Below are positions 1 to 64,000 of a stretch of 64,000 nucleotides of DNA, in pieces (positions within the stretch are counted from its first letter, which is position 1; every line of letters starts with the position of its first letter). Origin of the DNA: Ruminococcus sp. FC2018 (GTDB lineage: Bacteria > Bacillota > Clostridia > Oscillospirales > Ruminococcaceae); contig NZ_JHXH01000006.1 of NCBI RefSeq assembly GCF_000621805.1, positions 1 through 64,000 on the forward strand, read 5' to 3'. Below the pieces are notes generated by a model, which was not told the origin of the DNA, searched no databases, and was given only the letters and a program-made list of their open reading frames with translations. Made by a program: the position numbers and the translations under genes.

Positions 1-57
1 CTTTAGCGTATTACGTGCCCCTTAAGGGGCGGCTGGTGAAGTGCCCTTTTAGGGCTG

Positions 58-84
58 TTATAAAACCACCGGCTTCGCCGGTGT
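58..84 (-). terminator. Terminator-like hairpin after the foldase-like lipoprotein gene
   Basis: On the minus strand a 7-bp perfect stem (67-73 with 77-83, loop of 3) is followed by a GGTTTTAT tract, just past the stop of the gene ending at 94. Two more short palindromes lie to its left: a perfect 14-bp one at 17-30 and GCCC/GGGC at 43-54. Together they make a small cluster of hairpins. Confidence 0.6.
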
Positions 85-93
85 GATATTTAT

Positions 94-1401
94 TTATGCT
101 GCTGACTTGTTGTTCTTGGAGTAGTCAGTGTATTTCTTGTACAGATTCTTTGCGGAATACTTCTTTATGGAGGCATTGTCCACCTTTATGTTGATGTCTT
201 CCTCCCACTGCTCGATAAGCTTGTCAAAGTCCGGGTTCTTCATTTCCTTTATCACGGTGTCACGGGACTCTGTGGCGTATTCCTTGCTTCTTTCGGTAAC
301 GTCGCCTTTGATTATTATGTAATAAGCTGTGTCGTTGGAATATTTGGTGACCTTGCCCTGGGACATTCCCTTTATCTCAGTGAGCAGCTTGCCGTAATCG
401 GATTTTAAAGTTTCTTCATCATAAGATGCATAGTTTATCATTGTTTCGTTGGGGTATTTGTTCTTAGTCTCCTCGCCTGTGGTCTGCAGGGGAATGGAGC
501 TTGAGCTGTCGGATGTGGAGCTGCTGTCTGTCTTGGAAGAACTGTCTGTATCGCCAACCTTGCTGCTGTCGGATTTGGACTCGGCAGCGGAGCTTGACTC
601 GGCAGCAGAAGAACTTGAGTCGGCAGTTGAAGAACTTGAATCAGCGGAAGACGAGCTTGAATCGGAGGACGAGGTATTTGTTTGTGAAGTGCCCTGAGTT
701 TCCTTGTTGTACTCCTCGATCACCGAGTCAAAGTCCTTGAAGCTCTTGCCCTCGGCTTTCTTCATATACTCGTCGATCTTAGCTTCGTTTTCCTTATTCT
801 CTTTATCCTTTTCGCTTTCATCGGTCTTTGTGCTCTTGCTTATGGATATCATCTTGTATCTGAGGTAATTGTCGTTGATGTACTTCACAAGATCATCGTC
901 GGAAACAGCTTCCTTGCCGTCTTTTCCGTAATAGTAGTCAAAAAGCTTCTCACGCATCTTGCTCTGTTTCATGATCTCGGATATAGAATCCTTTGAGATG
1001 CCCATTTCCTCATACATATCCTTTTGTGAATTGTACGAGTTTGTAGCGGAATCCTTTATCGTCTTGTTCTCATCGTCTGTAAGCTTAAGACCCAGCTCGT
1101 CAAACTTTGAAACTATTGCACAGTACGCCTTGGTGTTCTTCATGGCGTTATCTTCAAGATAGACAGCCATTTCCTTGTCACCGACTTTTTTGTCCATTAC
1201 ATTCTCGGTGGAACCGGTGTAATAGGACATGTACTGCTGGTTGATAAGCTCGCTTATTATGTTGTAGATGTATATTCCCGAATTGACCTGTTTATTATCG
1301 CTGTAGCTCATGCAATATCTGCCGGCAGAACAGCTTGTCAGCATTACCGCTGCAAGTGCCACGCTGACTGCTGCACTTGCCAGTCTTTTCAGCCTTGCCA
1401 T
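94..1401 (-). CDS. Exported lipoprotein with SurA/PrsA-like N-terminal region and Ser-rich insert
   Basis: The 435-residue protein begins with a lipoprotein signal: basic start, hydrophobic stretch, then a lipobox ending LTSC with lipidated Cys near residue 24. It is therefore probably anchored on the outer face of the membrane. The helical, charged region at about 40-215 resembles the SurA/PrsA-type chaperone N-domain in length and composition. It is interrupted at about 235-305 by a low-complexity Ser/Asp/Ala linker with repeated SSS and ADSSS units. The C-terminal ~120 residues (GKLLTEIKGMSQGKV, YYIIIKGDV) look like a degraded PpiC-type isomerase domain. The start is supported by GAAAGGA about 10 nt upstream. 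A foldase role is inference; nothing proves isomerase activity. Confidence 0.6.
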   Translation of the reverse strand: MARLKRLASAAVSVALAAVMLTSCSAGRYCMSYSDNKQVNSGIYIYNIISELINQQYMSYYTGSTENVMDKKVGDKEMAVYLEDNAMKNTKAYCAIVSKFDELGLKLTDDENKTIKDSATNSYNSQKDMYEEMGISKDSISEIMKQSKMREKLFDYYYGKDGKEAVSDDDLVKYINDNYLRYKMISISKSTKTDESEKDKENKENEAKIDEYMKKAEGKSFKDFDSVIEEYNKETQGTSQTNTSSSDSSSSSADSSSSTADSSSSAAESSSAAESKSDSSKVGDTDSSSKTDSSSTSDSSSSIPLQTTGEETKNKYPNETMINYASYDEETLKSDYGKLLTEIKGMSQGKVTKYSNDTAYYIIIKGDVTERSKEYATESRDTVIKEMKNPDFDKLIEQWEEDINIKVDNASIKKYSAKNLYKKYTDYSKNNKSAA

Positions 1402-1487
1402 ATACTATTCATTTCCTTTCGTAAAAAAGTGTTATATCTGCACTTAACCTATTTATTATACACCAAAACTTTCTATAAGTCAAGACC

Positions 1488-1710
1488 GCAGCGGCGGTAC
1501 GCAACACCCTCGCCGATAAGTCCGGTGTGAAACCGAAGCTTTCTTGGGCTCGGGGCAGAAATGCCTGCGAAAATTCACATTAAGTCGGCAGCGGCGGTCC
1601 GCAACACCCTCGCCCATAGTATAGAATGAAATCGCAGTTTATTCAGGCTCGGGGCAGAAATGCCTGCAAAAATTTACATTAAGTCGGCAGCGGCGATCCG
1701 CAATATCCGT
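1488..1710. repeat. Tandem repeat of ~100 bp (two full units and a partial third)
   Basis: The segment starting GCAGCGGCGGTACGCAACAC at 1488 recurs at 1588 and again, decayed, at 1687, giving a period of 99-100 bp. Each unit also carries GCTCGGGGCAGAAATGCCTG, which contains a short GGCAgaaaTGCC hairpin. This fills the 330-bp space between the flanking genes. No gene is visible in it. It lies just downstream of the convergent end of the PAS/kinase-like gene. Confidence 0.85.
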
Positions 1711-1731
1711 AAACAATTTATAATAAGCCGC

Positions 1732-2817
1732 TTACCCCTTCAAAGGGTCAAAGCCCTTTGCCATAATGCAGTTGGGAAGGTCGTATGTTCCGGACAATGG
1801 GGCAGGGGTCACAGCACGCAGACTGTCCGGCTCGCACAGACATGAGACAGGAAAAATCATCTCGGCTTTTGTCTGTTTACCTTGCGGTGAAGAAAACTCA
1901 AGTTTTGCGCCCATTGAATTGCAGTAGCAAGCCGCAACGGCAATTCCCAGCGATTCTCCGGGACCGAAGTTTTTAAACGCACCAAATGGTGTTTTATACT
2001 CCTCAAGAGCTTTTATGTCGGCAGCGGTTCCATTGTCGGTAACGCTGATGACTGCTGTGTCCGAGGTCCTTTCAATGGCAAGGGTGCACTGCTTTTTTTC
2101 TGCATTGCAGTACATATAAGCGTTGACAAGCAGGTTGCACACCGCCGCTCTTAGCCTGTCCGCATTGGTTTTCATATAAACCGGACCTGTGATATTGCAG
2201 ATGAACTCACATCCGTTCTCCTCAAAGGCATCGCTGAGCTCCTGCGCCAGACTTTCGATTATCTTTGAAACATCCAGCACCTGTGTAGAATAAAGCCCGT
2301 TGTAATACTTGGATATCTCGTTGAGGTTAGTGGTTGCGGAAAAGACTTTTAAGATGCTGTATCTTATGCTTCGGTGTGAAGCAAGCCTTTCAAGGTCACC
2401 GCTTTGCACAAGCTTGCTTCTCTCATCCTCGATGGAATAGACCACCGAGGCAAGCTCATTTCTGATATTGCCCAGGAAATTGTTTTTGAATCTGATGTGG
2501 TCGGAAACATCCGAAAGCTCCTCTACGTCGCTGCACGAATAGAATTGCAGGATATACCCGCATATATCTCCGCCCTCTTGGATCGGTATGATGTCAACGG
2601 CAGGTGATCTGCCGAAGTCGGCGTGATATCTGACGGTGGCAGGCGCTTCAAGGGGCAGCGAAAGCTCACGGTCGCCGTAGTGGCGCAGCTTGTTTTTGTC
2701 AAATGAAGCAGGAACACCTTTGCCGTTGTCCCACAGGGGAACAAGCAGGCTGTCGGTCACCATTACCGCTTTTTGGAAAGAAGAATATATATTTTTCAAA
2801 GTTTCAAGGCAAATCAT
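1732..2817 (-). CDS. Cytoplasmic PAS-like / degenerate histidine-kinase ATPase protein
   Basis: This 361-residue protein has no signal or membrane segment. Residues ~1-110 look PAS-like. Residues ~125-180 align with a dimerisation/phosphoacceptor helix (FLGNIRNELAS), but the expected His of the H-box (NISHEL type) is Asn, read directly from an AAT codon. The C-terminal ~160 residues form a GHKL ATPase: N-box NLLVNAY, G1 VTDNGTA and G2-like GPGESLGIAVA are all present. It may bind ATP without autophosphorylating, or act as a scaffold or phosphatase. The start has AGGGAG 7 nt upstream. It is monocistronic with no adjacent response regulator. Confidence 0.65.
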   Translation of the reverse strand: MICLETLKNIYSSFQKAVMVTDSLLVPLWDNGKGVPASFDKNKLRHYGDRELSLPLEAPATVRYHADFGRSPAVDIIPIQEGGDICGYILQFYSCSDVEELSDVSDHIRFKNNFLGNIRNELASVVYSIEDERSKLVQSGDLERLASHRSIRYSILKVFSATTNLNEISKYYNGLYSTQVLDVSKIIESLAQELSDAFEENGCEFICNITGPVYMKTNADRLRAAVCNLLVNAYMYCNAEKKQCTLAIERTSDTAVISVTDNGTAADIKALEEYKTPFGAFKNFGPGESLGIAVAACYCNSMGAKLEFSSPQGKQTKAEMIFPVSCLCEPDSLRAVTPAPLSGTYDLPNCIMAKGFDPLKG

Positions 2818-2965
2818 GGGAACACTCCCTTCAATTATCGGTTATACTTTATTACACATTATACCCGCAAAGTGTCTGTTTGTCAATAAAAGCCCTTTAT
2901 ATTTGCATGTTTTGACCCTGCAGGGAAAGGCTTACAAAAAGTTGGCATAAAATTTACAAAAACAC

Positions 2966-2994
2966 TTGCAATATAAATGAAAATGTAGTATAAT
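2966..2994 (+). promoter_or_regulatory. Sigma-A promoter of gapA
   Basis: TTGCAA at 2966-2971, a 17-bp spacer and a perfect TATAAT at 2989-2994. It lies 32 bp before the gapA start codon. Confidence 0.85.
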
Positions 2995-3026
2995 AATTAC
3001 AGAAATTTTTAGGAGGTATATCAATT

Positions 3027-4064
3027 ATGGCAGTTAAAGTTGCAATCAATGGTTTTGGACGTATCGGACGTCTCGCATTCAGACAGATGTTCGGAGCAGA
3101 GGGCTACGATGTTGTTGCTATCAACGACCTCACAAAGCCTTCCATGCTGGCAAATCTTCTCAAGTATGACACCGCTCAGGGTGGATACTGCGGAAAGATC
3201 GGCGAGAACGTACACACTGTTTCTGCTGATGACGAGGCTAACACCATCACAGTTGACGGCAAGACACTTACTATCTACAAAGAGGCTGACGCAAGCAAGC
3301 TCCCTTGGGGCGAGATCGGCGTAGACGTTGTTCTGGAGTGCACAGGTTTCTATTGCTCAAAGGATAAGTCTATGGCTCACATCAATGCAGGCGCTAAGAA
3401 GGTTGTTATCTCTGCTCCTGCCGGCAAGGATCTGAAGACTATCGTATTCTCCGTTAACGAGAAGACTCTTACAAGCGACGATCAGATCATTTCTGCTGCA
3501 TCCTGCACAACCAACTGTCTTGCACCTATGGCAGACACACTTAACAAGTATGCTCCTATCCAGAGCGGTATCATGAGCACTATCCACGCTTACACAGGCG
3601 ACCAGATGATCCTTGACGGTCCTCACAGAAAGGGTGACCTGAGAAGAGCAAGAGCCGGTGCTGCTAACATCGTTCCTAACTCTACAGGTGCTGCTAAGGC
3701 TATCGGACTTGTTATCCCTGAGCTCAATGGCAAGCTTATCGGCTCTGCACAGAGAGTTCCTGTTCCAACAGGTTCTACCACTATCCTTACTGCTGTTGTT
3801 AAGGGCACAGACGTTACAGCTGAGGGCATCAACGCTGCTATGAAGGCTGCTGCTTCCGAGTCCTTCGGCTACAACGAGGATCCTATCGTTTCTTCTGACG
3901 TTATCGGCATGAAGTTCGGTTCCCTGTTCGATGCTACACAGACAATGGTTAGCAAGATAGCTGACGATCTCTATGAGGTACAGGTTGTTTCCTGGTACGA
4001 CAACGAGAACAGCTACACAAGCCAGATGGTAAGAACTATTAAGTATTTCGCTGAGAATTGCTAA
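3027..4064 (+). CDS. gapA: Glyceraldehyde-3-phosphate dehydrogenase, NAD-dependent (type I)
   Basis: It catalyses the NAD- and phosphate-dependent oxidation of glyceraldehyde-3-phosphate to 1,3-bisphosphoglycerate in the cytoplasm (glycolysis). The 345 residues match family length. The Rossmann start ([15 protein letters not shown]) is at 8-22, and the catalytic Cys sits in [10 protein letters not shown] at about 157-166. The substrate motif HAYTGDQ and the C-terminal WYDNENSY also match. AGGAGGT lies 9 nt upstream of the ATG. Codon use is strongly biased, as in highly expressed genes. It is transcribed alone from a strong promoter and ends in a hairpin terminator. Confidence 0.98.
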
Positions 4065-4086
4065 TAGTGATCTGAAAGCTATAATC

Positions 4087-4116
4087 AGGCTGCTGCGTTT
4101 TGCGGCAGCCTTTTTC
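4087..4116 (+). terminator. Intrinsic terminator of gapA
   Basis: Stem AGGCTGC (4087-4093) with GCAGCCT (4105-4111), followed by TTTTTC. Confidence 0.9.
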
Positions 4117-4135
4117 TTTACGGAGGTGAGCAGTC

Positions 4136-4717
4136 ATGCTTATTGATATTTCACAGGAGGTTTTTACCTGCACAGTTTTTCCCGGTGATCCCCAGCCGCA
4201 GAACATAAGGGCTCAGAGTATTCAAAAAGGGGATATATGCAATCTTACAGAGCTGCATATGTGCGCCCACAACGGCACTCATGTGGATTCGCCGTACCAT
4301 TTTATAGACAGCGGCAGGACTATTGACCAGATGCCGCTTGACAGCTACATCGGGGACTGCTACGTTGCCCACCACGACGGCGATGTGTCGGCTGCCGACG
4401 CAGAGCTTATTCTCAATAATGCCCGACAAGCAGGCGGCTGGGAACGCATACTCATAGGCGGACGGGCAACTGTTACCGAGGAGGCGGTAAAGGTGTTCGC
4501 TGACGCAAGGATAAAGCTTATCGGAAACGAGAGCCAGACCGTCGGTCCTCAGGATTCCCCACGTAACGTCCACCTTATCCTCCTCAGCAGAGATATTACC
4601 CTGCTTGAAGGCATCAGACTCGCAGGCGTTGAGCAGGGAAAGTATTTCCTTATGGCTCAACCCTTGAATTTGGGCGGCTGCGACGGCGCTCCATGCCGTG
4701 CCGTCTTATTGAAATAA
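4136..4717 (+). CDS. Cyclase family protein (kynurenine-formamidase-like metal hydrolase)
   Basis: The 193-residue protein belongs to the putative cyclase/arylformamidase fold. The diagnostic metal-binding motif HxGTHxDxPxH is seen as HNGTHVDSPYHF at about residues 44-55. The family binds divalent metal and hydrolyses amides or lactones. The substrate cannot be read from sequence, and no tryptophan-catabolism gene is nearby. The start has GGAGGTGAG with good spacing. The stop codon lies inside the left terminal inverted repeat of the element at 4714-5160, so insertion may have replaced the original downstream sequence. Confidence 0.85.
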   Translation: MLIDISQEVFTCTVFPGDPQPQNIRAQSIQKGDICNLTELHMCAHNGTHVDSPYHFIDSGRTIDQMPLDSYIGDCYVAHHDGDVSAADAELILNNARQAGGWERILIGGRATVTEEAVKVFADARIKLIGNESQTVGPQDSPRNVHLILLSRDITLLEGIRLAGVEQGKYFLMAQPLNLGGCDGAPCRAVLLK

Positions 4718-5160
4718 ATCAGAATTTACCGCAGCACCCTTGCGTGGCAGCTGGGGGAAACCCTTTTGGAGAAGGGTTATCCCCCAGACCCCCTTCCTAA
4801 ACCTTTTATAGATTTTCGGCAATCGGGAGCCACGCCTCCCGATCACCGAAAATATGTAGAAGTTCAAGAGGAGAGTTTGAGGAAAACTTTTCCCAAGAGA
4901 ATATCTCCAACTGCTATGCAAGGATATTGTGGTAAATCCGAATTATCATCATATGTTTGATGCATAGTCAGGTTAGATTTCTCTAAAAAGGATTCCTCTT
5001 GTACTCCCTTAAAGCTCTTAACCATTTTTGGTGCTTGGGAGTGAAACTCCCAAGTGCCAAAAATCATTAAAAAGTTTCTGAAGGGGGCACGGGGGGAACT
5101 CTTTTCAAAGAGTTCCAGCCCGATTATGCACTGAACGTATGATGATAAATTCTGATTTAT
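4714..5160. repeat. 447-bp quasi-palindromic, MITE-like intergenic element
   Basis: Perfect 15-bp terminal inverted repeats (ATAAATCAGAATTTA at 4714-4728 and its complement at 5146-5160) bound a gene-free stretch. Inside are four strong hairpins in mirrored order: 4751-4787, 4812-4853, 5024-5064 and 5095-5116. A decayed inverted copy of the right end sits in the centre near 4934-4970. No open reading frame looks real. This is the organisation of a non-autonomous, MITE-like repeat, and it explains the whole gap between the cyclase gene and the next gene. Confidence 0.75.
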
Positions 5161-5162
5161 AG

Positions 5163-5197
5163 TGAAAAAAGCTCCCGGGGGGTGGGAGCTTTTAAAA
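5163..5197 (-). terminator. Terminator of the first zinc-ribbon gene
   Basis: AAGCTCCC pairs with GGGAGCTT, with A/T runs on both sides, so it can act in both directions. It sits immediately past the minus-strand gene ending at 5200. Confidence 0.8.
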
Positions 5198-5199
5198 TA

Positions 5200-5652
5200 T
5201 CAGGTCAACTTATTACCGCAGGTGGAGCAGAACGTGGAACCTTGAGCATTGATCATACCGCAGGTCTGGCACCGCACGCCTTGCGGCTGGTTTGCCGTTG
5301 GTTGAGCTTGCATAGGCTGTGCGTAGGGCTGCCGGTACTGCTGCATGGTTGGCTGTGCATACTGTTGATTGGGATAGGGCTGATTGGGATTTACTTGTTG
5401 ATTCGGGTATTGTACGTAAGGGGGATTCTGGCGTCTTTTATCCTGCATAACGATACAGATTACAACACCCAATAAACCCAAAAAGAAACCGCAGCAGAAC
5501 CATCCGCCGGGGTTGTCATAGCCTTTATTTTTCATAATAGTCTTGCAGACCAAGCCAAGAGCTGTGAAAAAGCAAACAGAAAAAAATGCACCGATAATTA
5601 GGACAAACAGGGCAGTTTGACCGAAGAAAGCATCGTCATAACTATGAACCAT
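5200..5652 (-). CDS. Small membrane protein with C-terminal zinc ribbon (paralogue 1)
   Basis: The function of this 150-residue protein is not recognised. Two hydrophobic segments (about 14-37 and 47-68) flank a short KNKGYDNPGGW loop. A Pro/Gln/Tyr-rich linker follows (about 75-125, PNQQ and QPYAQP units). The protein ends in a two-CxxC zinc ribbon (CQTCG and CSTCG). The next gene upstream (5771-6241) has the same layout and shares an almost identical C-terminal half, so the two arose by tandem duplication. Each has its own promoter. Confidence 0.8.
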   Translation of the reverse strand: MVHSYDDAFFGQTALFVLIIGAFFSVCFFTALGLVCKTIMKNKGYDNPGGWFCCGFFLGLLGVVICIVMQDKRRQNPPYVQYPNQQVNPNQPYPNQQYAQPTMQQYRQPYAQPMQAQPTANQPQGVRCQTCGMINAQGSTFCSTCGNKLT

Positions 5653-5683
5653 ACCTATTACCTCCGGATTTTATTTTACTACT

Positions 5684-5711
5684 ATTGTATCACTTTGACA
5701 GCAAAAGTCAA
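5684..5711 (-). promoter_or_regulatory. Promoter of zinc-ribbon paralogue 1
   Basis: On the minus strand TTGACT (5711-5706), a 16-bp spacer and TACAAT (5689-5684). Confidence 0.7.
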
Positions 5712-5730
5712 GATAATTCGACATATGTCC

Positions 5731-5764
5731 ACAAAAAAGCAAGCCCTCTGAGTGAGGACTTGCA
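5731..5764 (-). terminator. Terminator of zinc-ribbon paralogue 2
   Basis: On the minus strand GCAAGTCCTC pairs with GAGGGCTTGC and is followed by TTTTTTG, just beyond the stop at 5771. Confidence 0.8.
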
Positions 5765-5770
5765 GAAAGC

Positions 5771-6241
5771 TTATACAATTTTATTACCGCAGCCTGCGCA
5801 GAAAACAGAGCCCGGTGTATTCATCATACCACAGCTCTGGCACCGCACGCCTTGCGGCTGGTTTGCCGTTGGTTGAGCTTGCATTGGCTGTGTGTAGGGC
5901 TGCTGGTACTGCTGCATCATTGGCTGTGTGTACTGCTGATTGGGATAGGGCTGACCGTAGGGCGGTTGACCATAGGGTGGCTGCCCATAAGGCGGCTGAC
6001 CGTAGGGATTGCCGTTTGGGAAAGGCGGTCTGCTCAGATCCGGACGGGTGATTGCGATCACGAGTCCGATAATTCCCAGGAAAAATCCGCAGACAAACCA
6101 AGTGCCAAGGTTGGTATAGCCTTTGTTTTTCATTATGTAGCGCACAACAAAGCCCCAGATCGTACAGCCGATAAGACTGCCGATCAAAATACCTACCCAG
6201 AAGGAAGTGTCATAGTTACTATAGAATGATGCCAAATACAT
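5771..6241 (-). CDS. Small membrane protein with PYGQP repeats and zinc ribbon (paralogue 2)
   Basis: A 156-residue paralogue of the 5200-5652 protein. Two membrane segments (about 13-36 and 46-66) are followed by a linker with four consecutive PPYGQ-type pentapeptide units and further Gln/Pro-rich sequence. It ends in a zinc ribbon (CQSCG and CAGCG). The TM/low-complexity/zinc-ribbon order is common in small Firmicute membrane proteins of unknown role. Function is unknown. Near-identity of the C-terminal DNA with the neighbour suggests recent duplication or gene conversion. Confidence 0.8.
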   Translation of the reverse strand: MYLASFYSNYDTSFWVGILIGSLIGCTIWGFVVRYIMKNKGYTNLGTWFVCGFFLGIIGLVIAITRPDLSRPPFPNGNPYGQPPYGQPPYGQPPYGQPYPNQQYTQPMMQQYQQPYTQPMQAQPTANQPQGVRCQSCGMMNTPGSVFCAGCGNKIV

Positions 6242-6273
6242 AAAAATCTCTCCCCTAAATAAACTTCAACAAT

Positions 6274-6302
6274 ATAATACAATTTTCGCCGCAAAAAGTC
6301 AA
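6274..6302 (-). promoter_or_regulatory. Promoter of zinc-ribbon paralogue 2
   Basis: On the minus strand TTGACT (6302-6297), a 17-bp spacer and TATTAT (6279-6274). Confidence 0.75.
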
Positions 6303-6444
6303 GCCCCCACGGAAACAGGAAATAACAATGTATTTGAATTGTACGCAAGTTTATGTGCGATTTGTGACTGTATTGGGACAGTCTTTTTGTTTTAACAACC
6401 GTTTGCTCACAAGCATAGATTGTAGTAGGCAGGTGTGTTCAATA

Positions 6445-6460
6445 GTACAAAATTTTGTAC
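6445..6460. promoter_or_regulatory. Perfect 16-bp palindrome upstream of the ZIP transporter
   Basis: GTACAAAATTTTGTAC is fully self-complementary and ends 28 bp before the ATG at 6489. Near copies lie upstream of two other units in this window, at 9452 and 11489. It is an operator candidate; the regulator is unknown. Confidence 0.55.
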
Positions 6461-6488
6461 ACCTGCAAATACATGAAAGGACTTTGTG

Positions 6489-7274
6489 ATGAACGGTTTT
6501 ATTTATGCGCTGGGCGGCACCGGGTTCACATTCATGATGACTGTGCTGGGTGCGGCGGTGGTGTTTTTCTTTAAAAGCGACAAACACAGCGACAAGACGC
6601 AGAGTGTGTTCCTTGGATTTGCGTCGGGGGTGATGATCGCTGCTTCTGTGTGGTCGCTGCTTATTCCTGCTATCGAGGAGGCGGAAAGGCTTGGAAAGAC
6701 GGGCTGGGTGCCTGCATCCTTCGGTTTTATGCTTGGGGTGGTGTTCCTTATGCTCCTTGACAAGCTGATACCCTATTTCAGACCGGAGCCGGACAGGGAG
6801 GACTGCGTCAAGAAAGGTCTTAAACGCACATCAATGCTTATATTCGCAATAACGCTGCATAACATTCCCGAGGGCATGGCGGTGGGGCTTGCCTTTGCTC
6901 TGGCGGCAAAAAACGAAAGCAGCGTACTTCTTGCATCTGCAATAGCTCTTGCGGTGGGGATGGGTATACAGAATTTCCCGGAGGGGGCAGCTATTTCCCT
7001 GCCAATACGACAGGCTGGGCGTTCACGGGGCAGGGCGTTTGCCTGTGGTGCGGCATCGGGTGTGGTGGAGCCTGTTTTCGGACTTATCACAGTGCTTATC
7101 GCAGGCACGGCGCAGCTGCTTTTGCCCTGGCTGCTCTCTTTTGCCGCAGGTGCAATGCTCTACGTTGTGGTGGAGGAGCTTATTCCCGAGGCACACCTTG
7201 GCAACAGCCACCTGGGTACGCTGGGGGTCATGGTGGGCTTTATTCTGATGATGACACTTGATGTTGCTCTTTGA
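6489..7274 (+). CDS. ZIP family divalent metal transporter (ZupT-like)
   Basis: This inner-membrane carrier of about 261 residues probably takes up zinc or related divalent metals. It has eight hydrophobic segments and the two metal-site motifs of the GufA/ZupT subfamily: HNIPEGMAVG (TM4) and FPEGAAISLP (TM5). A variable loop at about 98-115 follows TM3. I place the start at ATG 6489 because AAAGGA is 7 nt upstream; the GTG at 6486 would be too close. The 16-bp palindrome just upstream could be a metal-responsive operator, but no known metalloregulator consensus is matched. Confidence 0.9.
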   Translation: MNGFIYALGGTGFTFMMTVLGAAVVFFFKSDKHSDKTQSVFLGFASGVMIAASVWSLLIPAIEEAERLGKTGWVPASFGFMLGVVFLMLLDKLIPYFRPEPDREDCVKKGLKRTSMLIFAITLHNIPEGMAVGLAFALAAKNESSVLLASAIALAVGMGIQNFPEGAAISLPIRQAGRSRGRAFACGAASGVVEPVFGLITVLIAGTAQLLLPWLLSFAAGAMLYVVVEELIPEAHLGNSHLGTLGVMVGFILMMTLDVAL

Positions 7275-7366
7275 ATTGGCAATTTTACTGCAAAAACCAA
7301 AGATTTCAAATTATGGATTTGTGAAAACAGCACAAAAAGTTTGGCAAATATAATCGGATATGTGTA

Positions 7367-7395
7367 TTGAAAAAATATGTGGAATTTGTTATAAT
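7367..7395 (+). promoter_or_regulatory. Promoter of the GH13-M15 pair
   Basis: TTGAAA (7367-7372), a 17-bp spacer and TATAAT (7390-7395). Confidence 0.85.
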
Positions 7396-7445
7396 AGTAA
7401 AAGCGGTATCAAGAAAACCAGCCGCTGTGAAAGGATGTAAGTATT

Positions 7446-8756
7446 ATGTGGGCAAATGAAAGTGTGTTTTATCAGATCTATCCTCTCGGCTTCTGCGGTG
7501 CGCCGTTTGATAACGACGGCGTGTTGGAGCACAGGATAACCAAGGTATCCGACTGGGTGGATCATTTCAATAAGCTGGGGATAAATGCAATATATTTTTC
7601 CCCTGTGTTCGAGTCGGACACCCACGGCTATAACACAAGAGATTTTAGTAAGATAGACTGCCGCCTGGGAACCAACGAGGATTTTGCAAAGGTATGCAAA
7701 GATCTGCACGAGGCTGGTATCAAAGTGGTGCTGGACGGTGTGTTCAACCATGTGGGCAGAGGGTTCTGGGCGTTCCAGGATGTGCTGAAAAACCGTGAAG
7801 GCTCTCAGTATAAAGACTGGTTCTACATTAACTTCGGGGGCAATTCAAATTATAACGACGGACTTTGGTATGAAGGCTGGGAGGGTCACTTTGACCTTGT
7901 AAAGCTTAATCTGAATAATCCCCAGGTCGTGGATCATATACTTGAATGTGTAAGCAAGTGGGTCAGCGAATTTGACATTGACGGACTTCGCCTTGATGTG
8001 GCTTACTGCCTTGACAGAAACTTTATGAAGCGTCTGCGCCAGCACTGCAACAGCGTCAAGGAGGATTTCTTCCTTGTGGGCGAGATAATCCATGGGGATT
8101 ACAAGCAGATCGTGAACGACGAGATGCTTCAGTCCTGCACGAATTACGAGTGCTACAAGGGTATGTATTCCAGCTTCAACTCAATGAATATGTTTGAGAT
8201 ATGCCACTCGGTAAAAAATATGTTCGGACCACAGGAATGGTGCCGCTGCAGAGGTATGGAACTGCTGAACTTTGTGGATAATCACGACGTAACAAGGGTG
8301 GCAAGCATACTTACAAACCCCGAGCATCTGCCTCTTATTTACGGCTTGCTGTTTGCAATAAAGGGTATACCGTGTATATACTACGGTTCAGAGTGGGGCA
8401 CCAAGGCGGAAAAGTCACAGGGTGACCCTGCGCTGAGGGCTTGCTTTGAAAAGCCTGAATGGAACGAGCTGACGGACCTTATCGCAAAGCTTTGCCGTAT
8501 AAGACGAGAGAGCAAGGCGCTGAGCTACGGTGAGATCTCCGTTCCGGTGCTGACAAACAGACAGTGTATAATCGAAAGAAAAACTCCGGAGGAAAGAGTG
8601 CTGGTTGCTATCAACGCAGACTCTCAGCCTTACACAGCTCACTTTGATGCCGGCTGCGGAATGGCGCAGGAGCTTCTTTCCGATACTGTCCATGATTTCG
8701 GCGGCGGAAGCGAGCTGAAGCCGTACAGCGTTGAAGTGTGGAAAATGGAGAAGTAA
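7446..8756 (+). CDS. GH13 alpha-glucan hydrolase (maltodextrin/cyclodextrin-type glucosidase)
   Basis: The 436-residue protein has no signal peptide, so it acts in the cytoplasm on imported alpha-glucans. The four GH13 regions are visible: DGVFNHVG, GLRLDVAY (nucleophile Asp), LVGEII (acid/base Glu) and NFVDNHDVTR (transition-state Asp). The length is short for the family: the barrel begins at residue ~5 with no N-terminal beta domain, and only a brief C-terminal beta domain follows. Exact specificity (maltogenic, neopullulanase-like or alpha-glucosidase) cannot be read. The M15 peptidase gene starts 19 bp after its stop, suggesting co-transcription. Confidence 0.92.
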   Translation: MWANESVFYQIYPLGFCGAPFDNDGVLEHRITKVSDWVDHFNKLGINAIYFSPVFESDTHGYNTRDFSKIDCRLGTNEDFAKVCKDLHEAGIKVVLDGVFNHVGRGFWAFQDVLKNREGSQYKDWFYINFGGNSNYNDGLWYEGWEGHFDLVKLNLNNPQVVDHILECVSKWVSEFDIDGLRLDVAYCLDRNFMKRLRQHCNSVKEDFFLVGEIIHGDYKQIVNDEMLQSCTNYECYKGMYSSFNSMNMFEICHSVKNMFGPQEWCRCRGMELLNFVDNHDVTRVASILTNPEHLPLIYGLLFAIKGIPCIYYGSEWGTKAEKSQGDPALRACFEKPEWNELTDLIAKLCRIRRESKALSYGEISVPVLTNRQCIIERKTPEERVLVAINADSQPYTAHFDAGCGMAQELLSDTVHDFGGGSELKPYSVEVWKMEK

Positions 8757-8775
8757 ACCCAAAGGAGGCATTTAC

Positions 8776-9360
8776 TTGGAATTTATCACATATGAAGAAG
8801 GATTTACGGCAGAGCCTCTGCCTGAGGAAATAAAAAATAAAATGATAGGCAAGTCGTTCCGTGAAAACAAAGATATCGGGCTTGACGAGCTTGCTTATCT
8901 TAAAATGAAACACGTGGGATTTGACGGTAAGACCCACATGGGTGAGATGGTGGTACATTATTCTCTTGCCCGGGAGGTGCTGGAGATATTCTGCGAGCTG
9001 TACAACGCAGGGTATCAGATAGAAAAAATGCGTCTTGTGGACGAATACGACGCAGAAGACGAGCGTTCCATGGCGGATAACAACTCCTCGGCGTTCAACT
9101 ACCGTGTGGTGGCTGATACGGACATAGTATCCATGCACGCTTACGGCAGGGCAATAGACATAAATCCTCTGATAAATCCTTACATAGTGGGTGAAAAGAT
9201 AATGCCTGCAAATGCTGCCGAGTACGCAAACAGAAAGGCAAAGTTCCCCCACAAGATAGACCATGACGACCTGTGCTACAAGCTTTTCAAAAGCAAAGGC
9301 TGGACCTGGGGCGGAGACTGGAAGACCCAGAAGGATTATCAGCATTTCTACAAGACCTGA
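8776..9360 (+). CDS. M15 family metallopeptidase (D-Ala-D-Ala carboxypeptidase-like)
   Basis: The protein has about 195 residues. The zinc-site motifs of the M15 (VanY / L-Ala-D-Glu peptidase) family are present: MHAYGRAIDINP (H..D) and the terminal DYQHF (second His), with GWTWGGDW between them as in M15C endolysins. I choose TTG 8776 because AAAGGAGG sits 7 nt upstream and an earlier in-frame ATG would lie inside the GH13 gene. There is no signal peptide or membrane segment, which is odd for a wall-cutting enzyme. It may act on recycled muropeptides in the cytoplasm or leave by lysis. Confidence 0.85.
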   Translation: MEFITYEEGFTAEPLPEEIKNKMIGKSFRENKDIGLDELAYLKMKHVGFDGKTHMGEMVVHYSLAREVLEIFCELYNAGYQIEKMRLVDEYDAEDERSMADNNSSAFNYRVVADTDIVSMHAYGRAIDINPLINPYIVGEKIMPANAAEYANRKAKFPHKIDHDDLCYKLFKSKGWTWGGDWKTQKDYQHFYKT

Positions 9361-9451
9361 AAGATTATCCCTCAAAGCTTAAAGACTTCTTAATGGTTTG
9401 TGTGGTATTCTCGATACGGGATAAGCAAGTTATTGTGCTGCTCCTTTAAGA

Positions 9452-9467
9452 GTACAAAATAATGGAC
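9452..9467. promoter_or_regulatory. Near copy of the GTACAAAATTTTGTAC element upstream of GT2
   Basis: GTACAAAATAATGGAC differs from the perfect palindrome at 6445 at three positions and lies 20 bp before the GT2 start codon. Confidence 0.4.
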
Positions 9468-9487
9468 AGTTAAAACAGGAGAGAAAA

Positions 9488-10225
9488 ATGGGGAAGTATG
9501 CTTTTACGGTGGTAGTGCCTGCTCACAACGAGGAAAAATATGTGGTGCGGTGTATAAATTCAATTAAAAGGGCAGCCGCATATTTCGGCAAGCCGGTGGA
9601 GATAATTATAGTTTGTAACCGATGCACCGATAATACGCAGCAGCTTGCCGAGCAAAACGGCGCAAGAGTTGTGCTCAACGAGGAACGCTGTATCGCAGCC
9701 GTGCGAAATGCTGGCATAAAGGCTGCCCGGGGCAGATACATTTTGACCATTGACTGCGACAACCGTATGACCAAGGGCACGATAAAAGAGGCATACTGTA
9801 TGCTCAGAAGCGGCATATTTATCGGCGGCGGTGCGCCTATCCGCTTTGAAAGGTACTCGTTTCCGCTGTATATGAACGACTACATCTGTCGAGTGGGATT
9901 TGGCTTGACAGGGCTTTACTGCGGCATTTTCTGGGCGGAAAAAGCGACATTTGAAGCAATCGGCGGATTTGCGGACAAGCGTGCCATGGAGGACGTTCAG
10001 ACCGCAAGGAATCTTAAAGCCTACGGAAAAAGGCTGGGGAAAAAGTACGGCTGTCTGCAAAGGAACTATCTTATCAACTCCACACGCAAATGGGATGACA
10101 TGGGTGACTGGCTGTACATAAAGCTTATGCTTGAAAATGCGGGAACGCTGGCAAAGGCGGCGCTTGGCGACTGTGATGAGTACGACAAACTAATCGACAA
10201 GCTGTTTTATGATTACAACGGATAA
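9488..10225 (+). CDS. Glycosyltransferase family 2
   Basis: The 245-residue GT-A fold enzyme transfers a sugar from a nucleotide donor to an unidentified acceptor. The N-terminal VVVPAHNEEKYV and the DCDN acidic motif (about residues 88-91) that binds the metal-nucleotide are typical. GGFADKRAMEDVQ carries the ED acceptor-side motif. No transmembrane segment is present, so it works at the inner membrane face or in the cytoplasm. AGGAGA precedes the ATG at suitable spacing. It is convergent with the DHHW gene, with which it shares a terminator. Confidence 0.9.
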   Translation: MGKYAFTVVVPAHNEEKYVVRCINSIKRAAAYFGKPVEIIIVCNRCTDNTQQLAEQNGARVVLNEERCIAAVRNAGIKAARGRYILTIDCDNRMTKGTIKEAYCMLRSGIFIGGGAPIRFERYSFPLYMNDYICRVGFGLTGLYCGIFWAEKATFEAIGGFADKRAMEDVQTARNLKAYGKRLGKKYGCLQRNYLINSTRKWDDMGDWLYIKLMLENAGTLAKAALGDCDEYDKLIDKLFYDYNG

Positions 10226-10231
10226 GGGCAT

Positions 10232-10283
10232 AAAAAAGACCTTTCTTTGCATTGCTGCATCGAAAGGTCTTTGTGTTTTTTTA
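10232..10283. terminator. Bidirectional terminator between GT2 and the DHHW gene
   Basis: AAAAGACCTTTC pairs with GAAAGGTCTTT, with A- and T-runs on the two sides. It serves both convergent genes. Confidence 0.85.
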
Positions 10284-11459
10284 TTTCATAATGCCGTTAA
10301 GATATTCTGCACGGCTTATTGTGTAGAAGCTTGAGATGGAGGAACCGAAAAGGATATCGGTTGCACCGACTTTCTCAAAGAATTCCTTGAGCTTTATGGT
10401 GGTGTATCTCATGTCGATAACGTATATCTTTTCAAAGCTTCCCACAAAGTAGGGCGCCATTGCGTTGCCGTAGCTGTCTTTGATAAGCACAAGCGTTCTG
10501 CCGTTTTTAACGTCTGTCTTCATCTCGCAGATAGTCATGTCTGTTCCCAGGATAGTACAGTAAAGGTTGGAGCCTTCGGCATACTCATGGAAAAGCTCGG
10601 ACTTTACAGGATTGGTGAAGTCGCAGTCGTAATAGGTGGTCGTGTATTGGTTCTTGGGCTTGTAGTAGATATATGTGTCGGGATATTTAAGGAACTCCTG
10701 ACAGCCGCTGTATGTGTACATTGAGCCGGAGAAGCCGTCCTTGGTCACCTTTTCCATTTTGTCAAGCTCGGTGAAGGGGACACCTGCTGCCTTAGCAAAT
10801 TCTTTTGTTGCGTAATACGCAGCAAGGGTTGTCCAGTGGTGGTCGGTGCGGTAGTAGATATACTCATTGGTGTGCTTTGCAAGAGCGGAATAAGCATCGA
10901 TATTCTTTATGCTGGGGTCAAGAGTCTTGGAAAGCGCAAGGGTAGCGTCGTGCTGGTCGCTTGTTACTCCGTCCATTCCCTTAGGAGTATAGTAAGCGGA
11001 AGAAACAGGTGCGGGAAGAGTGTAAACGTTTACCTTGTCGCCAACCATTTTCTTAACGTCGTTTACCATTGTGGTGAACACCTTTGCGCTGCTTTCATCT
11101 GCGCCGAATCCCAGAAGACCTCTTATCTTGGGACCCTTGTTCTGGTCGCAGACCACAACGTTGTTGGTCCAGTAGCCTGATTCCGGAATGCTTGCGTAAT
11201 CGGCAGCAGGGTTTGCTGTGCCTGTTTCGTCAAGCTTGGTAGTTGTGGCAGTGGTGGTAGTGGTTGCCTCTGTGGCAGCGGTGGTGACTTTTTCACTGTC
11301 TGATGTATCGGAAGATGTTGTTACAGCGGAGCTGTCGGCGTTAGGTACCGAAGCTTTGTTGACATCGGAACTGCTTTTCTTGATCTCCTGTCCGCAGCCT
11401 GCCATGGAAACAGTCAGTACAAGCGAAAGAAGCAAAGCGGTGAGCTTAGTTTTTTTCAT
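10281..11459 (-). CDS. DHHW-motif lipoprotein (AlgX/SGNH-like surface protein)
   Basis: The protein has about 392 residues. A signal peptide ends in lipobox SMAGC. A Ser/Thr-rich linker (about 30-80, with a TTTTTATTT run) then leads to the catalytic-type domain. The family-defining DHHW motif (YRTDHHWTTLAA) is near residue 210, and LVLIKDSYGNAMAP near residue 330 resembles the Ser block of the SGNH fold. DHHW proteins are associated with acylation or deacylation of exported polysaccharide; the substrate here is unknown. I prefer the ATG at 11459 over the one at 11465 because GAAAGGA is then 8 nt away rather than 2. Confidence 0.85.
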   Translation of the reverse strand: MKKTKLTALLLSLVLTVSMAGCGQEIKKSSSDVNKASVPNADSSAVTTSSDTSDSEKVTTAATEATTTTTATTTKLDETGTANPAADYASIPESGYWTNNVVVCDQNKGPKIRGLLGFGADESSAKVFTTMVNDVKKMVGDKVNVYTLPAPVSSAYYTPKGMDGVTSDQHDATLALSKTLDPSIKNIDAYSALAKHTNEYIYYRTDHHWTTLAAYYATKEFAKAAGVPFTELDKMEKVTKDGFSGSMYTYSGCQEFLKYPDTYIYYKPKNQYTTTYYDCDFTNPVKSELFHEYAEGSNLYCTILGTDMTICEMKTDVKNGRTLVLIKDSYGNAMAPYFVGSFEKIYVIDMRYTTIKLKEFFEKVGATDILFGSSISSFYTISRAEYLNGIMK

Positions 11460-11488
11460 TCCCATTTTCCTTTCATTTATTGTTTATA

Positions 11489-11504
11489 GTACGAAATTTT
11501 GGAC
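11489..11504. promoter_or_regulatory. Near copy of the GTACAAAATTTTGTAC element upstream of the DHHW gene
   Basis: GTACGAAATTTTGGAC differs from the perfect palindrome at two positions. It lies 29 bp upstream of the DHHW start codon on the minus strand. Confidence 0.45.
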
Positions 11505-11591
11505 ATACATTTTGACTCATAACATTATACATTTATTTTAATCAAATGTCAAGGGTATACGAACGGTTTTTATGCAATAGCATAAATATGC

Positions 11592-11620
11592 TTTACATTA
11601 GGGGAAAAATATGTTATACT
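11592..11620 (+). promoter_or_regulatory. Promoter of nagA
   Basis: TTTACA (11592-11597), a 17-bp spacer and TATACT (11615-11620). A 78-nt leader with no obvious structure precedes the gene. Confidence 0.75.
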
Positions 11621-11697
11621 CCTACAAAAGGAAACGCTGATGTATGGCTTTAAAGGCGGAAAAATAAGTAAAAACAAATAAAGACAGGAAGTAAAAT

Positions 11698-12825
11698 ATG
11701 GGCTCAACTGTACTAAAAAACGGACTTGTTTTTGCCGAGGGGGAAAGCTTCCGACGGCTTGATATAGAATACGAAAACGGTGTTATAACCGCCCTTGGAA
11801 AGGATCTGACGGGTGGAGAAAATGTCGTTGACTGCAGCGGCTGCCTTGTACTGCCGGGGCTTGCGGATGTGCATATGCACGGCGCATGTGGGGCAGATGT
11901 ATCCGGCGGTGACAGACGGTCACTTGACAGGATCTCACAATATGAATTTGAAAATGGGATAACGCTGTTTTGTCCTGCTGTGATGACATTCCCACAGCAG
12001 AAGATAAGCGATATAGTCAGCTGTATTTCGGAGTATGCCTCGGACTGTGAGAAAACGGACAGAGCTTTGATCGCAGGCATACATCTTGAGGGTCCGTTCC
12101 TTAACGTCCGCAAGTGCGGTGCGCAGAAAAAGGAGTACATACAGATGCCTGATGTGCACAAGCTGGAAAAATGGCAGCAGGCGGCAAAGGGCATGATAAA
12201 GCTGGTTACAATAGCCCCCGAGCTGCCGGGGGCACTGGAGTGCATAAGCTCCCTTGGGGACAGTATTCATTTTTCACTGGGTCATTCCTGTGCAGACTAT
12301 TCTGCCGCAAAGGCTGCCATTGACGCAGGGGCAGACCACATAACCCACCTGTTCAACGCAATGACGCCTTTTCACCACCGTGACACAGGAGTGGTGGGCG
12401 CAGCTGCCGACAGCGAGGATTGTTTTGTGGAGCTGATATGTGACGGTGTGCACGTTTCACCTGCGGCTGTGAGAGCGGCTTTCAAGCTTTTCGGTGACCG
12501 CAGGATCGTGCTTGTAAGCGACAGCATGGAGGCAACCGGAATGCCTGACGGAGAGTATGTTCTCGGCGGGCAGAGGGTACTTAAAAAGGGCAGCAGTGCA
12601 CGCCTTGAGGACGGTACCCTTGCAGGCAGCGTTTCAGACCTTTATGAGTGCATGGTAAACGCAGTGAAAATGGGCATACCCCTTGAAAGCGCAGTGAGAG
12701 CCGCAACGCTGAATCCATGCAGGAGCATTGGTGTTTCCCATAGATTCGGAAGCATCTGTGCAGGCAAGGCGGCACATTTTCTTGTTGTGGATAAAAATGA
12801 GTTGTCTGTTAGAAAGGTGATTTAG
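11698..12825 (+). CDS. nagA: N-acetylglucosamine-6-phosphate deacetylase
   Basis: It removes acetate from GlcNAc-6-phosphate to give glucosamine-6-phosphate, in amino-sugar catabolism and wall recycling (cytoplasm). The 375 residues match the family. Motifs in order: HMHGACGAD metal site, HLEGPFLN (metal-binding Glu), LGHSCADY, HLFNAMTPFHHRDTG and LVSDSMEATG (catalytic Asp). AGGAAG precedes the ATG. No nagB, PTS gene or GntR regulator is beside it, so it seems to be a single-gene unit. Confidence 0.95.
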   Translation: MGSTVLKNGLVFAEGESFRRLDIEYENGVITALGKDLTGGENVVDCSGCLVLPGLADVHMHGACGADVSGGDRRSLDRISQYEFENGITLFCPAVMTFPQQKISDIVSCISEYASDCEKTDRALIAGIHLEGPFLNVRKCGAQKKEYIQMPDVHKLEKWQQAAKGMIKLVTIAPELPGALECISSLGDSIHFSLGHSCADYSAAKAAIDAGADHITHLFNAMTPFHHRDTGVVGAAADSEDCFVELICDGVHVSPAAVRAAFKLFGDRRIVLVSDSMEATGMPDGEYVLGGQRVLKKGSSARLEDGTLAGSVSDLYECMVNAVKMGIPLESAVRAATLNPCRSIGVSHRFGSICAGKAAHFLVVDKNELSVRKVI

Positions 12826-12923
12826 TTTTAAAGGGTAATAAAAGTATGATAAACTATTGAAAAATCGGCTGAAATGTGTTATTATAATGAACAGAGTAAT
12901 AATAAAAAAAGAGGTGAGGTGTA

Positions 12924-13637
12924 TTGCTGAAGTTTTTAGGCAGGGGCTCCGCTTTTCATTCACAGAACAACTGCGGCTTTTTTGTGAAAGACGGTGAACT
13001 TGTGCTTATGGACTGTCCCATGTCAGCCTTTCACAAAATAAAGTATCTTGGCTTTGACAAGCTTGTTAATGGCGTGACAAAGGGCGTAACCGTTTTTGTG
13101 ACCCATACCCATTCGGACCATGTTGGCGGAATAGGAATGATGATACATTATTGTTACTATTTGCTGCATTTACCGGTGAAGGTCATAACCGCAAACGAGG
13201 AAACAGCAGAAAATGTTAGGTATCTTTTATCGGTGCTTGAAGGCTGCTGTGATGAGGGGTACAGTCTTTTGACCGTACAGCAGGCAAAGAAGGAGTACCC
13301 GTGGATCGTGGGGGCTGTGGCAACTGTTCACACCCAACAGCTTGAGGGCAGATGCTTCGGCTGGGTGATCGAGCCTGAGGGGACAAGGATCGTATTTACA
13401 GGCGACACAACTACACTTGAACCATTTATTCCGTACCTTGAAAAGGGTACATATCTTTATACGGATGCGTCGGCACACGATTGTGTGGTGCATATGCATA
13501 TCAAAGAACTTGAAGCAGTTATTCCCCGGCTCAGGGACAAGGGCGTGAAGGTTTATTTCATGCACCTTGACGACGAGCAGATGCTGGGCGAGGCTGCCCG
13601 AAAAGCAGGGGTACAGCTTGCTCCGCTTTACATATAA
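12924..13637 (+). CDS. MBL-fold metallo-hydrolase
   Basis: The 237-residue metallo-beta-lactamase-fold protein resembles the RNase Z/PhnP-like hydrolase branch. The metal motif HTHSDHVGG is at about residues 57-65. Other expected ligands appear as HTQQLEG, FTGDTT and the late His in YFMHLDD. It is cytoplasmic with no extra domain; the substrate is unknown. The start is TTG at 12924, dictated by GAGGTGAGG five nt upstream. It precedes the GAF-GGDEF gene by 26 bp, so they may share a transcript. Confidence 0.85.
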   Translation: MLKFLGRGSAFHSQNNCGFFVKDGELVLMDCPMSAFHKIKYLGFDKLVNGVTKGVTVFVTHTHSDHVGGIGMMIHYCYYLLHLPVKVITANEETAENVRYLLSVLEGCCDEGYSLLTVQQAKKEYPWIVGAVATVHTQQLEGRCFGWVIEPEGTRIVFTGDTTTLEPFIPYLEKGTYLYTDASAHDCVVHMHIKELEAVIPRLRDKGVKVYFMHLDDEQMLGEAARKAGVQLAPLYI

Positions 13638-13663
13638 AATACTATTACCGGGAGGATCATACT

Positions 13664-14677
13664 ATGGATATGGATTATCAGATCGAGATGCTTAACGAGG
13701 TCTATGACATCGGCGAAAAGCTTTATGCCAATATGGGCAGCAGAAGTGAGGAGGGTCACGGCAACGTTTTCAACCTGCTCACCGACCTTGGAAGAATACT
13801 TGTGGGTGCAGACAGAGCAAGCTTCTGGAAGTGGGACAAGGAAAACCATCAGCTGTGGACAACATCTGCCACAAAGGTGGACAAGATAGTGATACCGGAT
13901 GATTCCGGACTGGTGGGAAAGGCTCTTAAGGAAAAAAGAGTTATCGTTACCAACGATCCTTACAGCGAGCCTGAGTTCAACTCGGATGTGGACAAGCAGA
14001 CAGGATATATCACATTCTCCGTGCTGGTCATGCCTGTTGCGGACATAAACGGGGAATACATCGGTGCATTCCAGATAATCAACAAAATGGGCGAAGAGGG
14101 CTTTGACGAGGTTGAAGACGTCAAGAAGCTTTCCCTTGCTGCGTTTGCCTGCGGTATTACTCTTGAATCGGAAACATTCTTTACTGACTCACAGTACGAT
14201 ACTCTTACAGGTCTTAAAAACCGTAAGGGTCTTTATCACGACTTTATGCACAAGTATGCCGAGTATCTCCAGGTAGGCATGAAAAGCCCGTTCTCTGTGT
14301 TCATCTGCGACATAGACAGATTCAAACGCATCAATGACAACTACGGACACAATATCGGTGATCTTATCATAAAGAATGTGGCAGGCATTCTTTCAAAGCA
14401 TTGTCCCGAGCACGCAACTGCCTACCGCTGGGGCGGAGACGAGTTTGTTGTGGTTCTGCCGGGAACAGAGCTTGAGGATTGTAAAAAGATCGCCGAGGAG
14501 GTAAGAGTTGAGGTCAAAGACAGTGCGGTCAAGGCTTCTGTAATACCTGTAAAGGCAACCATGAGCTTCGGCTGTTCACTTTACGATCGTACAAAGTCCA
14601 TTGAGGAAAATTTTGCATATGCTGATGACAGCCTTTATACCGCAAAGGATAACGGAAGAAATCAGGTGTACGGATAA
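13664..14677 (+). CDS. GAF-GGDEF diguanylate cyclase
   Basis: The 337-residue soluble protein has a GAF sensor domain (about 25-170, with IGAFQIINKMG typical of GAF) and a GGDEF domain (about 175-337). The active-site loop RWGGDEFVV is intact, so c-di-GMP synthesis is expected from two GTP. No RxxD inhibitory site is seen five residues before the GGDEF loop. GGAGG precedes the ATG. The ligand of the GAF domain is unknown. A second GGDEF protein lies at 54173; no EAL or HD-GYP phosphodiesterase is in the window. Confidence 0.92.
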   Translation: MDMDYQIEMLNEVYDIGEKLYANMGSRSEEGHGNVFNLLTDLGRILVGADRASFWKWDKENHQLWTTSATKVDKIVIPDDSGLVGKALKEKRVIVTNDPYSEPEFNSDVDKQTGYITFSVLVMPVADINGEYIGAFQIINKMGEEGFDEVEDVKKLSLAAFACGITLESETFFTDSQYDTLTGLKNRKGLYHDFMHKYAEYLQVGMKSPFSVFICDIDRFKRINDNYGHNIGDLIIKNVAGILSKHCPEHATAYRWGGDEFVVVLPGTELEDCKKIAEEVRVEVKDSAVKASVIPVKATMSFGCSLYDRTKSIEENFAYADDSLYTAKDNGRNQVYG

Positions 14678-14707
14678 GCCGGGCAAGGCGATCTATCAGA
14701 TATGATG

Positions 14708-14765
14708 ATCCCCTTAGAGCAGACGCACGTAAAACAAAGAACGTGTGATACTCTAAGGGGATATT
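14708..14765 (+). terminator. Long hairpin after the GAF-GGDEF gene
   Basis: ATCCCCTTAGAG pairs with CTCTAAGGGGAT, with an inner CGCACG/CGTGTG stem, followed by ATTTTATG. It is probably a terminator, although the T-run is weak. Confidence 0.55.
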
Positions 14766-14870
14766 TTATGTCGCAAAGCACCTGATATCGTTTTCTAAAT
14801 TTTTCTGCGTATAATATGGCAATGACAGTAAAAAATATAACTGTAAATCAGCTTGAAAGGAACTGAATAT

Positions 14871-15413
14871 ATGAAAGCAACAGGAATTGTCCGCCGCATC
14901 GACGACCTTGGCAGGGTGGTAATACCAAAGGAGATAAGACGTACCATGCGTATAAGGGAGGGCGACCCTCTGGAGATATACACAAACCCTGACGGCGAGG
15001 TCATCTTCAAAAAATATTCGCCCATCAACGAGCTTTCCGAGGGTGCTGTCCAGGCAGCAGAGGTTATCGCAAAGCTTGGCAGCGCACCTGCGGTGGTATT
15101 TGATAACGACCATGTGGTAGCTGTGTCGGGAATATCCAAAAAAGAGTATTCCCAGCGCAGACTTTCACCGGCTCTGGAGGAGCTTTTGCAGCAGCGAAGG
15201 AGCTATGAGTATACCTCCGCCGCAGAACGTGCATTCTATCCCGTTGAAGGAATGAACGCACACGCCCTTGCCATTGCCCCCATTATTTCAGGCGGCGATG
15301 TTTCGGGAGCTGTGGCATTTGTGGCAGAGAAGGAAAACGAGTGTGCCACGGTCAAACAGGCGCTTCTGGCTAAGACAGCAGCCTTGTTTCTGGGAAAACA
15401 GATAGGTGACTGA
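14871..15413 (+). CDS. spoVT: SpoVT/AbrB-family transcription regulator
   Basis: The protein has 180 residues, as in Bacillus SpoVT. The N-terminal swapped-hairpin AbrB domain (about 1-52: TGIVRRIDDLGRVVIPKEIR and RTMRIREGDPLEI) binds DNA. The C-terminal ~120 residues form a GAF-like regulatory domain. In spore formers SpoVT tunes sigma-G genes in the forespore; here it may be a general regulator if the host does not sporulate. I start at ATG 14871 (GAAAGGA upstream, family-typical MKATGIVRR) rather than the in-frame ATG 18 bp earlier. Confidence 0.93.
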   Translation: MKATGIVRRIDDLGRVVIPKEIRRTMRIREGDPLEIYTNPDGEVIFKKYSPINELSEGAVQAAEVIAKLGSAPAVVFDNDHVVAVSGISKKEYSQRRLSPALEELLQQRRSYEYTSAAERAFYPVEGMNAHALAIAPIISGGDVSGAVAFVAEKENECATVKQALLAKTAALFLGKQIGD

Positions 15414-15423
15414 CAGGGTATTT

Positions 15424-15456
15424 TAAAAAGACTTGGTTTTTACCGGGTCTTTTTTG
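15424..15456 (+). terminator. Terminator of spoVT
   Basis: AAAGACTTGG pairs with CCGGGTCTTT, followed by a T-run. Confidence 0.8.
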
Positions 15457-15615
15457 TTTTGCAAGGATTTATCTGTTAATAATTGAGCAAATAACTGCAC
15501 ACCGATGTTTTATTTCTTATTGCATTTTTATTTACCTGATTTGTGCGTACAGCACAATTACAAGACCCAAAACAGTTCAAAAGGCAGAATATACCTGCAA
15601 TGAGCAGATTTTTCA

Positions 15616-15644
15616 TTGACTGCACCGAACATATGTGCTATTAT
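15616..15644 (+). promoter_or_regulatory. Promoter of the phage tail/lysis cassette
   Basis: TTGACT (15616-15621), a 17-bp spacer and TATTAT (15639-15644). A LexA-like box fills most of the spacer and a second follows the -10. Confidence 0.75.
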
Positions 15645-15664
15645 ATTATCAGAACTAATGTTCG
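15626..15664. promoter_or_regulatory. Two LexA (SOS)-like boxes overlapping the cassette promoter
   Basis: Box 1, CGAACATATGTGCT (15626-15639), sits between -35 and -10. It differs at three places from the ideal palindrome CGAACATATGTTCG, and its left half CGAACATATGT fits the Bacillus DinR/LexA consensus CGAACRNRYGTTYC. Box 2, AGAACTAATGTTCG (15651-15664), has the symmetric GAAC-N4-GTTC core and lies at the expected transcription start. The placement is ideal for repression. Binding is inferred, not shown. Confidence 0.6.
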
Positions 15665-15741
15665 ACAGCGTAATCTGCCGACACGCTGTATTTTTCGTTT
15701 TTGCTTTGCCGACAGCGAAAGCGGAAAAAGGAGGTTAACAA

Positions 15742-16947
15742 ATGACAATAACTTTAAATGCAGATTATTTTGCCGTGAGTGACGAGAAGCTGCTTGGCTA
15801 CTGCGGTGAAAAAGATGCAAGAAAAATGTCCTTTACGGGGCTTGATAATGTGTCTGCGGACAGATACAGTATTATTTTTACCTATCCCGACGGGGCATCA
15901 TTTGAGTCGGAGATCTCAGACAGTGAGGTAACTCTCACAAATGCTGTAATGCGTATGTCCGGAATTATTCTCGCACAAGTGGTAGCCTGCATCACCCGTG
16001 ACGAGGAGTACATAGTTGTTAAAAAGAGCAACATTATACAGCTGGAGATCAAGCCGTCGCTGGACGAAAAATCCCCGCCGTTCCCAAGCATTGATGATTC
16101 CCTGCGTGTGCTTGACGAGATACACGGTACAGCCGATCTGCTCACCGATCTTTCGGAGCTGCTTGACAGACGTCAGCAGCATCTTGATGATGAAATGTCG
16201 CAGATAGACGATGCACAGCAGGAGCTTATGACCCAGTTCGGTCAGTGCATAGAAAGCATAAACGATTCTGTTGATACCGCTCAGGAGTATGCTGCTATTG
16301 CCTCGGAAAATGCCGATCAGATCTTCAGGAACAAAAATGATATTGGAGCCGCCCGACCTAATATATTTAAACCGGTATATACCGAAAAGGAGTATAACGG
16401 CTTGACATTGACTGTCAATGATGATGCGAGCATAACGCTGAACGGCGAGATACCGGTGACCGATCCTCCCGGCAGCGGATACAGCGATATATCTCTTTGC
16501 GGTGATTTCAATCCATGGCTGATGCCCCAGCCGGAAAAGCACCTTGCAAACGGTAATTACATATTATACTTAGAAGGGGATTTTGAAAACGATAACGACT
16601 GCGGAGTAAGCATAAGAAAGTATAGTTGGAATCCCGATGGCGGCTATGTAGGGATAGGTGTTGCGCAGCGATGGGCAAACCAATCGGATCAGAGCTTTAC
16701 TATTGCGGACGATCAGCAGTATCCCTACAACTGTATCTTTCTTTATGTCAAGAGAGGAGTGCAGTTCAACAACAAAACAGCAAAGATATCCGTCAGATAT
16801 CCCGGAAGCGGAACAGCCAACACATGGCAGCCATATTCCCCTACCTTGCAGGAGCAGATAGACCGGCTTAAAGAGCAATCCTCAGGCGGATACAACGAAA
16901 CACAAACAGAAAGAATTACAGACGAAGTAACGGAGGTGACACAATGA
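15742..16947 (+). CDS. Phage baseplate/tail-fibre-like protein (BppU-type N-domain)
   Basis: A 401-residue protein. The N-terminal ~115 residues form a beta-rich domain of the kind found at the start of phage baseplate upper proteins. A helical, coiled-coil-like section follows (about 130-205, SELLDRRQQHLDDEMSQID). The beta-rich C-terminal half (about 210-375, TLTVNDDASITLNGEI) resembles carbohydrate-binding tips of tail fibres. There is no signal peptide. It starts with a strong AAGGAGG and is the first gene of a five-gene coupled cassette. No capsid, terminase, tube or tape-measure gene is nearby. The assignment rests on architecture and neighbours. Confidence 0.65.
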   Translation: MTITLNADYFAVSDEKLLGYCGEKDARKMSFTGLDNVSADRYSIIFTYPDGASFESEISDSEVTLTNAVMRMSGIILAQVVACITRDEEYIVVKKSNIIQLEIKPSLDEKSPPFPSIDDSLRVLDEIHGTADLLTDLSELLDRRQQHLDDEMSQIDDAQQELMTQFGQCIESINDSVDTAQEYAAIASENADQIFRNKNDIGAARPNIFKPVYTEKEYNGLTLTVNDDASITLNGEIPVTDPPGSGYSDISLCGDFNPWLMPQPEKHLANGNYILYLEGDFENDNDCGVSIRKYSWNPDGGYVGIGVAQRWANQSDQSFTIADDQQYPYNCIFLYVKRGVQFNNKTAKISVRYPGSGTANTWQPYSPTLQEQIDRLKEQSSGGYNETQTERITDEVTEVTQ

Positions 16948-17438
16948 TAGTTAAAAACGGAGCGAATATCATGTCCCAGCTTATTGGCAACAATACTAAC
17001 TCAGTACCCCGAGGGTTGCTTACAAAGTGGGACGGCACACAAACAACGTCAAGTGAATCAATAATTCTTACCCTTCTCAGACCGGATGTTTTTGCATCAA
17101 ACTCCGGTGTTACAATGAAGCTCGGTTCAGGGACTACACCTGTTGACTTTGACGATTATTGTCTTGAAAGCGAGATAGAAAGTACAAAGTATACCTGTAC
17201 TTCCGCAGGAGGAAGCTCATCAGGGGGTCATCCTACGGTAACAGATGATGGCAAAGTACTATATACTTTTACCTTCACAGCCAATGAAAGCATTACAGTA
17301 AACGAGCTGTGCCTGCTGTACTTTGATTCGTCAGGAACTAAATACATGATTGCAAGAAAGATCGTGCCCACAAGGAACGCCGCCGCAGGGGAAACCTTTA
17401 CCTTCAGCTTTGTAATAAACGGCGGAGGTGCTCAATGA
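16944..17438 (+). CDS. Phage tail-associated hypothetical protein
   Basis: A 164-residue protein, beta-rich and Ser/Thr-rich, with no signal peptide and no motif I recognise. Its start overlaps the stop of the preceding tail-fibre-like gene (ATGA), and its stop overlaps the next gene in the same way, so translation is coupled. Size, composition and position between fibre and holin genes match small tail-tip or fibre-assembly proteins in Firmicute siphophages. Function is inferred from position only. Confidence 0.6.
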   Translation: MIVKNGANIMSQLIGNNTNSVPRGLLTKWDGTQTTSSESIILTLLRPDVFASNSGVTMKLGSGTTPVDFDDYCLESEIESTKYTCTSAGGSSSGGHPTVTDDGKVLYTFTFTANESITVNELCLLYFDSSGTKYMIARKIVPTRNAAAGETFTFSFVINGGGAQ

Positions 17439-17710
17439 GCGATCCCGTAATTGTAGGCATTATTACCGCCGTTGCAGCGGTGGTGTGTCAGATAATCATT
17501 TCAATCTCGGGGCGGTCGGCAGCGCAAAGAGAGCGTGCCGAGAGCCAGAGATTGATAACATATCGTCTTGACCAGCTGGAGCATAAAATGACAGTACATA
17601 ACAATATGATCCAGCGCACTTACAAGCTGGAGCAGGACACAGAGATAACCAAGGAAAAACTGCTTTCAGTCACCCGCAGACTGGACGAACTGGAGGAGGC
17701 GATAAGATGA
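17435..17710 (+). CDS. Small XhlA/BhlA-like lysis accessory protein
   Basis: A 91-residue protein with one N-terminal membrane segment (about 5-25, IVGIITAVAAVVCQIIISIS). A long charged helix follows, with heptad-like spacing (LDQLEHKMTVHNNMI, TRRLDELEEAI). This is the hemolysin XhlA/BhlA layout, but with the membrane segment at the N-terminus. It overlaps both neighbours by 4 bp. It probably works with the holin encoded next. Confidence 0.65.
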   Translation: MSDPVIVGIITAVAAVVCQIIISISGRSAAQRERAESQRLITYRLDQLEHKMTVHNNMIQRTYKLEQDTEITKEKLLSVTRRLDELEEAIR

Positions 17711-17985
17711 ATTCACAGGAGCTGATAAACTACCTGCTTGCGCCGGCAGGACAGGTGATGCTTGTGATAGGTCTTGCGGAAGTGTTTAAAAAGATAGGCT
17801 GTCCCATAAAGTACATCCCGCTGATCGACCTGGTGCTTGGTCTTGCCTGCGGAATATTTGTCTGCGGCATCGAGCTTGGCTTTGGTGCTGTCAAGGGAGT
17901 AATGATCGGTCTTGCCATCGGACTAAGTGCCTGCGGACTTTTCAGCGGGATAAAAAATACAGTTCAGAAGCTGACAAAATGGTAG
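17707..17985 (+). CDS. Phage holin-like membrane protein
   Basis: A 92-residue protein with at least two, perhaps three, hydrophobic segments (about 14-26, 36-56 and 62-82), short polar ends and a basic C-terminus (NTVQKLTKW). This fits class I/II holins that form the membrane lesion releasing an endolysin. The GH25 lysozyme gene directly follows. Its ATG overlaps the previous stop codon. No dual-start motif is evident. Confidence 0.75.
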   Translation: MNSQELINYLLAPAGQVMLVIGLAEVFKKIGCPIKYIPLIDLVLGLACGIFVCGIELGFGAVKGVMIGLAIGLSACGLFSGIKNTVQKLTKW

Positions 17986-18012
17986 ACACATTCAAGAAAA
18001 GGAGATTTTTTC

Positions 18013-18984
18013 ATGACAAAAAGCGGAATTGACGTTTCCCAGTGGCAGGGCGCAATAAATTGGGCGCAGGTAAAGGGGAAGGTGGACTTTGCCCTTATCC
18101 GTGCAGGTTACGGCAACACACTTTCTTTCCCGTATCAGATAGACAATCAGTATGAAGCCAACTATAAGGGCTGCAAGGCGGCAGGGATACCGGTGGGCGT
18201 GTATTTTTACAGCTACGCAGCAACCGCTGCCGAGGCAGAGCGTGAGGCGGACAGCTGCATCGCTCTTTTAAAGGGCAAGCAGTTTGAGTATCCGGTCTAT
18301 TACGATGTGGAGGAATTTGATATCTTCCGATCCGGAAACACCAACGCCATTATTACAGCGTTTTGTGACAAGCTTGAAAAGGCTGGATATTTCGTTGGTA
18401 TCTATATCTACCGCAGCGCACTTCAGACCTATGTGAGCAAGCAGATACGTGAAAGGTACGCCATTGCAGTTGCCGAGTACGGTCCAAGCTGCAATTATGA
18501 CGGACCCTACGGCATCTGGCAGAACACCTCTGACTGGTCATGCAGCGGCATAAGCGGCAGAGTTGACCATGACTACTGCTATGTGGACTATCCCGGGATA
18601 ATCAAGGAGGCAGGCAGAAACGGATTTTCAAAGACTGTCCCTACCGTGAAGCCCACACCGGCTCCTGCACCAAAGCCGGAACCTGCGAAAAAGAGCGTGG
18701 ACGAGATCGCCCGTGAGGTCATCGCAGGCAAATGGGGTGCAGGTGAGGAGCGCAAAAAGCTTCTTACCTCCGCAGGGTATGATTATAATGCGGTGCAGAA
18801 CAAGGTAAACGAGATACTTTACGATCCAAAGCCACAGCCGCCGAAAAAGTCCATTGACCAGATCGCACGTGAGGTCATCCGAGGTGACTGGGGAGCAGGC
18901 GAGGAGCGCAGAAAACGCCTTACCGCCGCAGGATACGATTACGATGCGGTGCAGAAAAGAGTGAACGAAATTCTTTACGGATAA
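18013..18984 (+). CDS. GH25 lysozyme endolysin with two CW_7 wall-binding repeats
   Basis: A 323-residue muramidase that cuts MurNAc-GlcNAc bonds in peptidoglycan. The GH25 domain (about 1-205) begins GIDVSQWQG with conserved Asp7, and carries the catalytic pair Asp98/Glu100 in YYDVEEF. A Pro/Lys linker leads to two CW_7 (Cpl-7-like) repeats at about 226-265 and 282-321, each with IAREVI.G.WGAGEER and AGYDY.AVQ..VNEIL. There is no signal peptide, so release needs the upstream holin. It is the last gene of the cassette and is followed by a strong terminator. Confidence 0.93.
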   Translation: MTKSGIDVSQWQGAINWAQVKGKVDFALIRAGYGNTLSFPYQIDNQYEANYKGCKAAGIPVGVYFYSYAATAAEAEREADSCIALLKGKQFEYPVYYDVEEFDIFRSGNTNAIITAFCDKLEKAGYFVGIYIYRSALQTYVSKQIRERYAIAVAEYGPSCNYDGPYGIWQNTSDWSCSGISGRVDHDYCYVDYPGIIKEAGRNGFSKTVPTVKPTPAPAPKPEPAKKSVDEIAREVIAGKWGAGEERKKLLTSAGYDYNAVQNKVNEILYDPKPQPPKKSIDQIAREVIRGDWGAGEERRKRLTAAGYDYDAVQKRVNEILYG

Positions 18985-18994
18985 CCGAGAAAGC

Positions 18995-19029
18995 AAAAAG
19001 CCTTACGTTTGAAGCGTAAGGCTTTTTTG
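18995..19029 (+). terminator. Terminator of the tail/lysis cassette
   Basis: AAAGCCTTACG pairs with CGTAAGGCTTT, followed by TTTT. Between it and the first tRNA only a short AT-rich segment is seen. Confidence 0.9.
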
Positions 19030-19179
19030 CAAAGTAAGGAGATGTAAAAATAGGTTTGTCGTCCTTTTGTTCTATGTATGTATCATAGCACATTATTTTT
19101 CATTTGTGGTAACTTTTTTTGGACAGTTAAAAAATAGAAAGCCCACAGGGAAATAAACCTGTGAGCTTTATTCAATGCA

Positions 19180-19266
19180 CGCGGATTGAGGGATTTGAAC
19201 CCTCGCGCCCGTTTCCAGACCTACTCCCTTAGCAGGGGAGCCCCTTCACCACTTGGGTAAATCCGC
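19180..19266 (-). tRNA. tRNA-Ser(GCU)
   Basis: The acceptor stem GCGGATT/AATCCGC closes an 87-nt cloverleaf with a long variable arm. The anticodon loop CTGCTAA gives GCU. The T-arm GGTTCAAATCC is clear. CCA is not encoded. Confidence 0.93.
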
Positions 19267-19302
19267 AAACGTATTGCCAAAGCAATGCTTTTTTATAAAA
19301 AA

Positions 19303-19391
19303 TGGCGGACAGGGTGGGATTCGAACCCACGGTACGTTGCCGTATCACTGGTTTTCAAGACCAGCTCCTTAAACCACTCGGACACCTGTCC
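19303..19391 (-). tRNA. tRNA-Ser(UGA)
   Basis: The acceptor GGACAGG/CCTGTCC with discriminator G and an encoded CCA gives 89 nt. The anticodon loop CTTGAAA reads UGA, and the long variable arm is typical of class II tRNA. T-arm GGTTCGAATCC. Confidence 0.95.
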
Positions 19392-19488
19392 ATTCAGCGA
19401 CTTAATTATTTTATCACAGTTTTTTACTCTTGTCAATAGGCTTGTTTCAAAAAAATCATAATTAAGAAGAAAAAATTTGTAAAAACAC

Positions 19489-19517
19489 TTGCAATTTGAG
19501 AAAATGTGTGATATACT
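19489..19517 (+). promoter_or_regulatory. Promoter of secG
   Basis: TTGCAA (19489-19494), a 17-bp spacer and TATACT (19512-19517). The AACACTTGCAAT block around the -35 is also present at the gapA promoter. Confidence 0.85.
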
Positions 19518-19551
19518 ATACGAGATATTTATCAAAACGGAGGTTTTATCT

Positions 19552-19812
19552 ATGTCTACAATGGAAATAGTTGCCGGTTCAGTACTGATCTTTGTCAGTC
19601 TTATACTGGTTTTGATAGTTCTTTCTATGGAATCCAAGGACCAGGGACTTACATCTGCCATAGGCGGCGGTTATAACGAATCTTTCTTCGGAAAGAACGG
19701 TAAGAGCACTAAGGAAGCCAAGCTTTCAAGAATTGCAAGAGTTTGCTCGGTACTGCTGTTTATCGTTACACTTGCGGTAAACATTATAGTTTCGATCTAC
19801 TCTAAAAAGTAA
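19552..19812 (+). CDS. secG: Preprotein translocase subunit SecG
   Basis: An 86-residue inner-membrane subunit of SecYEG that assists SecA-driven export. Two membrane segments (about 4-24 and 62-82) flank the conserved loop with QGLTSAIGGG and FFGKNG. The ATG at 19552 has GGAGG upstream at good spacing; a longer in-frame reading would start inside the promoter. Unlike in many Firmicutes, the next gene is not rnr but a GNAT gene, with rnr one gene further on. Confidence 0.95.
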   Translation: MSTMEIVAGSVLIFVSLILVLIVLSMESKDQGLTSAIGGGYNESFFGKNGKSTKEAKLSRIARVCSVLLFIVTLAVNIIVSIYSKK

Positions 19813-19820
19813 GAGACCAG

Positions 19821-19849
19821 GCTGCTGCAGATCATGCGGCAGCTTTTTT
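19821..19849 (+). terminator. Terminator of secG
   Basis: GCTGCTGCA pairs with TGCGGCAGC, followed by TTTTTTG. Confidence 0.85.
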
Positions 19850-19864
19850 GTTTAAGGAGAGAAA

Positions 19865-20638
19865 ATGCAAAAAGCAAATTTCATAAGCCAGCGGCTGAAA
19901 AGGCTGTTTGACTGCTTTGACGATTCAATGATACAAAGCTGCTTTGAAGGGGTTTACGGTGAGCTTTGGTGTGACGATGAGCAAAAGCCCGGGACAGCAG
20001 TTATAGTTTCGGGAGATTTTCTCTATCTTGCAGGTAAACCCGGAAACGCAGGTGAGATAGCAGTTTTTTTGCAGGACAAGCCCAATGCGGTGATCGTGCC
20101 CGGGCGGGACGAATGGTTCGGTATGTTGGATGCTGCCTGCGGTCACAGGCTTATAAAGGTGCAGCGTTATCATATGCGTGCTGCAAAGGGCGGGTTTGAC
20201 ACAAAGTCGCTTGCAGATCTGGCGGATAAGATAAATTGTCCGCAGCTTGAGGGCTATACGCTTTGCGGTGTGGGTGAGAGCGAATACAGAGAATGTCTGG
20301 GTTCGGATTGGGCATACTCTTTTGTGTCCAATTTTTTGGACTATGAACAGTTCCGGAGGCACGGCTTCGGCTTTGTCGTCAAGCACGGCGGCAGAGTAGT
20401 CAGCGGAACCAGCACCTATTGCTATTACAGCAAAGGTGTGGAGGTGGAGGTCTCCACTTCGCCCGAGCACCGATCAAAGGGGCTTGCAGGGATAACAGCG
20501 GCGAGGTTTATTCTCGAATGTATCCACAGGCAGCTTGCCCCCAACTGGGACGCAAGGAACATGGCTTCGGTGAGCATTGCTAAAAAGCTGGGTTTTGAGC
20601 TGCATGATACATATACAGCATATGAGTTCAAAGAATAA
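19865..20638 (+). CDS. GNAT acetyltransferase (ZmaR-type, PF12746-like)
   Basis: A 257-residue cytoplasmic protein. The N-terminal half is variable. The C-terminal half (about 130-257) has the GNAT fold, with the acetyl-CoA loop in STSPEHRSKGLAG and a closing SIAKKLGFELHDTYTAYEF, typical of the ZmaR-like subgroup. The acyl acceptor is unknown. AAGGAGA precedes the ATG. It lies between secG and rnr, a position conserved for neither, so it is probably independent. Confidence 0.85.
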   Translation: MQKANFISQRLKRLFDCFDDSMIQSCFEGVYGELWCDDEQKPGTAVIVSGDFLYLAGKPGNAGEIAVFLQDKPNAVIVPGRDEWFGMLDAACGHRLIKVQRYHMRAAKGGFDTKSLADLADKINCPQLEGYTLCGVGESEYRECLGSDWAYSFVSNFLDYEQFRRHGFGFVVKHGGRVVSGTSTYCYYSKGVEVEVSTSPEHRSKGLAGITAARFILECIHRQLAPNWDARNMASVSIAKKLGFELHDTYTAYEFKE

Positions 20639-20714
20639 GTTAACAAAATGATCCTGTCAAAGGACAAACAGGGTAATCAGGATCTTCAGAGAAATCAGCG
20701 TAAAAGGAGAAAAG

Positions 20715-22823
20715 ATGAAAACAGATTACACAAAGCTTATAGTCAGCAAGCTAAAGCGTGCAGGGAAAAAACCGGTGCGCTACAAGGAGCTTTTGCGTGA
20801 CTGCAAAAGAAAGCATTTTGATATAGACAAGTTCAACGACACGGTTTCTGCCATGAAACGCAGAGGTGAGATAACCGAAACAAAGTACGGTTTCAGCCTG
20901 GGCGAAAAAAAGAAGGAACGCAGGTGCGAGGTGGTGCGCATCAACCGCACGTTTGGTTTTGTGCGGGATCTGGAAACAGGTGCGGATTATTTTGTTGCGG
21001 GAAAGTATCTTATGGGTGCAATGCCGGGGGATATTGTATCTGTGCGTGTTTTCAAGGGAAAGGGTGAATCCCTTGAGGGCGAGGTAACTGCCATTGAACA
21101 GGAGAATTATTCACGCTTTATGGGTGAGATAGTCAGCGAGTTCGGACAGCTGAAGATCGTTCCCGATACCATGTGCAAATCCTCCATGAGCTTTGAGAAC
21201 CCGCAGGGTCTTGAGCTGCACGAGGGGGACAAGGTGATCGCCGAGATAACCCACAGGGGCAAGCGTCACAGCGAGCACAGCTGCATCATCACCGCAAGCT
21301 ACGGAAGCTCCATGAGGGCGTCGTCCTGTGCTCTCTGCGTTGTTGAGGTCAACGGACTTACTCCTGTATTCCCGCCCCAGGTAATAATGGAGGCAAGAAA
21401 CGTCAGCGACTATTCACGTATAAACGCTGAGATACCGCTCAGGCTGGATCTGCGTGATGTGCCCATATTTACCATTGACGGAGCGGACACAAAGGATATC
21501 GACGATGCGATAAGCGTGAGAAAGATAAAAAGCGGATACGAGCTTGGGGTGCATATCGCAGACGTATCACACTATGTGCTGCCCAAGTCGGAGCTTGACA
21601 ATGAGGCTTTCAAGCGTGGCACCAGCGTTTATTATGCAAACAGGGTAATACCCATGCTCCCAAAGGAGCTTTCAAACGGCATATGTTCCCTCAATCCCGG
21701 AGAGGACAGACTTGCCTTTTCCTGTATAGCCCAGCTGGACAAGCAGGGGCATATCACAAGCTACAAGTTTGCCAAGACCGTTATCCGTTCCCGAGTCAAG
21801 GGCGTATACAGCGAGATAAACGAGATGCTTGAAGGGTACAATTCAAAGTCCAACAGCGTTAAATATGCGGATGTTGAGGATCAGCTGCCGGTCATGCTGG
21901 AGCTGGCTGATATACTCAGGGCAGGTCGTCTGGAGAGGGGCTGTCCGGAGCTTGAGACCCTTGAGGGAAAGCTTATCATTGACGAAAACGACAGGTGCGT
22001 TGATGTTGTTCCCGGAACAAGGGGCAGAAGTGAGGAAATGATAGAGGATTTCATGCTTGTGGCAAACGAGTGTGCCGCACGCTTTGGCTTTGACAATAAG
22101 CTGCCGTTTGTATACCGTATCCACGAAGAGCCAAGCGAGGAAAAGACAGAGGGATTAAAGCAGGCTTTGGTGCAGCTGAACATACCATACAAGATAGGAC
22201 AGCACACCACCCCTCAGGACATTGCCGCAATACTCAAACAGGTAAAGGATACAGCGCTGGCACCTGTTGTTAATAGCATTGCCCTCAGGAGTATGTCCAA
22301 GGCAAAGTATTCCACCGAGCCTGTGGGACACTTTGGTCTGGTACTTGACGATTATGCTCACTTTACCTCTCCCATCAGACGGTACCCTGATCTTGCCATA
22401 CACCGCATAATGTCGGATTTCCTGAGGGGCGAAAAGGCAGCGGAAATTGCACGCAGATACTCAAAGTTCTCCTATGCCGCAGCAGACCAGGCAACTAAAA
22501 CGGAGATAACCGCCATGGAGGTGGAGCGAAGCTGTGAGGACTGCTACAAGGCGGAGTATATGCTTGACCATGTGGACGAGGAGTTTGACGGCATTATTAC
22601 AGGTGTGACCGACTTCGGTGTTTTTGTGGGGCTTGAAAATACCTGTGAGGGGCTTTTGCATATCGACCAGATGCAGGAGGGAATGTACAAGTCCGACGGG
22701 ATGATAAGCCTTAAAAACTACTCAACGGGAAAGACCTATACCGTCGGCGACAGGATAAGAGTGAAAGTCATGGGCTCTAATGTCAACAGCGGAAAGATAG
22801 ATTTTGCCCTTGCGGACGAATAA
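20715..22823 (+). CDS. rnr: Ribonuclease R
   Basis: A processive 3'-to-5' exoribonuclease that degrades structured RNA and takes part in rRNA and tmRNA-linked quality control. The 702 residues contain an N-terminal winged-helix region (1-60), cold-shock-type OB domains (about 65-215), an RNB catalytic domain (about 240-570, with DGADTKDIDDAISV and GVHIADVSHYV) and a C-terminal S1 domain (about 618-700, EFDGIITGVTDFGVFVGL). All Asp residues of the DTKDIDDA block are present. AAAGGAG precedes the ATG. smpB, its frequent neighbour, is not adjacent. Confidence 0.97.
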   Translation: MKTDYTKLIVSKLKRAGKKPVRYKELLRDCKRKHFDIDKFNDTVSAMKRRGEITETKYGFSLGEKKKERRCEVVRINRTFGFVRDLETGADYFVAGKYLMGAMPGDIVSVRVFKGKGESLEGEVTAIEQENYSRFMGEIVSEFGQLKIVPDTMCKSSMSFENPQGLELHEGDKVIAEITHRGKRHSEHSCIITASYGSSMRASSCALCVVEVNGLTPVFPPQVIMEARNVSDYSRINAEIPLRLDLRDVPIFTIDGADTKDIDDAISVRKIKSGYELGVHIADVSHYVLPKSELDNEAFKRGTSVYYANRVIPMLPKELSNGICSLNPGEDRLAFSCIAQLDKQGHITSYKFAKTVIRSRVKGVYSEINEMLEGYNSKSNSVKYADVEDQLPVMLELADILRAGRLERGCPELETLEGKLIIDENDRCVDVVPGTRGRSEEMIEDFMLVANECAARFGFDNKLPFVYRIHEEPSEEKTEGLKQALVQLNIPYKIGQHTTPQDIAAILKQVKDTALAPVVNSIALRSMSKAKYSTEPVGHFGLVLDDYAHFTSPIRRYPDLAIHRIMSDFLRGEKAAEIARRYSKFSYAAADQATKTEITAMEVERSCEDCYKAEYMLDHVDEEFDGIITGVTDFGVFVGLENTCEGLLHIDQMQEGMYKSDGMISLKNYSTGKTYTVGDRIRVKVMGSNVNSGKIDFALADE

Positions 22824-22831
22824 GCGAAATC

Positions 22832-22867
22832 AGCCGCCTTTGCAGCTTTGCAGGGGCGGCTTTCTTG
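22832..22867 (+). terminator. Terminator of rnr
   Basis: AGCCGCC (22832-22838) pairs with GGCGGCT (22855-22861), followed by TTCTT. An inner TTTGCAG/TTTGCAG repeat fills the loop. Confidence 0.65.
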
Positions 22868-22951
22868 TGCCGCTGCGGACATAGGGTTTGGTCAAAAAGT
22901 ATATTTATCTTACCCGTTTTTATAAGAAAGTGCTAAAAATCCAGATACCCC

Positions 22952-22980
22952 TTGTATTATTTATTCGGATATGTTACAAT
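22952..22980 (+). promoter_or_regulatory. Promoter of cellobiose phosphorylase
   Basis: TTGTAT (22952-22957), a 17-bp spacer and TACAAT (22975-22980). No catabolite-response site was evident in the 65-nt leader. Confidence 0.7.
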
Positions 22981-23045
22981 AAATTGAATATATTTGATTA
23001 TATTTATCTTTTGGAATAAAAAGGAATTAAAAGGAGAAGATCACT

Positions 23046-25454
23046 ATGAATTACGGCTACTTTGACCTGGAAAATAAAGAGTATGTCATCACCAGACCGG
23101 ATACACCCGCCCCCTGGGCGAATTATCTCGGCTCGCCTGAGTACGGTGCTATCGTGTCCAACAACGGCTTTGGTTACAGCTTTGTTAAAAGCGGTGCCAA
23201 CGGACGTATTTCCAGATACCGCTTCAATTCAAACATCGGTCTGCCGGGCAGATTTGTTTATCTGCGTGACAGCGAGTCGGGGGACTACTGGTCATGCACA
23301 TGGCAGCCGGTGGGCAAGAGCCTTGACGAGTACAAGACAGAGTGTCACCACGGAACAGCTTACACCACCGTTAAGTCGGATTATTCCGGCATAAGCTCGG
23401 AGATAACCTATTATGTACCGCTCAACAAGACATACGAGGTGTGGAGAACAAAGGTGACCAATAATTCCGGCAGAGCAAGAAAGCTGTCCGCTTTCGGCTT
23501 TATCGAGTTCACCAACGAGAATAACTATGAGCAGGATCAGGTCAATCTCCAATATACTTTGTTCATCACAAGAACCTCTTTTGAGGGCAATATGATAGTT
23601 GAGCACATCAATGAGTTCGATAACAGGGACGAAAGAGGCTACAACGGACAGGAGAGATTTTTCGGACTTGCCGGACAGAAGGTAAGCCATTATAACGGCA
23701 GCCTTGATGCGTTCATCGGTCCGTACAGAGATTATGGCAACCCCATTGCTTTGGAAAGAGGCAGCTGCGATGACGGGCTTAACTTCAACAGCAACTGCTG
23801 CGGAGCTTTGCAGTCGGACATAGAGCTTGCTGACGGCGAGAGCGCAGAGCTGATCTATGTTCTGGGTCAGAAGGATCCACAGGCAGCTCAGGCTGTAATG
23901 GCACAGTATGAGAAAAAGGGTGCAGTCGATGCAGAGCTTAAAGAGCTGGTGGATTACTGGCACTCAAAGCTGGATAACTTCAGGGTAAAGACACCTTCCG
24001 ACGAGTTCAACAACATGGTGAATGTGTGGAACGCATATCAGTGCTTTATCACGTTTATCTGGTCAAGAGCAGCTTCGTTTATCTACTGCGGACTGAGAAA
24101 CGGATACGGCTACCGTGATACCGTTCAGGATATTCAGGGCATTATCCATATAGATCCGGAGCTTGCTGCGGACAAGATAAGGTTTATGATCTCTGCTCAG
24201 GTGGACAACGGCGGCGGATTACCTCTTGTAAAGTTTGACCATAAGGCAGGCTTTGAGAACTGCCCGGACGAAAACGACCCCAACTCGGAGTACGCTTTGC
24301 AGACAGGTCACCCCTCTTACAGGGCTGACGATGCACTGTGGCTGTTCCCGACGGTAGTTAAATATATTGGTGAAAGCGGAAACAAGGCGTTCCTTGACGA
24401 GGTCATCGTTTATGCAAACGGCGGCGAGGACACAGTTTACGACCACCTGAAAAATGCTATCAGATTTTCAATGGAAAGACTGGGTGCACACCATATGCCT
24501 GCAGGCCTGCACGCTGACTGGAACGACTGTCTGCGTCTGGGCGCACAGGGCGAGTCCACATTCGTCGCTTTCCAGCTGTTCTATGCTATGAACGTTATGA
24601 GAGATATTGCCAAGGATAGAGGGGACGATGAGTATATCGCTTATCTTGACAAGGCACAGGGCGAGCTTGCCAAGGCACTGGGCGACTGCTGGGACGAGGA
24701 CAGATTTATCAGAGGTATTAGGGACAACGGCGTTGTCGTTGGCGCAAAGAAGGACCCCGAGGCAAATATGTGGCTCAATCCTCAGTCATGGTCTGTTATC
24801 TCCGGATTTGCTTCAAAGGAGCAGGGAGTTACAGCTATGGACAAGGTCCATGAGATACTCAATACGCCATATGGCATAAAGCTTATGGAGCCGCCTTACA
24901 AGGATCATTATTTCGACGGTGCGCTCATGCATATCTTTAACCCCGATACCAAGGAAAACGGCGGTATCTTCTCACAGCCTCAGGGCTGGGCTATACTTGC
25001 CGAGTCACTTCTGGGCAGAGGCGACAGAGCGTTTGAATACTTTATGGAATCAGCTCCTGCAAGCATGAACGATAAGGCTGAGATAAGAGTAATGGAGCCG
25101 TATGTTCACGGCCAGTTTACCGAGGCAACACGTTCGCCTTTTGCCGGCAGATCCCACGTTCACTGGCTGACAGGTACAGGCTCAACGGTAATGGTAGGCT
25201 GTGTTGAGGGTATCTGCGGAATGAGACCCAATGCAGACGGACTTGTTATCGACCCGTCCATACCACATGAGTGGGACGGATTTACTATCGAAAAGAATTT
25301 CCGTGGAAAGCATATCAGCATTGATATAAAGAATCCGGATCACGTTCAGAGCGGAGTCAGGGAAATGACCGTCAACGGCGAAAAGGTACAGGGCAATTTC
25401 CTTTCGGCAGACAAGCTTACAGATACCACAAAGGTAGAGGTTATCCTGGGATGA
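23046..25454 (+). CDS. cbp: GH94 cellobiose phosphorylase
   Basis: It splits cellobiose with inorganic phosphate into glucose-1-phosphate and glucose in the cytoplasm, saving ATP during cellulose use. The 802 residues match the family. The N-terminal beta-sandwich starts GYFDLENKEYVITRPDTPAPWANYLG, typical of cellobiose (not cellodextrin) phosphorylases. The catalytic-base motif HADWNDCLRLG is at about residues 487-497. Further conserved blocks are NGYGYRDTVQD and PEHR-region equivalents near the end. There is no signal peptide. It is monocistronic, with its own promoter and terminator and no adjacent sugar transporter. Confidence 0.95.
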   Translation: MNYGYFDLENKEYVITRPDTPAPWANYLGSPEYGAIVSNNGFGYSFVKSGANGRISRYRFNSNIGLPGRFVYLRDSESGDYWSCTWQPVGKSLDEYKTECHHGTAYTTVKSDYSGISSEITYYVPLNKTYEVWRTKVTNNSGRARKLSAFGFIEFTNENNYEQDQVNLQYTLFITRTSFEGNMIVEHINEFDNRDERGYNGQERFFGLAGQKVSHYNGSLDAFIGPYRDYGNPIALERGSCDDGLNFNSNCCGALQSDIELADGESAELIYVLGQKDPQAAQAVMAQYEKKGAVDAELKELVDYWHSKLDNFRVKTPSDEFNNMVNVWNAYQCFITFIWSRAASFIYCGLRNGYGYRDTVQDIQGIIHIDPELAADKIRFMISAQVDNGGGLPLVKFDHKAGFENCPDENDPNSEYALQTGHPSYRADDALWLFPTVVKYIGESGNKAFLDEVIVYANGGEDTVYDHLKNAIRFSMERLGAHHMPAGLHADWNDCLRLGAQGESTFVAFQLFYAMNVMRDIAKDRGDDEYIAYLDKAQGELAKALGDCWDEDRFIRGIRDNGVVVGAKKDPEANMWLNPQSWSVISGFASKEQGVTAMDKVHEILNTPYGIKLMEPPYKDHYFDGALMHIFNPDTKENGGIFSQPQGWAILAESLLGRGDRAFEYFMESAPASMNDKAEIRVMEPYVHGQFTEATRSPFAGRSHVHWLTGTGSTVMVGCVEGICGMRPNADGLVIDPSIPHEWDGFTIEKNFRGKHISIDIKNPDHVQSGVREMTVNGEKVQGNFLSADKLTDTTKVEVILG

Positions 25455-25467
25455 TTCAAGATCACAC

Positions 25468-25498
25468 AGAGGGCGCATTCGATGCGTCCTCTTTTTTG
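25468..25498 (+). terminator. Terminator of cellobiose phosphorylase
   Basis: AGAGGGCGCAT pairs with ATGCGTCCTCT, followed by TTTTTG. Confidence 0.9.
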
Positions 25499-25583
25499 CT
25501 TTTCAAGCCTGCCGAAAAAATGCACATTATTTTCTGACAATTTTGTTGAGTGTGACAGAATTGAAAAAAACAGCCTAACTCGC

Positions 25584-25612
25584 TTTACAAAGAAAACGTT
25601 TTATGTTATAAT
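25584..25612 (+). promoter_or_regulatory. Promoter of the carA operon
   Basis: TTTACA (25584-25589), a 17-bp spacer and TATAAT (25607-25612). Confidence 0.8.
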
Positions 25613-25641
25613 GGATAAAATGCGAAAAGGAGGAGCTTGAA

Positions 25642-26709
25642 GTGCAAAAGGCATATCTTATTCTGGAAAACGGTACTATTTTCGAGGGTAACAGCTTTGG
25701 TGCTGCCGGTGAAGCTGTTGGTGAAATAGTTTTTACTACCGGCATGGCGGGCTATCTTGAAACCGTTACCGATCCTTGTTTTTATGGACAGATCGTTGTT
25801 CAGACATTTCCTTCCATTGGAAATTACGGTGTTATTGCCGACAATATGGAATCGGCTGATTCACACGTTAAAGCTTATATTGTCAGAGAATGGTGTCAGG
25901 AGCCCAGCAACTACCGTTGTGAGGGTGATCTTGACACTTTTTTAAAGGAAAAAAATATTGTTGGTCTTTGCGGGATCGACACAAGACAGCTCACAAAGAT
26001 AATCCGTGAAAACGGAGTTATGAACGGAAAGATCGTGGGCGAGGGCGCAAGCTTCGGTCTGACCGACATCAAGGGCTATGCTATCGAAGATGCTGTGGAG
26101 AGCGTTACCTGCAAGGAGGAAAAGACATACAAGCCTCAGGGCGATGTTAAGTTCAGAGTGGCTGCTTTGGATCTTGGCATGAGAAATTCCATGCTGGCAC
26201 AGCTGCTCAGCAGGGGATATGAGGTCACTGTGGTTCCTGCATTCACCAAGGCTGAAAGGATAAAGGAGCTTGGGGTGCAGGGCGTTGTGCTTACCCAGGG
26301 TCCCGGCGATCCGTCACAGTATACACAGATCACAGATGAGCTTAAAAAGCTAATCGAGATGAAGATGCCTGTCTTTGCAGTGGGAATGGGTCATGAGCTT
26401 CTTGCTGTGGCACACGGCGCAAAGACATATAAACTGAAATACGGTCACAGAGGTGCAAACCAGCCTGTTGAATACATGGCAACGGGAAAGACATATATCA
26501 CCTCACAGAATCACGGCTACGGCGTTGAGAACCTTGCCCTGCCCGGCAACGCAAAGGCAAGCTTTGTCAATGTAAATGACAAGTCCTGTGAGGGGCTTGA
26601 GTATGAGGGCGAGCCGGTGGTATCCGTGCAGTTCGATCCGGAGCTTGACGGAGGACCGCTGGACACAAGCTTCCTTTACGAAAAGTTCGAGGGATACATG
26701 ACCAAGTAA
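25642..26709 (+). CDS. carA: Carbamoyl-phosphate synthase small subunit with degenerate glutaminase site
   Basis: The 355-residue protein has the CarA N-domain (about 1-150) and a class I amidotransferase domain (about 160-350, LTQGPGDP). In active CarA this domain hydrolyses glutamine and passes NH3 to CarB. Here the nucleophile-elbow block reads PVFAVGMGHELLA: Cys is Gly248 (GGA at 26383-26385), and the usual GHQ is GHE. The catalytic His block reads SVQFDPEL: His is Asp332 (GAT at 26635-26637). Only the Glu remains. Glutaminase activity is therefore unlikely, and ammonia-dependent synthesis with a structural CarA is the likely outcome. The start is GTG with AGGAGGAG upstream. carB follows after 30 bp. 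Confidence 0.93.
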   Translation: MQKAYLILENGTIFEGNSFGAAGEAVGEIVFTTGMAGYLETVTDPCFYGQIVVQTFPSIGNYGVIADNMESADSHVKAYIVREWCQEPSNYRCEGDLDTFLKEKNIVGLCGIDTRQLTKIIRENGVMNGKIVGEGASFGLTDIKGYAIEDAVESVTCKEEKTYKPQGDVKFRVAALDLGMRNSMLAQLLSRGYEVTVVPAFTKAERIKELGVQGVVLTQGPGDPSQYTQITDELKKLIEMKMPVFAVGMGHELLAVAHGAKTYKLKYGHRGANQPVEYMATGKTYITSQNHGYGVENLALPGNAKASFVNVNDKSCEGLEYEGEPVVSVQFDPELDGGPLDTSFLYEKFEGYMTK

Positions 26710-26739
26710 TACAGCACACTCAGAAAGGAATGAATCTAA

Positions 26740-29700
26740 ATGCCTTTGAAAAAAGATATAAAAAGAGTCCTTGTCATCGGTTCGGGTCCTATCGTTATAG
26801 GTCAGGCAGCTGAGTTTGACTATGCGGGAACACAGGCTTGCCGTGCTCTTAAACAGCAGGGACTTGAGGTAATTCTTATAAACTCAAACCCCGCCACGAT
26901 CATGACAGATAACGCAATGGCGGATAAAATATATATCGAGCCGCTGACTCTTGAAACAGTCAAGAGAGTCATCAAGAAAGAACGCCCTGACAGCGTGCTT
27001 TCCACCCTTGGCGGACAGACCGGACTAACCCTTTCCATGCAGCTTGCAAAGGAAGGGTTCCTTGACAAGTACAACGTGAAGCTGCTGGGCGCAAGAGTGG
27101 AGACTATTGACAAAGCCGAGGACAGACAGATGTTCAAGGATACCATGGAGTCCATCGGACAGCCTTGTATCCCATCAAAGGTAGTCAATACCGTAGAGGA
27201 TGCAGTTGAGTTTGCCCACTCTATCGGCTATCCCCTTATCATAAGACCTGCCTTTACCCTTGGCGGAACAGGCGGCGGTATCGTGCATAACGATGAAGAG
27301 CTGCGTGAGATAACAAGAAACGGTCTTTACCTTTCACCTATAACCCAGGTGCTGGTTGAAAAATGTATCAGCGGCTGGAAGGAAATAGAGTTTGAGGTCA
27401 TCCGTGACTCAAAGGGCAACTGTATCACAGTGTGTTCAATGGAGAACGTTGACCCTGTGGGAGTGCATACGGGAGATTCTATCGTTATCGCTCCTGCGGT
27501 AACACTCTCAACACAGGAGTATGCAATGCTGCGCACAGCTGCGCTGAAGATAGTTGATACCCTTGAGGTGGAGGGCGGATGCAACTGCCAGTTCGCACTT
27601 GACCCTGAGTCAAACGAATATGCGGTTATCGAGGTAAACCCCAGAGTTTCCCGTTCTTCCGCACTTGCTTCAAAGGCAACAGGATATCCTATCGCAAAGG
27701 TTGCTGCCCAGATCGCTATCGGCTATACTCTTGACGAGATAAAGAACGCAGTTACCGGCAAGACTTATGCCTGCAACGAGCCGACTATCGACTACATAGT
27801 CTGCAAGCTGCCTAAGTGGCCCTTTGACAAGTTCGTTTATGCAAAGCGTGAGCTTGGCACCCAGATGAAGGCAACAGGTGAGGTAATGTCCATCGGTACC
27901 AGCTTCGAGCAGGCTATCATGAAGGCTGTGAGAGGTGCAGAGATAGGACACGACTGCCTTATCTCACCGAAGATGGAAGATCTTTCCGACGATGAGATAA
28001 AAGCTAAGATACATAACTGCGACGACGAAAGACTTTTCGTGGTCTATGAGGCACTGCGCCGTGGCGTAAGCGTTGAGGAGATACACAGGATAACCATGAT
28101 AGACGAGTGGTTCCTCAACAAGTTCCTTAACCTTATCGCCATGGAAAAACAGCTCAAGGATAATTACAGCGACGAGGTCTACCTTGCAGCCAAAAAGCTG
28201 GGCTACCCCGACAAGGTCATCCAAAGACTTTCCGGTCAGCCTATCAAAAAGAATATCCACTGCGTATATAAAATGGTTGACACCTGTGCTGCCGAGTTTG
28301 CGGCGCAGACACCGTATTTCTACTCCACCTATGATAACGAGGACGAGGCGAGCGAGTTTATTGCCAACAGAGTGGGCGAGAAAAAGACAGTTATCGTATT
28401 CGGCTCAGGTCCTATCCGTATCGGACAGGGTATCGAGTTTGACTATGCTTCCGTTCACTGCGTATGGGCACTTAAAGAGCATGGCTACGACGTTGTTATC
28501 GTAAACAACAACCCCGAGACGGTATCCACAGACTTTGATACCGCCGACAGACTTTACTTTGAGCCGCTTACCGACGAGGACGTATGGAACATCATCAGAG
28601 TTGAAAAGCCGGTGGGAGTTGTTGTAGCTTTCGGCGGACAGACAGCTATCAAGCTCACAAAGTTCCTTGACAGCAAGGGAGTTAAGATACTGGGTACACC
28701 TCCGGATTCTATCGACGCAGCCGAGGACAGAGAGAGATTTGACGAGCTGCTTGAACAGCTTAAAATAAAGCGTCCTGAGGGCTTTACGGTAATGACTGAA
28801 CAGGAGGCTCTGGACGTTGCAAACAAGATAGGTTATCCTGTACTTATGAGACCGTCCTATGTGCTTGGCGGACAGAACATGATAATCGCCTTTAATGACG
28901 ACGATATCAAGGAGTATATGGCTATAATCCTTGACCAGGGCATCGAGAACCCTGTGCTTATCGACAAGTACCTTATGGGTACAGAGCTGGAGATAGATGC
29001 TATATGCGACGGAGAGGAGATACTTATCCCGGGCATTATGGAGCATATCGAGAGAACAGGTATCCACTCGGGCGACTCTATCGCTGTTTATCCTGCATGG
29101 AATGTTTCGGATAAGCTTATGGAAAGAATAGTTGACTGCTCCAAGCGTCTTGCTATCTCGCTTAAAACAAAAGGTCTGGTGAATATCCAGTATCTTATAA
29201 ACAATGACGAGCTTTACGTTATCGAGGTAAATCCACGTTCTTCAAGAACTATCCCTTACATCTCAAAGGTTACAGGCGTGCCAATGGTCGATCTTGCTAC
29301 AAAGGCTATGCTGGGCGAAAAGCTGGCAGATATGGGCTACGGCACAGGTCTTTACAAGAACTCCCCGTATGTAGCTGTTAAGGTCCCTGTATTCAGCTTT
29401 GAAAAGCTTATCGACGTTGATAACCACCTTGGTCCCGAGATGAAGTCAACCGGTGAGGTGCTTGCAGTTTCTTCAAGCCTTGAGGAATCACTGTACAAGG
29501 GTCTTACCGCCGCAGGCTATAAGCTTGGCAAAACAGGCGGAGTGTTCATCACCGTAAGAGATACCGACAAGGGAGAGATCCCAAGGACAGCAAAGCTTTT
29601 TGCGGACCTGGGCTTCAAGCTTTATGCCACAAGAGGCACTGCTGCTGCGCTTAAAGAGCACGGTATCCAGGCAGAGGTGGTCAATAAGATACACGAGGGA

Positions 29701-30786
29701 GAGAACAACACCATCGACCTTATCGAAAGCGGAAAGGTATCCTATGTTATCTCCACATCGGCAAAGGGCAGAATGCCTACAAGAGATTCTGTTAAGATAA
29801 GAAGAAAGACTGTTGAGTGGAATATCCCTTGCCTTACTTCTATCGATACAGCCAACGCTATTGCTACGTCCCTGCGAAGCAAGTTCACCGAGAACTCCAC
29901 AGAGATAGTTGACATCAACAACATGAGAAAAGAAAAGCAGCACCTTGAATTCACCAAGATGCAGGGCTGCGGAAACGATTATGTATACTTCAACTGCTTT
30001 GACAAGGAGGTCGACAACCCCGAGGGTCTGGCTATCAACCTTTCAGACAGACATTTCGGTATCGGCGGCGACGGAGTCATTCTTATATGTCCGTCAGATA
30101 TAGCTGATGCCAAGATGAGAATGTTCAACCTTGACGGTTCGGAAGGAAAGATGTGCGGCAACGGCATAAGATGTGTTGCCAAGTTCATGCGTGACAACGG
30201 CATCGTTGACAAGGACGACATGACCGTCGAGACTCTTTCCGGCATTATGAAGATAAGCCTTACAAGACATTACGGCGAGGTCAACGGAGCTACCGTAAAT
30301 ATGGGCAAGGCTATACTTGAACCTGCACAGATACCTGTTACCCTTGAAGCAGGGGACAACGGTGCGGTGGTTGACAGACCGGTGCATATCATCGACAAGG
30401 ATTTCAATATCACCTGCGTTTCAATGGGCAATCCTCACGCTGTTACATTCATCAACAACGTGGACGATTTTGATATTGAAAAATACGGTCCTGTATTTGA
30501 ACACCATGAGATCTTCCCCGAGAGAGTCAACACCGAGTTTATCAAGGTCATTGACGAGCGCACACTTAAAATGAGAGTCTGGGAGAGAGGCTCCGGTGAG
30601 ACGTGGGCGTGCGGAACAGGTGCCTGCGCAGCAGTTACTGCCGCTGTGCTCAACGGCTACTGCAAGAAGGACGAGGAGATAACTGTTCTTCTGCGGGGCG
30701 GCACTCTGAAGATACGCTATACAGACGATGCGGTTTATCTTACCGGTGACGCTGTTACCGTATTCTCCGGTGAAATAGTCATCTGA
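26740..30786 (+). CDS. carB-dapF: Fusion: carbamoyl-phosphate synthase large subunit + diaminopimelate epimerase
   Basis: One uninterrupted 1348-residue frame. Residues ~1-1060 are a complete CarB: two ATP-grasp synthetase halves (SGPIVIGQAAEFDYAGTQAC and GSGPIRIGQGIEFDYASVHC) and a C-terminal MGS-like allosteric domain (TAKLFADLGFKLYATRGTA). Residues ~1073-1348 are a complete DapF starting LEFTKMQGCGNDYVY, with both active-site Cys blocks (MCGNGIRC and ACGTGACA). The ATG at 29932 (residue 1065) could start DapF, but no Shine-Dalgarno lies before it and no stop separates the parts. It catalyses carbamoyl-phosphate formation and LL-DAP to meso-DAP. dapL follows after 29 bp. Confidence 0.93.
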   Translation: MPLKKDIKRVLVIGSGPIVIGQAAEFDYAGTQACRALKQQGLEVILINSNPATIMTDNAMADKIYIEPLTLETVKRVIKKERPDSVLSTLGGQTGLTLSMQLAKEGFLDKYNVKLLGARVETIDKAEDRQMFKDTMESIGQPCIPSKVVNTVEDAVEFAHSIGYPLIIRPAFTLGGTGGGIVHNDEELREITRNGLYLSPITQVLVEKCISGWKEIEFEVIRDSKGNCITVCSMENVDPVGVHTGDSIVIAPAVTLSTQEYAMLRTAALKIVDTLEVEGGCNCQFALDPESNEYAVIEVNPRVSRSSALASKATGYPIAKVAAQIAIGYTLDEIKNAVTGKTYACNEPTIDYIVCKLPKWPFDKFVYAKRELGTQMKATGEVMSIGTSFEQAIMKAVRGAEIGHDCLISPKMEDLSDDEIKAKIHNCDDERLFVVYEALRRGVSVEEIHRITMIDEWFLNKFLNLIAMEKQLKDNYSDEVYLAAKKLGYPDKVIQRLSGQPIKKNIHCVYKMVDTCAAEFAAQTPYFYSTYDNEDEASEFIANRVGEKKTVIVFGSGPIRIGQGIEFDYASVHCVWALKEHGYDVVIVNNNPETVSTDFDTADRLYFEPLTDEDVWNIIRVEKPVGVVVAFGGQTAIKLTKFLDSKGVKILGTPPDSIDAAEDRERFDELLEQLKIKRPEGFTVMTEQEALDVANKIGYPVLMRPSYVLGGQNMIIAFNDDDIKEYMAIILDQGIENPVLIDKYLMGTELEIDAICDGEEILIPGIMEHIERTGIHSGDSIAVYPAWNVSDKLMERIVDCSKRLAISLKTKGLVNIQYLINNDELYVIEVNPRSSRTIPYISKVTGVPMVDLATKAMLGEKLADMGYGTGLYKNSPYVAVKVPVFSFEKLIDVDNHLGPEMKSTGEVLAVSSSLEESLYKGLTAAGYKLGKTGGVFITVRDTDKGEIPRTAKLFADLGFKLYATRGTAAALKEHGIQAEVVNKIHEGENNTIDLIESGKVSYVISTSAKGRMPTRDSVKIRRKTVEWNIPCLTSIDTANAIATSLRSKFTENSTEIVDINNMRKEKQHLEFTKMQGCGNDYVYFNCFDKEVDNPEGLAINLSDRHFGIGGDGVILICPSDIADAKMRMFNLDGSEGKMCGNGIRCVAKFMRDNGIVDKDDMTVETLSGIMKISLTRHYGEVNGATVNMGKAILEPAQIPVTLEAGDNGAVVDRPVHIIDKDFNITCVSMGNPHAVTFINNVDDFDIEKYGPVFEHHEIFPERVNTEFIKVIDERTLKMRVWERGSGETWACGTGACAAVTAAVLNGYCKKDEEITVLLRGGTLKIRYTDDAVYLTGDAVTVFSGEIVI

Positions 30787-30815
30787 CCACATATATCCAG
30801 AAGGAGTTGTTACAA

Positions 30816-32018
30816 ATGCCACAGATAAACGAAAATTTTTTGAAGCTTGAAAAGAATTATCTTTTCATAAATATTGCAAAGAAAGTAAATGCCTACAAAG
30901 CCGCTCACCCCGAAGCTGATATTATAAGAATGGGTATCGGCGATGTTACCCTGCCTATCGCAAAATGTGTTGTTGAGGCAATGAAAAAGGGCGCAGACGA
31001 AATGGGCGTGAAGGAGACTTTCAAGGGCTACGAGGATTCCGGTGCAGGCTATTATTTCCTGCGTGAGGCAGTTTCGGGTTATTACAAGTCCTTCGGAGTT
31101 GACGTTCCCGCAGGAGATATCCGTATCAACGACGGTGCAAAGGCTGACTGCGGAAATATCGTTGATATATTCGGAAACGACAACACCGTGCTTATCACAG
31201 ACCCTGCTTACCCTGTTTATGTGGACACAAACAGAATGTGCGGCAGAAATGTTATCTTTGCGGACTCAAACGAGAAGAACGGATTTGCTGCAATGCCCGA
31301 CGACAGCGTAAATTGTGACCTTATCTATCTTTGTTCGCCAAACAACCCCACAGGCTCGGCTTACACCTATGACCAGCTGAAAGAGTGGATCGCTTACGCT
31401 AAAAAGAACAATGCGGTTATTATCTACGACAGCGCTTACGAGGCGTTTATCACCGATGAGAACGTGCCAAGATCTATCTATGCGGTAGAGGGCGCAAAGG
31501 AAGTTGCTATCGAAATGTGCTCGCTGTCCAAGACAGCAGGCTTTACAGGTATGCGCTGCGGCTACACGGTAGTACCAAGCGAGCTTGTTGTAAAGGCTTC
31601 CGACGGCAGTGAGGTAAAGCTTGCGGACCTTTGGGGAAGAAGACAGGGCAGCAAGTTCAACGGCGTATCTTACCCGGTACAGTGCGCTGCTGCGGCAGTT
31701 TTCACCGAGGAAGGCTTAAAGCAGACAAGAGAGAACATCGAGTATTATAAGAATAACGCAAAGATAATCGGTGAAACTTTGGACGAGCTGGGAATAAAGT
31801 ACACCGGCGGAAAGAACAGCCCGTATATCTGGCTCAAGTGCCCCGGCAATATGGGCAGCTGGGAGTTCTTTGACCTGCTGCTTGAAAAGATAAATGTTGT
31901 CGGCACACCCGGTGCAGGCTTTGGCAAGAACGGCGAGGGCTGGTTCAGACTTACCGCATTCGGCGATAAGGACAGAACTATCGAGGCTATGCAAAGGCTC
32001 AAGACCCTTAAATTCTGA
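30816..32018 (+). CDS. dapL: LL-diaminopimelate aminotransferase
   Basis: A PLP enzyme converting tetrahydrodipicolinate and glutamate directly to LL-DAP, bypassing the succinyl or acetyl branches. 400 residues. The start MPQINENFLKLEKNYLF is typical of DapL; PNNPTGSAYTYDQL, YDSAYEAFI and the PLP-lysine block SLSKTAGFTGMRCGY are clear. The ATG at 30816 has AAGGAG upstream at good spacing; the in-frame TTG at 30807 overlaps that site. It sits directly after the dapF half of the fusion, so consecutive lysine-pathway steps are co-transcribed. Confidence 0.96.
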   Translation: MPQINENFLKLEKNYLFINIAKKVNAYKAAHPEADIIRMGIGDVTLPIAKCVVEAMKKGADEMGVKETFKGYEDSGAGYYFLREAVSGYYKSFGVDVPAGDIRINDGAKADCGNIVDIFGNDNTVLITDPAYPVYVDTNRMCGRNVIFADSNEKNGFAAMPDDSVNCDLIYLCSPNNPTGSAYTYDQLKEWIAYAKKNNAVIIYDSAYEAFITDENVPRSIYAVEGAKEVAIEMCSLSKTAGFTGMRCGYTVVPSELVVKASDGSEVKLADLWGRRQGSKFNGVSYPVQCAAAAVFTEEGLKQTRENIEYYKNNAKIIGETLDELGIKYTGGKNSPYIWLKCPGNMGSWEFFDLLLEKINVVGTPGAGFGKNGEGWFRLTAFGDKDRTIEAMQRLKTLKF

Positions 32019-32031
32019 ATGAAGACAGATC

Positions 32032-32062
32032 ATCTCCCTGCATTTTGCGGGGAGATTTTTTA
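32032..32062 (+). terminator. Terminator of the carA-carB/dapF-dapL operon
   Basis: ATCTCCC pairs with GGGGAGAT, followed by TTTTTT. Confidence 0.88.
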
Positions 32063-32091
32063 TTGACTTGCACTGCACAGTGTGATATACT
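32063..32091 (+). promoter_or_regulatory. Promoter of the acyltransferase gene
   Basis: TTGACT (32063-32068), a 17-bp spacer and TATACT (32086-32091). Confidence 0.8.
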
Positions 32092-32118
32092 TAACAAAAA
32101 TAAGAACGGGGTAAAAAG

Positions 32119-33183
32119 ATGGTTAAGCGTCTGAACTACATCGACAATCTGCGGTGGATGACGGTTTCGCTGCTGATAGTTTATCATGCGGCGATAGCCT
32201 ACAACACGTGGGACGAGGCAAATTACATATTCTTTGAGCCTGTAAAGCCGATAGCTGCGGTGGTTTCATTTATAAGCCCGTGGTTCATGCCGATAATGTT
32301 CCTGCTGGCAGGCGTTTCGGCTCGCTTTTCGCTTCAAAAAAGGGGATACCGCACGTTTATAAAAGAGCGTTTTGTGCGCCTTGGTATCCCGTTCGTGTTC
32401 GGGCTGCTCGCTGTAAACCCGATAATGAGCTATGTCGCAGATGTTACTCACAACGGTTACAGCGGCGGATATTTCGCCCACTACACAACGTATTTTACAA
32501 AATTCACCGACCTGACGGGGTATGATGGCGGTTTTACGCTGGGACATTTCTGGTTCCTCGGTGTGCTGATAATTATTTCAATTTTATCCTGTGTGATCAT
32601 CAGGCTGGTCGGAGATACTGACGTGAAAGGCAAAAAGGGGTTTGCCGTTGCCGCAGTGCTGACGGTTGCGGCGATAGCACTGTTTAATGTGGATATTATG
32701 GGCAAAAAAGTTTCCACATATCTGTGCGTTTATCTGCTGGGGTACTATTTTTTCAGCCGGCAAAGCTTTGCGCTGAGCCTTAAAAGATGCAAAATTCCGC
32801 TTGTGATGCTTGCACTTGCGGCAAACATCGCCAACACGGCGATATTTATATTTATAGGCGGACATAAGGATCTTAATACTATCTGCAATTATGCTTCGTT
32901 TGCGCTTGCTGTGCCTGCGCTTATGATACTTGCTCACGATCACCTTGATTTCGCAAACAGCTTTACAAGGTTCAATTCAAGTGTGTCGTATGTGTTCTAT
33001 ATCCTGCATTTCCCGATAGTGATACTGTGCCAGTATTTGCTAAGCCATACAGGTGTCGGCGTTATCCCAAATTTCACTGTGACTGTTTTTATCTGCTATC
33101 CGCTGGTTTATGCGCTGTGCGTGGGAGTGAGAAAGGTGCCGTATCTGCAAGTGCTTTTTGGCTTGTCTGCAAAAAAGAAGTAG
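32119..33183 (+). CDS. Acyltransferase 3 family membrane protein
   Basis: The 354-residue integral membrane protein has about ten hydrophobic segments. The family opening LNYIDNLRWMTVSLLIVYHAA carries the conserved His (about 22) of the acyltransferase-3 fold. The basic patch ARFSLQKRGYRTFIKERFVRLGIP contains the expected Arg. Such proteins O-acylate peptidoglycan, exopolysaccharide or small molecules using cytoplasmic acyl donors. The substrate cannot be assigned. It is a single-gene unit between two biosynthetic operons. Confidence 0.88.
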   Translation: MVKRLNYIDNLRWMTVSLLIVYHAAIAYNTWDEANYIFFEPVKPIAAVVSFISPWFMPIMFLLAGVSARFSLQKRGYRTFIKERFVRLGIPFVFGLLAVNPIMSYVADVTHNGYSGGYFAHYTTYFTKFTDLTGYDGGFTLGHFWFLGVLIIISILSCVIIRLVGDTDVKGKKGFAVAAVLTVAAIALFNVDIMGKKVSTYLCVYLLGYYFFSRQSFALSLKRCKIPLVMLALAANIANTAIFIFIGGHKDLNTICNYASFALAVPALMILAHDHLDFANSFTRFNSSVSYVFYILHFPIVILCQYLLSHTGVGVIPNFTVTVFICYPLVYALCVGVRKVPYLQVLFGLSAKKK

Positions 33184-33257
33184 GAAGTGCGAAAGCCTGC
33201 CTCTATCACAAAATATATTGCGGCGGACAAGCGCACCGCCGCCGGGGTATTTTGCTG

Positions 33258-33286
33258 TTGACTTGACAGGCTTTTTGTGCTATACT
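33258..33286 (+). promoter_or_regulatory. Promoter of ilvB
   Basis: TTGACT (33258-33263), a 17-bp spacer and TATACT (33281-33286). The 39-nt leader is too short for a T-box. Confidence 0.78.
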
Positions 33287-33325
33287 GATTTAAAACAGTA
33301 AATTGCTTATGGAGGTCAGTTTTTT

Positions 33326-34951
33326 ATGAAAATGACGGTAAGTCAGGCTATGGTAGAGTGCCTTAAAGCTGAGGGTATAAATACCGTTTACGGCTATCCC
33401 GGCGCAGCTATCTGCCCGTTTTACGATGAGCTTAAAAAAACCGGGAAGGATATAAAGCACGTGCTTGTGCGCCACGAGGCAAATGCAGGTCACGCTGCCA
33501 ACGGATATGCTCGTATTTCCGGCAAGCCTGCGGTGTGCATCGCCACCTCCGGTCCGGGTGCGACTAATCTTATAACCGCCATAGCTACGGCTTATGCGGA
33601 CTCTATACCTATAATCTGTATCACAGGTCAGGTCAACACCGACCAGATCGGCTCTGATGTTTTTCAGGAGGCGGATATCACAGGTGCGGCTGAACCGTTT
33701 GTCAAGCACAGCTACCTGCTGAAAGACCCTGATGATGTGGCAAGGGTGTTCAAAGAGGCGTTTTATATTTCAGGTACCGGCAGACCGGGTCCTGTGCTCA
33801 TAGACGTACCAATGGACGTCCAGAAGATGACTGTGGATTTCAGCTATCCTAAAAAGTGCGATATAAGAAGCTATAAGCCTACCGGAAAGGGTAACGCCTT
33901 TCAGGTGAAGAAGGTAATGAAAGCACTTTGTGAGGCTGAAAAGCCGCTTATATGTGTAGGCGGAGGCGTTTTTGCCGCCCACGCACAGGAGGAGATAGTG
34001 AAGCTGTCCCACACAATGCAGATCCCCGTTATCACAACTATGATGGGTATTTCTGTGTTCCCGGACGATGATGAGCTGTTCTGCGGAATGATAGGCTCCT
34101 TTGGTATCAAAGCCGCAAATGCAGCTGTAAACCTTTGCGATACGCTTTTCCTTGTGGGAGCAAGAGTGGGTGACAGAGCCGTGAGCACGCCTATGACGCT
34201 TGCAAAGACAACTACTATTATTCACATAGATATCGACCCGGCGGAAATAGGGAAGAATATCGGAACGGATATCCCCCTTGTGGGCGACGCAAAACTGGTG
34301 CTGCAGCAGCTGCTTGAAAAAGCACAGCCAATGAAGCACACACAGTGGCTCAAGGAGCTGAAACAGTACAGAACAAGCTATGAGCCGGTGAAAACTCCCA
34401 AGGGAACAGTTGACCCCAAGGAGTTTATGCTGAGGCTTTCGGCGGCTATGCCTGCAAAGACAACCATTGTGGCGGACGTTGGACAAAACCAGATCTGGAC
34501 CTGTAACAACTATAAATTCTCCAAGGGCGGAAGGCTGCTCACCACAGGCGGTATGGGAACTATGGGCTATTCCATACCTGCTGCTATCGGTGCTAAAATG
34601 GCGGATCCCAAGCGTCCTACTGTTGCTGTATGCGGTGACGGTGCGTTCCAGATGTGTATGATGGAGCTGGCTACTGCCGTTCAGCATGGGGTGGACATCA
34701 AGATCGTGGTTATGACCAACAACAGACTGGGAATGGTGCGTGAGCTCCAGACCGTGGGCTACGGCGACAGACAAACAGCTGTTTTCCTTGACGGTTCTCC
34801 CGACTTTATAAAGCTGGCAAAAGCCTATGGTATCGACGCTTTCCGTGTGGACAGCAGCAGCGACGTGGACAAGGCTGTGGACATGATAGCTAACCACAAG
34901 GGAATATGCCTTGTGGAGGTCGATGTGGAGGATATGTTCCCTACACGCTGA
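33326..34951 (+). CDS. ilvB: Acetolactate synthase large (catalytic) subunit
   Basis: A ThDP enzyme that condenses two pyruvates (or pyruvate plus 2-oxobutyrate) in valine, leucine and isoleucine synthesis. The 541 residues follow the POX fold: N-domain with catalytic Glu in VRHEANAGHAANGYAR, a middle FAD domain (LVGARVGDRA), and a C-domain with the ThDP motif GDGAFQMCMMELATAVQHGVD. GGAGG precedes the ATG. The regulatory subunit gene lies 91 bp downstream and ilvC beyond it, giving an ilvB-N-C order. Confidence 0.95.
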   Translation: MKMTVSQAMVECLKAEGINTVYGYPGAAICPFYDELKKTGKDIKHVLVRHEANAGHAANGYARISGKPAVCIATSGPGATNLITAIATAYADSIPIICITGQVNTDQIGSDVFQEADITGAAEPFVKHSYLLKDPDDVARVFKEAFYISGTGRPGPVLIDVPMDVQKMTVDFSYPKKCDIRSYKPTGKGNAFQVKKVMKALCEAEKPLICVGGGVFAAHAQEEIVKLSHTMQIPVITTMMGISVFPDDDELFCGMIGSFGIKAANAAVNLCDTLFLVGARVGDRAVSTPMTLAKTTTIIHIDIDPAEIGKNIGTDIPLVGDAKLVLQQLLEKAQPMKHTQWLKELKQYRTSYEPVKTPKGTVDPKEFMLRLSAAMPAKTTIVADVGQNQIWTCNNYKFSKGGRLLTTGGMGTMGYSIPAAIGAKMADPKRPTVAVCGDGAFQMCMMELATAVQHGVDIKIVVMTNNRLGMVRELQTVGYGDRQTAVFLDGSPDFIKLAKAYGIDAFRVDSSSDVDKAVDMIANHKGICLVEVDVEDMFPTR

Positions 34952-35042
34952 TTGATAATTTATCAATCATTAGTTCACAATAATATAACAAATAGATGAT
35001 ATACTTTCAAGTGGACATTTAATCGGATTCGGAGGTTTTTTG

Positions 35043-35543
35043 ATGAAGCATACAATTTCTGTCCTTGTTGAAAACCACAGCGGCGTTCTTTCAAGGATCT
35101 CGGGACTTTTTTCAAGACGAGGCTTCAATATCGAAAGTCTTGCAGTGGGACCTACCCACGACCCCTCTATCTCAAGGATCACAATAGTTGCCGACGGCGA
35201 CGAGCATACCGTTGAGCAGATCGAAAAGCAGCTCAACAAGCTTATCGAGGTCATCAAGGTCAAGACTTTTGCAAAGGACGAGTTCCTTGCAAGAGAGCTG
35301 ATGATTGTAAAGCTTACCGTTTCTCCCGAAAAGAGAAGCGAGGTAATGACCATTGCGGAGATAATCAACGCAAAGGTAATGGATGTTACTCTTACCACAA
35401 TGACGCTGGAGATATGCGATACATACGCACAGCTTTGCAGATTTGAGGAGATAATCGCTCCTTACGGCATTATCGAAATGGTAAGAACAGGCACGGTTGC
35501 CATTGAAAAGGGCAGCGAAACATTCAGCCCGAAGAAAAACTAA
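35043..35543 (+). CDS. ilvN: Acetolactate synthase small (regulatory) subunit
   Basis: The 166-residue subunit confers valine feedback control on IlvB. It opens with the ACT domain KHTISVLVENHSGVLSRISGLFSRRGFNIESL and continues with the standard C-terminal regulatory domain (about 80-160). I choose ATG 35043 over the TTG just before it because the GGAGG is then 7 nt away. A short perfect inverted repeat (ATTGATAA/TTATCAAT) lies in the gap after ilvB, at 34951-34967. Confidence 0.95.
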   Translation: MKHTISVLVENHSGVLSRISGLFSRRGFNIESLAVGPTHDPSISRITIVADGDEHTVEQIEKQLNKLIEVIKVKTFAKDEFLARELMIVKLTVSPEKRSEVMTIAEIINAKVMDVTLTTMTLEICDTYAQLCRFEEIIAPYGIIEMVRTGTVAIEKGSETFSPKKN

Positions 35544-35585
35544 GTACCACACAGCCGTAAGGCTGAAAAATAGTAAACTATTTAA

Positions 35586-36626
<1,041 letters not shown>

Positions 36627-36635
36627 TTAAAACGC

Positions 36636-36669
36636 AAAAGGACAGCTCATTACGGGCTGTCCTTTTTTC
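36636..36669 (+). terminator. Terminator of ilvC
   Basis: AAAAGGACAGC pairs with GCTGTCCTTTT, followed by a T-run. Confidence 0.9.
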
Positions 36670-36685
36670 ACTCAAAAAAATAAAA

Positions 36686-36719
36686 CGGACAGCTCGTTTT
36701 GAACTGTCCGCTTTTTTGT
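36686..36719 (-). terminator. Terminator of cdd (minus strand)
   Basis: AAACGGACAG pairs with CTGTCCGCTTT, with an A-rich flank that reads as a T-run on the minus strand. The stem core GGACAGCTC matches the ilvC terminator, suggesting duplication. Confidence 0.8.
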
Positions 36720-36720
36720 A

Positions 36721-37137
36721 CTATTTCCCAAGCATTTCAGGTCCGAAGCTCTCGGGAAGAAGCTGTTCAAGCGTCATCTCTTTGTAGTCCGTTTCCGACC
36801 TTGCAAAGATGACCGCAAGCTTTTTCGGGTCGCAGAATTCCCGCATTACCTGCCTGCATATGCCGCAGGGAGGGCAGTAGTCGCTTGCCGAGTAGTTTGC
36901 ACCGCCCACAATGGCGATAGCTTCGATCTCCTTTTCGCCGCAGGCAACGGCGTGGGATATGGCGTTTCTTTCAGCGCAGATACCCGCAGGATAGGATGCG
37001 TTTTCAACGTTTACTCCCGTGTATATCTTTCCCGAGCTGCAAAGCACCGCAGCTGCCACGTTGTATCCCGAGTAGGGCGCATATGAGTTTACCAGGCAGT
37101 CAAGTGCCTCACGGATAAGCTGTTTTCTGTCTGTCAT
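36721..37137 (-). CDS. cdd: Cytidine deaminase
   Basis: It hydrolyses cytidine or deoxycytidine to uridine for pyrimidine salvage. The 138-residue tetrameric-type zinc enzyme has the catalytic CAERNAI motif (zinc Cys and proton-shuttle Glu) and the PCGICRQVMREF motif with the other two zinc Cys. The ATG at 37137 has AGGTGA upstream; the in-frame GTG at 37146 overlaps that site. It is the last gene of a four-gene minus-strand run with trmB. Confidence 0.96.
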   Translation of the reverse strand: MTDRKQLIREALDCLVNSYAPYSGYNVAAAVLCSSGKIYTGVNVENASYPAGICAERNAISHAVACGEKEIEAIAIVGGANYSASDYCPPCGICRQVMREFCDPKKLAVIFARSETDYKEMTLEQLLPESFGPEMLGK

Positions 37138-37158
37138 TTTTATCACCTGCTTTTTGAG

Positions 37159-37833
37159 CTATTGTCCTGTCATATACGCTTCAAGACGGTAGATCGGCAA
37201 TCCCATCTGCGAGAATCGTGTTTCGTATTCTGTCATTATGTTGCCTTCAAAGCTGCTGTTGTGCAGGTCAAGGCTTACGTTTTTAAGCCCGAAGCCGTTA
37301 GCGGTGAACTGCTCGATAGAGAACTCAAAAAAATGCATATTGTCTGTTTTCTGATGTATCTCTCCGCCGTGCTTCAGCAGCTTTTTGTAGATCTCAAGAA
37401 AGCCTTTGTGCGTCAGTCTGTGCGAGGCGTAGGTATTCTTTGGGAATGGGCAGCTGAAATTCAGGTATATAAGCCCTATGGATCTTTCGGGGATATAGCA
37501 GTCCAGATACTCCGCATTTCCCCGCATGAAAAAAAGATTGGGGACGCTGAGCTGTATCGCACTTTCCGCAGCGTCAACGATAACGTTGCTGGACTTTTCC
37601 ACCGCAAGCACGTTAAGCTCCGGGTGCTGTCTTGCAAACTCGATAGCGAATTGTCCCTTGCCGCAGCCTATCTCCAGTATCACAGGATTGTGGTTGCCGA
37701 ACAGGGAATTGTAGTCCAGCAGAGATTTTTCGCTCTTATCCTGAAAATTCTTTTCGTTTCTGTCCATATATATTATCCTGTCGCCGCAGCCCTCAAGCCT
37801 TGCGTCAAGATTCTTTTTTCTCCTCATCCTCAT
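37159..37833 (-). CDS. trmB: tRNA (guanine-N7-)-methyltransferase, variant signature
   Basis: It methylates G46 of tRNA using S-adenosylmethionine. 224 residues; the start MRMRRKKNLDARLE is typical, the SAM motif is VILEIGCGKGQFAIEFA, and MTEYETRF near the end is conserved. The usual FSDPWPKKRH signature reads FSCPFPKNTYASHR: Asp is Cys (TGC codon) and Trp is Phe. Because this Asp is near-invariant, activity may be altered. Its start overlaps the end of the upstream membrane-protein gene by 29 bp, implying coupled translation. Confidence 0.9.
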   Translation of the reverse strand: MRMRRKKNLDARLEGCGDRIIYMDRNEKNFQDKSEKSLLDYNSLFGNHNPVILEIGCGKGQFAIEFARQHPELNVLAVEKSSNVIVDAAESAIQLSVPNLFFMRGNAEYLDCYIPERSIGLIYLNFSCPFPKNTYASHRLTHKGFLEIYKKLLKHGGEIHQKTDNMHFFEFSIEQFTANGFGLKNVSLDLHNSSFEGNIMTEYETRFSQMGLPIYRLEAYMTGQ

Positions 37834-38401
37834 GGGGTGAAGCCGCTCCTTTCTGTTTCCTGTTTTTCAGGTACGTTATAAGCATAGCAATGTCAAATAT
37901 CGCAGCAACTAATGCTGTTAAGACAATAAAATACGTCAGCATAAATGAAAAGTCGGGAATGATCTTTTCAGCATTGTCCCAAAGAGTGTACTTGCTGCCG
38001 TTTATCTCAACCTGACTGTAACCGTGGCTGCGGCTGTTTGATGTGCAGACCGCAACCTCGCCCACCAGCCTGCTTATCCACGGCAGCTTTACATCATCGG
38101 TGGAAACAACATATTCATCGGAAGAAAACAGGGTGTGGGAACTGAAAAAATAGTAGCCGTCCTGCTCTTTTTCAAAATAAACACCGCCAAGTATAGTCGA
38201 ATTGTGGACATTGTATTCTGAGCGTGCGGATTCTATCACCGAGGTATTTACAGCGATTATCACGCCGCAAACCACTGCCACCGCAGCAAGTATGATGTTC
38301 ACAAGCATTATGCGGTGCTTTTTTGAGCCTTTAATTGATCTGACAGCGTGATAAAGCGCAAATGCAGCAATTATCACACCGAATATTATCGTGACTATCA
38401 T
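37805..38401 (-). CDS. Three-TM membrane protein of unknown function
   Basis: A 198-residue protein I do not recognise. It has an N-terminal membrane segment (about 1-19), a second (about 33-55), an extracytoplasmic domain (about 58-155) and a C-terminal membrane segment (about 160-183), ending in a highly charged tail (HEDEEKKES). GAGGTAAG precedes the ATG. It overlaps trmB by 29 bp and lies 11 bp after the 38413-38937 gene, so all belong to one minus-strand operon. Confidence 0.7.
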   Translation of the reverse strand: MIVTIIFGVIIAAFALYHAVRSIKGSKKHRIMLVNIILAAVAVVCGVIIAVNTSVIESARSEYNVHNSTILGGVYFEKEQDGYYFFSSHTLFSSDEYVVSTDDVKLPWISRLVGEVAVCTSNSRSHGYSQVEINGSKYTLWDNAEKIIPDFSFMLTYFIVLTALVAAIFDIAMLITYLKNRKQKGAASPHEDEEKKES

Positions 38402-38412
38402 GTTCTTACCTC

Positions 38413-38937
38413 TTATTTCATGTTGTGCTCAAACCAGTCCTTGTCAGAGGTGCATTTGAGCCATTTGGTACATGAGCCGGTCAGTGCGTTCTCGTAAGGG
38501 TAAACGTTGAGCATTATCTCAGGCTCGTCGTCACCGCTGTAAACAGGGGTGACTTTAAAGCTTATGTCCTTGCTGATTATGCTTGAAAGGGCATCTTCTA
38601 TTGTCTGTCCCTTGGCAACACGCTGGGTGGCGTCGGCAATTTTCAGATCATGCAGCTTTGCCTGATATATCTTTTTGCCGTCTTTTTTGGTCACAAGGGG
38701 CATACTCAGCTTTCTTGGCACCAGTTTGCCTTTGTGCTGCTGCATTATCTCAAGGTCCTTGAGCTTGACCTCTCCGCTGTCGATAGCCTCTCCCGAAAAG
38801 GAAACACACAGCCCCTTTTCAGACGACTTTCCATCGCTTGAAACGGAGAAGGAAAACCTCATCCCGTCTATCATTATCTTTCCGCAAGCGGAAAAATCAA
38901 GCTTTACGGGCAGCTCTTTCTTTCTGAATATCCGCAT
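38413..38937 (-). CDS. Soluble hypothetical protein
   Basis: A protein of about 174 residues with no signal peptide, membrane segment or recognised motif. It is mixed alpha/beta, with a Lys-rich N-terminus (MRIFRKKELPVK), a beta-rich first half and Trp near the C-terminus (TKWLKCTSDKDWFEHNMK). I prefer ATG 38937 because GAGGGTGAG lies 4-5 nt upstream; longer in-frame starts lack a site. It is the first gene of the operon that ends with cdd. Function unknown. Confidence 0.65.
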   Translation of the reverse strand: MRIFRKKELPVKLDFSACGKIMIDGMRFSFSVSSDGKSSEKGLCVSFSGEAIDSGEVKLKDLEIMQQHKGKLVPRKLSMPLVTKKDGKKIYQAKLHDLKIADATQRVAKGQTIEDALSSIISKDISFKVTPVYSGDDEPEIMLNVYPYENALTGSCTKWLKCTSDKDWFEHNMK

Positions 38938-39061
38938 TTTACTCACCCTCATCCTTTTACGGAACAATAAAAAAACAACACATTCAGTATAGCATACTTT
39001 GAGTAAAAAGAAAAGCCCTTTTTTATTGTCATATTTTATAATTTTTAATAAATTATTCTTG

Positions 39062-39090
39062 TTGCATTTTCGGTTTGAATGTGATATACT
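39062..39090 (+). promoter_or_regulatory. Promoter of the ior operon
   Basis: TTGCAT (39062-39067), a 17-bp spacer and TATACT (39085-39090). The leader holds a 7-bp hairpin (39142-39148 with 39158-39164) just ahead of the iorA start region, which could affect initiation. Confidence 0.75.
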
Positions 39091-39185
39091 AGATAAAAGT
39101 GTTCTTATAATGCTTGATTTGTGTAAATAGAGTGAAATCTATCGCCTTGGGGCTATAAAGGCGAATGAAAGGAAAGATACAGATT

Positions 39186-40913
39186 ATGAAAAAACTTATG
39201 CTTGGAAACGAAGCGGTCGCCAGAGGACTTTACGAAGCAGGCTGCCGTATCGCATCGGCATATCCCGGTACCCCTTCAACGGAGATAACCGAGACACTGG
39301 CGAAGTATGATGAGGTGTACGCCGAGTGGGCACCTAACGAAAAGGTGGCTATGGAGGTGGCTCTGGGTGCATCTATTGCAGGTGCAAGGAGCTTTTGCGC
39401 TATGAAGCACGTGGGACTCAATGTTGCTGCCGACCCGCTTTATACCGCAGGCTACACAGGTGTAACAGGAGGAATGGTAATTGCTGTTGCTGACGACCCG
39501 GGAATGCACTCGTCGCAGAACGAGCAGGATTCAAGGCACCATGCTATCGCATCCAAGACACTTATGGTGGAGCCTTCCGACTCTGCGGAGTGTAAGGAGT
39601 TCGCTATCAAGGCTTATGAGCTTTCCGAGAGGTTTGACAGCCCTGTTCTGTTAAGACTGTCAACAAGAGTTTCACACTCCCAGTCGGCTGTTGAGCTTTG
39701 CGACAGAGTTGAAAAGGATCTTATACCATATGAAAAGAATATCGACAAGTACGTTATGATGCCTGCAAAGGCTATAAAGCGTCACCCGATAGTTGAGGAC
39801 AAGCTGAAGGCTGCTGCGGAGTTTGCAGAAACCAGCGACCTCAACAGAGTAGAAATGGCTGATACAAAGATAGGCGTTATCACAGCAGGCATCTGCTACG
39901 AGTACGCAAAGCAGGCTCTTGGCGACAAGGCAAGCTTTCTCAAGCTTGGTATGATAAACCCTATGCCTACAAAGCTTATCAGGGATTTTGCCGCAAAGTG
40001 CGATAAGGTATATGTTATCGAGGAGCTTGATGGTATAATCGAAAGCCATTGCAAAAACATCGGCGTTGACGTTATCGGAAAGGAGCTTTTCGGCTACATC
40101 GGCGAAATATCCCAGACTATCGTTTCCGAAAAGATACTCGGCACAAAGCCGGAGTTTGATACGTTCGCAGAGAATGTCCCTGTAAGACCTCCTGTAATGT
40201 GCGCAGGCTGCCCTCACAGAGGATTGTTCTACTGCCTTAAAAAGCTGGGCGTTACCGTTTCGGGTGACATCGGCTGCTATACCCTGGGTGCAACAGCTCC
40301 GCTGAACGCTATGGATTCCACCATATGCATGGGCGCATCTATCTCGGCACTGCACGGCTTTAACAAGGCTCTGGGCGAAAAGGCAGAGAAGAACTCTGTT
40401 GCTGTTATCGGCGACTCCACCTTTATGCACAGCGGTATGACAAGCCTTGTGAACGTGGCATATAACGCTACAAATTCCACAGTCATAATCCTTGACAACT
40501 CTATCACAGGCATGACAGGTCACCAGCAGAACCCGACAACAGGCAAGAACCTCAAAGGCGATCCCGCCGCTGCCGTAAATCTCGTTGACCTGTGCCACGC
40601 CATCGGCATAAAGAGCGTGAGAGTCGTTGACCCTTACCACATGGCTGAAACCGAGGCTGTCATCAAGGAAGAACTTGCTAAGGATGAGCCGAGCGTCATC
40701 ATCTCACGCAGACCTTGTGCGCTGCTGAAATATGTTAAGCACAATCCACCCCTTAAAGTTGATAACGATAAGTGTGTAGGCTGCAAGCAGTGCCTGAAGA
40801 TAGGCTGCCCTGCAATATCAATGCACGACGGAAAGTCCGTTATCGACCACACACAGTGCGTGGGCTGCGGAATCTGCACCGAGATGTGTAAGCTCGGCGC
40901 TATCGTAAAGTAA
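39186..40913 (+). CDS. iorA: Indolepyruvate:ferredoxin oxidoreductase, alpha subunit
   Basis: The catalytic ThDP subunit (about 575 residues) interconverts aryl-pyruvates and aryl-acetyl-CoA plus CO2 with ferredoxin. The N-terminal pyrimidine-binding domain has YPGTPSTEI. The PP domain has the ThDP motif GDIGCYTLGATAPL and IGDSTFMHSG. The C-terminal ~50 residues carry two [4Fe-4S] motifs (CVGCKQCLKIGCP and CVGCGICTEMC). ATG 39186 begins with the family-typical MKKLMLGNEA; ATG 39165 is an alternative with a closer AAAGG. iorB, paaK and an ACT gene follow. Confidence 0.94.
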   Translation: MKKLMLGNEAVARGLYEAGCRIASAYPGTPSTEITETLAKYDEVYAEWAPNEKVAMEVALGASIAGARSFCAMKHVGLNVAADPLYTAGYTGVTGGMVIAVADDPGMHSSQNEQDSRHHAIASKTLMVEPSDSAECKEFAIKAYELSERFDSPVLLRLSTRVSHSQSAVELCDRVEKDLIPYEKNIDKYVMMPAKAIKRHPIVEDKLKAAAEFAETSDLNRVEMADTKIGVITAGICYEYAKQALGDKASFLKLGMINPMPTKLIRDFAAKCDKVYVIEELDGIIESHCKNIGVDVIGKELFGYIGEISQTIVSEKILGTKPEFDTFAENVPVRPPVMCAGCPHRGLFYCLKKLGVTVSGDIGCYTLGATAPLNAMDSTICMGASISALHGFNKALGEKAEKNSVAVIGDSTFMHSGMTSLVNVAYNATNSTVIILDNSITGMTGHQQNPTTGKNLKGDPAAAVNLVDLCHAIGIKSVRVVDPYHMAETEAVIKEELAKDEPSVIISRRPCALLKYVKHNPPLKVDNDKCVGCKQCLKIGCPAISMHDGKSVIDHTQCVGCGICTEMCKLGAIVK

Positions 40914-40938
40914 TTCATACCGAAAGGAATGTACATAA

Positions 40939-41514
40939 ATGGAAACGAGATCAATTATGATAGTGGGCGTGGGCGGACAAGGCTCGCTGCTCGCTTCAAG
41001 ACTTATAGGAAACGTCCTGCTGCAGCAGGGGTATGACGTAAAGGTGTCCGAGGTACACGGCATGAGCCAGAGAGGCGGCTCGGTGGTCACCTATGTTAAA
41101 TACGGCGACAAGGTTTATTCGCCTGTTGTGGAAAAGGGAGAGGCTGATATTATAATCAGCTTTGAGACCCTTGAGGCAGCAAGATATGTGCCTTTCCTGA
41201 AAAAAGGCGGACATATCGTGCTCTCTACCCAGCAGATAGACCCGATGCCTGTTATAAACGGTGCGGCAGTTTATCCCGAGAATATAGTAGGAAAGCTCAA
41301 AGATATGGGAATTGATGTTATAGCTGTCGACGCTCTGAAGATAGCAGAGCAATGCGGCAACGCCAAGGCTTCAAACGTGGTGCTTATGGGGGTTGTGTCC
41401 ACAAAAATGCCGTTTGACGAGGCTTGCTGGAACAAGGCTGTGGAGGAATGTGTGCCGGCTAAGTTCCTGGAGCTTAACAAGAAAGCATTTGCAATGGGCA
41501 GGCAGGCAAACTGA
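40939..41514 (+). CDS. iorB: Indolepyruvate:ferredoxin oxidoreductase, beta subunit
   Basis: A 191-residue gamma-type domain that pairs with IorA and forms part of the CoA/ThDP site. The opening IMIVGVGGQGSLLASRLIGN and the block KVSEVHGMSQRGGSVVTYVK are family signatures. It starts 25 bp after iorA with AAAGGA upstream. The IorAB complex can run toward 2-oxoacid synthesis if reduced ferredoxin is available. Confidence 0.95.
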   Translation: METRSIMIVGVGGQGSLLASRLIGNVLLQQGYDVKVSEVHGMSQRGGSVVTYVKYGDKVYSPVVEKGEADIIISFETLEAARYVPFLKKGGHIVLSTQQIDPMPVINGAAVYPENIVGKLKDMGIDVIAVDALKIAEQCGNAKASNVVLMGVVSTKMPFDEACWNKAVEECVPAKFLELNKKAFAMGRQAN

Positions 41515-41551
41515 GGTCGTAGTTTTTTAGTTCACAAAGGAGTGAGAGGCA

Positions 41552-42862
41552 TTGGGAAAGTATTGGAATGAACAGATCGAGTGTATGGATCGGGATCAGA
41601 TGAAAGCTCTGCAAAGTGAAAGGCTTGTAAAGCAGGTACAGCACGTCTGGGACAACGTTCCCTACTATAGGAAAAAAATGGAGGAAAAGGGCGTTACACC
41701 ACAGGATATAAATGGCATTGAGGATCTTTACAAGCTGCCCTTTCTTTCAAAGGCGGATCTGCGTGACGCATACCCCTATGGATTGCTGGCAAAGCCTCTG
41801 AGCGAGTGCGTCAGGATACATTCTACCAGCGGCACCACAGGCAAAAGGGTAGTGGCTTTTTATACGCAAAACGACGTTGATATGTGGGAAGACTGCGTTG
41901 CAAGAGCAATTACCGCTGCCGGAGGTACAAATGACGACGTCTGTCAGGTGGCTTACGGCTACGGTCTGTTTACAGGCGGAGCAGGTCTCCACGGCGGTTC
42001 CCATAAGGTGGGCTGCCTTACTCTGCCAATGTCATCGGGTAATACCGAAAGACAGATCCAGTTCATGCAGGATCTTGGGGCTACGATCCTTTGCTGCACA
42101 CCGTCATATGCCGCTTATATCGGAGAAACGGTGAAGAAAATGGGGCTTACTCCGGATGATCTTAAACTCAAAGCAGGTATCTTCGGCGCAGAGCCGTGGA
42201 CAGAGGAAATGCGCCAGCAGATACAGAGATCTCTTGGCATAAAGGCATATGATATCTACGGTCTTACCGAGTCCAGCGGTCCGGGCGTGGCTTTTGAGTG
42301 CGAATGTCAGCACGGAATGCATATAAACGAGGATAACTTTATCGCCGAGATAATAAACCCGGAAACCGGTGAGGTCCTCCCTGACGGCGAGAAGGGCGAG
42401 CTTGTGTTTACAAGCATCACAAAAGAGGCGTTCCCGCTCCTTCGTTACAGAACAAGAGATATATGCGTGCTCACAAGAGAGAAGTGCTCTTGCGGAAGGA
42501 CTCTTGTGAGAATGGCAAAGCCAATGGGTCGCTCGGACGATATGCTTATAATCCGTGGAGTAAACGTATTCCCGTCACAGATAGAGACTGTACTTTTGAA
42601 GATGAGCAATGCAACGCCTAACTACCAGATCGTTGTTGGCAGAGAGAATAATACCGATACCTTTGAGATAAGAGTTGAAATTACCGATGAGATGTTCAAC
42701 GATACTATCCGTTCCATTGAGGAACTTGAGAGAAAAATATCTCAGGATATGCTCTCAGTCCTGGGCATCAAGGCAAAGATACGTCTTGTTGAGCCTAACA
42801 GTATCCCCAGAAGCGAGGGTAAGGCTGTAAGAGTTATAGATAACAGAAAGCTTTTAGACTAA
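41552..42862 (+). CDS. paaK: Phenylacetate-CoA ligase (PaaK family)
   Basis: It activates phenylacetate or other arylacetates with ATP and CoA. The 436 residues match the family, with the AMP-binding loop STSGTTGKRVV, DIYGLTESSGPG and the hinge GRSDDMLIIRGVNVFPSQIE. The start is TTG at 41552, set by AGGAGTGAG upstream; no ATG is suitable. Located directly behind iorAB, it would supply aryl-acetyl-CoA to the oxidoreductase for reductive carboxylation, or use its product to make ATP in the catabolic direction. Confidence 0.93.
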   Translation: MGKYWNEQIECMDRDQMKALQSERLVKQVQHVWDNVPYYRKKMEEKGVTPQDINGIEDLYKLPFLSKADLRDAYPYGLLAKPLSECVRIHSTSGTTGKRVVAFYTQNDVDMWEDCVARAITAAGGTNDDVCQVAYGYGLFTGGAGLHGGSHKVGCLTLPMSSGNTERQIQFMQDLGATILCCTPSYAAYIGETVKKMGLTPDDLKLKAGIFGAEPWTEEMRQQIQRSLGIKAYDIYGLTESSGPGVAFECECQHGMHINEDNFIAEIINPETGEVLPDGEKGELVFTSITKEAFPLLRYRTRDICVLTREKCSCGRTLVRMAKPMGRSDDMLIIRGVNVFPSQIETVLLKMSNATPNYQIVVGRENNTDTFEIRVEITDEMFNDTIRSIEELERKISQDMLSVLGIKAKIRLVEPNSIPRSEGKAVRVIDNRKLLD

Positions 42863-42899
42863 ATATCATATACTATATTACAGATAGGGGGTCATTTAC

Positions 42900-43331
42900 A
42901 TGACAGTAAAACAGTTATCAGTTTTTGTTGAAAACAGACCCGGAAGGCTCAGTGCGATCACAGAGCTCCTGGGAAACGCAGGTATCAATATCCGTGCTAT
43001 GTCCATTGCAGACACCAAGGACTTCGGTATATTGAGACTTATCGTTGACAATGCGGAAAAATCCGTTAAGGTCCTCAAAGATGAGGGCTGCTCGGTGACG
43101 CTGTCCAACGTTCTTGTGCTGAGAATAACCGACAGACCCGGCGGACTTGCAGAGGCAATGAAGGTGCTTTACAGCTATAATATCAGCGTTGAGTATATGT
43201 ACGCTGCGTTTATCAATACCGAAAGCAATACCGCTTGTCTGGTGCTTCGTGTGGACGATAATGACAAGGCTATAACTGCCCTGGAGGAGAAGGGCTACAA
43301 GCTTCTTTCACAGAACGAACTGGGACTCTGA
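42900..43331 (+). CDS. Tandem ACT-domain protein
   Basis: A 143-residue protein of two ACT domains (about 3-68 and 72-138). The first begins QLSVFVENRPGRLSAITELLGNAGINIRAMSI and the second RITDRPGGLAEAMKVLYSYNISVEYMYA. ACT domains bind amino acids, and this type commonly sits behind paaK/ior genes. It probably senses an aromatic amino acid and modulates the enzymes, but no partner domain is attached. It is the last gene of the ior operon, and GGGGGT precedes the ATG. Confidence 0.9.
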   Translation: MTVKQLSVFVENRPGRLSAITELLGNAGINIRAMSIADTKDFGILRLIVDNAEKSVKVLKDEGCSVTLSNVLVLRITDRPGGLAEAMKVLYSYNISVEYMYAAFINTESNTACLVLRVDDNDKAITALEEKGYKLLSQNELGL

Positions 43332-43414
43332 CAGTGCCCACAAAACGCCTTGAATGTAAGCATTGGCTAACTATTCCCAAAAAATGAAATTTTAGTGAAA
43401 ATACAAAAATGCAC

Positions 43415-43442
43415 TTGATTTTTTAAAAAAATGTGCTATGAT
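43415..43442 (+). promoter_or_regulatory. Promoter of the ferredoxin gene
   Basis: TTGATT (43415-43420), a 16-bp spacer and TATGAT (43437-43442). Confidence 0.7.
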
Positions 43443-43498
43443 AATAACAGGCACAAGAGGTCGTGTCTGTATAAAATGAAAACAAGGAGGATTTCACT

Positions 43499-43669
43499 AT
43501 GGCTTATAAAATCAGTGATGAGTGCATCGGCTGCGGCGCTTGCGTAGACGGCTGCCCTGTTGGTGCTATTGCTATGGACGCTGACAAGGCTAAGATCGAC
43601 GCTGATGCTTGCATTGATTGCGGTGCTTGCAACGGTGTTTGCCCTGTAGGAGCTCCAAATCAGGAATAA
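43499..43669 (+). CDS. 2[4Fe-4S] ferredoxin
   Basis: A 56-residue protein read directly from the sequence. It starts MAYKISDECIGCGACVDGCP and ends CIDCGACNGVCPVGAPNQE, with two clean CxxCxxCxxxCP motifs, the clostridial ferredoxin layout. AAGGAGG lies 8 nt before the ATG. It carries low-potential electrons for oxidoreductases, plausibly the IorAB enzyme encoded just upstream. It has its own promoter and a probable terminator. Confidence 0.96.
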   Translation: MAYKISDECIGCGACVDGCPVGAIAMDADKAKIDADACIDCGACNGVCPVGAPNQE

Positions 43670-43681
43670 TTACATAATTAT

Positions 43682-43718
43682 CGGAAAGCACCTGTCCCAA
43701 AGGATGGGCGCTTTTTTG
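43682..43718 (+). terminator. Terminator of the ferredoxin gene
   Basis: An imperfect hairpin (AAAGCACCTGTCCC with GGGCGCTTT) is followed by a T-run. Confidence 0.6.
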
Positions 43719-43800
43719 TGCAATTTTGCTAAAAATTACAGTTTGTAATCGTTAAAATTATATCGATTACAGAAATATTACAACTTGGTTACAAAATCCG

Positions 43801-43829
43801 TTGACACTCCTTTTTCCTTGTGTTATACT
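43801..43829 (+). promoter_or_regulatory. Consensus promoter of the transglutaminase-like gene
   Basis: TTGACA (43801-43806), a 17-bp spacer and TATACT (43824-43829). Confidence 0.88.
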
Positions 43830-43867
43830 TGTATACGGGGAAAAACATAATAAGGAGTTACTATTTA

Positions 43868-44809
43868 ATGAGTACATTGAAAACCAGCGTCAAGAGCAGG
43901 ATAATTGCCGCTGCGGCTTGTATTGCCGTAGGAACCGGCGCATCAGGTTATTTTGCGATTGGCAATGGCGGAGATCAGGTTAGTACAGGTGAGACAAATA
44001 CAACTCTCGCCGCAGAAGTTTCCACAGAATCATCCGCAGAGAAAACGGAAGCAGCACAGACAGTAACATATAAAATGTGGCAGCCAAAGCTTGCAGCAGC
44101 TCCAACGACTGCTCAGACAAAGACTGTAACACAACAGACTACCAAGCAGACCACAACAACTTCCGCAGCGACTACAACCAAGGCTGTTACCACAACAAAA
44201 GCTGTGACCACAAAAAAGGCAGTTACAACAACTAAAAAGGTGACCGCTGCAAAGCCTGTGACCACTACAAAGATACAGGGCGATCCTGTTATTTATGATG
44301 TTGGCGGCTCGGTAAAGGAAAGACTTAATTCCGTTAAGCCTGACCAGCTCAAGCAGACTATCACTGTAACAGGCAACGAGAGAGCAGTGCTTGAAAAGTA
44401 CATGAAGGCTCTTGTAAATGATAAGATGACAAATTACGAAAAGGTACTTACCTGTTATGACTATCTTATCAACCACACATATTACGCATACGGCGGCTGG
44501 AGCAATCCTATCCAGTCCGTGCTGGTAAAGGGATTTGGCACTTGCACCGAGTATTCACATACAATGTGTGCAATGCTGCGTTACATGGGCTTTAAGGCTA
44601 ATACTGTATGGGGTCAGACCACACTTGCAGGCGGCGGATACGGTCAGCATATGTGGGTAGAGCTTACTATAAACGGCAATGTTTATGTTGTTGACCCGCA
44701 GGTAGATGACAATATGTCCTACGGCGGAAATCTCTCGCACAGAAGATTTGTCAAGCTTTATTCCGAAGTACCCGGACAGTATATCAGAGGATATACAGAG
44801 AAGTGGTAA
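43868..44809 (+). CDS. Exported transglutaminase-like protein with Thr-rich linker
   Basis: A 313-residue protein. The N-terminal signal/anchor (about 8-32) is followed by a linker (about 65-145) dominated by TTT, TTKAVTTTKAV and TTKK units. The C-terminal domain (about 155-313) has the transglutaminase/protease triad: Cys in FGTCTEYSHTMC, His in GQHMWVEL and Asp in YVVDPQ. Surface proteins of this kind may crosslink or cut wall or surface proteins. ATG 43868 has AAGGAG upstream; an in-frame ATG at 43820 lies inside the promoter and is rejected. Confidence 0.88.
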   Translation: MSTLKTSVKSRIIAAAACIAVGTGASGYFAIGNGGDQVSTGETNTTLAAEVSTESSAEKTEAAQTVTYKMWQPKLAAAPTTAQTKTVTQQTTKQTTTTSAATTTKAVTTTKAVTTKKAVTTTKKVTAAKPVTTTKIQGDPVIYDVGGSVKERLNSVKPDQLKQTITVTGNERAVLEKYMKALVNDKMTNYEKVLTCYDYLINHTYYAYGGWSNPIQSVLVKGFGTCTEYSHTMCAMLRYMGFKANTVWGQTTLAGGGYGQHMWVELTINGNVYVVDPQVDDNMSYGGNLSHRRFVKLYSEVPGQYIRGYTEKW

Positions 44810-44821
44810 TATGAAATTCAG

Positions 44822-44850
44822 GGCATCGCTGATAAGCGGTGCCTTTTTTC
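44822..44850 (+). terminator. Terminator of the transglutaminase-like gene
   Basis: GGCATCGCT pairs with AGCGGTGCC, followed by TTTTTTC. Confidence 0.88.
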
Positions 44851-44879
44851 TTGCAAAAAAGGGGAAATTGTGTTATACT
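44851..44879 (+). promoter_or_regulatory. Promoter of the two-component system
   Basis: TTGCAA (44851-44856), a 17-bp spacer and TATACT (44874-44879). Confidence 0.78.
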
Positions 44880-44937
44880 TTAAGGTAATATTAAAGTTGC
44901 CATGCTACAATGGGGAAAATGGAGAAGGAGTGAGAAT

Positions 44938-45618
44938 ATGAGACTTTTGCTTGCAGAGGACGAGAAGGAGCTTTCCAACGCCTTGGTGGCGGTCTTAAAA
45001 CACAGCAACTATTCCGTGGACGCTGTTTATGACGGTGCGGACGCTCTCAGCTACGGCATAAGCGAAAACTATGACGGTATGATCCTTGATATAATGATGC
45101 CCAAAATGGACGGTATAGAGGTGCTGAAAAAGCTGCGTGAAAAGGGGATAAATACCCCTGTGCTGCTGCTTACGGCAAAGTCTCAGGTAAGCGACAGGAT
45201 AACAGGTCTTGACAGCGGTGCGGATGACTATCTGACAAAGCCCTTTGCCATGGGTGAGCTGCTTGCAAGGATAAGAGCAATGACACGGCGCAAGACCGAG
45301 TTTTCACCTAATGACCTGAGCTTTGGCAACATAACTCTCAGCCGTGAGACCTTTGATCTGAAAGGTCCTGACGGCACTCAAAGACTGGGCAACAAGGAGT
45401 TCCAGATGCTTGAGATGATGATGAGCAATAAAAACGTGCTTATCTCCACCGAGCGTTTTATGGAGAGAATATGGGGCTATGACAGCGATGCAGAAATAAA
45501 TGTGGTTTGGGTATTTATATCCTATCTTCGCAAAAAGCTTGCCAGCGTGGGGGCGGATGTGGAGATAAAGGCTTCACGAGGTGTTGGATATACCCTTGTT
45601 CAGAAGCAGGAGAAATAA
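44938..45618 (+). CDS. OmpR-family response regulator
   Basis: A 226-residue DNA-binding regulator. The receiver domain (1-115) has the acidic pair in LAEDEKE, phospho-acceptor Asp51 in LDIMMPKMDG and Lys in LTKPF. The winged helix (about 130-222) ends SYLRKKLASVGADVEIKASRGVGYTLV. ATG 44938 has AAGGAGTGAG upstream; an in-frame ATG 36 bp earlier has none. The cognate kinase gene starts 33 bp later. Its likely target is the VTC-DUF4956 operon just downstream. Confidence 0.95.
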   Translation: MRLLLAEDEKELSNALVAVLKHSNYSVDAVYDGADALSYGISENYDGMILDIMMPKMDGIEVLKKLREKGINTPVLLLTAKSQVSDRITGLDSGADDYLTKPFAMGELLARIRAMTRRKTEFSPNDLSFGNITLSRETFDLKGPDGTQRLGNKEFQMLEMMMSNKNVLISTERFMERIWGYDSDAEINVVWVFISYLRKKLASVGADVEIKASRGVGYTLVQKQEK

Positions 45619-45651
45619 ATACTTCAGGGTGAGAATAAGGAGTGAGCGAAG

Positions 45652-46926
45652 ATGATAAAACGGCTCCAGCAAAAGTTCGTGGCTATCGTTGCGGTCTCTT
45701 TGTTTGTGGTTGAGCTGCTGATAATCGGCGGCATCAATATCTTCAATATCCGTTCCATAGATTCAGACTATGATAAGGTCATGAATATGCTTGTGGAAAA
45801 CGACGGTATGATACCTGATTTTCCACGGCATGACGACGGCTTTAAGCCCGACAAGAAAATGGGCAGCGAGCAGAACAGGATGAACGACAGGAACTTCAAC
45901 GAGGAAACTAAATACCAGACAAGATATTTTATCGTCTATTTTTCCACAAATGGCAGCGTTTCCGGTGTGAACACGGGGCATATCGCTGCGGTGAACAGCG
46001 AGCGTGCTGTGGAGTACGCCAAGCAGGCACTTGAAGACGGGGACGAAAAGGGAAGCATAGACATATATAAATACAGCGTAAATACCACCGATAAGGGCAA
46101 AATGGTAATATTCCTTGATGCAAGGTCGGGCAGCGAAAATAAGAAAAGATTTCTGCTCATATCAGCCGTTGTGGCAGCGGCAGGCTACCTGCTGACCTGC
46201 CTGCTGGTCATCATTTTCTCAAAGCGTGCTGTAAGACCGGCGGTGGAGAGCTTTGAGAAACAGCGCCGATTCATAACCGATGCAGGACACGAGATAAAGA
46301 CACCTCTTGCCATTATTTCAGCCAATACCGAGGTCATAGAGATGACCACAGAGGAGAGCGAGTGGACAAAAAGCATAAAGAACCAGGTAACACGGCTTGA
46401 CGGGCTTGTGAAAGAGCTTCTGCGGCTTTCCAAAATGGAGGAGGACGACGTAAAGCTGGTGTTCACGGAGTTTGACGCTTCACAGACGGTAAGCGATGCG
46501 GCACAGAGCTTTGAAGCCCTTGCAAGGACCAACGGCAAGGAGATAAAGACCGATATAACCCGGGGGATCACTATAAACGGCGACAAATCCGCTGTGAGCC
46601 AGCTTGTGGGAATACTTGTGGAAAATGCGGTGAAATATGCCGACGATGATTCGGACATAACCGTGTCTCTTAAAAAGTCTGCCAGCGGAAGGCACGCACA
46701 TCTAAGCGTTTCAAACAAATGCAGCGACCCGCCAAAGGACACAGAAAAGCTGTTTGACCGGTTTTACAGGGACGATTCCTCACGGTCCCGTGAAGGCTCC
46801 GGTCCGGGCGGATACGGCATAGGGCTCTCCATAGCACGTGCAGTGATGAATGCACACAAGGGCAAAATTACCTGCAAGGCGGAAGACAACACAGTTACCT
46901 TTACCGCAGTTTTCAGAGCAGTTTAA
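45652..46926 (+). CDS. Membrane sensor histidine kinase
   Basis: A 424-residue partner of the preceding regulator. TM1 (about 10-32), an extracytoplasmic sensor (about 33-163) rich in Asp/Met/Lys, TM2 (about 166-190) and a short linker without a clear HAMP domain are followed by HisKA with phospho-acceptor His213 in TDAGHEIKTPLA. The HATPase has the N-box in ILVENAVKYA and GPGGYGIGLSIAR. The sensor ligand is unknown. AAGGAGTGAG precedes the ATG, and a strong terminator follows. Confidence 0.94.
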   Translation: MIKRLQQKFVAIVAVSLFVVELLIIGGINIFNIRSIDSDYDKVMNMLVENDGMIPDFPRHDDGFKPDKKMGSEQNRMNDRNFNEETKYQTRYFIVYFSTNGSVSGVNTGHIAAVNSERAVEYAKQALEDGDEKGSIDIYKYSVNTTDKGKMVIFLDARSGSENKKRFLLISAVVAAAGYLLTCLLVIIFSKRAVRPAVESFEKQRRFITDAGHEIKTPLAIISANTEVIEMTTEESEWTKSIKNQVTRLDGLVKELLRLSKMEEDDVKLVFTEFDASQTVSDAAQSFEALARTNGKEIKTDITRGITINGDKSAVSQLVGILVENAVKYADDDSDITVSLKKSASGRHAHLSVSNKCSDPPKDTEKLFDRFYRDDSSRSREGSGPGGYGIGLSIARAVMNAHKGKITCKAEDNTVTFTAVFRAV

Positions 46927-46971
46927 AGCAAAACTTAAAGCTTTTAAGGAAATAAGCGTTTGATATTCAAG

Positions 46972-47007
46972 GCGCATCTCGGGAAAACCCCGCAGATGCG
47001 CTTTTTT
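46972..47007 (+). terminator. Terminator of the two-component system
   Basis: GCGCATCT pairs with AGATGCGC, followed by TTTTTT. Confidence 0.9.
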
Positions 47008-47034
47008 ACGCTTTCACAAAAATTGCACACTAAC

Positions 47035-47066
47035 TTTAGGTACGTTTAAGGTTACATGGTTATACT
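47035..47066 (+). promoter_or_regulatory. Candidate response-regulator-activated promoter of the VTC operon
   Basis: A good -10 (TATACT at 47061-47066) has no matching -35. Instead two direct repeats, TTTAGGTAC (47035) and TTTAAGGTTAC (47045), with 10-bp phase cover that position. This is the usual layout for an OmpR-type activator such as the one encoded upstream. Binding is inferred. Confidence 0.45.
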
Positions 47067-47101
47067 TAAACCATAGCAAGAGACAGAAAGGGATGAGTGA
47101 T

Positions 47102-47830
47102 ATGGGAGAATACAGAGAGATTTTTAAGCGTACCGAGCAGAAATACCTGCTGGATGAGCAGACATACAGAAAGATGATGCATGCGCTCAGCGGATATGCA
47201 AAAGTAGATAAATACGGAAAGACTACGATCTGCAATATATATTACGATACACCTGACCACAAGCTGGTAAGAAGGTCGCTGGAAAAGCCCCTTTACAAGG
47301 AAAAGATCAGAGTCAGAAGCTACGGCACACCCTCAAAGGGTTCCACGGTTTTTGTGGAGCTGAAAAAGAAGTATGAGGGCGTGGTTTACAAAAGAAGGGT
47401 GGATATGTCCCTGGAGCAGTCAAATGCATTTTCTTCGGAAAGGACTCTGCCGATGAATAACCCCCAGATAGAGAAAGAGCTTGCTTATTGCTTTTCACTC
47501 TATGAGGGACTTGCACCGGCGATGTATCTGAGCTATGACAGAATAGCCCTTTATGCATCAGATGATCCTGAGGTGAGAATAACATTTGATTCAAATGTAA
47601 CATACCGTGAAAATGCCCTTGATCTTTCAAGAGGCGTGTGGGGCAGCGAGCTGCTGGAAAAAGGCGAAAGAATAATGGAAATAAAGATAGCAGGTCCAAT
47701 GCCCATGTGGCTGGTGAGAATACTTGATGAGCTGAAGATCTATCCCACATCGTTTTCAAAATACGGTGCAGCTTATCAGAAAGAATTACTGAATAAGAAT
47801 ATGGAAAAGGAGGGCGTTTATTGTGCTTGA
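47102..47830 (+). CDS. VTC-domain protein (polyphosphate polymerase-like)
   Basis: A 242-residue cytoplasmic protein with the VTC fold known from the yeast vacuolar polyphosphate polymerase. Basic tunnel residues appear in order: EIFKRTEQKYLLD, KEKIRVRSYG, FVELKKKYEGVVYKRR and ILEIKI-like IMEIKIAGPMP. Yeast VTC makes polyphosphate from ATP; the role of bacterial homologues is unsettled. ATG 47102 gives GAAAGGG 9 nt spacing, whereas ATG 47093 abuts it. It overlaps the DUF4956 gene by 8 bp. Confidence 0.9.
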   Translation: MGEYREIFKRTEQKYLLDEQTYRKMMHALSGYAKVDKYGKTTICNIYYDTPDHKLVRRSLEKPLYKEKIRVRSYGTPSKGSTVFVELKKKYEGVVYKRRVDMSLEQSNAFSSERTLPMNNPQIEKELAYCFSLYEGLAPAMYLSYDRIALYASDDPEVRITFDSNVTYRENALDLSRGVWGSELLEKGERIMEIKIAGPMPMWLVRILDELKIYPTSFSKYGAAYQKELLNKNMEKEGVYCA

Positions 47831-48497
47831 TCTTACAACTGCTGATTTTACAACTGTTACAAACGGGACCTTACTTCTGAGTTCACTGGTCTCTATCGTT
47901 CTCGGGGTGATAATAGCTGCCTCGTTCAACTTCAGAAACAAAAAATCCAGAGGTTTTCTGATGACCCTTAGTGTGCTGCCTTTCATAGTGCAGATAGTAA
48001 TAATGCTGGTCAACGGAAACGTTGGTACAGGTGTTGCGGTAATGGGAGCTTTCAGCCTTGTGCGTTTCAGATCCGTACCCGGCAACGCAAAGGATATATG
48101 TTCCATATTTCTGGCAATGGCTGTTGGACTTGCAACGGGAACAATGCATCTTATACTTGCTTCCCTGGCAGTTATCGTGGTTTGTGCTCTGAACATAGTG
48201 TTCACGCTTATTCCGGAAAACAATGCATCAGGCACCGAAAAGGAGCTTACGGTCCTTATCCCCGAAAGCCTGGATTATGCCTCGGTTTTTGACGACATCT
48301 TTGAAAACTATACCACACAAAACGAGCTTACACAGGTAAAGACCGTGAATATGGGCAGCCTGTACAAGCTTAAATACACAATAAAATTAAAGGACAAAAC
48401 AAAAGAAAAGGAAATGCTTGATGAGATAAGAGTAAGAAACGGTAACCTGGAGGTTATATGTTCAAGGGCGAAAGAAATCGAAGGCGAACAGCTCTGA
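47823..48497 (+). CDS. DUF4956 membrane protein
   Basis: A 224-residue protein with four hydrophobic segments in the first ~125 residues, including the DUF4956 signature GNVGTGVAVMGAFSLVRFRSVPGNAKDI. A soluble alpha/beta C-terminal domain of about 100 residues (about 128-224) follows. The start is GTG at 47823 with GGAGG upstream, inside the end of the VTC gene, so translation is coupled. DUF4956 and VTC proteins are often encoded together, often with CotH-type or beta-helix surface proteins. The molecular function is unknown. Confidence 0.9.
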   Translation: MLDLTTADFTTVTNGTLLLSSLVSIVLGVIIAASFNFRNKKSRGFLMTLSVLPFIVQIVIMLVNGNVGTGVAVMGAFSLVRFRSVPGNAKDICSIFLAMAVGLATGTMHLILASLAVIVVCALNIVFTLIPENNASGTEKELTVLIPESLDYASVFDDIFENYTTQNELTQVKTVNMGSLYKLKYTIKLKDKTKEKEMLDEIRVRNGNLEVICSRAKEIEGEQL

Positions 48498-48533
48498 CGG
48501 CGTATCCGTGCAAAAGAAAGGAGCGCTCTTGCC

Positions 48534-48617
48534 ATGAAAAGAAAGATACAAGCTTTAAAAGCAGCGATAATAGTAGCACTTTGCCGCATTAAGGCGAGAG
48601 AAGCGATTACAGACTGA
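48534..48617 (+). CDS. Possible 27-residue peptide gene
   Basis: ATG at 48534 preceded by AAAGGAG (10-nt spacing) opens a 27-residue frame, MKRKIQALKAAIIVAL... ending AREAITD. It is basic and amphipathic. It lies between the DUF4956 gene and the lipoprotein gene, where the spacing is otherwise unexplained. It could equally be a leader peptide or chance. Neither homologues nor expression can be judged here. Confidence 0.35.
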   Translation: MKRKIQALKAAIIVALCRIKAREAITD

Positions 48618-48642
48618 CAGACAGATCAGAGGTTGAGAAAGT

Positions 48643-50673
48643 ATGAAAAAGAAGATTATGGCTTTGACAGCGGCACTTATCATTGCAATATCCAGCTTTG
48701 CCGCTTGCTCAGATAAGAAAAACAGCTCGGAAGATGACAACAAGACAGGCTCGTCCATTGTGGCGTCTGACATAAGTGTGTCGGTGGACGCAGCAGATTA
48801 CGAGGTGGGCTATGATGAAACATCCGCCTGCAAGATAACCCTTAGCGAGACCTCTGCCGAAGTAAGCGGAGAGGGTGCTGCCTGGGAAGACGGAAAGCTG
48901 ACTATTTCAAAGGCGGGCACATATATTCTGTCCGGTAAGCTCACAGACGGTCGTGTGGTTGTAAACGCAGACAAAAAGGACAGCGTAAGGCTTATCCTTA
49001 AAGGGGCAGAAATCACAAGCTCCACAGGCTCGCCACTTACCGTGCTGCAAGCTGATAAGGTCAGCGTGACGCTGGATGAAAAGAGTGAGAACAAGCTGTC
49101 CGACGCAAGTGAGTATAAACTTAGCGGCGACGAGGAAAAGGTAGATGCCTGCATATTCTCAAAGGACGACCTTACCATAAACGGTTCGGGTTCTTTGACA
49201 ATATCCGCAAATTACAAGCACGGCATAGTTTCAAAGGACGATCTTGTTATAACCGGTGGAAAGCTCACAGTCACAAGTAAAAACACTGCCATTTCCGGAA
49301 AGGACAGCGTTAAGATAACCGGCGGAGAATTTGATATTTCCGCAGGTACCAACGGTGTCAAAGCCGACAATACAGAGGACGCTTCAAAGGGATATATTGC
49401 CGTGACCGGCGGAAGCTTCAAAATAGTATCCAACAATGATGCCTTTGAGGCGGAAACAGTCCTTAAACTGGACGACGGAACATTTGACGTTACCACAGGC
49501 GGCGGAAGCCAGAATGCTTCCACAAAGCAGGACGGAAAGCCAAATGAGAACTGGCAGAAGAATATGAACAACGGCGGCGGAGGAATGCGCGGTGGCAGAA
49601 TGAAGCAGGGTATGCAAGGCGAGCAGTCGGGACAAATGCCTGAGGGGGAAAACCGTCCTCAGATGCCCGATGGAGAGACTCCTCCACAGATGCCCGGCGG
49701 CCAGCAGCCTCCCGATGACGGCAACAGACAGCAGATGCAAAAAGAGCCTGTGCAGGCAGATGCACAGCCTGTATCAGCTGTAATAGCTCAGACCGCAAAC
49801 ACATCTTCCGAAAGCTCTGACGACAGCAGCACATCCACCTCTGCAAAGGCTTTTAAGGCAGGCGGTGACCTGGAGATAACAGGCGGCACATTTAAAGTAG
49901 ACTCTGCCGACGACAGTATACACAGCAATTCCAAAGTAAACATTACCGGTGGCAAGTTCTCCATTTCCTCCGGAGATGACGGTATCCACGCCGATAATGA
50001 CCTTACCATATCAGGCGGCGAGATAACCATAACCAAGTCCTATGAGGGCATCGAGGGCATGACCACCACCATAAGCGGCGGAAAAATAGATGTTACCGCA
50101 AGCGACGACGGAATAAACTGTGCAGGCGGAAGCGATACCGGCTCAAATGAACGGTCGGGCAGAAATGAGTTTGCCGCTCAGGAAGGTGTATATCTGAAAA
50201 TTACAGGCGGCGAGGTGACTGTAAACTGTAACGGTGACGGTCTTGATTCAAACGGCGACCTTTACGTTGAAGGCGGCACAACCGTAGTTTACGGACCTAC
50301 CAACAGCGGTAACGGTGCTCTTGACTACAACGGCAAAGCAACTGTTACAGGCGGCAGCGTTATCGCTCTGGGAGCAACGGGCATGGAGCAGAATTTCTCC
50401 GACGGTTCTACTCAGTGCAGCGTGCTGGTGGACTTTGATTCCACTATTGCAAAGGACACCGAGCTTACTATAAAGGACAAGGACGGAAAGACGTTATTTA
50501 CAGTCAAAGACCCAAAGACCTGGCAGGGCGTTGTATTCACATCCCCTGACATCAAGCAGGGTGAGACTTACACCCTTGCCGCAGGCAGCAGCACAAAGAC
50601 CGTTGAGGTCACCGCAACTATAACCGGCGGTGCAAATGGCGGTCAGCAGTTTGGCAGCGGCAGAATGAAATAG
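48643..50673 (+). CDS. Cthe_2159-like carbohydrate-binding beta-helix lipoprotein (DUF4353)
   Basis: A 676-residue surface protein. Its lipoprotein signal ends SSFAAC (Cys near 21). Two blocks of short beta-helix turns follow (about 90-290 and 400-600), with repeated GG.(L/F).(I/V) and acidic turns such as SADDSIHSNSKVNITGGKF and SGDDGIHADNDLTISGGEI. They are separated by a disordered insert (about 300-400) rich in Gly, Met, Gln and Pro (MPEGENRPQMPDGE). Cthe_2159 of Clostridium thermocellum binds cellulose and acidic sugars through calcium. It follows VTC and DUF4956 in one operon. Confidence 0.88.
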   Translation: MKKKIMALTAALIIAISSFAACSDKKNSSEDDNKTGSSIVASDISVSVDAADYEVGYDETSACKITLSETSAEVSGEGAAWEDGKLTISKAGTYILSGKLTDGRVVVNADKKDSVRLILKGAEITSSTGSPLTVLQADKVSVTLDEKSENKLSDASEYKLSGDEEKVDACIFSKDDLTINGSGSLTISANYKHGIVSKDDLVITGGKLTVTSKNTAISGKDSVKITGGEFDISAGTNGVKADNTEDASKGYIAVTGGSFKIVSNNDAFEAETVLKLDDGTFDVTTGGGSQNASTKQDGKPNENWQKNMNNGGGGMRGGRMKQGMQGEQSGQMPEGENRPQMPDGETPPQMPGGQQPPDDGNRQQMQKEPVQADAQPVSAVIAQTANTSSESSDDSSTSTSAKAFKAGGDLEITGGTFKVDSADDSIHSNSKVNITGGKFSISSGDDGIHADNDLTISGGEITITKSYEGIEGMTTTISGGKIDVTASDDGINCAGGSDTGSNERSGRNEFAAQEGVYLKITGGEVTVNCNGDGLDSNGDLYVEGGTTVVYGPTNSGNGALDYNGKATVTGGSVIALGATGMEQNFSDGSTQCSVLVDFDSTIAKDTELTIKDKDGKTLFTVKDPKTWQGVVFTSPDIKQGETYTLAAGSSTKTVEVTATITGGANGGQQFGSGRMK

Positions 50674-50708
50674 CTTTCATCTTCTCCATATTCTTTATTT
50701 CTCACCAC

Positions 50709-50754
50709 ATGAAAACAGCTGTGCAGTTAAGTGCATGGCTGTTTTCACTTTTTC
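50709..50754 (+). terminator. Terminator of the VTC operon
   Basis: TGAAAACAGC pairs with GCTGTTTTCA, with an inner TGCA stem, followed by CTTTTT. Confidence 0.85.
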
Positions 50755-50794
50755 GGGATGAGTGTAAACAAATTGTAAACAAAACACAATACGC

Positions 50795-50823
50795 TTGAAA
50801 TCAGGCTCGTGTTGTGATATAAT
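50795..50823 (+). promoter_or_regulatory. Promoter of the tRNA-Gln pair
   Basis: TTGAAA (50795-50800), a 17-bp spacer and TATAAT (50818-50823). Confidence 0.88.
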
Positions 50824-50885
50824 GAATAAGCTGTCTGATAGAGGGTTCAGACGGACCGGTTCCGTAAGCTGTGATACCCATATTT

Positions 50886-50961
50886 TGGGATATAGCCAAG
50901 AGGTAAGGCAACGGACTTTGACTCCGTCATTTCGATGGTTCGAATCCATCTATCCCAGCCA
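50886..50961 (+). tRNA. tRNA-Gln(UUG)
   Basis: 76 nt with acceptor TGGGATA/TATCCCA, anticodon loop CTTTGAC (UUG), T-arm GGTTCGAATCC and an encoded CCA. First of a tandem Gln pair. Confidence 0.95.
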
Positions 50962-50974
50962 ACATATAATATAT

Positions 50975-51050
50975 TGGGGTATCGCCAAGTGGTAAGGCAA
51001 CGGACTCTGACTCCGTCATTCCGAAGGTTCGAATCCTTCTACCCCAGCCA
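50975..51050 (+). tRNA. tRNA-Gln(CUG)
   Basis: 76 nt with acceptor TGGGGTA/TACCCCA, anticodon loop CTCTGAC (CUG) and an encoded CCA. It lies 13 bp after the UUG isoacceptor and is nearly identical to it. Confidence 0.95.
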
Positions 51051-51056
51051 GTGCAT

Positions 51057-51091
51057 ACCGCCTTTTGCATAGTGCAAAGGGCGGTTTTTGT
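51057..51091 (+). terminator. Terminator of the tRNA-Gln pair
   Basis: ACCGCCTTTTGCA pairs with TGCAAAGGGCGGT, followed by TTTTG. Confidence 0.88.
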
Positions 51092-51115
51092 CGTTTGCTG
51101 AGGAAAGGACATACC

Positions 51116-51144
51116 TTGATTTTTTGTCATGATTGTGCTATAAT
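51116..51144 (+). promoter_or_regulatory. Promoter of the asparagine synthetase gene
   Basis: TTGATT (51116-51121), a 17-bp spacer and a perfect TATAAT (51139-51144). It fixes the transcription start near 51151, so translation must begin at 51175 and not further upstream. Confidence 0.85.
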
Positions 51145-51174
51145 CAAAAAAGAATTTTACAGCGAGGTGTTATT

Positions 51175-52707
51175 ATGACAGAACTTATGGAATTCGCCGG
51201 ACATATCCGCAACCATGAGGCTCTTTGTGCAGAGCTGGGTCTTGCAGCAGGTCTTTCCCGTGAGGACAGAGAAAAACAGATACTGCTCAAAGGCTATGAA
51301 AAGTGGGGCAAAGCCCTGCCTGAGCATCTTTACGGTATGTTCGCTTTTTGTATTAAGGACGGGGAAAAGCTCTTGTGCGTCCGTGACCATTTCGGTACGA
51401 AGCCATATTACTATTATCTTACCGATGACGGTAAGCTGCTGTGCGGCGTGAATATCCGTGATATTATGGCAAAAGAGGGCTTCAGAAAAGAGCTTAATGT
51501 GGATATGCTCCAGATATATATGTCCCTTACCTATGTGGGCGGTGAGGACACTTTCTTCAAAGGACTGAAAAAACTTATGCCGGGCTGTTACCTTGAGTTT
51601 GAAAATGGTAAGCTTAGCATCACACGTTACTGGAAGCCTGAGTTCAGACCTGATGAGAACAGGTCGCTTGAAGACTGGGCTGACGAGATACACACGACCG
51701 TACATCAGATGATGAAAGAGGTCAAGACGGATGATGAAACTGCTGAGTCGTTCCTCTCCGGCGGCGTAGATTCCTCGTATGTGCTTGCAATGAGCGATGC
51801 AAAGATGTCCGATTCCTGCGGCTACGACGACGAGAGATTTGACGAGTCGGGTCTTGCAAAGCAGACTGCTGATATCCTGGGCAGGGGCAATTCACGCTGT
51901 CTTATCACCCCAAATGACTATTTTGATATCGTTCCCTATGTTATGTATAACATGGAGCAGCCCCTTGGCGATGCATCTGCCATAGCATTTGCCATTGCCT
52001 GCCGTGAGACCGCAAAGCACACAAAGCTGTGCTATTCCGGCGAGGGTGCAGACGAGTTTTTCGGCGGATATAATATGTACCGCAACGCCGAGAGATACGG
52101 TGATAACCTCAAAACTTTCTATGTTGGCAATACCAACATTATGAAAGAGGACGAGAAAAAGCGTATACTTAAAAGCTACAACGAGAATGTGCTGCCTATC
52201 AATATCGCTAAGAAGATATATGAGGAAAATGAGGGTTATGACCCGCTGACAAAAATGAGCGATGTGGATATACAGATATGGCTCGAGGGGGACATTTACC
52301 TGAACGTGCATAAAATGAGCACCGCAGCAGGACTTGAGATAAGAATGCCTCTGACCGACAGGAGAGTGTTTGATATCGCATCACGCCTGCCCTCACGCTT
52401 TAAAGTCAATGCCGAGCAGAACAAGGTCGCTTTCAGGACCGCAGCTGCAAAGGTACTGCCCGAGGAGATTGCCTTCCGCAAGAAGCTTGGCTTTATCGTG
52501 CCTATAAGAATATGGCTGGCAGACGAGAATTATAACGCAGATGTACGCAGACTGTTTGACAGCGACATCGCCGAAAAGTTCTTTAACGTCAGCGAGATAA
52601 AGGCTATCTACGATGAGTATGTGGGGGGAAACTCGGACAACTGGAGAAAGATATGGACCATCTACACATTCCTTGTGTGGTACGAAGAATACTTTGTAAA
52701 ACGCTGA
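51175..52707 (+). CDS. asnB: Asparagine synthetase lacking the glutaminase N-terminus
   Basis: It makes asparagine from aspartate and ATP. The 510 residues contain the synthetase domain with PP-loop SFLSGGVDSS (residues 192-201) and YSGEGADEFFGGY. Normal AsnB opens with MCGI, whose Cys hydrolyses glutamine. Here ATG 51175 gives MTELMEFAGHIRN, equivalent to about residue 70 of the family, so the Cys, the Arg/Asn glutamine-binding loops and the HR(L)AI block are absent. The rest of the glutaminase domain (YGMFAFCI, VRDHFGTKPYYY) survives as structure. Ammonia is the expected nitrogen donor. GCGAGGTG precedes the ATG. Confidence 0.92.
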   Translation: MTELMEFAGHIRNHEALCAELGLAAGLSREDREKQILLKGYEKWGKALPEHLYGMFAFCIKDGEKLLCVRDHFGTKPYYYYLTDDGKLLCGVNIRDIMAKEGFRKELNVDMLQIYMSLTYVGGEDTFFKGLKKLMPGCYLEFENGKLSITRYWKPEFRPDENRSLEDWADEIHTTVHQMMKEVKTDDETAESFLSGGVDSSYVLAMSDAKMSDSCGYDDERFDESGLAKQTADILGRGNSRCLITPNDYFDIVPYVMYNMEQPLGDASAIAFAIACRETAKHTKLCYSGEGADEFFGGYNMYRNAERYGDNLKTFYVGNTNIMKEDEKKRILKSYNENVLPINIAKKIYEENEGYDPLTKMSDVDIQIWLEGDIYLNVHKMSTAAGLEIRMPLTDRRVFDIASRLPSRFKVNAEQNKVAFRTAAAKVLPEEIAFRKKLGFIVPIRIWLADENYNADVRRLFDSDIAEKFFNVSEIKAIYDEYVGGNSDNWRKIWTIYTFLVWYEEYFVKR

Positions 52708-52708
52708 T

Positions 52709-53083
52709 ATGAACAGACAGGATGTTTTGAAATGGGTGCTTGATACCTACGGCGTGGAGCCGGAAAGCCCATGGCCGAAGTACCCGGAGGATATGGTGCT
52801 GCGCCATGTGAACAATAAAAAGTGGTTTGGCTTGCTCATGACGGTGAACGCCTCTGTGCTGGGTCTTGACAGGGATGAGCCGGTGGAGATAATGAACGTC
52901 AAGTGCGATCCGCTGGAGATAGACTTTCTCTCCCGGCAGCCGGGTTTTTTCCACGGGTATCATATGAACAAGAACCATTGGCTGACGATTCTGCTTGACG
53001 GTACGGTTCCAATGGAAACAGTGTGCGGACTTATAGAGCGCAGCTTTGACCTTACTGCGCCAAAGATAAAAAAGAAGAAATAA
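52709..53083 (+). CDS. MmcQ/YjbR family protein
   Basis: A 124-residue protein of the MmcQ/YjbR fold: RQDVLKWVLDTYGVEPESPWPKYPE at the start and LDGTVPMETVCGLIERSFDLT at the end, with HMNKNHWLTI in between. Family members have a double-wing DNA-binding-like fold, but no defined target is known. It begins 2 bp after the asparagine synthetase stop, so the two are co-transcribed. Basic C-terminal tail KIKKKK. Confidence 0.9.
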   Translation: MNRQDVLKWVLDTYGVEPESPWPKYPEDMVLRHVNNKKWFGLLMTVNASVLGLDRDEPVEIMNVKCDPLEIDFLSRQPGFFHGYHMNKNHWLTILLDGTVPMETVCGLIERSFDLTAPKIKKKK

Positions 53084-53087
53084 AAAA

Positions 53088-53121
53088 CAAAGCCACGGCG
53101 GAAACTCCGTGGCTTTGCTTT
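53088..53121 (+). terminator. Terminator of the asnB-yjbR unit
   Basis: CAAAGCCACGG pairs with CCGTGGCTTTG, followed by CTTTG. Confidence 0.8.
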
Positions 53122-53169
53122 GTGACCTTGGGATATGCAGCCCAATGCCGGAAGGGGAGATGACAAAAA

Positions 53170-53793
53170 ATGAGCAAGAGAATGAGAAGAATTATGACTG
53201 TTTTTCCGTGGATAGAACTGTTATTATCAGTTCTGATTGTTGGTGGTATTCTTTTGTTGAGAAAATATCCCGATACGGTCACATATACTTATGAGAACAA
53301 AGAAATAATCAGCAGTTCACTTCACAAAAATATATCTTCCGCAGCCCTGACGTTGGGCTTTTGGATCGTTGTTGTCTGGTGCATAATTATTACCGCCATT
53401 TGTATTTTCAGAAGAATCAAAACGGACGAGGATACCTCAAAGCTGTATTCTTTCACCTGGATAGTGACGGCTTTGTGTACAGTAATACTGTTTTTCGGGT
53501 GGTTTATATCTGAAGATTCTTTGCTTGGGGACTATGACCCTAAATGCTTTGAGTTTTCCGATGCTCAGCATACCGTTGTTATCGAGGAAGAATCGTGGCT
53601 GCTCGGTGGCTGGGGAAATATCTATCAGGTGGTTGATGACGGCAGCGCAAAGCGCCTTTCACGCTTTTCCACCGATGACGGTTACAGGAACGAGGGCAAT
53701 TATCATATCAAGTGGCACGATGACAGCGCAGATATCACATACGGCGACGGAAACGGCAGCAAGGAAACCGTGACCGTGGAGTTTGATAACTGA
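53170..53793 (+). CDS. Membrane protein of unknown function
   Basis: A 207-residue protein I do not recognise. Three hydrophobic segments (about 14-33, 56-80 and 95-118) are followed by an exposed beta-rich C-terminal domain (about 120-207) with FEFSDAQHTVVIEEESWLLGGWGNIYQV and DDSADITYGDGNGSKETVTVEF. A GGGGAG lies 10 nt upstream of the ATG. It has its own terminator and is probably a single-gene unit. Confidence 0.7.
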   Translation: MSKRMRRIMTVFPWIELLLSVLIVGGILLLRKYPDTVTYTYENKEIISSSLHKNISSAALTLGFWIVVVWCIIITAICIFRRIKTDEDTSKLYSFTWIVTALCTVILFFGWFISEDSLLGDYDPKCFEFSDAQHTVVIEEESWLLGGWGNIYQVVDDGSAKRLSRFSTDDGYRNEGNYHIKWHDDSADITYGDGNGSKETVTVEFDN

Positions 53794-53817
53794 CAAAGGA
53801 AACAAAAAATAATAAAA

Positions 53818-53848
53818 AAATCTCCGTGGATCCTGCGGAGATTTTTTC
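53818..53848 (+). terminator. Terminator of the membrane-protein gene
   Basis: AAATCTCCG pairs with CGGAGATTT, followed by TTT. Confidence 0.88.
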
Positions 53849-53856
53849 GTTTGCTA

Positions 53857-53885
53857 TTGCACTATGATATGAAATGTGTTATAAT
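53857..53885 (+). promoter_or_regulatory. Promoter of the FIST-GGDEF gene
   Basis: TTGCAC (53857-53862), a 17-bp spacer and TATAAT (53880-53885). It would give a ~280-nt leader containing the hairpin array. Confidence 0.7.
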
Positions 53886-54135
53886 TAATGTGTCCTTAAT
53901 AACCGCTGTCAAGCGGTTATTGCCCCGAACTGCGTTCGGGGAGCGCAAATTCTTAACATAATAGTGAATTTGCGCATCACATTTCTTGATGTCAAGCTCA
54001 TCTTTGCCCTAAAGGGCAAATCAGAGTGCAAGAAAAAACATTATTTTTATTATTTTTCTTGCACTCGTTCAACATAAAATTGTCTATATAAGCTGTATAA
54101 AGCCAATTTTATGTTGTCAGAACAGACATTAATTA
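53882..54135 (+). promoter_or_regulatory. Six-hairpin structured element in the FIST-GGDEF leader
   Basis: Six consecutive near-perfect hairpins occupy the whole gap: 53898-53921 (10-bp arms), 53923-53941 (8-bp), 53943-53975 (10-bp), 54003-54020 (8-bp), 54024-54066 (14-bp) and 54070-54116 (13-bp). A perfect 10-bp inverted repeat, TAATTAATGT at 53882-53891 and its complement at 54126-54135, encloses them. No gene is present. It may be a structured 5' leader or an inserted repeat family member; it matches no riboswitch I recognise. Confidence 0.6.
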
Positions 54136-54172
54136 ACTGAAACAAACTAATATCTCAGATAGAGGTGATATT

Positions 54173-55921
54173 TTGAAACAGATCCAATTTGATTATCAGG
54201 GCAAAGAAGCCTTTGTTCAGGACGTGAGAAAAATCAAACAATGGTGCGTGCAGAATCTCAGCTCATTGGTAATGTTTGACATTTATTCAGAGATACTGGA
54301 TAAGAGTGCGGTGGATACTATCTGTTCGGTGATAAAGAGCGAGATCCCACAGGCGGTTTACATGGGCTGTACCACCAACGGAAACATTTTACAGGGAGAG
54401 CTTTCCAAAAATAATATATGTATCGTCTGCACAATTTTTGAGTACCCCGATACAAGGGCAGAGGTAATGCAGTACCGTATCGATGATGCTAACAGCGCAA
54501 AGGTCGGACAGCAGGTGGTTGAGTATGTAAACAGCAACAGCTGGATAAAGGCTGTTGAGATGCTTATTACCATTCGTGGACTATCCACAACGGAAATTTG
54601 CGGCGAACTCAGCAAAATGCGTAAGGATGTGGAATTGTTCGGCGGCGGAGCGTTCGCAATAGATATCGATGAGCAGCAGGCTTATGTGTTCTCCGGCGCA
54701 GGAGAATGTGAAACAGGCTCTGTGGTGTTCAGATTTATCGGCGGAGATAATATCCACGCACAGACATGGCAGATAAGCGGCTGGAAGCCCCTTGGCGTAC
54801 ACCATGACGTTACCAGGTCCCAGGGAAAGGTGCTTTATGAGATAGACAACCAGCCTGCTTTTGATGTGTATTACAAATATCTGAATATTGAAAACGACAG
54901 GTATTTTTTCAAAAACTCCCTGGAATTTCCTCTTGTATATAAAAAAGGCGAATCCATTATTATGCGTGCTCCAACGGGAAGTACCCCGGACGGTGCGCTG
55001 ATGATGACAGCCAATATCAAAGAGGGAACAAGCGTCAGAATGGCTTACGGAGATCCCGAGACGATACTTCGTACCGTTATGAACTTTGGCGAGCAGGTGA
55101 GTGCCTTCCAGCCCCAGGCTATAAAGATCTTTTCCTGCGCCGCAAGAAAGTTCTTCTGGGGCAAAATAGCAGATACCGAAACAAAGCCTTTCCATGGGCT
55201 TGCTCCCACCTCGGGATTTTATACCTCTGGTGAGTTCCTTCGCAAAGGAGAGGATCTTATCCAGCACAACGTAACGCTGGTCATCGCCGCTCTTCGTGAG
55301 GGTGAGGCTGTGTACGGCAGAGACGTTGATTTCAACATGAGGGGATTTGAATTTACAAAGCAGGTCTCTGTCATAAGCAGGCTTGCAAACTTTATCGAAG
55401 TCTCCACCGCAGAGCTTGAGGAGGCAAACCAAAAGCTCGAAAAAATGGCTGTAACAGACGGACTTACAAAGCTGTTTAACCGAATGAAAATACAGGACGA
55501 TATTATCGAGCTTGTGCACACTCAGGAAAAGGTTGCGCTTATCATGATAGACATCGACGACTTTAAAAAAGTCAACGATACCTACGGACATGACGAGGGC
55601 GATCTGGTGCTCATATCACTGTCAGATCTTATTATGGATGTGATAAAATCCACAGGTATCCAAGCCGTAGCAGGACGCTGGGGCGGTGAGGAGTTTATGG
55701 TGTGCATCTGGGGAGAGGATGCCGAGAATGCACAGCAGACTGCCGAGCAGCTGAGACTTGGTTTTAACAAGATCAATTTCAAGGAAGCAGGCTATCAGAC
55801 TATCAGTGCAGGCGTTGCCTATGTTCAGGAAAACGAGAATCCGGAAAAGTTTTGTATAAGAGTGGACGATGCGCTTTATGCGGCTAAGAAGGCAGGCAAA
55901 AACCGGGTCATCACCCTATAA
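54173..55921 (+). CDS. FIST-sensor diguanylate cyclase (FIST_N, FIST_C, GGDEF)
   Basis: A 582-residue soluble protein. FIST_N (about 20-215, VYMGCTTNGNILQGEL) and FIST_C (about 220-365) form a small-ligand sensor thought to bind amino acids. A short helix (about 395-425, FIEVSTAELEEANQKLEKMAVTD) links to a GGDEF domain with active loop RWGGEEFMVCIW, a permitted GGEEF variant. c-di-GMP synthesis is expected. The start is TTG 54173 with AGAGGTGAT upstream. The flavodiiron gene follows after 15 bp, so both may share the hairpin-rich leader transcript. Confidence 0.9.
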   Translation: MKQIQFDYQGKEAFVQDVRKIKQWCVQNLSSLVMFDIYSEILDKSAVDTICSVIKSEIPQAVYMGCTTNGNILQGELSKNNICIVCTIFEYPDTRAEVMQYRIDDANSAKVGQQVVEYVNSNSWIKAVEMLITIRGLSTTEICGELSKMRKDVELFGGGAFAIDIDEQQAYVFSGAGECETGSVVFRFIGGDNIHAQTWQISGWKPLGVHHDVTRSQGKVLYEIDNQPAFDVYYKYLNIENDRYFFKNSLEFPLVYKKGESIIMRAPTGSTPDGALMMTANIKEGTSVRMAYGDPETILRTVMNFGEQVSAFQPQAIKIFSCAARKFFWGKIADTETKPFHGLAPTSGFYTSGEFLRKGEDLIQHNVTLVIAALREGEAVYGRDVDFNMRGFEFTKQVSVISRLANFIEVSTAELEEANQKLEKMAVTDGLTKLFNRMKIQDDIIELVHTQEKVALIMIDIDDFKKVNDTYGHDEGDLVLISLSDLIMDVIKSTGIQAVAGRWGGEEFMVCIWGEDAENAQQTAEQLRLGFNKINFKEAGYQTISAGVAYVQENENPEKFCIRVDDALYAAKKAGKNRVITL

Positions 55922-55936
55922 AAAAAGGAGGTTAAT

Positions 55937-57727
55937 ATGGTAATTACAAACGATGTAAAATATGTAGGTGTAAATGACCACAAGGTGGACCTTTTTGAGG
56001 GACAGTATAAAGTTCCGTGCGGAATGAGTTATAACAGCTACGTTATACTTGATGAAAAGATTGCGGTTATGGACACCGTAGATGCAGGCTTTACCCACCA
56101 GTGGCTGGATAACCTTGAAAACACCATGGGGGGCAAAGCCCCGGATTATCTTGTTGTACAGCATATGGAGCCCGACCACTCGGGAAGTATAAGTGCTTTT
56201 GTGAAAAGATATCCCGGTGCTGCCATCGTTTCTTCCGCCAAGGCTTTTGATATGATGAGCCGCTTCTACGGCGTTGAACCCCAAAGCAATAAGATCGTGG
56301 TTTCCGAAGGCTCGACCCTTGAGCTTGGAAAGCACACCCTTAACTTTGTCACCGCTCCAATGGTCCATTGGCCGGAGGTAATAATGACCTACGACAGCGC
56401 AGATAAGATACTTTTTACTGCCGACGGATTCGGAAAGTTCGGCGCTCTTGACGTGGAGCAGGACTGGACGGACGAGGCAAGAAGGTACTATATCGGCATT
56501 GTGGGCAAATACGGTCCCCAGGTCCAGAACGTGCTGAAAAAGGCAGCAGGACTGGATATAGCGTATATCTGTCCCCTTCACGGACCTGTGCTCAGCGATG
56601 ACCTTGGGAAGTATATCTCACTTTACAACACCTGGTCAAGCTATGATGTTGAGGCAGAGGGCATAGTTATCTGCTACACCTCTGTTTACGGAAACACAAG
56701 AAAAGCTGTGGAGTCCCTTGCTCAGAAGCTGAAGGAAAAGGGCTGCCCCGATGTGGTAGTCAACGACCTTGCAAGGTGTGATATGTCCAAGGCTGTGGCG
56801 GACGCATTCAAGTATGGAAAAATTGTGCTTGCAACTACTACATACAATGCAGATATCTATCCGTTTATGCGTGAGTTTATCGACCACCTTACCGAGCGTG
56901 GATTCAAGAACCGCACCGTTGCTCTTATGGAAAACGGAAGCTGGGCACCTCTTGCTGCAAAGATAATGAAAGAAAAGCTTGCCTCCTGCAAGAACATAAC
57001 CTTTGCAGAGCCTGTGGTAAAGATAATGTCCGCCATGAACTCTGACAATGCTCAGAAGATAGACGAGCTTTCCTCGGAGCTTTGCCGTGACTATATCGAA
57101 CGCTCCGGAGAGTTTGCAAACAAAAACGATATGACTGCCCTTTACCGCATTGGCTACGGTCTTTATGTTGTTACCTCAAACGACGGCAAAAAGCATAACG
57201 GTCTTATTGTAAACACTGTCACACAGGTTTCCGACAGCCCCAACAGGATAGCTGTCAACATCAACAAGGCAAATTATTCTCACCATGTTATCAAGCAAAC
57301 AGGCATACTCAATGTGAACTGTCTGTCTGTTGATGCTCCGTTCAGAGTTTTTGAGCGTTTCGGTTTCCAAAGCGGCAGAAATGCAGATAAGTTTGAAGGC
57401 TTAAAAACCACCTGTTCCGACAATGGACTTGTGATACTGGGCGAGTATATCAACGCTGTTATGTCTCTTAAAGTTGAGGATTATGTTGACCTTGGTTCCC
57501 ACGGAATGTTTATCTGTTCCGTTACGGAGGCAAGAGTTATCAGCGACAGAGATACCATGACCTATACCTACTATCAGAACAATGTCAAGCCTAAGCCGCA
57601 GACCGAAGGCAAGAAAGGCTGGGTATGCAAGATATGCGGATATATCTATGAAGGGGAGGAACTCCCCGAGGATTATATCTGTCCTCTGTGCAAACACGGC
57701 GCAGCCGATTTTGAAAAGATAGTTTAA
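55937..57727 (+). CDS. Multidomain flavodiiron protein (MBL-flavodoxin-flavin reductase-rubredoxin)
   Basis: A 596-residue cytoplasmic enzyme that reduces O2 to water (or NO to N2O), protecting an anaerobe. Domain order: diiron MBL domain (about 1-240; metal ligands H76, E78, D80 and H81 in QHMEPDHSG), flavodoxin (about 245-385; YTSVYGNTRKA), flavin-reductase-like domain (about 398-545; GLIVNTVTQVSD) and C-terminal rubredoxin (about 552-596; CKICGYIYEGEELPEDYICPLC). With a reductase-like and a rubredoxin module on one chain it may need few extra redox partners. AAAGGAGG precedes the ATG. Confidence 0.95.
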   Translation: MVITNDVKYVGVNDHKVDLFEGQYKVPCGMSYNSYVILDEKIAVMDTVDAGFTHQWLDNLENTMGGKAPDYLVVQHMEPDHSGSISAFVKRYPGAAIVSSAKAFDMMSRFYGVEPQSNKIVVSEGSTLELGKHTLNFVTAPMVHWPEVIMTYDSADKILFTADGFGKFGALDVEQDWTDEARRYYIGIVGKYGPQVQNVLKKAAGLDIAYICPLHGPVLSDDLGKYISLYNTWSSYDVEAEGIVICYTSVYGNTRKAVESLAQKLKEKGCPDVVVNDLARCDMSKAVADAFKYGKIVLATTTYNADIYPFMREFIDHLTERGFKNRTVALMENGSWAPLAAKIMKEKLASCKNITFAEPVVKIMSAMNSDNAQKIDELSSELCRDYIERSGEFANKNDMTALYRIGYGLYVVTSNDGKKHNGLIVNTVTQVSDSPNRIAVNINKANYSHHVIKQTGILNVNCLSVDAPFRVFERFGFQSGRNADKFEGLKTTCSDNGLVILGEYINAVMSLKVEDYVDLGSHGMFICSVTEARVISDRDTMTYTYYQNNVKPKPQTEGKKGWVCKICGYIYEGEELPEDYICPLCKHGAADFEKIV

Positions 57728-57739
57728 CACCTGACACAT

Positions 57740-57776
57740 AAAAAAAGCACCGCCTCTTGACGGTGCTTTAATTTTT
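57740..57776. terminator. Bidirectional terminator between the flavodiiron gene and dapB
   Basis: AAAGCACCG (57744-57752) pairs with CGGTGCTTT (57761-57769), with A-run and T-run flanks. Confidence 0.9.
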
Positions 57777-58533
57777 ACATCTCTTTTATCAGCTCGTTCA
57801 TGGTGTACATTCCAGCAGGCTTTCCCGCAAGGAAGCAGGCTGCGTTTACCGAACCTACGGCAAACACTTGCTTTGAGTGTGCCTCATGTTTAAGGGTTAT
57901 GACCTCGTCACGACCTGCAAAGATTATCTCGTGAGTACCAACGATAGTGCCGCCCCTTACAGCGTGCATACCGATTTCGGTCCTGGTGCGCTTTGCCCTT
58001 ACCGAGTGGCGGTCGTAAACATATGTATATTTGTTGTCAAGCTCCTCGTTTATGGCATTTGCAAGCATTATTGCCGTACCGCTGGGAGCGTCTATCTTTT
58101 GGTTGTGGTGCTGCTCCACGATCTCAATATCAAACTGGTCGCCAAGTATAGCCGCAGCCCTCTTTGCAAGGTCGGTGAGCAGGTTGATGCCAAGGGACAT
58201 ATTGAAGGTAAAGAAAACAGGGATCTGCTGGGCAGCCTTGTTTATCTTCTCGATCTCTTCCTTTGAATAGCCTGTTGTGCCGATGACCAAAGCAACAGAG
58301 TTCATTGTGCAGTAGTCAAGCAGACTGTCAAGGCTGGCAGGATTTGAAAAGTCGATTATCACGTCCGGCTTTTGTGTCATCTCAGCAGGCGATCTTACGA
58401 TCTCAAAATCCGAATATTTCTCACCGAACTTGTCGATACCGCAGACAGTTGTGCAATCCTCTCTTGATGCGATAACATCGGCAATATAGTGCCCCATTTT
58501 TCCGCTTGCTCCGCAAATGGCAATGTTTATCAT
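57775..58533 (-). CDS. dapB: 4-hydroxy-tetrahydrodipicolinate reductase
   Basis: It reduces hydroxy-tetrahydrodipicolinate with NAD(P)H to tetrahydrodipicolinate, the substrate of DapL. 252 residues; the dinucleotide site is NIAICGASGKMGHYIAD, the catalytic block is EIVEQHHNQKIDAPSGTA, and GTHEIIFAG near the C-terminus is conserved. It is the last gene of the lysine-riboswitch operon asd-dapA-dapB on the minus strand. Confidence 0.97.
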   Translation of the reverse strand: MINIAICGASGKMGHYIADVIASREDCTTVCGIDKFGEKYSDFEIVRSPAEMTQKPDVIIDFSNPASLDSLLDYCTMNSVALVIGTTGYSKEEIEKINKAAQQIPVFFTFNMSLGINLLTDLAKRAAAILGDQFDIEIVEQHHNQKIDAPSGTAIMLANAINEELDNKYTYVYDRHSVRAKRTRTEIGMHAVRGGTIVGTHEIIFAGRDEVITLKHEAHSKQVFAVGSVNAACFLAGKPAGMYTMNELIKEM

Positions 58534-58604
58534 ATTATCAGTCCTTTGTATTTTATTTGCAAAAAAACGGACGGAAACGTGCTCCGCCCGTTTTGCGGGA
58601 ATTT

Positions 58605-59495
58605 TTACTTGATAAGACCTATCTTTTCCATGCTTGCTTTAAGCTTGTCGATCTTCTCCTGTTCCATTTTCACAAGGGGCAGTCTGCACTCGCCCACCTC
58701 AAAGCCCATCAGATTGAGAGCCTCCTTAACAGGTATCGGGTTAACGTCGCAGAAAAGCATATTTGTGAACTCAAGCAGTCTGCCTGCCTTTTCTCTTGCC
58801 TCAGGGTACTTGTTCTCAAGGCAAAGGGAAGCGATCTCGTGAGTTTCAAACGGCATACAGTTGGAAAGCACCGAGATAACACCCACGCCGCCAAGAGCCA
58901 TGATAGGTACTATCTGGTCATCGTTTCCGGAATAGATGTCGATCTTGTCGCCGCACAGTGCAGCGACCTTAGCGATCTGACTGATGTTGCCGCTTGCTTC
59001 CTTAACAGCCACGATATTCTCCACCTCAGCCAGCTTAGCAACTGTCTCAGGCAGAATGTTCACGCCTGTTCTTGAAGGAACATTGTAAAGGATACACGGC
59101 AGCTTTGTGGAATTTGCGATAGCAGTGTAGTGCTGGATAAGTCCTCTCTGCGAGGTCTTGTTGTAGTAAGGTGTTACCAGCAGCACAGCGTCTGCACCCA
59201 GAGCCTCTGCCTCTTGTGTGAGGTGGATAGCATAGTCCGTGTGATTTGAGCCTGTACCTGCGATAACCGGTATCCTGTGGTTTACCTTTTCAACAGCGAA
59301 CTTGATGCACTCGATATGCTCCTCATCTGTCATTGTTGAGCTTTCGCCTGTGGTCCCGCAGATAATGATAGCATCAGTGCCGTTGTCAATGTTGAAATCT
59401 ATAAGCTCTCCCAGCTTGTCATAGTTGATAGAGCCGTCAGCGTACATTGGGGTTGCAATAGCAACACCTGCACCTGTAAAAATAGTGTTTTTCAT
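58605..59495 (-). CDS. dapA: 4-hydroxy-tetrahydrodipicolinate synthase
   Basis: It condenses pyruvate with aspartate semialdehyde, the committed lysine step. 296 residues, TIM barrel. ICGTTGESSTMTDEEH is the substrate loop, Tyr in LLVTPYYNKTSQRG, Tyr in CILYNVPSRTG and Schiff-base Lys in IVAVKEASGNISQ. ATG 59495 has GAAAGGAG upstream; the in-frame TTG 18 bp earlier overlaps it. It is second in the operon, 27 bp after asd. Confidence 0.97.
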   Translation of the reverse strand: MKNTIFTGAGVAIATPMYADGSINYDKLGELIDFNIDNGTDAIIICGTTGESSTMTDEEHIECIKFAVEKVNHRIPVIAGTGSNHTDYAIHLTQEAEALGADAVLLVTPYYNKTSQRGLIQHYTAIANSTKLPCILYNVPSRTGVNILPETVAKLAEVENIVAVKEASGNISQIAKVAALCGDKIDIYSGNDDQIVPIMALGGVGVISVLSNCMPFETHEIASLCLENKYPEAREKAGRLLEFTNMLFCDVNPIPVKEALNLMGFEVGECRLPLVKMEQEKIDKLKASMEKIGLIK

Positions 59496-59522
59496 ATGAG
59501 TGACTCCTTTCAAAAGTCATTA

Positions 59523-60605
59523 TCAGTCAAAATAGCCCTTTGCCGCAAGAAGCTCTGCAAGAAGCACTGCACCGCCGGCAGCACCTCTGAGTGTGTTGTG
59601 GGACAGGCAAACAAACTTGTAATCAAACAGGGTATCCTCACGCAGTCTGCCTATGGAAACAGCCATGCCGCCTTCAAGATTTCTGTCCAGCTTAGCCTGT
59701 GGTCTGTCGTCCTCCTCGAAGTAGTGGAGGAACTGCTTTGGTGCGCTTGGAAGTTTGAGCTGCTGAGGAACACCGCTGAAGCTCTTCCATGCAGCCAGTA
59801 TCTCTTCCTTTGAAGGCTTGTTTTCAAACGAGCAGAACACCGCAGCCGTGTGACCGTCGGAAACAGGTACTCTCAGACACTGAGCCGTGATAGCAGGCTC
59901 TGTTGCGTTAACGATCTCATCGCCCTCAATGTGACCCCAGATCTTCATTGGCTCCTTCTCGGATTTCTCCTCCTCGCCGCCGATATAAGGGATAACGTTG
60001 TCAAGGATCTCAGGGAACGTCTCGAAAGTTCTGCCTGCGCCCGAAATTGCCTGATATGTGCAGGCAAGAGCCTTTGTTACCTTGTATTTCTCCATAAGCG
60101 GAGCAAGTGCAGGAACATAGGACTGCAGCGAGCAGTTGGACTTGACAGCGATAAAGCCCTTCTTAGTGCCAAGACGCTTTCTCTGTGCAGGGATGATATC
60201 TACGTGCTGAGGGTTGATCTCAGGGATAACCATTGGTACATCGGGAGTAAATCTGTGAGCCGAGTTGTTTGAAACGATAGGGCACTCAGCCTTTGCATAT
60301 CTTTCCTCAAGTGCTCTGATCTCATCCTTTTTCATATCTACCGCACAGAAGCAGAAATCTACCATAGAGGCGATCTTTTCCACATCGTCTGTTGCGTTGA
60401 GAACGATCATATCCTCAAGATCTTCAGGCATTGGATCGGCAAGCTTCCACTTTCCGCTCACAGCCTCTTTGAAGGTCTTTCCTGCGCTTCTTGGAGAAGC
60501 GGCAAGACAAACTATTTCAAACCACGGGTGCTTGTCGAGGATAAGACAGAATCTCTGTCCTACCATACCCGTTGCACCGATGATACCGACCTTATACTTT
60601 TTCAT
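59523..60605 (-). CDS. asd: Aspartate-semialdehyde dehydrogenase
   Basis: It reduces aspartyl phosphate to aspartate semialdehyde, the branch point to lysine, threonine and methionine. The 360 residues fit the fungal/archaeal-type subfamily: KVGIIGATGMVGQRF, catalytic Cys in AVKSNCSLQSYVPAL and SGAGRTFETFPEILDNVIPYIGGEEEKSE. ATG 60605 has GAAAGGA upstream; an in-frame start 27 bp earlier lacks one. It is the first gene of the operon, behind the lysine riboswitch and its terminator. Confidence 0.96.
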   Translation of the reverse strand: MKKYKVGIIGATGMVGQRFCLILDKHPWFEIVCLAASPRSAGKTFKEAVSGKWKLADPMPEDLEDMIVLNATDDVEKIASMVDFCFCAVDMKKDEIRALEERYAKAECPIVSNNSAHRFTPDVPMVIPEINPQHVDIIPAQRKRLGTKKGFIAVKSNCSLQSYVPALAPLMEKYKVTKALACTYQAISGAGRTFETFPEILDNVIPYIGGEEEKSEKEPMKIWGHIEGDEIVNATEPAITAQCLRVPVSDGHTAAVFCSFENKPSKEEILAAWKSFSGVPQQLKLPSAPKQFLHYFEEDDRPQAKLDRNLEGGMAVSIGRLREDTLFDYKFVCLSHNTLRGAAGGAVLLAELLAAKGYFD

Positions 60606-60706
60606 AATAAAAACTTCCTTTCTGTTTTGCACAATGGGGTGACATAATCGCCAAAAATGCGGCGGTCCGACTTGCCCTATTTGCGCAAAAGCATAAAATT
60701 GACCAA

Positions 60707-60737
60707 ATAATAAAAAAACCGGTTGAAAACCGGCACA
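60707..60737 (-). terminator. Attenuator terminator below the lysine riboswitch
   Basis: On the minus strand CCGGTTTT/CAACCGG forms a stem followed by TTTTTTTATT. It lies between the aptamer and asd, as expected for transcriptional control. Confidence 0.85.
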
Positions 60738-60778
60738 TCATACAGTATAATAAGAATGTTGACATAATGTTTTATGTC

Positions 60779-60986
60779 GATAGCACTCCATCATAATTAT
60801 GATGACAACCGGTGATCTGTTAGACCAAACAGCCAGCTGGACGTTCCCACGATCCGCTTCGGCGGTATCACCTTTCACACTGCTGCACGATGTCGGGAAC
60901 ATCGTTTTGACTCAGGAGCAGCCAATGTAATAAAAAGGCACCCCCGGGACAGCAGCGGTACTCATCTCAACCGCACCTCTATCTGT
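60779..60986 (-). promoter_or_regulatory. Lysine riboswitch (L box) controlling asd-dapA-dapB
   Basis: Read on the minus strand, the aptamer opens GATAGAGGTGCGG, continues with GAGATGAGTACCGC, GAAAGGTGATACCGCCGAAG and closes with GGAGTGCTATC, all hallmark L-box segments. P1 pairs GATAG (60983-60979) with CTATC (60783-60779). Lysine binding should favour the downstream terminator at 60707-60737 and shut off the operon. About 170 nt separate the aptamer from the asd start. Confidence 0.93.
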
Positions 60987-60994
60987 TGTGTAAT

Positions 60995-61023
60995 ATAATA
61001 TCAGAAAATGCCGCAGATGTCAA
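60995..61023 (-). promoter_or_regulatory. Promoter of the lysine operon
   Basis: On the minus strand TTGACA (61023-61018), a 17-bp spacer and TATTAT (61000-60995), placing the start just before the riboswitch. Confidence 0.85.
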
Positions 61024-61100
61024 TAGATTGAGCAAGGTTTTTGAAAAAAACCGCCATTTTATATATTTAATGAAAAATTGAAGTCTTTGGAGAGATAAAA

Positions 61101-63298
<2,198 letters not shown>

Positions 63299-63362
63299 AT
63301 CACGTAAAATTTGTGTAAGTATCTATTAGGTGCTTGCACATTTTTTATGCGGAGGTCTCAAA

Positions 63363-63911
63363 ATGGGCTTTTTAGAAACTGTCTTTCTGGGTGTAGGGCT
63401 TTCAATGGACTGCTTTGCCATTTCTGTCACAAACGGAATGTGCAAGGTGAAAAGGCGGCTGCTCACAGCTTTGGTATGCGGGCTGTGCTATGGGCTTTTC
63501 CAGGGCGCACTGACCTGTATCGGTTACAGCGCCGGCTCGGTCTTTGCGGAAAAGATAAGCTCGTTCGGCAGCTATGTGGCGTTTGTGCTGCTTGCGCTGT
63601 CAGGGATAAAGATGTTTTTCGACAGTGACCAGAGTGCACAGGAGCTGTCTGCGGCGGCAGTGTTTTTCAGTGCCTTTGCCACCTCTCTTGACGCATTGTC
63701 CGTGGGGGTCAGCCTTTCAGCTCTGGGAACGGATATTGTTATGGTGGGAGCAGTCATCGCAGCAGTCACACTTATGCTCTGTACCGTGGGTTTCGCTGCA
63801 GGTTCAAGAGCCGGAAAACATCTTGGACAGTATGCAAGATACTTCGGAGGAACAGTACTTATAATCCTTGCTCTGAAAATACCTGCCCAGAAGCTTGGTA
63901 TTATAGGCTAA
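63363..63911 (+). CDS. mntP: MntP-like manganese efflux protein
   Basis: An inner-membrane exporter of about 182 residues with six hydrophobic segments in two repeated halves. The acidic motifs of the family are seen in each half: GLSMDCFAIS and ATSLDALSVGVS. ATG 63363 has GGAGGT upstream at good spacing; a longer in-frame start is unsupported. No yybP-ykoY manganese riboswitch is seen in the short leader. The last 89 bp of the window after the gene show nothing. Confidence 0.9.
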   Translation: MGFLETVFLGVGLSMDCFAISVTNGMCKVKRRLLTALVCGLCYGLFQGALTCIGYSAGSVFAEKISSFGSYVAFVLLALSGIKMFFDSDQSAQELSAAAVFFSAFATSLDALSVGVSLSALGTDIVMVGAVIAAVTLMLCTVGFAAGSRAGKHLGQYARYFGGTVLIILALKIPAQKLGIIG

Positions 63912-64000
63912 GTTAACAAATGAGTAATAATAAATCAATGCTAATTTCATTGTAAAAGTTTATACTGAATTATAACTTTATGCTGCCGTTAAATGAATGC

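Follow-up and report, generated by a model that had tools for sequence, protein, structure and literature searches.

Why should an enzyme of nucleotide synthesis share one polypeptide with an enzyme of cell wall synthesis? Carbamoyl-phosphate synthase (CPS) opens the routes to pyrimidines and arginine, and meso-diaminopimelate (meso-DAP), the product of the epimerase DapF, is a cell-wall building block. In the window (the whole 64,000-nt stretch of the Ruminococcus sp. FC2018 contig that was analysed), an initial annotation had described a complete CarB, the large subunit of CPS, followed by a complete DapF in a single frame.

The fused frame and its neighbours

The carB-dapF gene (26740..30786, plus strand) extended from an ATG at 26740 to a stop codon at 30784-30786. 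Its 1348 codons contained no internal stop, and the encoded chain of 1348 amino acids had a calculated mass of 148.8 kDa. NCBIfam and Pfam matches confirmed that both enzymes are complete and that no stop separates them. The CPS large-subunit part (26740..29886, plus strand; residues 1-1049) matched NF003671 with 1504 bits (cut-off 599), and TIGR01369 was matched over its full length with 1462 bits (cut-off 1027). The Pfam CPSase and MGS domains were found in order, with the MGS-like allosteric domain at residues 950-1033. This part resembled E. coli CarB over the full length. The Arg, Glu, Gln and Asn residues at the positions that we take to form the two ATP-grasp catalytic sites were the same as in E. 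coli, the allosteric domain was shared, and Lys954, Thr974, Thr977 and Lys993 were all retained. The E. coli chain ends at the point where the DapF domain of the window begins.

The junction (29887..29946, plus strand; residues 1050-1069) led from the CPS C-terminal tail directly into the DapF domain (29947..30777, plus strand; residues 1070-1346). This domain matched TIGR00652 with 292.3 bits (cut-off 114.65), and its sequence matches in the PDB were to DapF. Its fold, contacts and two cysteines were those of free DapF, which forms its own chain. The equivalents of H. influenzae DapF Cys73 and Cys217 were C1139 (codon at 30154..30156, plus strand) and C1291 (codon at 30610..30612, plus strand), so that both catalytic Cys motifs were present as first described. 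All nine published DAP contacts were also present. A related family with two functions, DapF/glutamate racemase (bifunc_DapF, NF038284), was considered and rejected, because the window DapF scored 118.9 bits (cut-off 350).

The gene directly upstream was carA (25642..26709, plus strand; NF009475 and TIGR01368 above cut-offs), which encodes the CPS small (glutaminase) subunit. Directly downstream, as annotated, was dapL (30816..32018, plus strand; TIGR03542, 491 bits, above cut-off), which encodes LL-diaminopimelate aminotransferase and has its own ribosome site. No Rfam match above the gathering score was found near carA-carB-dapF. The fused DapF was the only DapF detected in this genome, where it is easily missed inside a CarB gene, and no Ddh match was found there. 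The genome also contained a second CarB, whose neighbours were its own carA, an asparagine synthase and three frames with no NCBIfam match at 1e-30. These neighbours were considered as a clue to the pathway of each CarB copy and rejected, since only carA and asparagine synthase could be named.

Internal starts and spread of the fusion

That the fusion is an artefact, produced either by an assembly error or by separate translation of dapF from an internal start, appears scarcely credible. In-frame ATGs are available at 29923 (residue 1062) and 29959; the first of these had been placed at 29932, nine bases away. The ribosome-site match at both comprised only 2 contiguous bases, vs. 5 at the carB start and 6 at dapL, in agreement with the earlier statement that no ribosome site precedes the internal ATG. 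We then considered 138 fused genomes, i.e., those with a fused frame among the matches listed, which were the higher-scoring ones. Internal ribosome sites of at least 5 bases were found in just 14 of the 138 fused genes, vs. 19 of 25 located carB starts; however, the power of this test is limited: of the 25 standalone dapF genes, only 11 had a match of 5 bases.

Comparison of genomes also spoke against an artefact. Within the genus, 24 of 29 genomes contained the full-length fused frame (84-100% identity), which excluded a sequencing error at the junction. Of the remaining five, three were joined across the junction and then cut by a contig end (G016, G019, G026), one had the gene split over contigs (G027), and in one (G006) no fused gene was found. 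The junction was covered in all 80 loci examined, out of at least 588 confirmed GTDB loci. The fusion recurred in the order, class and phylum of the window species; it was common to many families of the class and was under purifying selection, and mere operon read-through, which had been offered as one origin, was therefore not supported. On the basis of sequence, the CarB-DapF fusion is confirmed as real and its predicted product as a true single chain. This predicted protein is carried by many gut and rumen Clostridia. Among plasmids, 148 records matched, none of which covered 80% of the query. The initial annotation knew of no described CarB-DapF enzyme, and we likewise found none in the literature searched (main texts); the passages of PMC9026213 that were consulted describe no such fusion.

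Fused genes may simply encode two independent enzymes, the stop codon between adjacent operon genes having been lost, with equal dosage or nothing as the benefit. Both enzymes of the window look complete, the following dapL gives the locus an operon-like arrangement, and in another CarB lineage (G331, G570, G760) carB and dapF lie side by side unfused, with one stop in frame. This explanation leaves the constant CPS-DapF spacing (37 residues in 99 of the 106 fused proteins measured) unaccounted for; it also does not explain why, in the many relatives that lost a catalytic Cys (described below), the domain, its pocket and a low omega were maintained. We regard it as unlikely. The three unfused pairs were also considered as recent splits; this was rejected, because the ends of their CarB proteins are different and their DapFs cluster with the standalone DapFs. 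Three standalone DapFs (L277-L279) nested among fused DapFs in the tree, indicating that the fusion can apparently be undone.

Catalytic cysteine and DAP pocket in the DapF half

Of the 138 fused genomes, 50 retained the Cys73 equivalent, whereas the other 88 had lost it and had Ala, Gly, Ser, Phe, Thr or Pro in its place. In all 25 standalone DapFs read, both cysteines were retained. Trees indicated at least 9-11 changes of state at Cys73; these were FastTree trees in which many inner branches were weak (34 of 135 open in one of them). Sixty-five of the fused genomes formed a deep Cys-less group, which may represent one event.

The DAP-binding pocket was retained in most of these proteins. 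With the nine DAP contacts taken from PMC5296763 and the window protein as reference, all nine were present in 77 of the 88 Cys73-less proteins, and each single contact site was retained in 84-88 of the 88. Pocket positions were more conserved than the remaining DapF domain (p 1.3e-4). The median omega of the DapF domains was 0.086 in the Cys-less group vs. 0.0745 in the Cys-bearing group, both rough values since dS was often >1. The loss of a catalytic residue with retention of the binding pocket in many relatives suggests a sensor role for the DapF half. The Cys73-less relatives would fit the pattern of a pseudo-enzyme, in which catalysis is lost and the ligand site kept; the window protein, having both cysteines, probably would not. 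For annotation, in the 88 of 138 fused genomes that lack Cys73 the fused DapF should be left out of any tally of ordinary epimerases.

Two other roles for such a domain were weighed. The DapF half could be a structural part that is needed for CPS folding or assembly and senses no ligand; DapFs are dimeric (PMC5296763), and a DapF dimer could set the oligomer. The predicted structure of the fused chain had a pTM of 0.81 and an ordered junction (pLDDT 87-92 at residues 1044-1073). There is also a precedent at the start of pyrimidine synthesis, where, according to excerpts of PMC7053772, P. aeruginosa ATCase requires an inactive dihydroorotase as partner; unlike the fused DapF, this dead enzyme comes from the same pathway and is a separate chain. 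A scaffold, however, has no need for nine DAP contacts, yet 77 of the 88 proteins have them all, and we consider a purely structural role distinctly improbable. Alternatively, the Cys73-less domains could be enzymes that use one cysteine to act on DAP or a similar compound, in the manner of dehydratases and isomerases with this fold. Cys217 was present in 83 of the 88, and PhzF and 3-hydroxyproline dehydratase were distant relatives in a fold search. The varied residues at position 73 offer no single new acid-base residue, however, and Cys217 was itself changed in five of the 138 fused proteins and in 4 of 13 proteins from other classes; new chemistry is thus very improbable. The retention of Cys217 could hint at residual chemistry and counts against the pseudo-enzyme view.

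Another route to meso-DAP, either a separate DapF or Ddh, was found in 84 of the 88 Cys73-less genomes. The supposition that each of them has a separate second DapF was wrong: it was absent in 26 of the 88, of which 22 had Ddh. Whether a genome has a separate DapF was scored manually from the search results; the search for Ddh covered all 65 genomes that lack one and 15 more, Ddh being present in 7 of these 15. In four Cys-less genomes (G294, G468, G479, G501) neither a separate DapF nor Ddh was found. No other route was found in G274, in which Cys217 was replaced by Ser. In phylogenetically independent pairs, loss of the Cys was not significantly associated with the presence of another meso-DAP route (3.0 for, 0.0 against, 6 equal), nor with that of a separate DapF alone (2.1 for vs. 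0.4 against).

Proposed effector role of the DapF half

We believe, a little more than we doubt, that the chain of the window is bifunctional and that the DapF half in general serves as an effector domain, which binds DAP, is attached to the C-terminal tail of CPS and has become a pseudo-epimerase in many lineages. The chain would comprise a working CPS large subunit, served by CarA from the preceding gene, with the DapF domain on its tail. For the window species, we expect the DapF half to be an active epimerase too, converting LL-DAP from DapL to meso-DAP for lysine and the wall. DapF closes upon DAP (PMC5296763), and we infer that DAP binding would likewise close the two-lobed fused domain. 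This closure could be transmitted via the CPS tail, matching carbamoyl phosphate output to DAP, so that UTP, UDP-sugars and arginine would be made in step with it. In many relatives, epimerase chemistry would have been dropped and the domain retained as a DAP-binding pseudo-enzyme. A link between wall-precursor and nucleotide supply had been noted earlier without evidence; it is the reading that survives best, and the Cys-less relatives that keep the pocket now support it. The CPS half of the deep Cys-less group was also counted in favour: the UMP-binding Lys993 was retained in 15 of 62 aligned proteins of this group vs. 69 of 71 proteins in the other group, and in 29 of its 65 genomes the fused gene was the only CPS large subunit found, indicating that the CPS half is needed there. 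Counted against a DAP sensor were the retention of Thr977 in 61 of 62 aligned proteins of the Cys-less group, the change of Asn11 in 17 of its 65 members, the chance that this group is one event, the lack of significance in the paired comparisons, the four Cys-less genomes and G274 without another route, and the standalone DapFs that nest among fused ones.

Partial analogues of such an effector domain are known. Human CPS1, as described in excerpts of PMC4655335, is likewise switched by a small amino-acid ligand at the C-terminal domain; its C-terminal tail governs the allosteric response and its last 20 residues are important for activation. Unlike the fusion, CPS1 has no extra domain, and N-acetylglutamate binds the allosteric domain itself. 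E. coli DapF regulates another enzyme, RppH, which it stimulates (PMC4227774); in that case, unlike the fusion, the chains are separate, DapF is active and the target is RNA. A DAP-pathway domain that has repeatedly lost a catalytic residue yet keeps its pocket would directly link the regulation of wall-precursor and nucleotide synthesis in common gut bacteria.

A stronger form of this proposal is tentative, and we incline to doubt it: the fusion may define a new class of CPS gated by a cell-wall amino acid, in which activity is set by a DAP-sensing domain derived from DapF; within one large group, this pseudo-epimerase would have replaced the classical nucleotide site. Many gut and rumen Clostridia would then have a direct coupling of their pyrimidine and UDP-sugar supply to the pool of peptidoglycan precursors. 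Effectors of E. coli CPS are UMP, IMP and ornithine, according to excerpts of PMC6245113. In the window, Thr977 and Lys993, residues of UMP-regulated CPS, are both present, judging from the alignment.

A single open frame for two enzymes

The carB-dapF gene of Ruminococcus sp. FC2018 is a single open frame of 1348 residues (ATG at 26740, stop at 30786). Its carbamoyl-phosphate synthase (CPS) large-subunit part (residues 1-1049) and diaminopimelate epimerase (DapF) part (residues 1070-1346) were both full-length and above curated cut-offs, bearing out the initial annotation of a complete CarB and a complete DapF in one 1348-codon frame. Pfam recognised the two ATP-binding halves of CPS together with its oligomerisation and MGS-like allosteric domains, and a DAP epimerase domain. 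carA lies directly before the fused gene; dapL was confirmed as the next gene, as also annotated, with acyltransferase, acetolactate synthase and ketol-acid reductoisomerase genes beyond it. In the genome (completeness 99.57%), the fused DapF was the only DapF match, no match to diaminopimelate dehydrogenase (Ddh) was found, and an unfused second carA-carB occurs elsewhere, its CarB being 52% identical to the fused one. A lysine riboswitch (RF00168, 60773-60989, 81.4 bits) lies within 57775-60989 (-), with genes for aspartate-semialdehyde dehydrogenase, dapA and dapB behind it; lysine control of the first DAP-pathway steps in the window is separate from carA-carB-dapF-dapL.

The in-frame ATGs at the domain boundary (29923 and 29959) each matched a ribosome site at 2 bases, versus 5 bases for the carB start and 6 for dapL, in agreement with the earlier view that the internal ATG lacks such a site and consistent with a single product. 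In 138 fused genes, the best start near the DapF boundary reached at least 5 bases in 14; this level was reached by 19/25 carB starts (those located by a motif) and 11/25 standalone dapF genes. Spacing between the CPS tail motif and the GNDY motif of DapF was measured in 106 of the 138 proteins, the remaining 32 lying outside the motif pattern; it was 37 residues in 99 proteins, 36 in four and 44 in three. AlphaFold2 modeling of residues 404-1348 with 69 relatives gave a mean pLDDT of 86.8 and pTM of 0.81, with pLDDT 87-92 at residues 1044-1073. The model is consistent with an ordered junction, which does not in itself prove interdomain contacts.

The annotation had regarded a CarB-DapF enzyme as undescribed, and no paper naming one was found in the literature searched (mostly without subscription papers and supplements). 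Fusions of enzymes and pseudo-enzyme regulators have precedents; attached to CPS, a DapF-derived domain is a new variant as far as these searches go.

Distribution of the fusion

The junction, which the annotation had suggested seeking in related genomes, recurred in a complete fused frame in 24/29 genomes of the genus and was covered in all 80 GTDB loci examined (80 of 588 confirmed; identity 71-95%). Close named records among the matches listed were Ruminococcus sp. UBA3767 (94%) and R. albus KH2T6 (85%). Among the remaining genus genomes, three have a frame that runs through the junction and is truncated by a contig end, one has it split over contigs, and one yielded no fused frame. Assembly or sequencing error as the source of the fusion is ruled out by the 24 genomes and 80 loci spanning the junction. 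Hand counts, which are lower bounds, gave stop-free fused frames in at least 101/297 evenly drawn genomes of the order, at least 41/293 of the class (4 also among the order's 101) and at least 15/299 of the phylum (13 from classes other than that of the window). Unfused DapFs were common in the same groups.

CPS and DapF were evidently brought together more than once, because a different CarB lineage (L192, L270 and L271; G331:C15, G570:C57 and G760:C68) has dapF immediately 3' of carB, in the same frame with one stop codon between. dapL follows this unfused pair in G331. At L060 (1720-6849, +), CarA, CarB and DapF are consecutive in one open frame of 1710 residues, the sole such case among scanned loci; a stop may have been lost there, or that assembly may contain a sequencing error. 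The fused frame of L156 (G435:C38) is 1573 residues long, with ~200 additional residues midway through CarB. In the DapF tree, three standalone DapFs (L277, L278 and L279) fell among fused proteins, as if released again from the fusion. Three loci whose fused gene has both catalytic Cys (L143, G432:C11; L146, G410:C64; L185, G512:C17) carry a second, separate dapF at most a few genes downstream. The most diverged fused protein, L181 (G331:C7), has a long branch, substitutions N11D, N157S and R209K, and a CPS half scoring 878 bits, below the family cut-off; its genome has two other CPS large subunits, and decay after becoming redundant is possible.

Loss of Cys73 and retention of the DAP pocket

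Fused proteins from 138 genomes (101 from the order sample, 37 from the class sample) were compared. Fifty retained the equivalent of the catalytic Cys73 of H. influenzae DapF, and 88 had lost it, with Ala at the position in 61, Gly in 15, Ser and Phe in 5 each, and Thr and Pro in one each. Both Cys were present in 47 of the 50 (Ser at 217 in two, one cut off) and in 25/25 standalone DapFs examined; Cys217 was lost as well in 5 of the 88. The tree placed the window protein in a clade of 73, with 50 Cys73-bearing members and 23 losses (Gly 13, Phe 5, Ser 3, Ala 1, Thr 1); none of the remaining 65 had Cys73. Between the kept and lost states, at least 9 changes are needed on that tree, 10 on a tree of only the CarB part and 11 when 13 proteins from other classes are added (Cys73 kept in 5, lost in 8). 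Three of these 13, from one family, lost both Cys and kept the N11, N64, N157, N190, E208 and R209 equivalents; G939 lost both Cys, N11 and N190. By sequence comparison, a catalytic residue was thus lost repeatedly. The Cys-less forms probably have little or no epimerase activity, because catalysis by enzymes of this type is hampered when one catalytic Cys is replaced by Ser (PMC12039745).

Another route to meso-DAP was usually present in such genomes: a separate DapF over the cut-off in 62/88 and Ddh over the cut-off in 22 of the remaining 26, i.e., 84/88 versus 35/50 Cys73-bearing genomes (Fisher p 5.7e-5, without correction for phylogeny). All 23 losses in the clade of 73 were in genomes with another route. 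No separate DapF or Ddh was found in 19/138 genomes. Four of these lack Cys73 (G294, G468, G479, G501) and 15 have it; among the 15, G274 carries Ser at 217 and the other 14 retain both Cys. Independent phylogenetic pairs numbered 3.0 in the expected direction, 0.0 opposite and 6 equal, too few for a test and not significant; for separate DapF alone, 2.1 against 0.4 was also not significant.

PMC5296763 describes d,l-DAP contacts in C. glutamicum DapF; by our own motif-based correspondence these are, in H. influenzae numbering, N64, G74, N75, N157, N190, E208, R209, G218 and T219. All nine were present in 77/88 Cys73-less proteins, and each single site in 84-88. The DapF domains of the Cys73-less group of 65 had a median pairwise identity of 0.59, and 9/12 pocket positions tested were at least 95% conserved versus 65/284 of all columns (hypergeometric p 1.3e-4); N11 was less conserved (48/65). 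Median omega, a rough value since dS was frequently >1, was 0.086 in this group (15 pairs), 0.0745 in Cys-bearing (28 pairs) and 0.040 in other Cys-less DapF domains (13 pairs). The DapF fold was predicted for a Cys-less MGS-DapF fragment (pLDDT 85.4, pTM 0.67), the best structural match of the model being ligand-bound DapF 9mro. As judged from these residues, the DAP pocket is kept in Cys73-less relatives.

Possible coupling of DAP binding to CPS

At the sequence level, one frame holds two enzymes complete in the window, and relatives combine repeated Cys loss with a kept pocket. According to the cited sources, DapF is a dimer that closes on DAP (PMC5296763), the 20 C-terminal residues of CPS1 matter for its activation by ligand (PMC4655335), and E. 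coli DapF raises RppH activity (PMC4227774). We infer that DAP binding to the DapF domain may move the CPS tail and so set CPS activity, either up or down. If DAP activated CPS, the supply of UDP-sugars would be matched to wall synthesis; if it inhibited CPS, nitrogen and ATP would be saved as DAP accumulates.

The ATP-grasp residues checked were present in nearly every protein, in the window's clade and the Cys-less group alike. Lys954, which we take to be part of the UMP site, was present in 68/71 aligned proteins of the window's clade versus 11/62 of the Cys-less group. Thr977 and Lys993, the E. coli CPS residues named for UMP in PMC6245113, were present in 69/71 each versus 61/62 and 15/62, respectively. 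The fused gene was the only CPS large subunit found in 29/65 genomes of the Cys-less group, 7 of which keep Lys993; its loss may alternatively signify an arginine-type CPS. Glu783 and Asp791, presumably ornithine-site residues, were kept. So was Thr1042, an ornithine-site residue according to PMC6245113.
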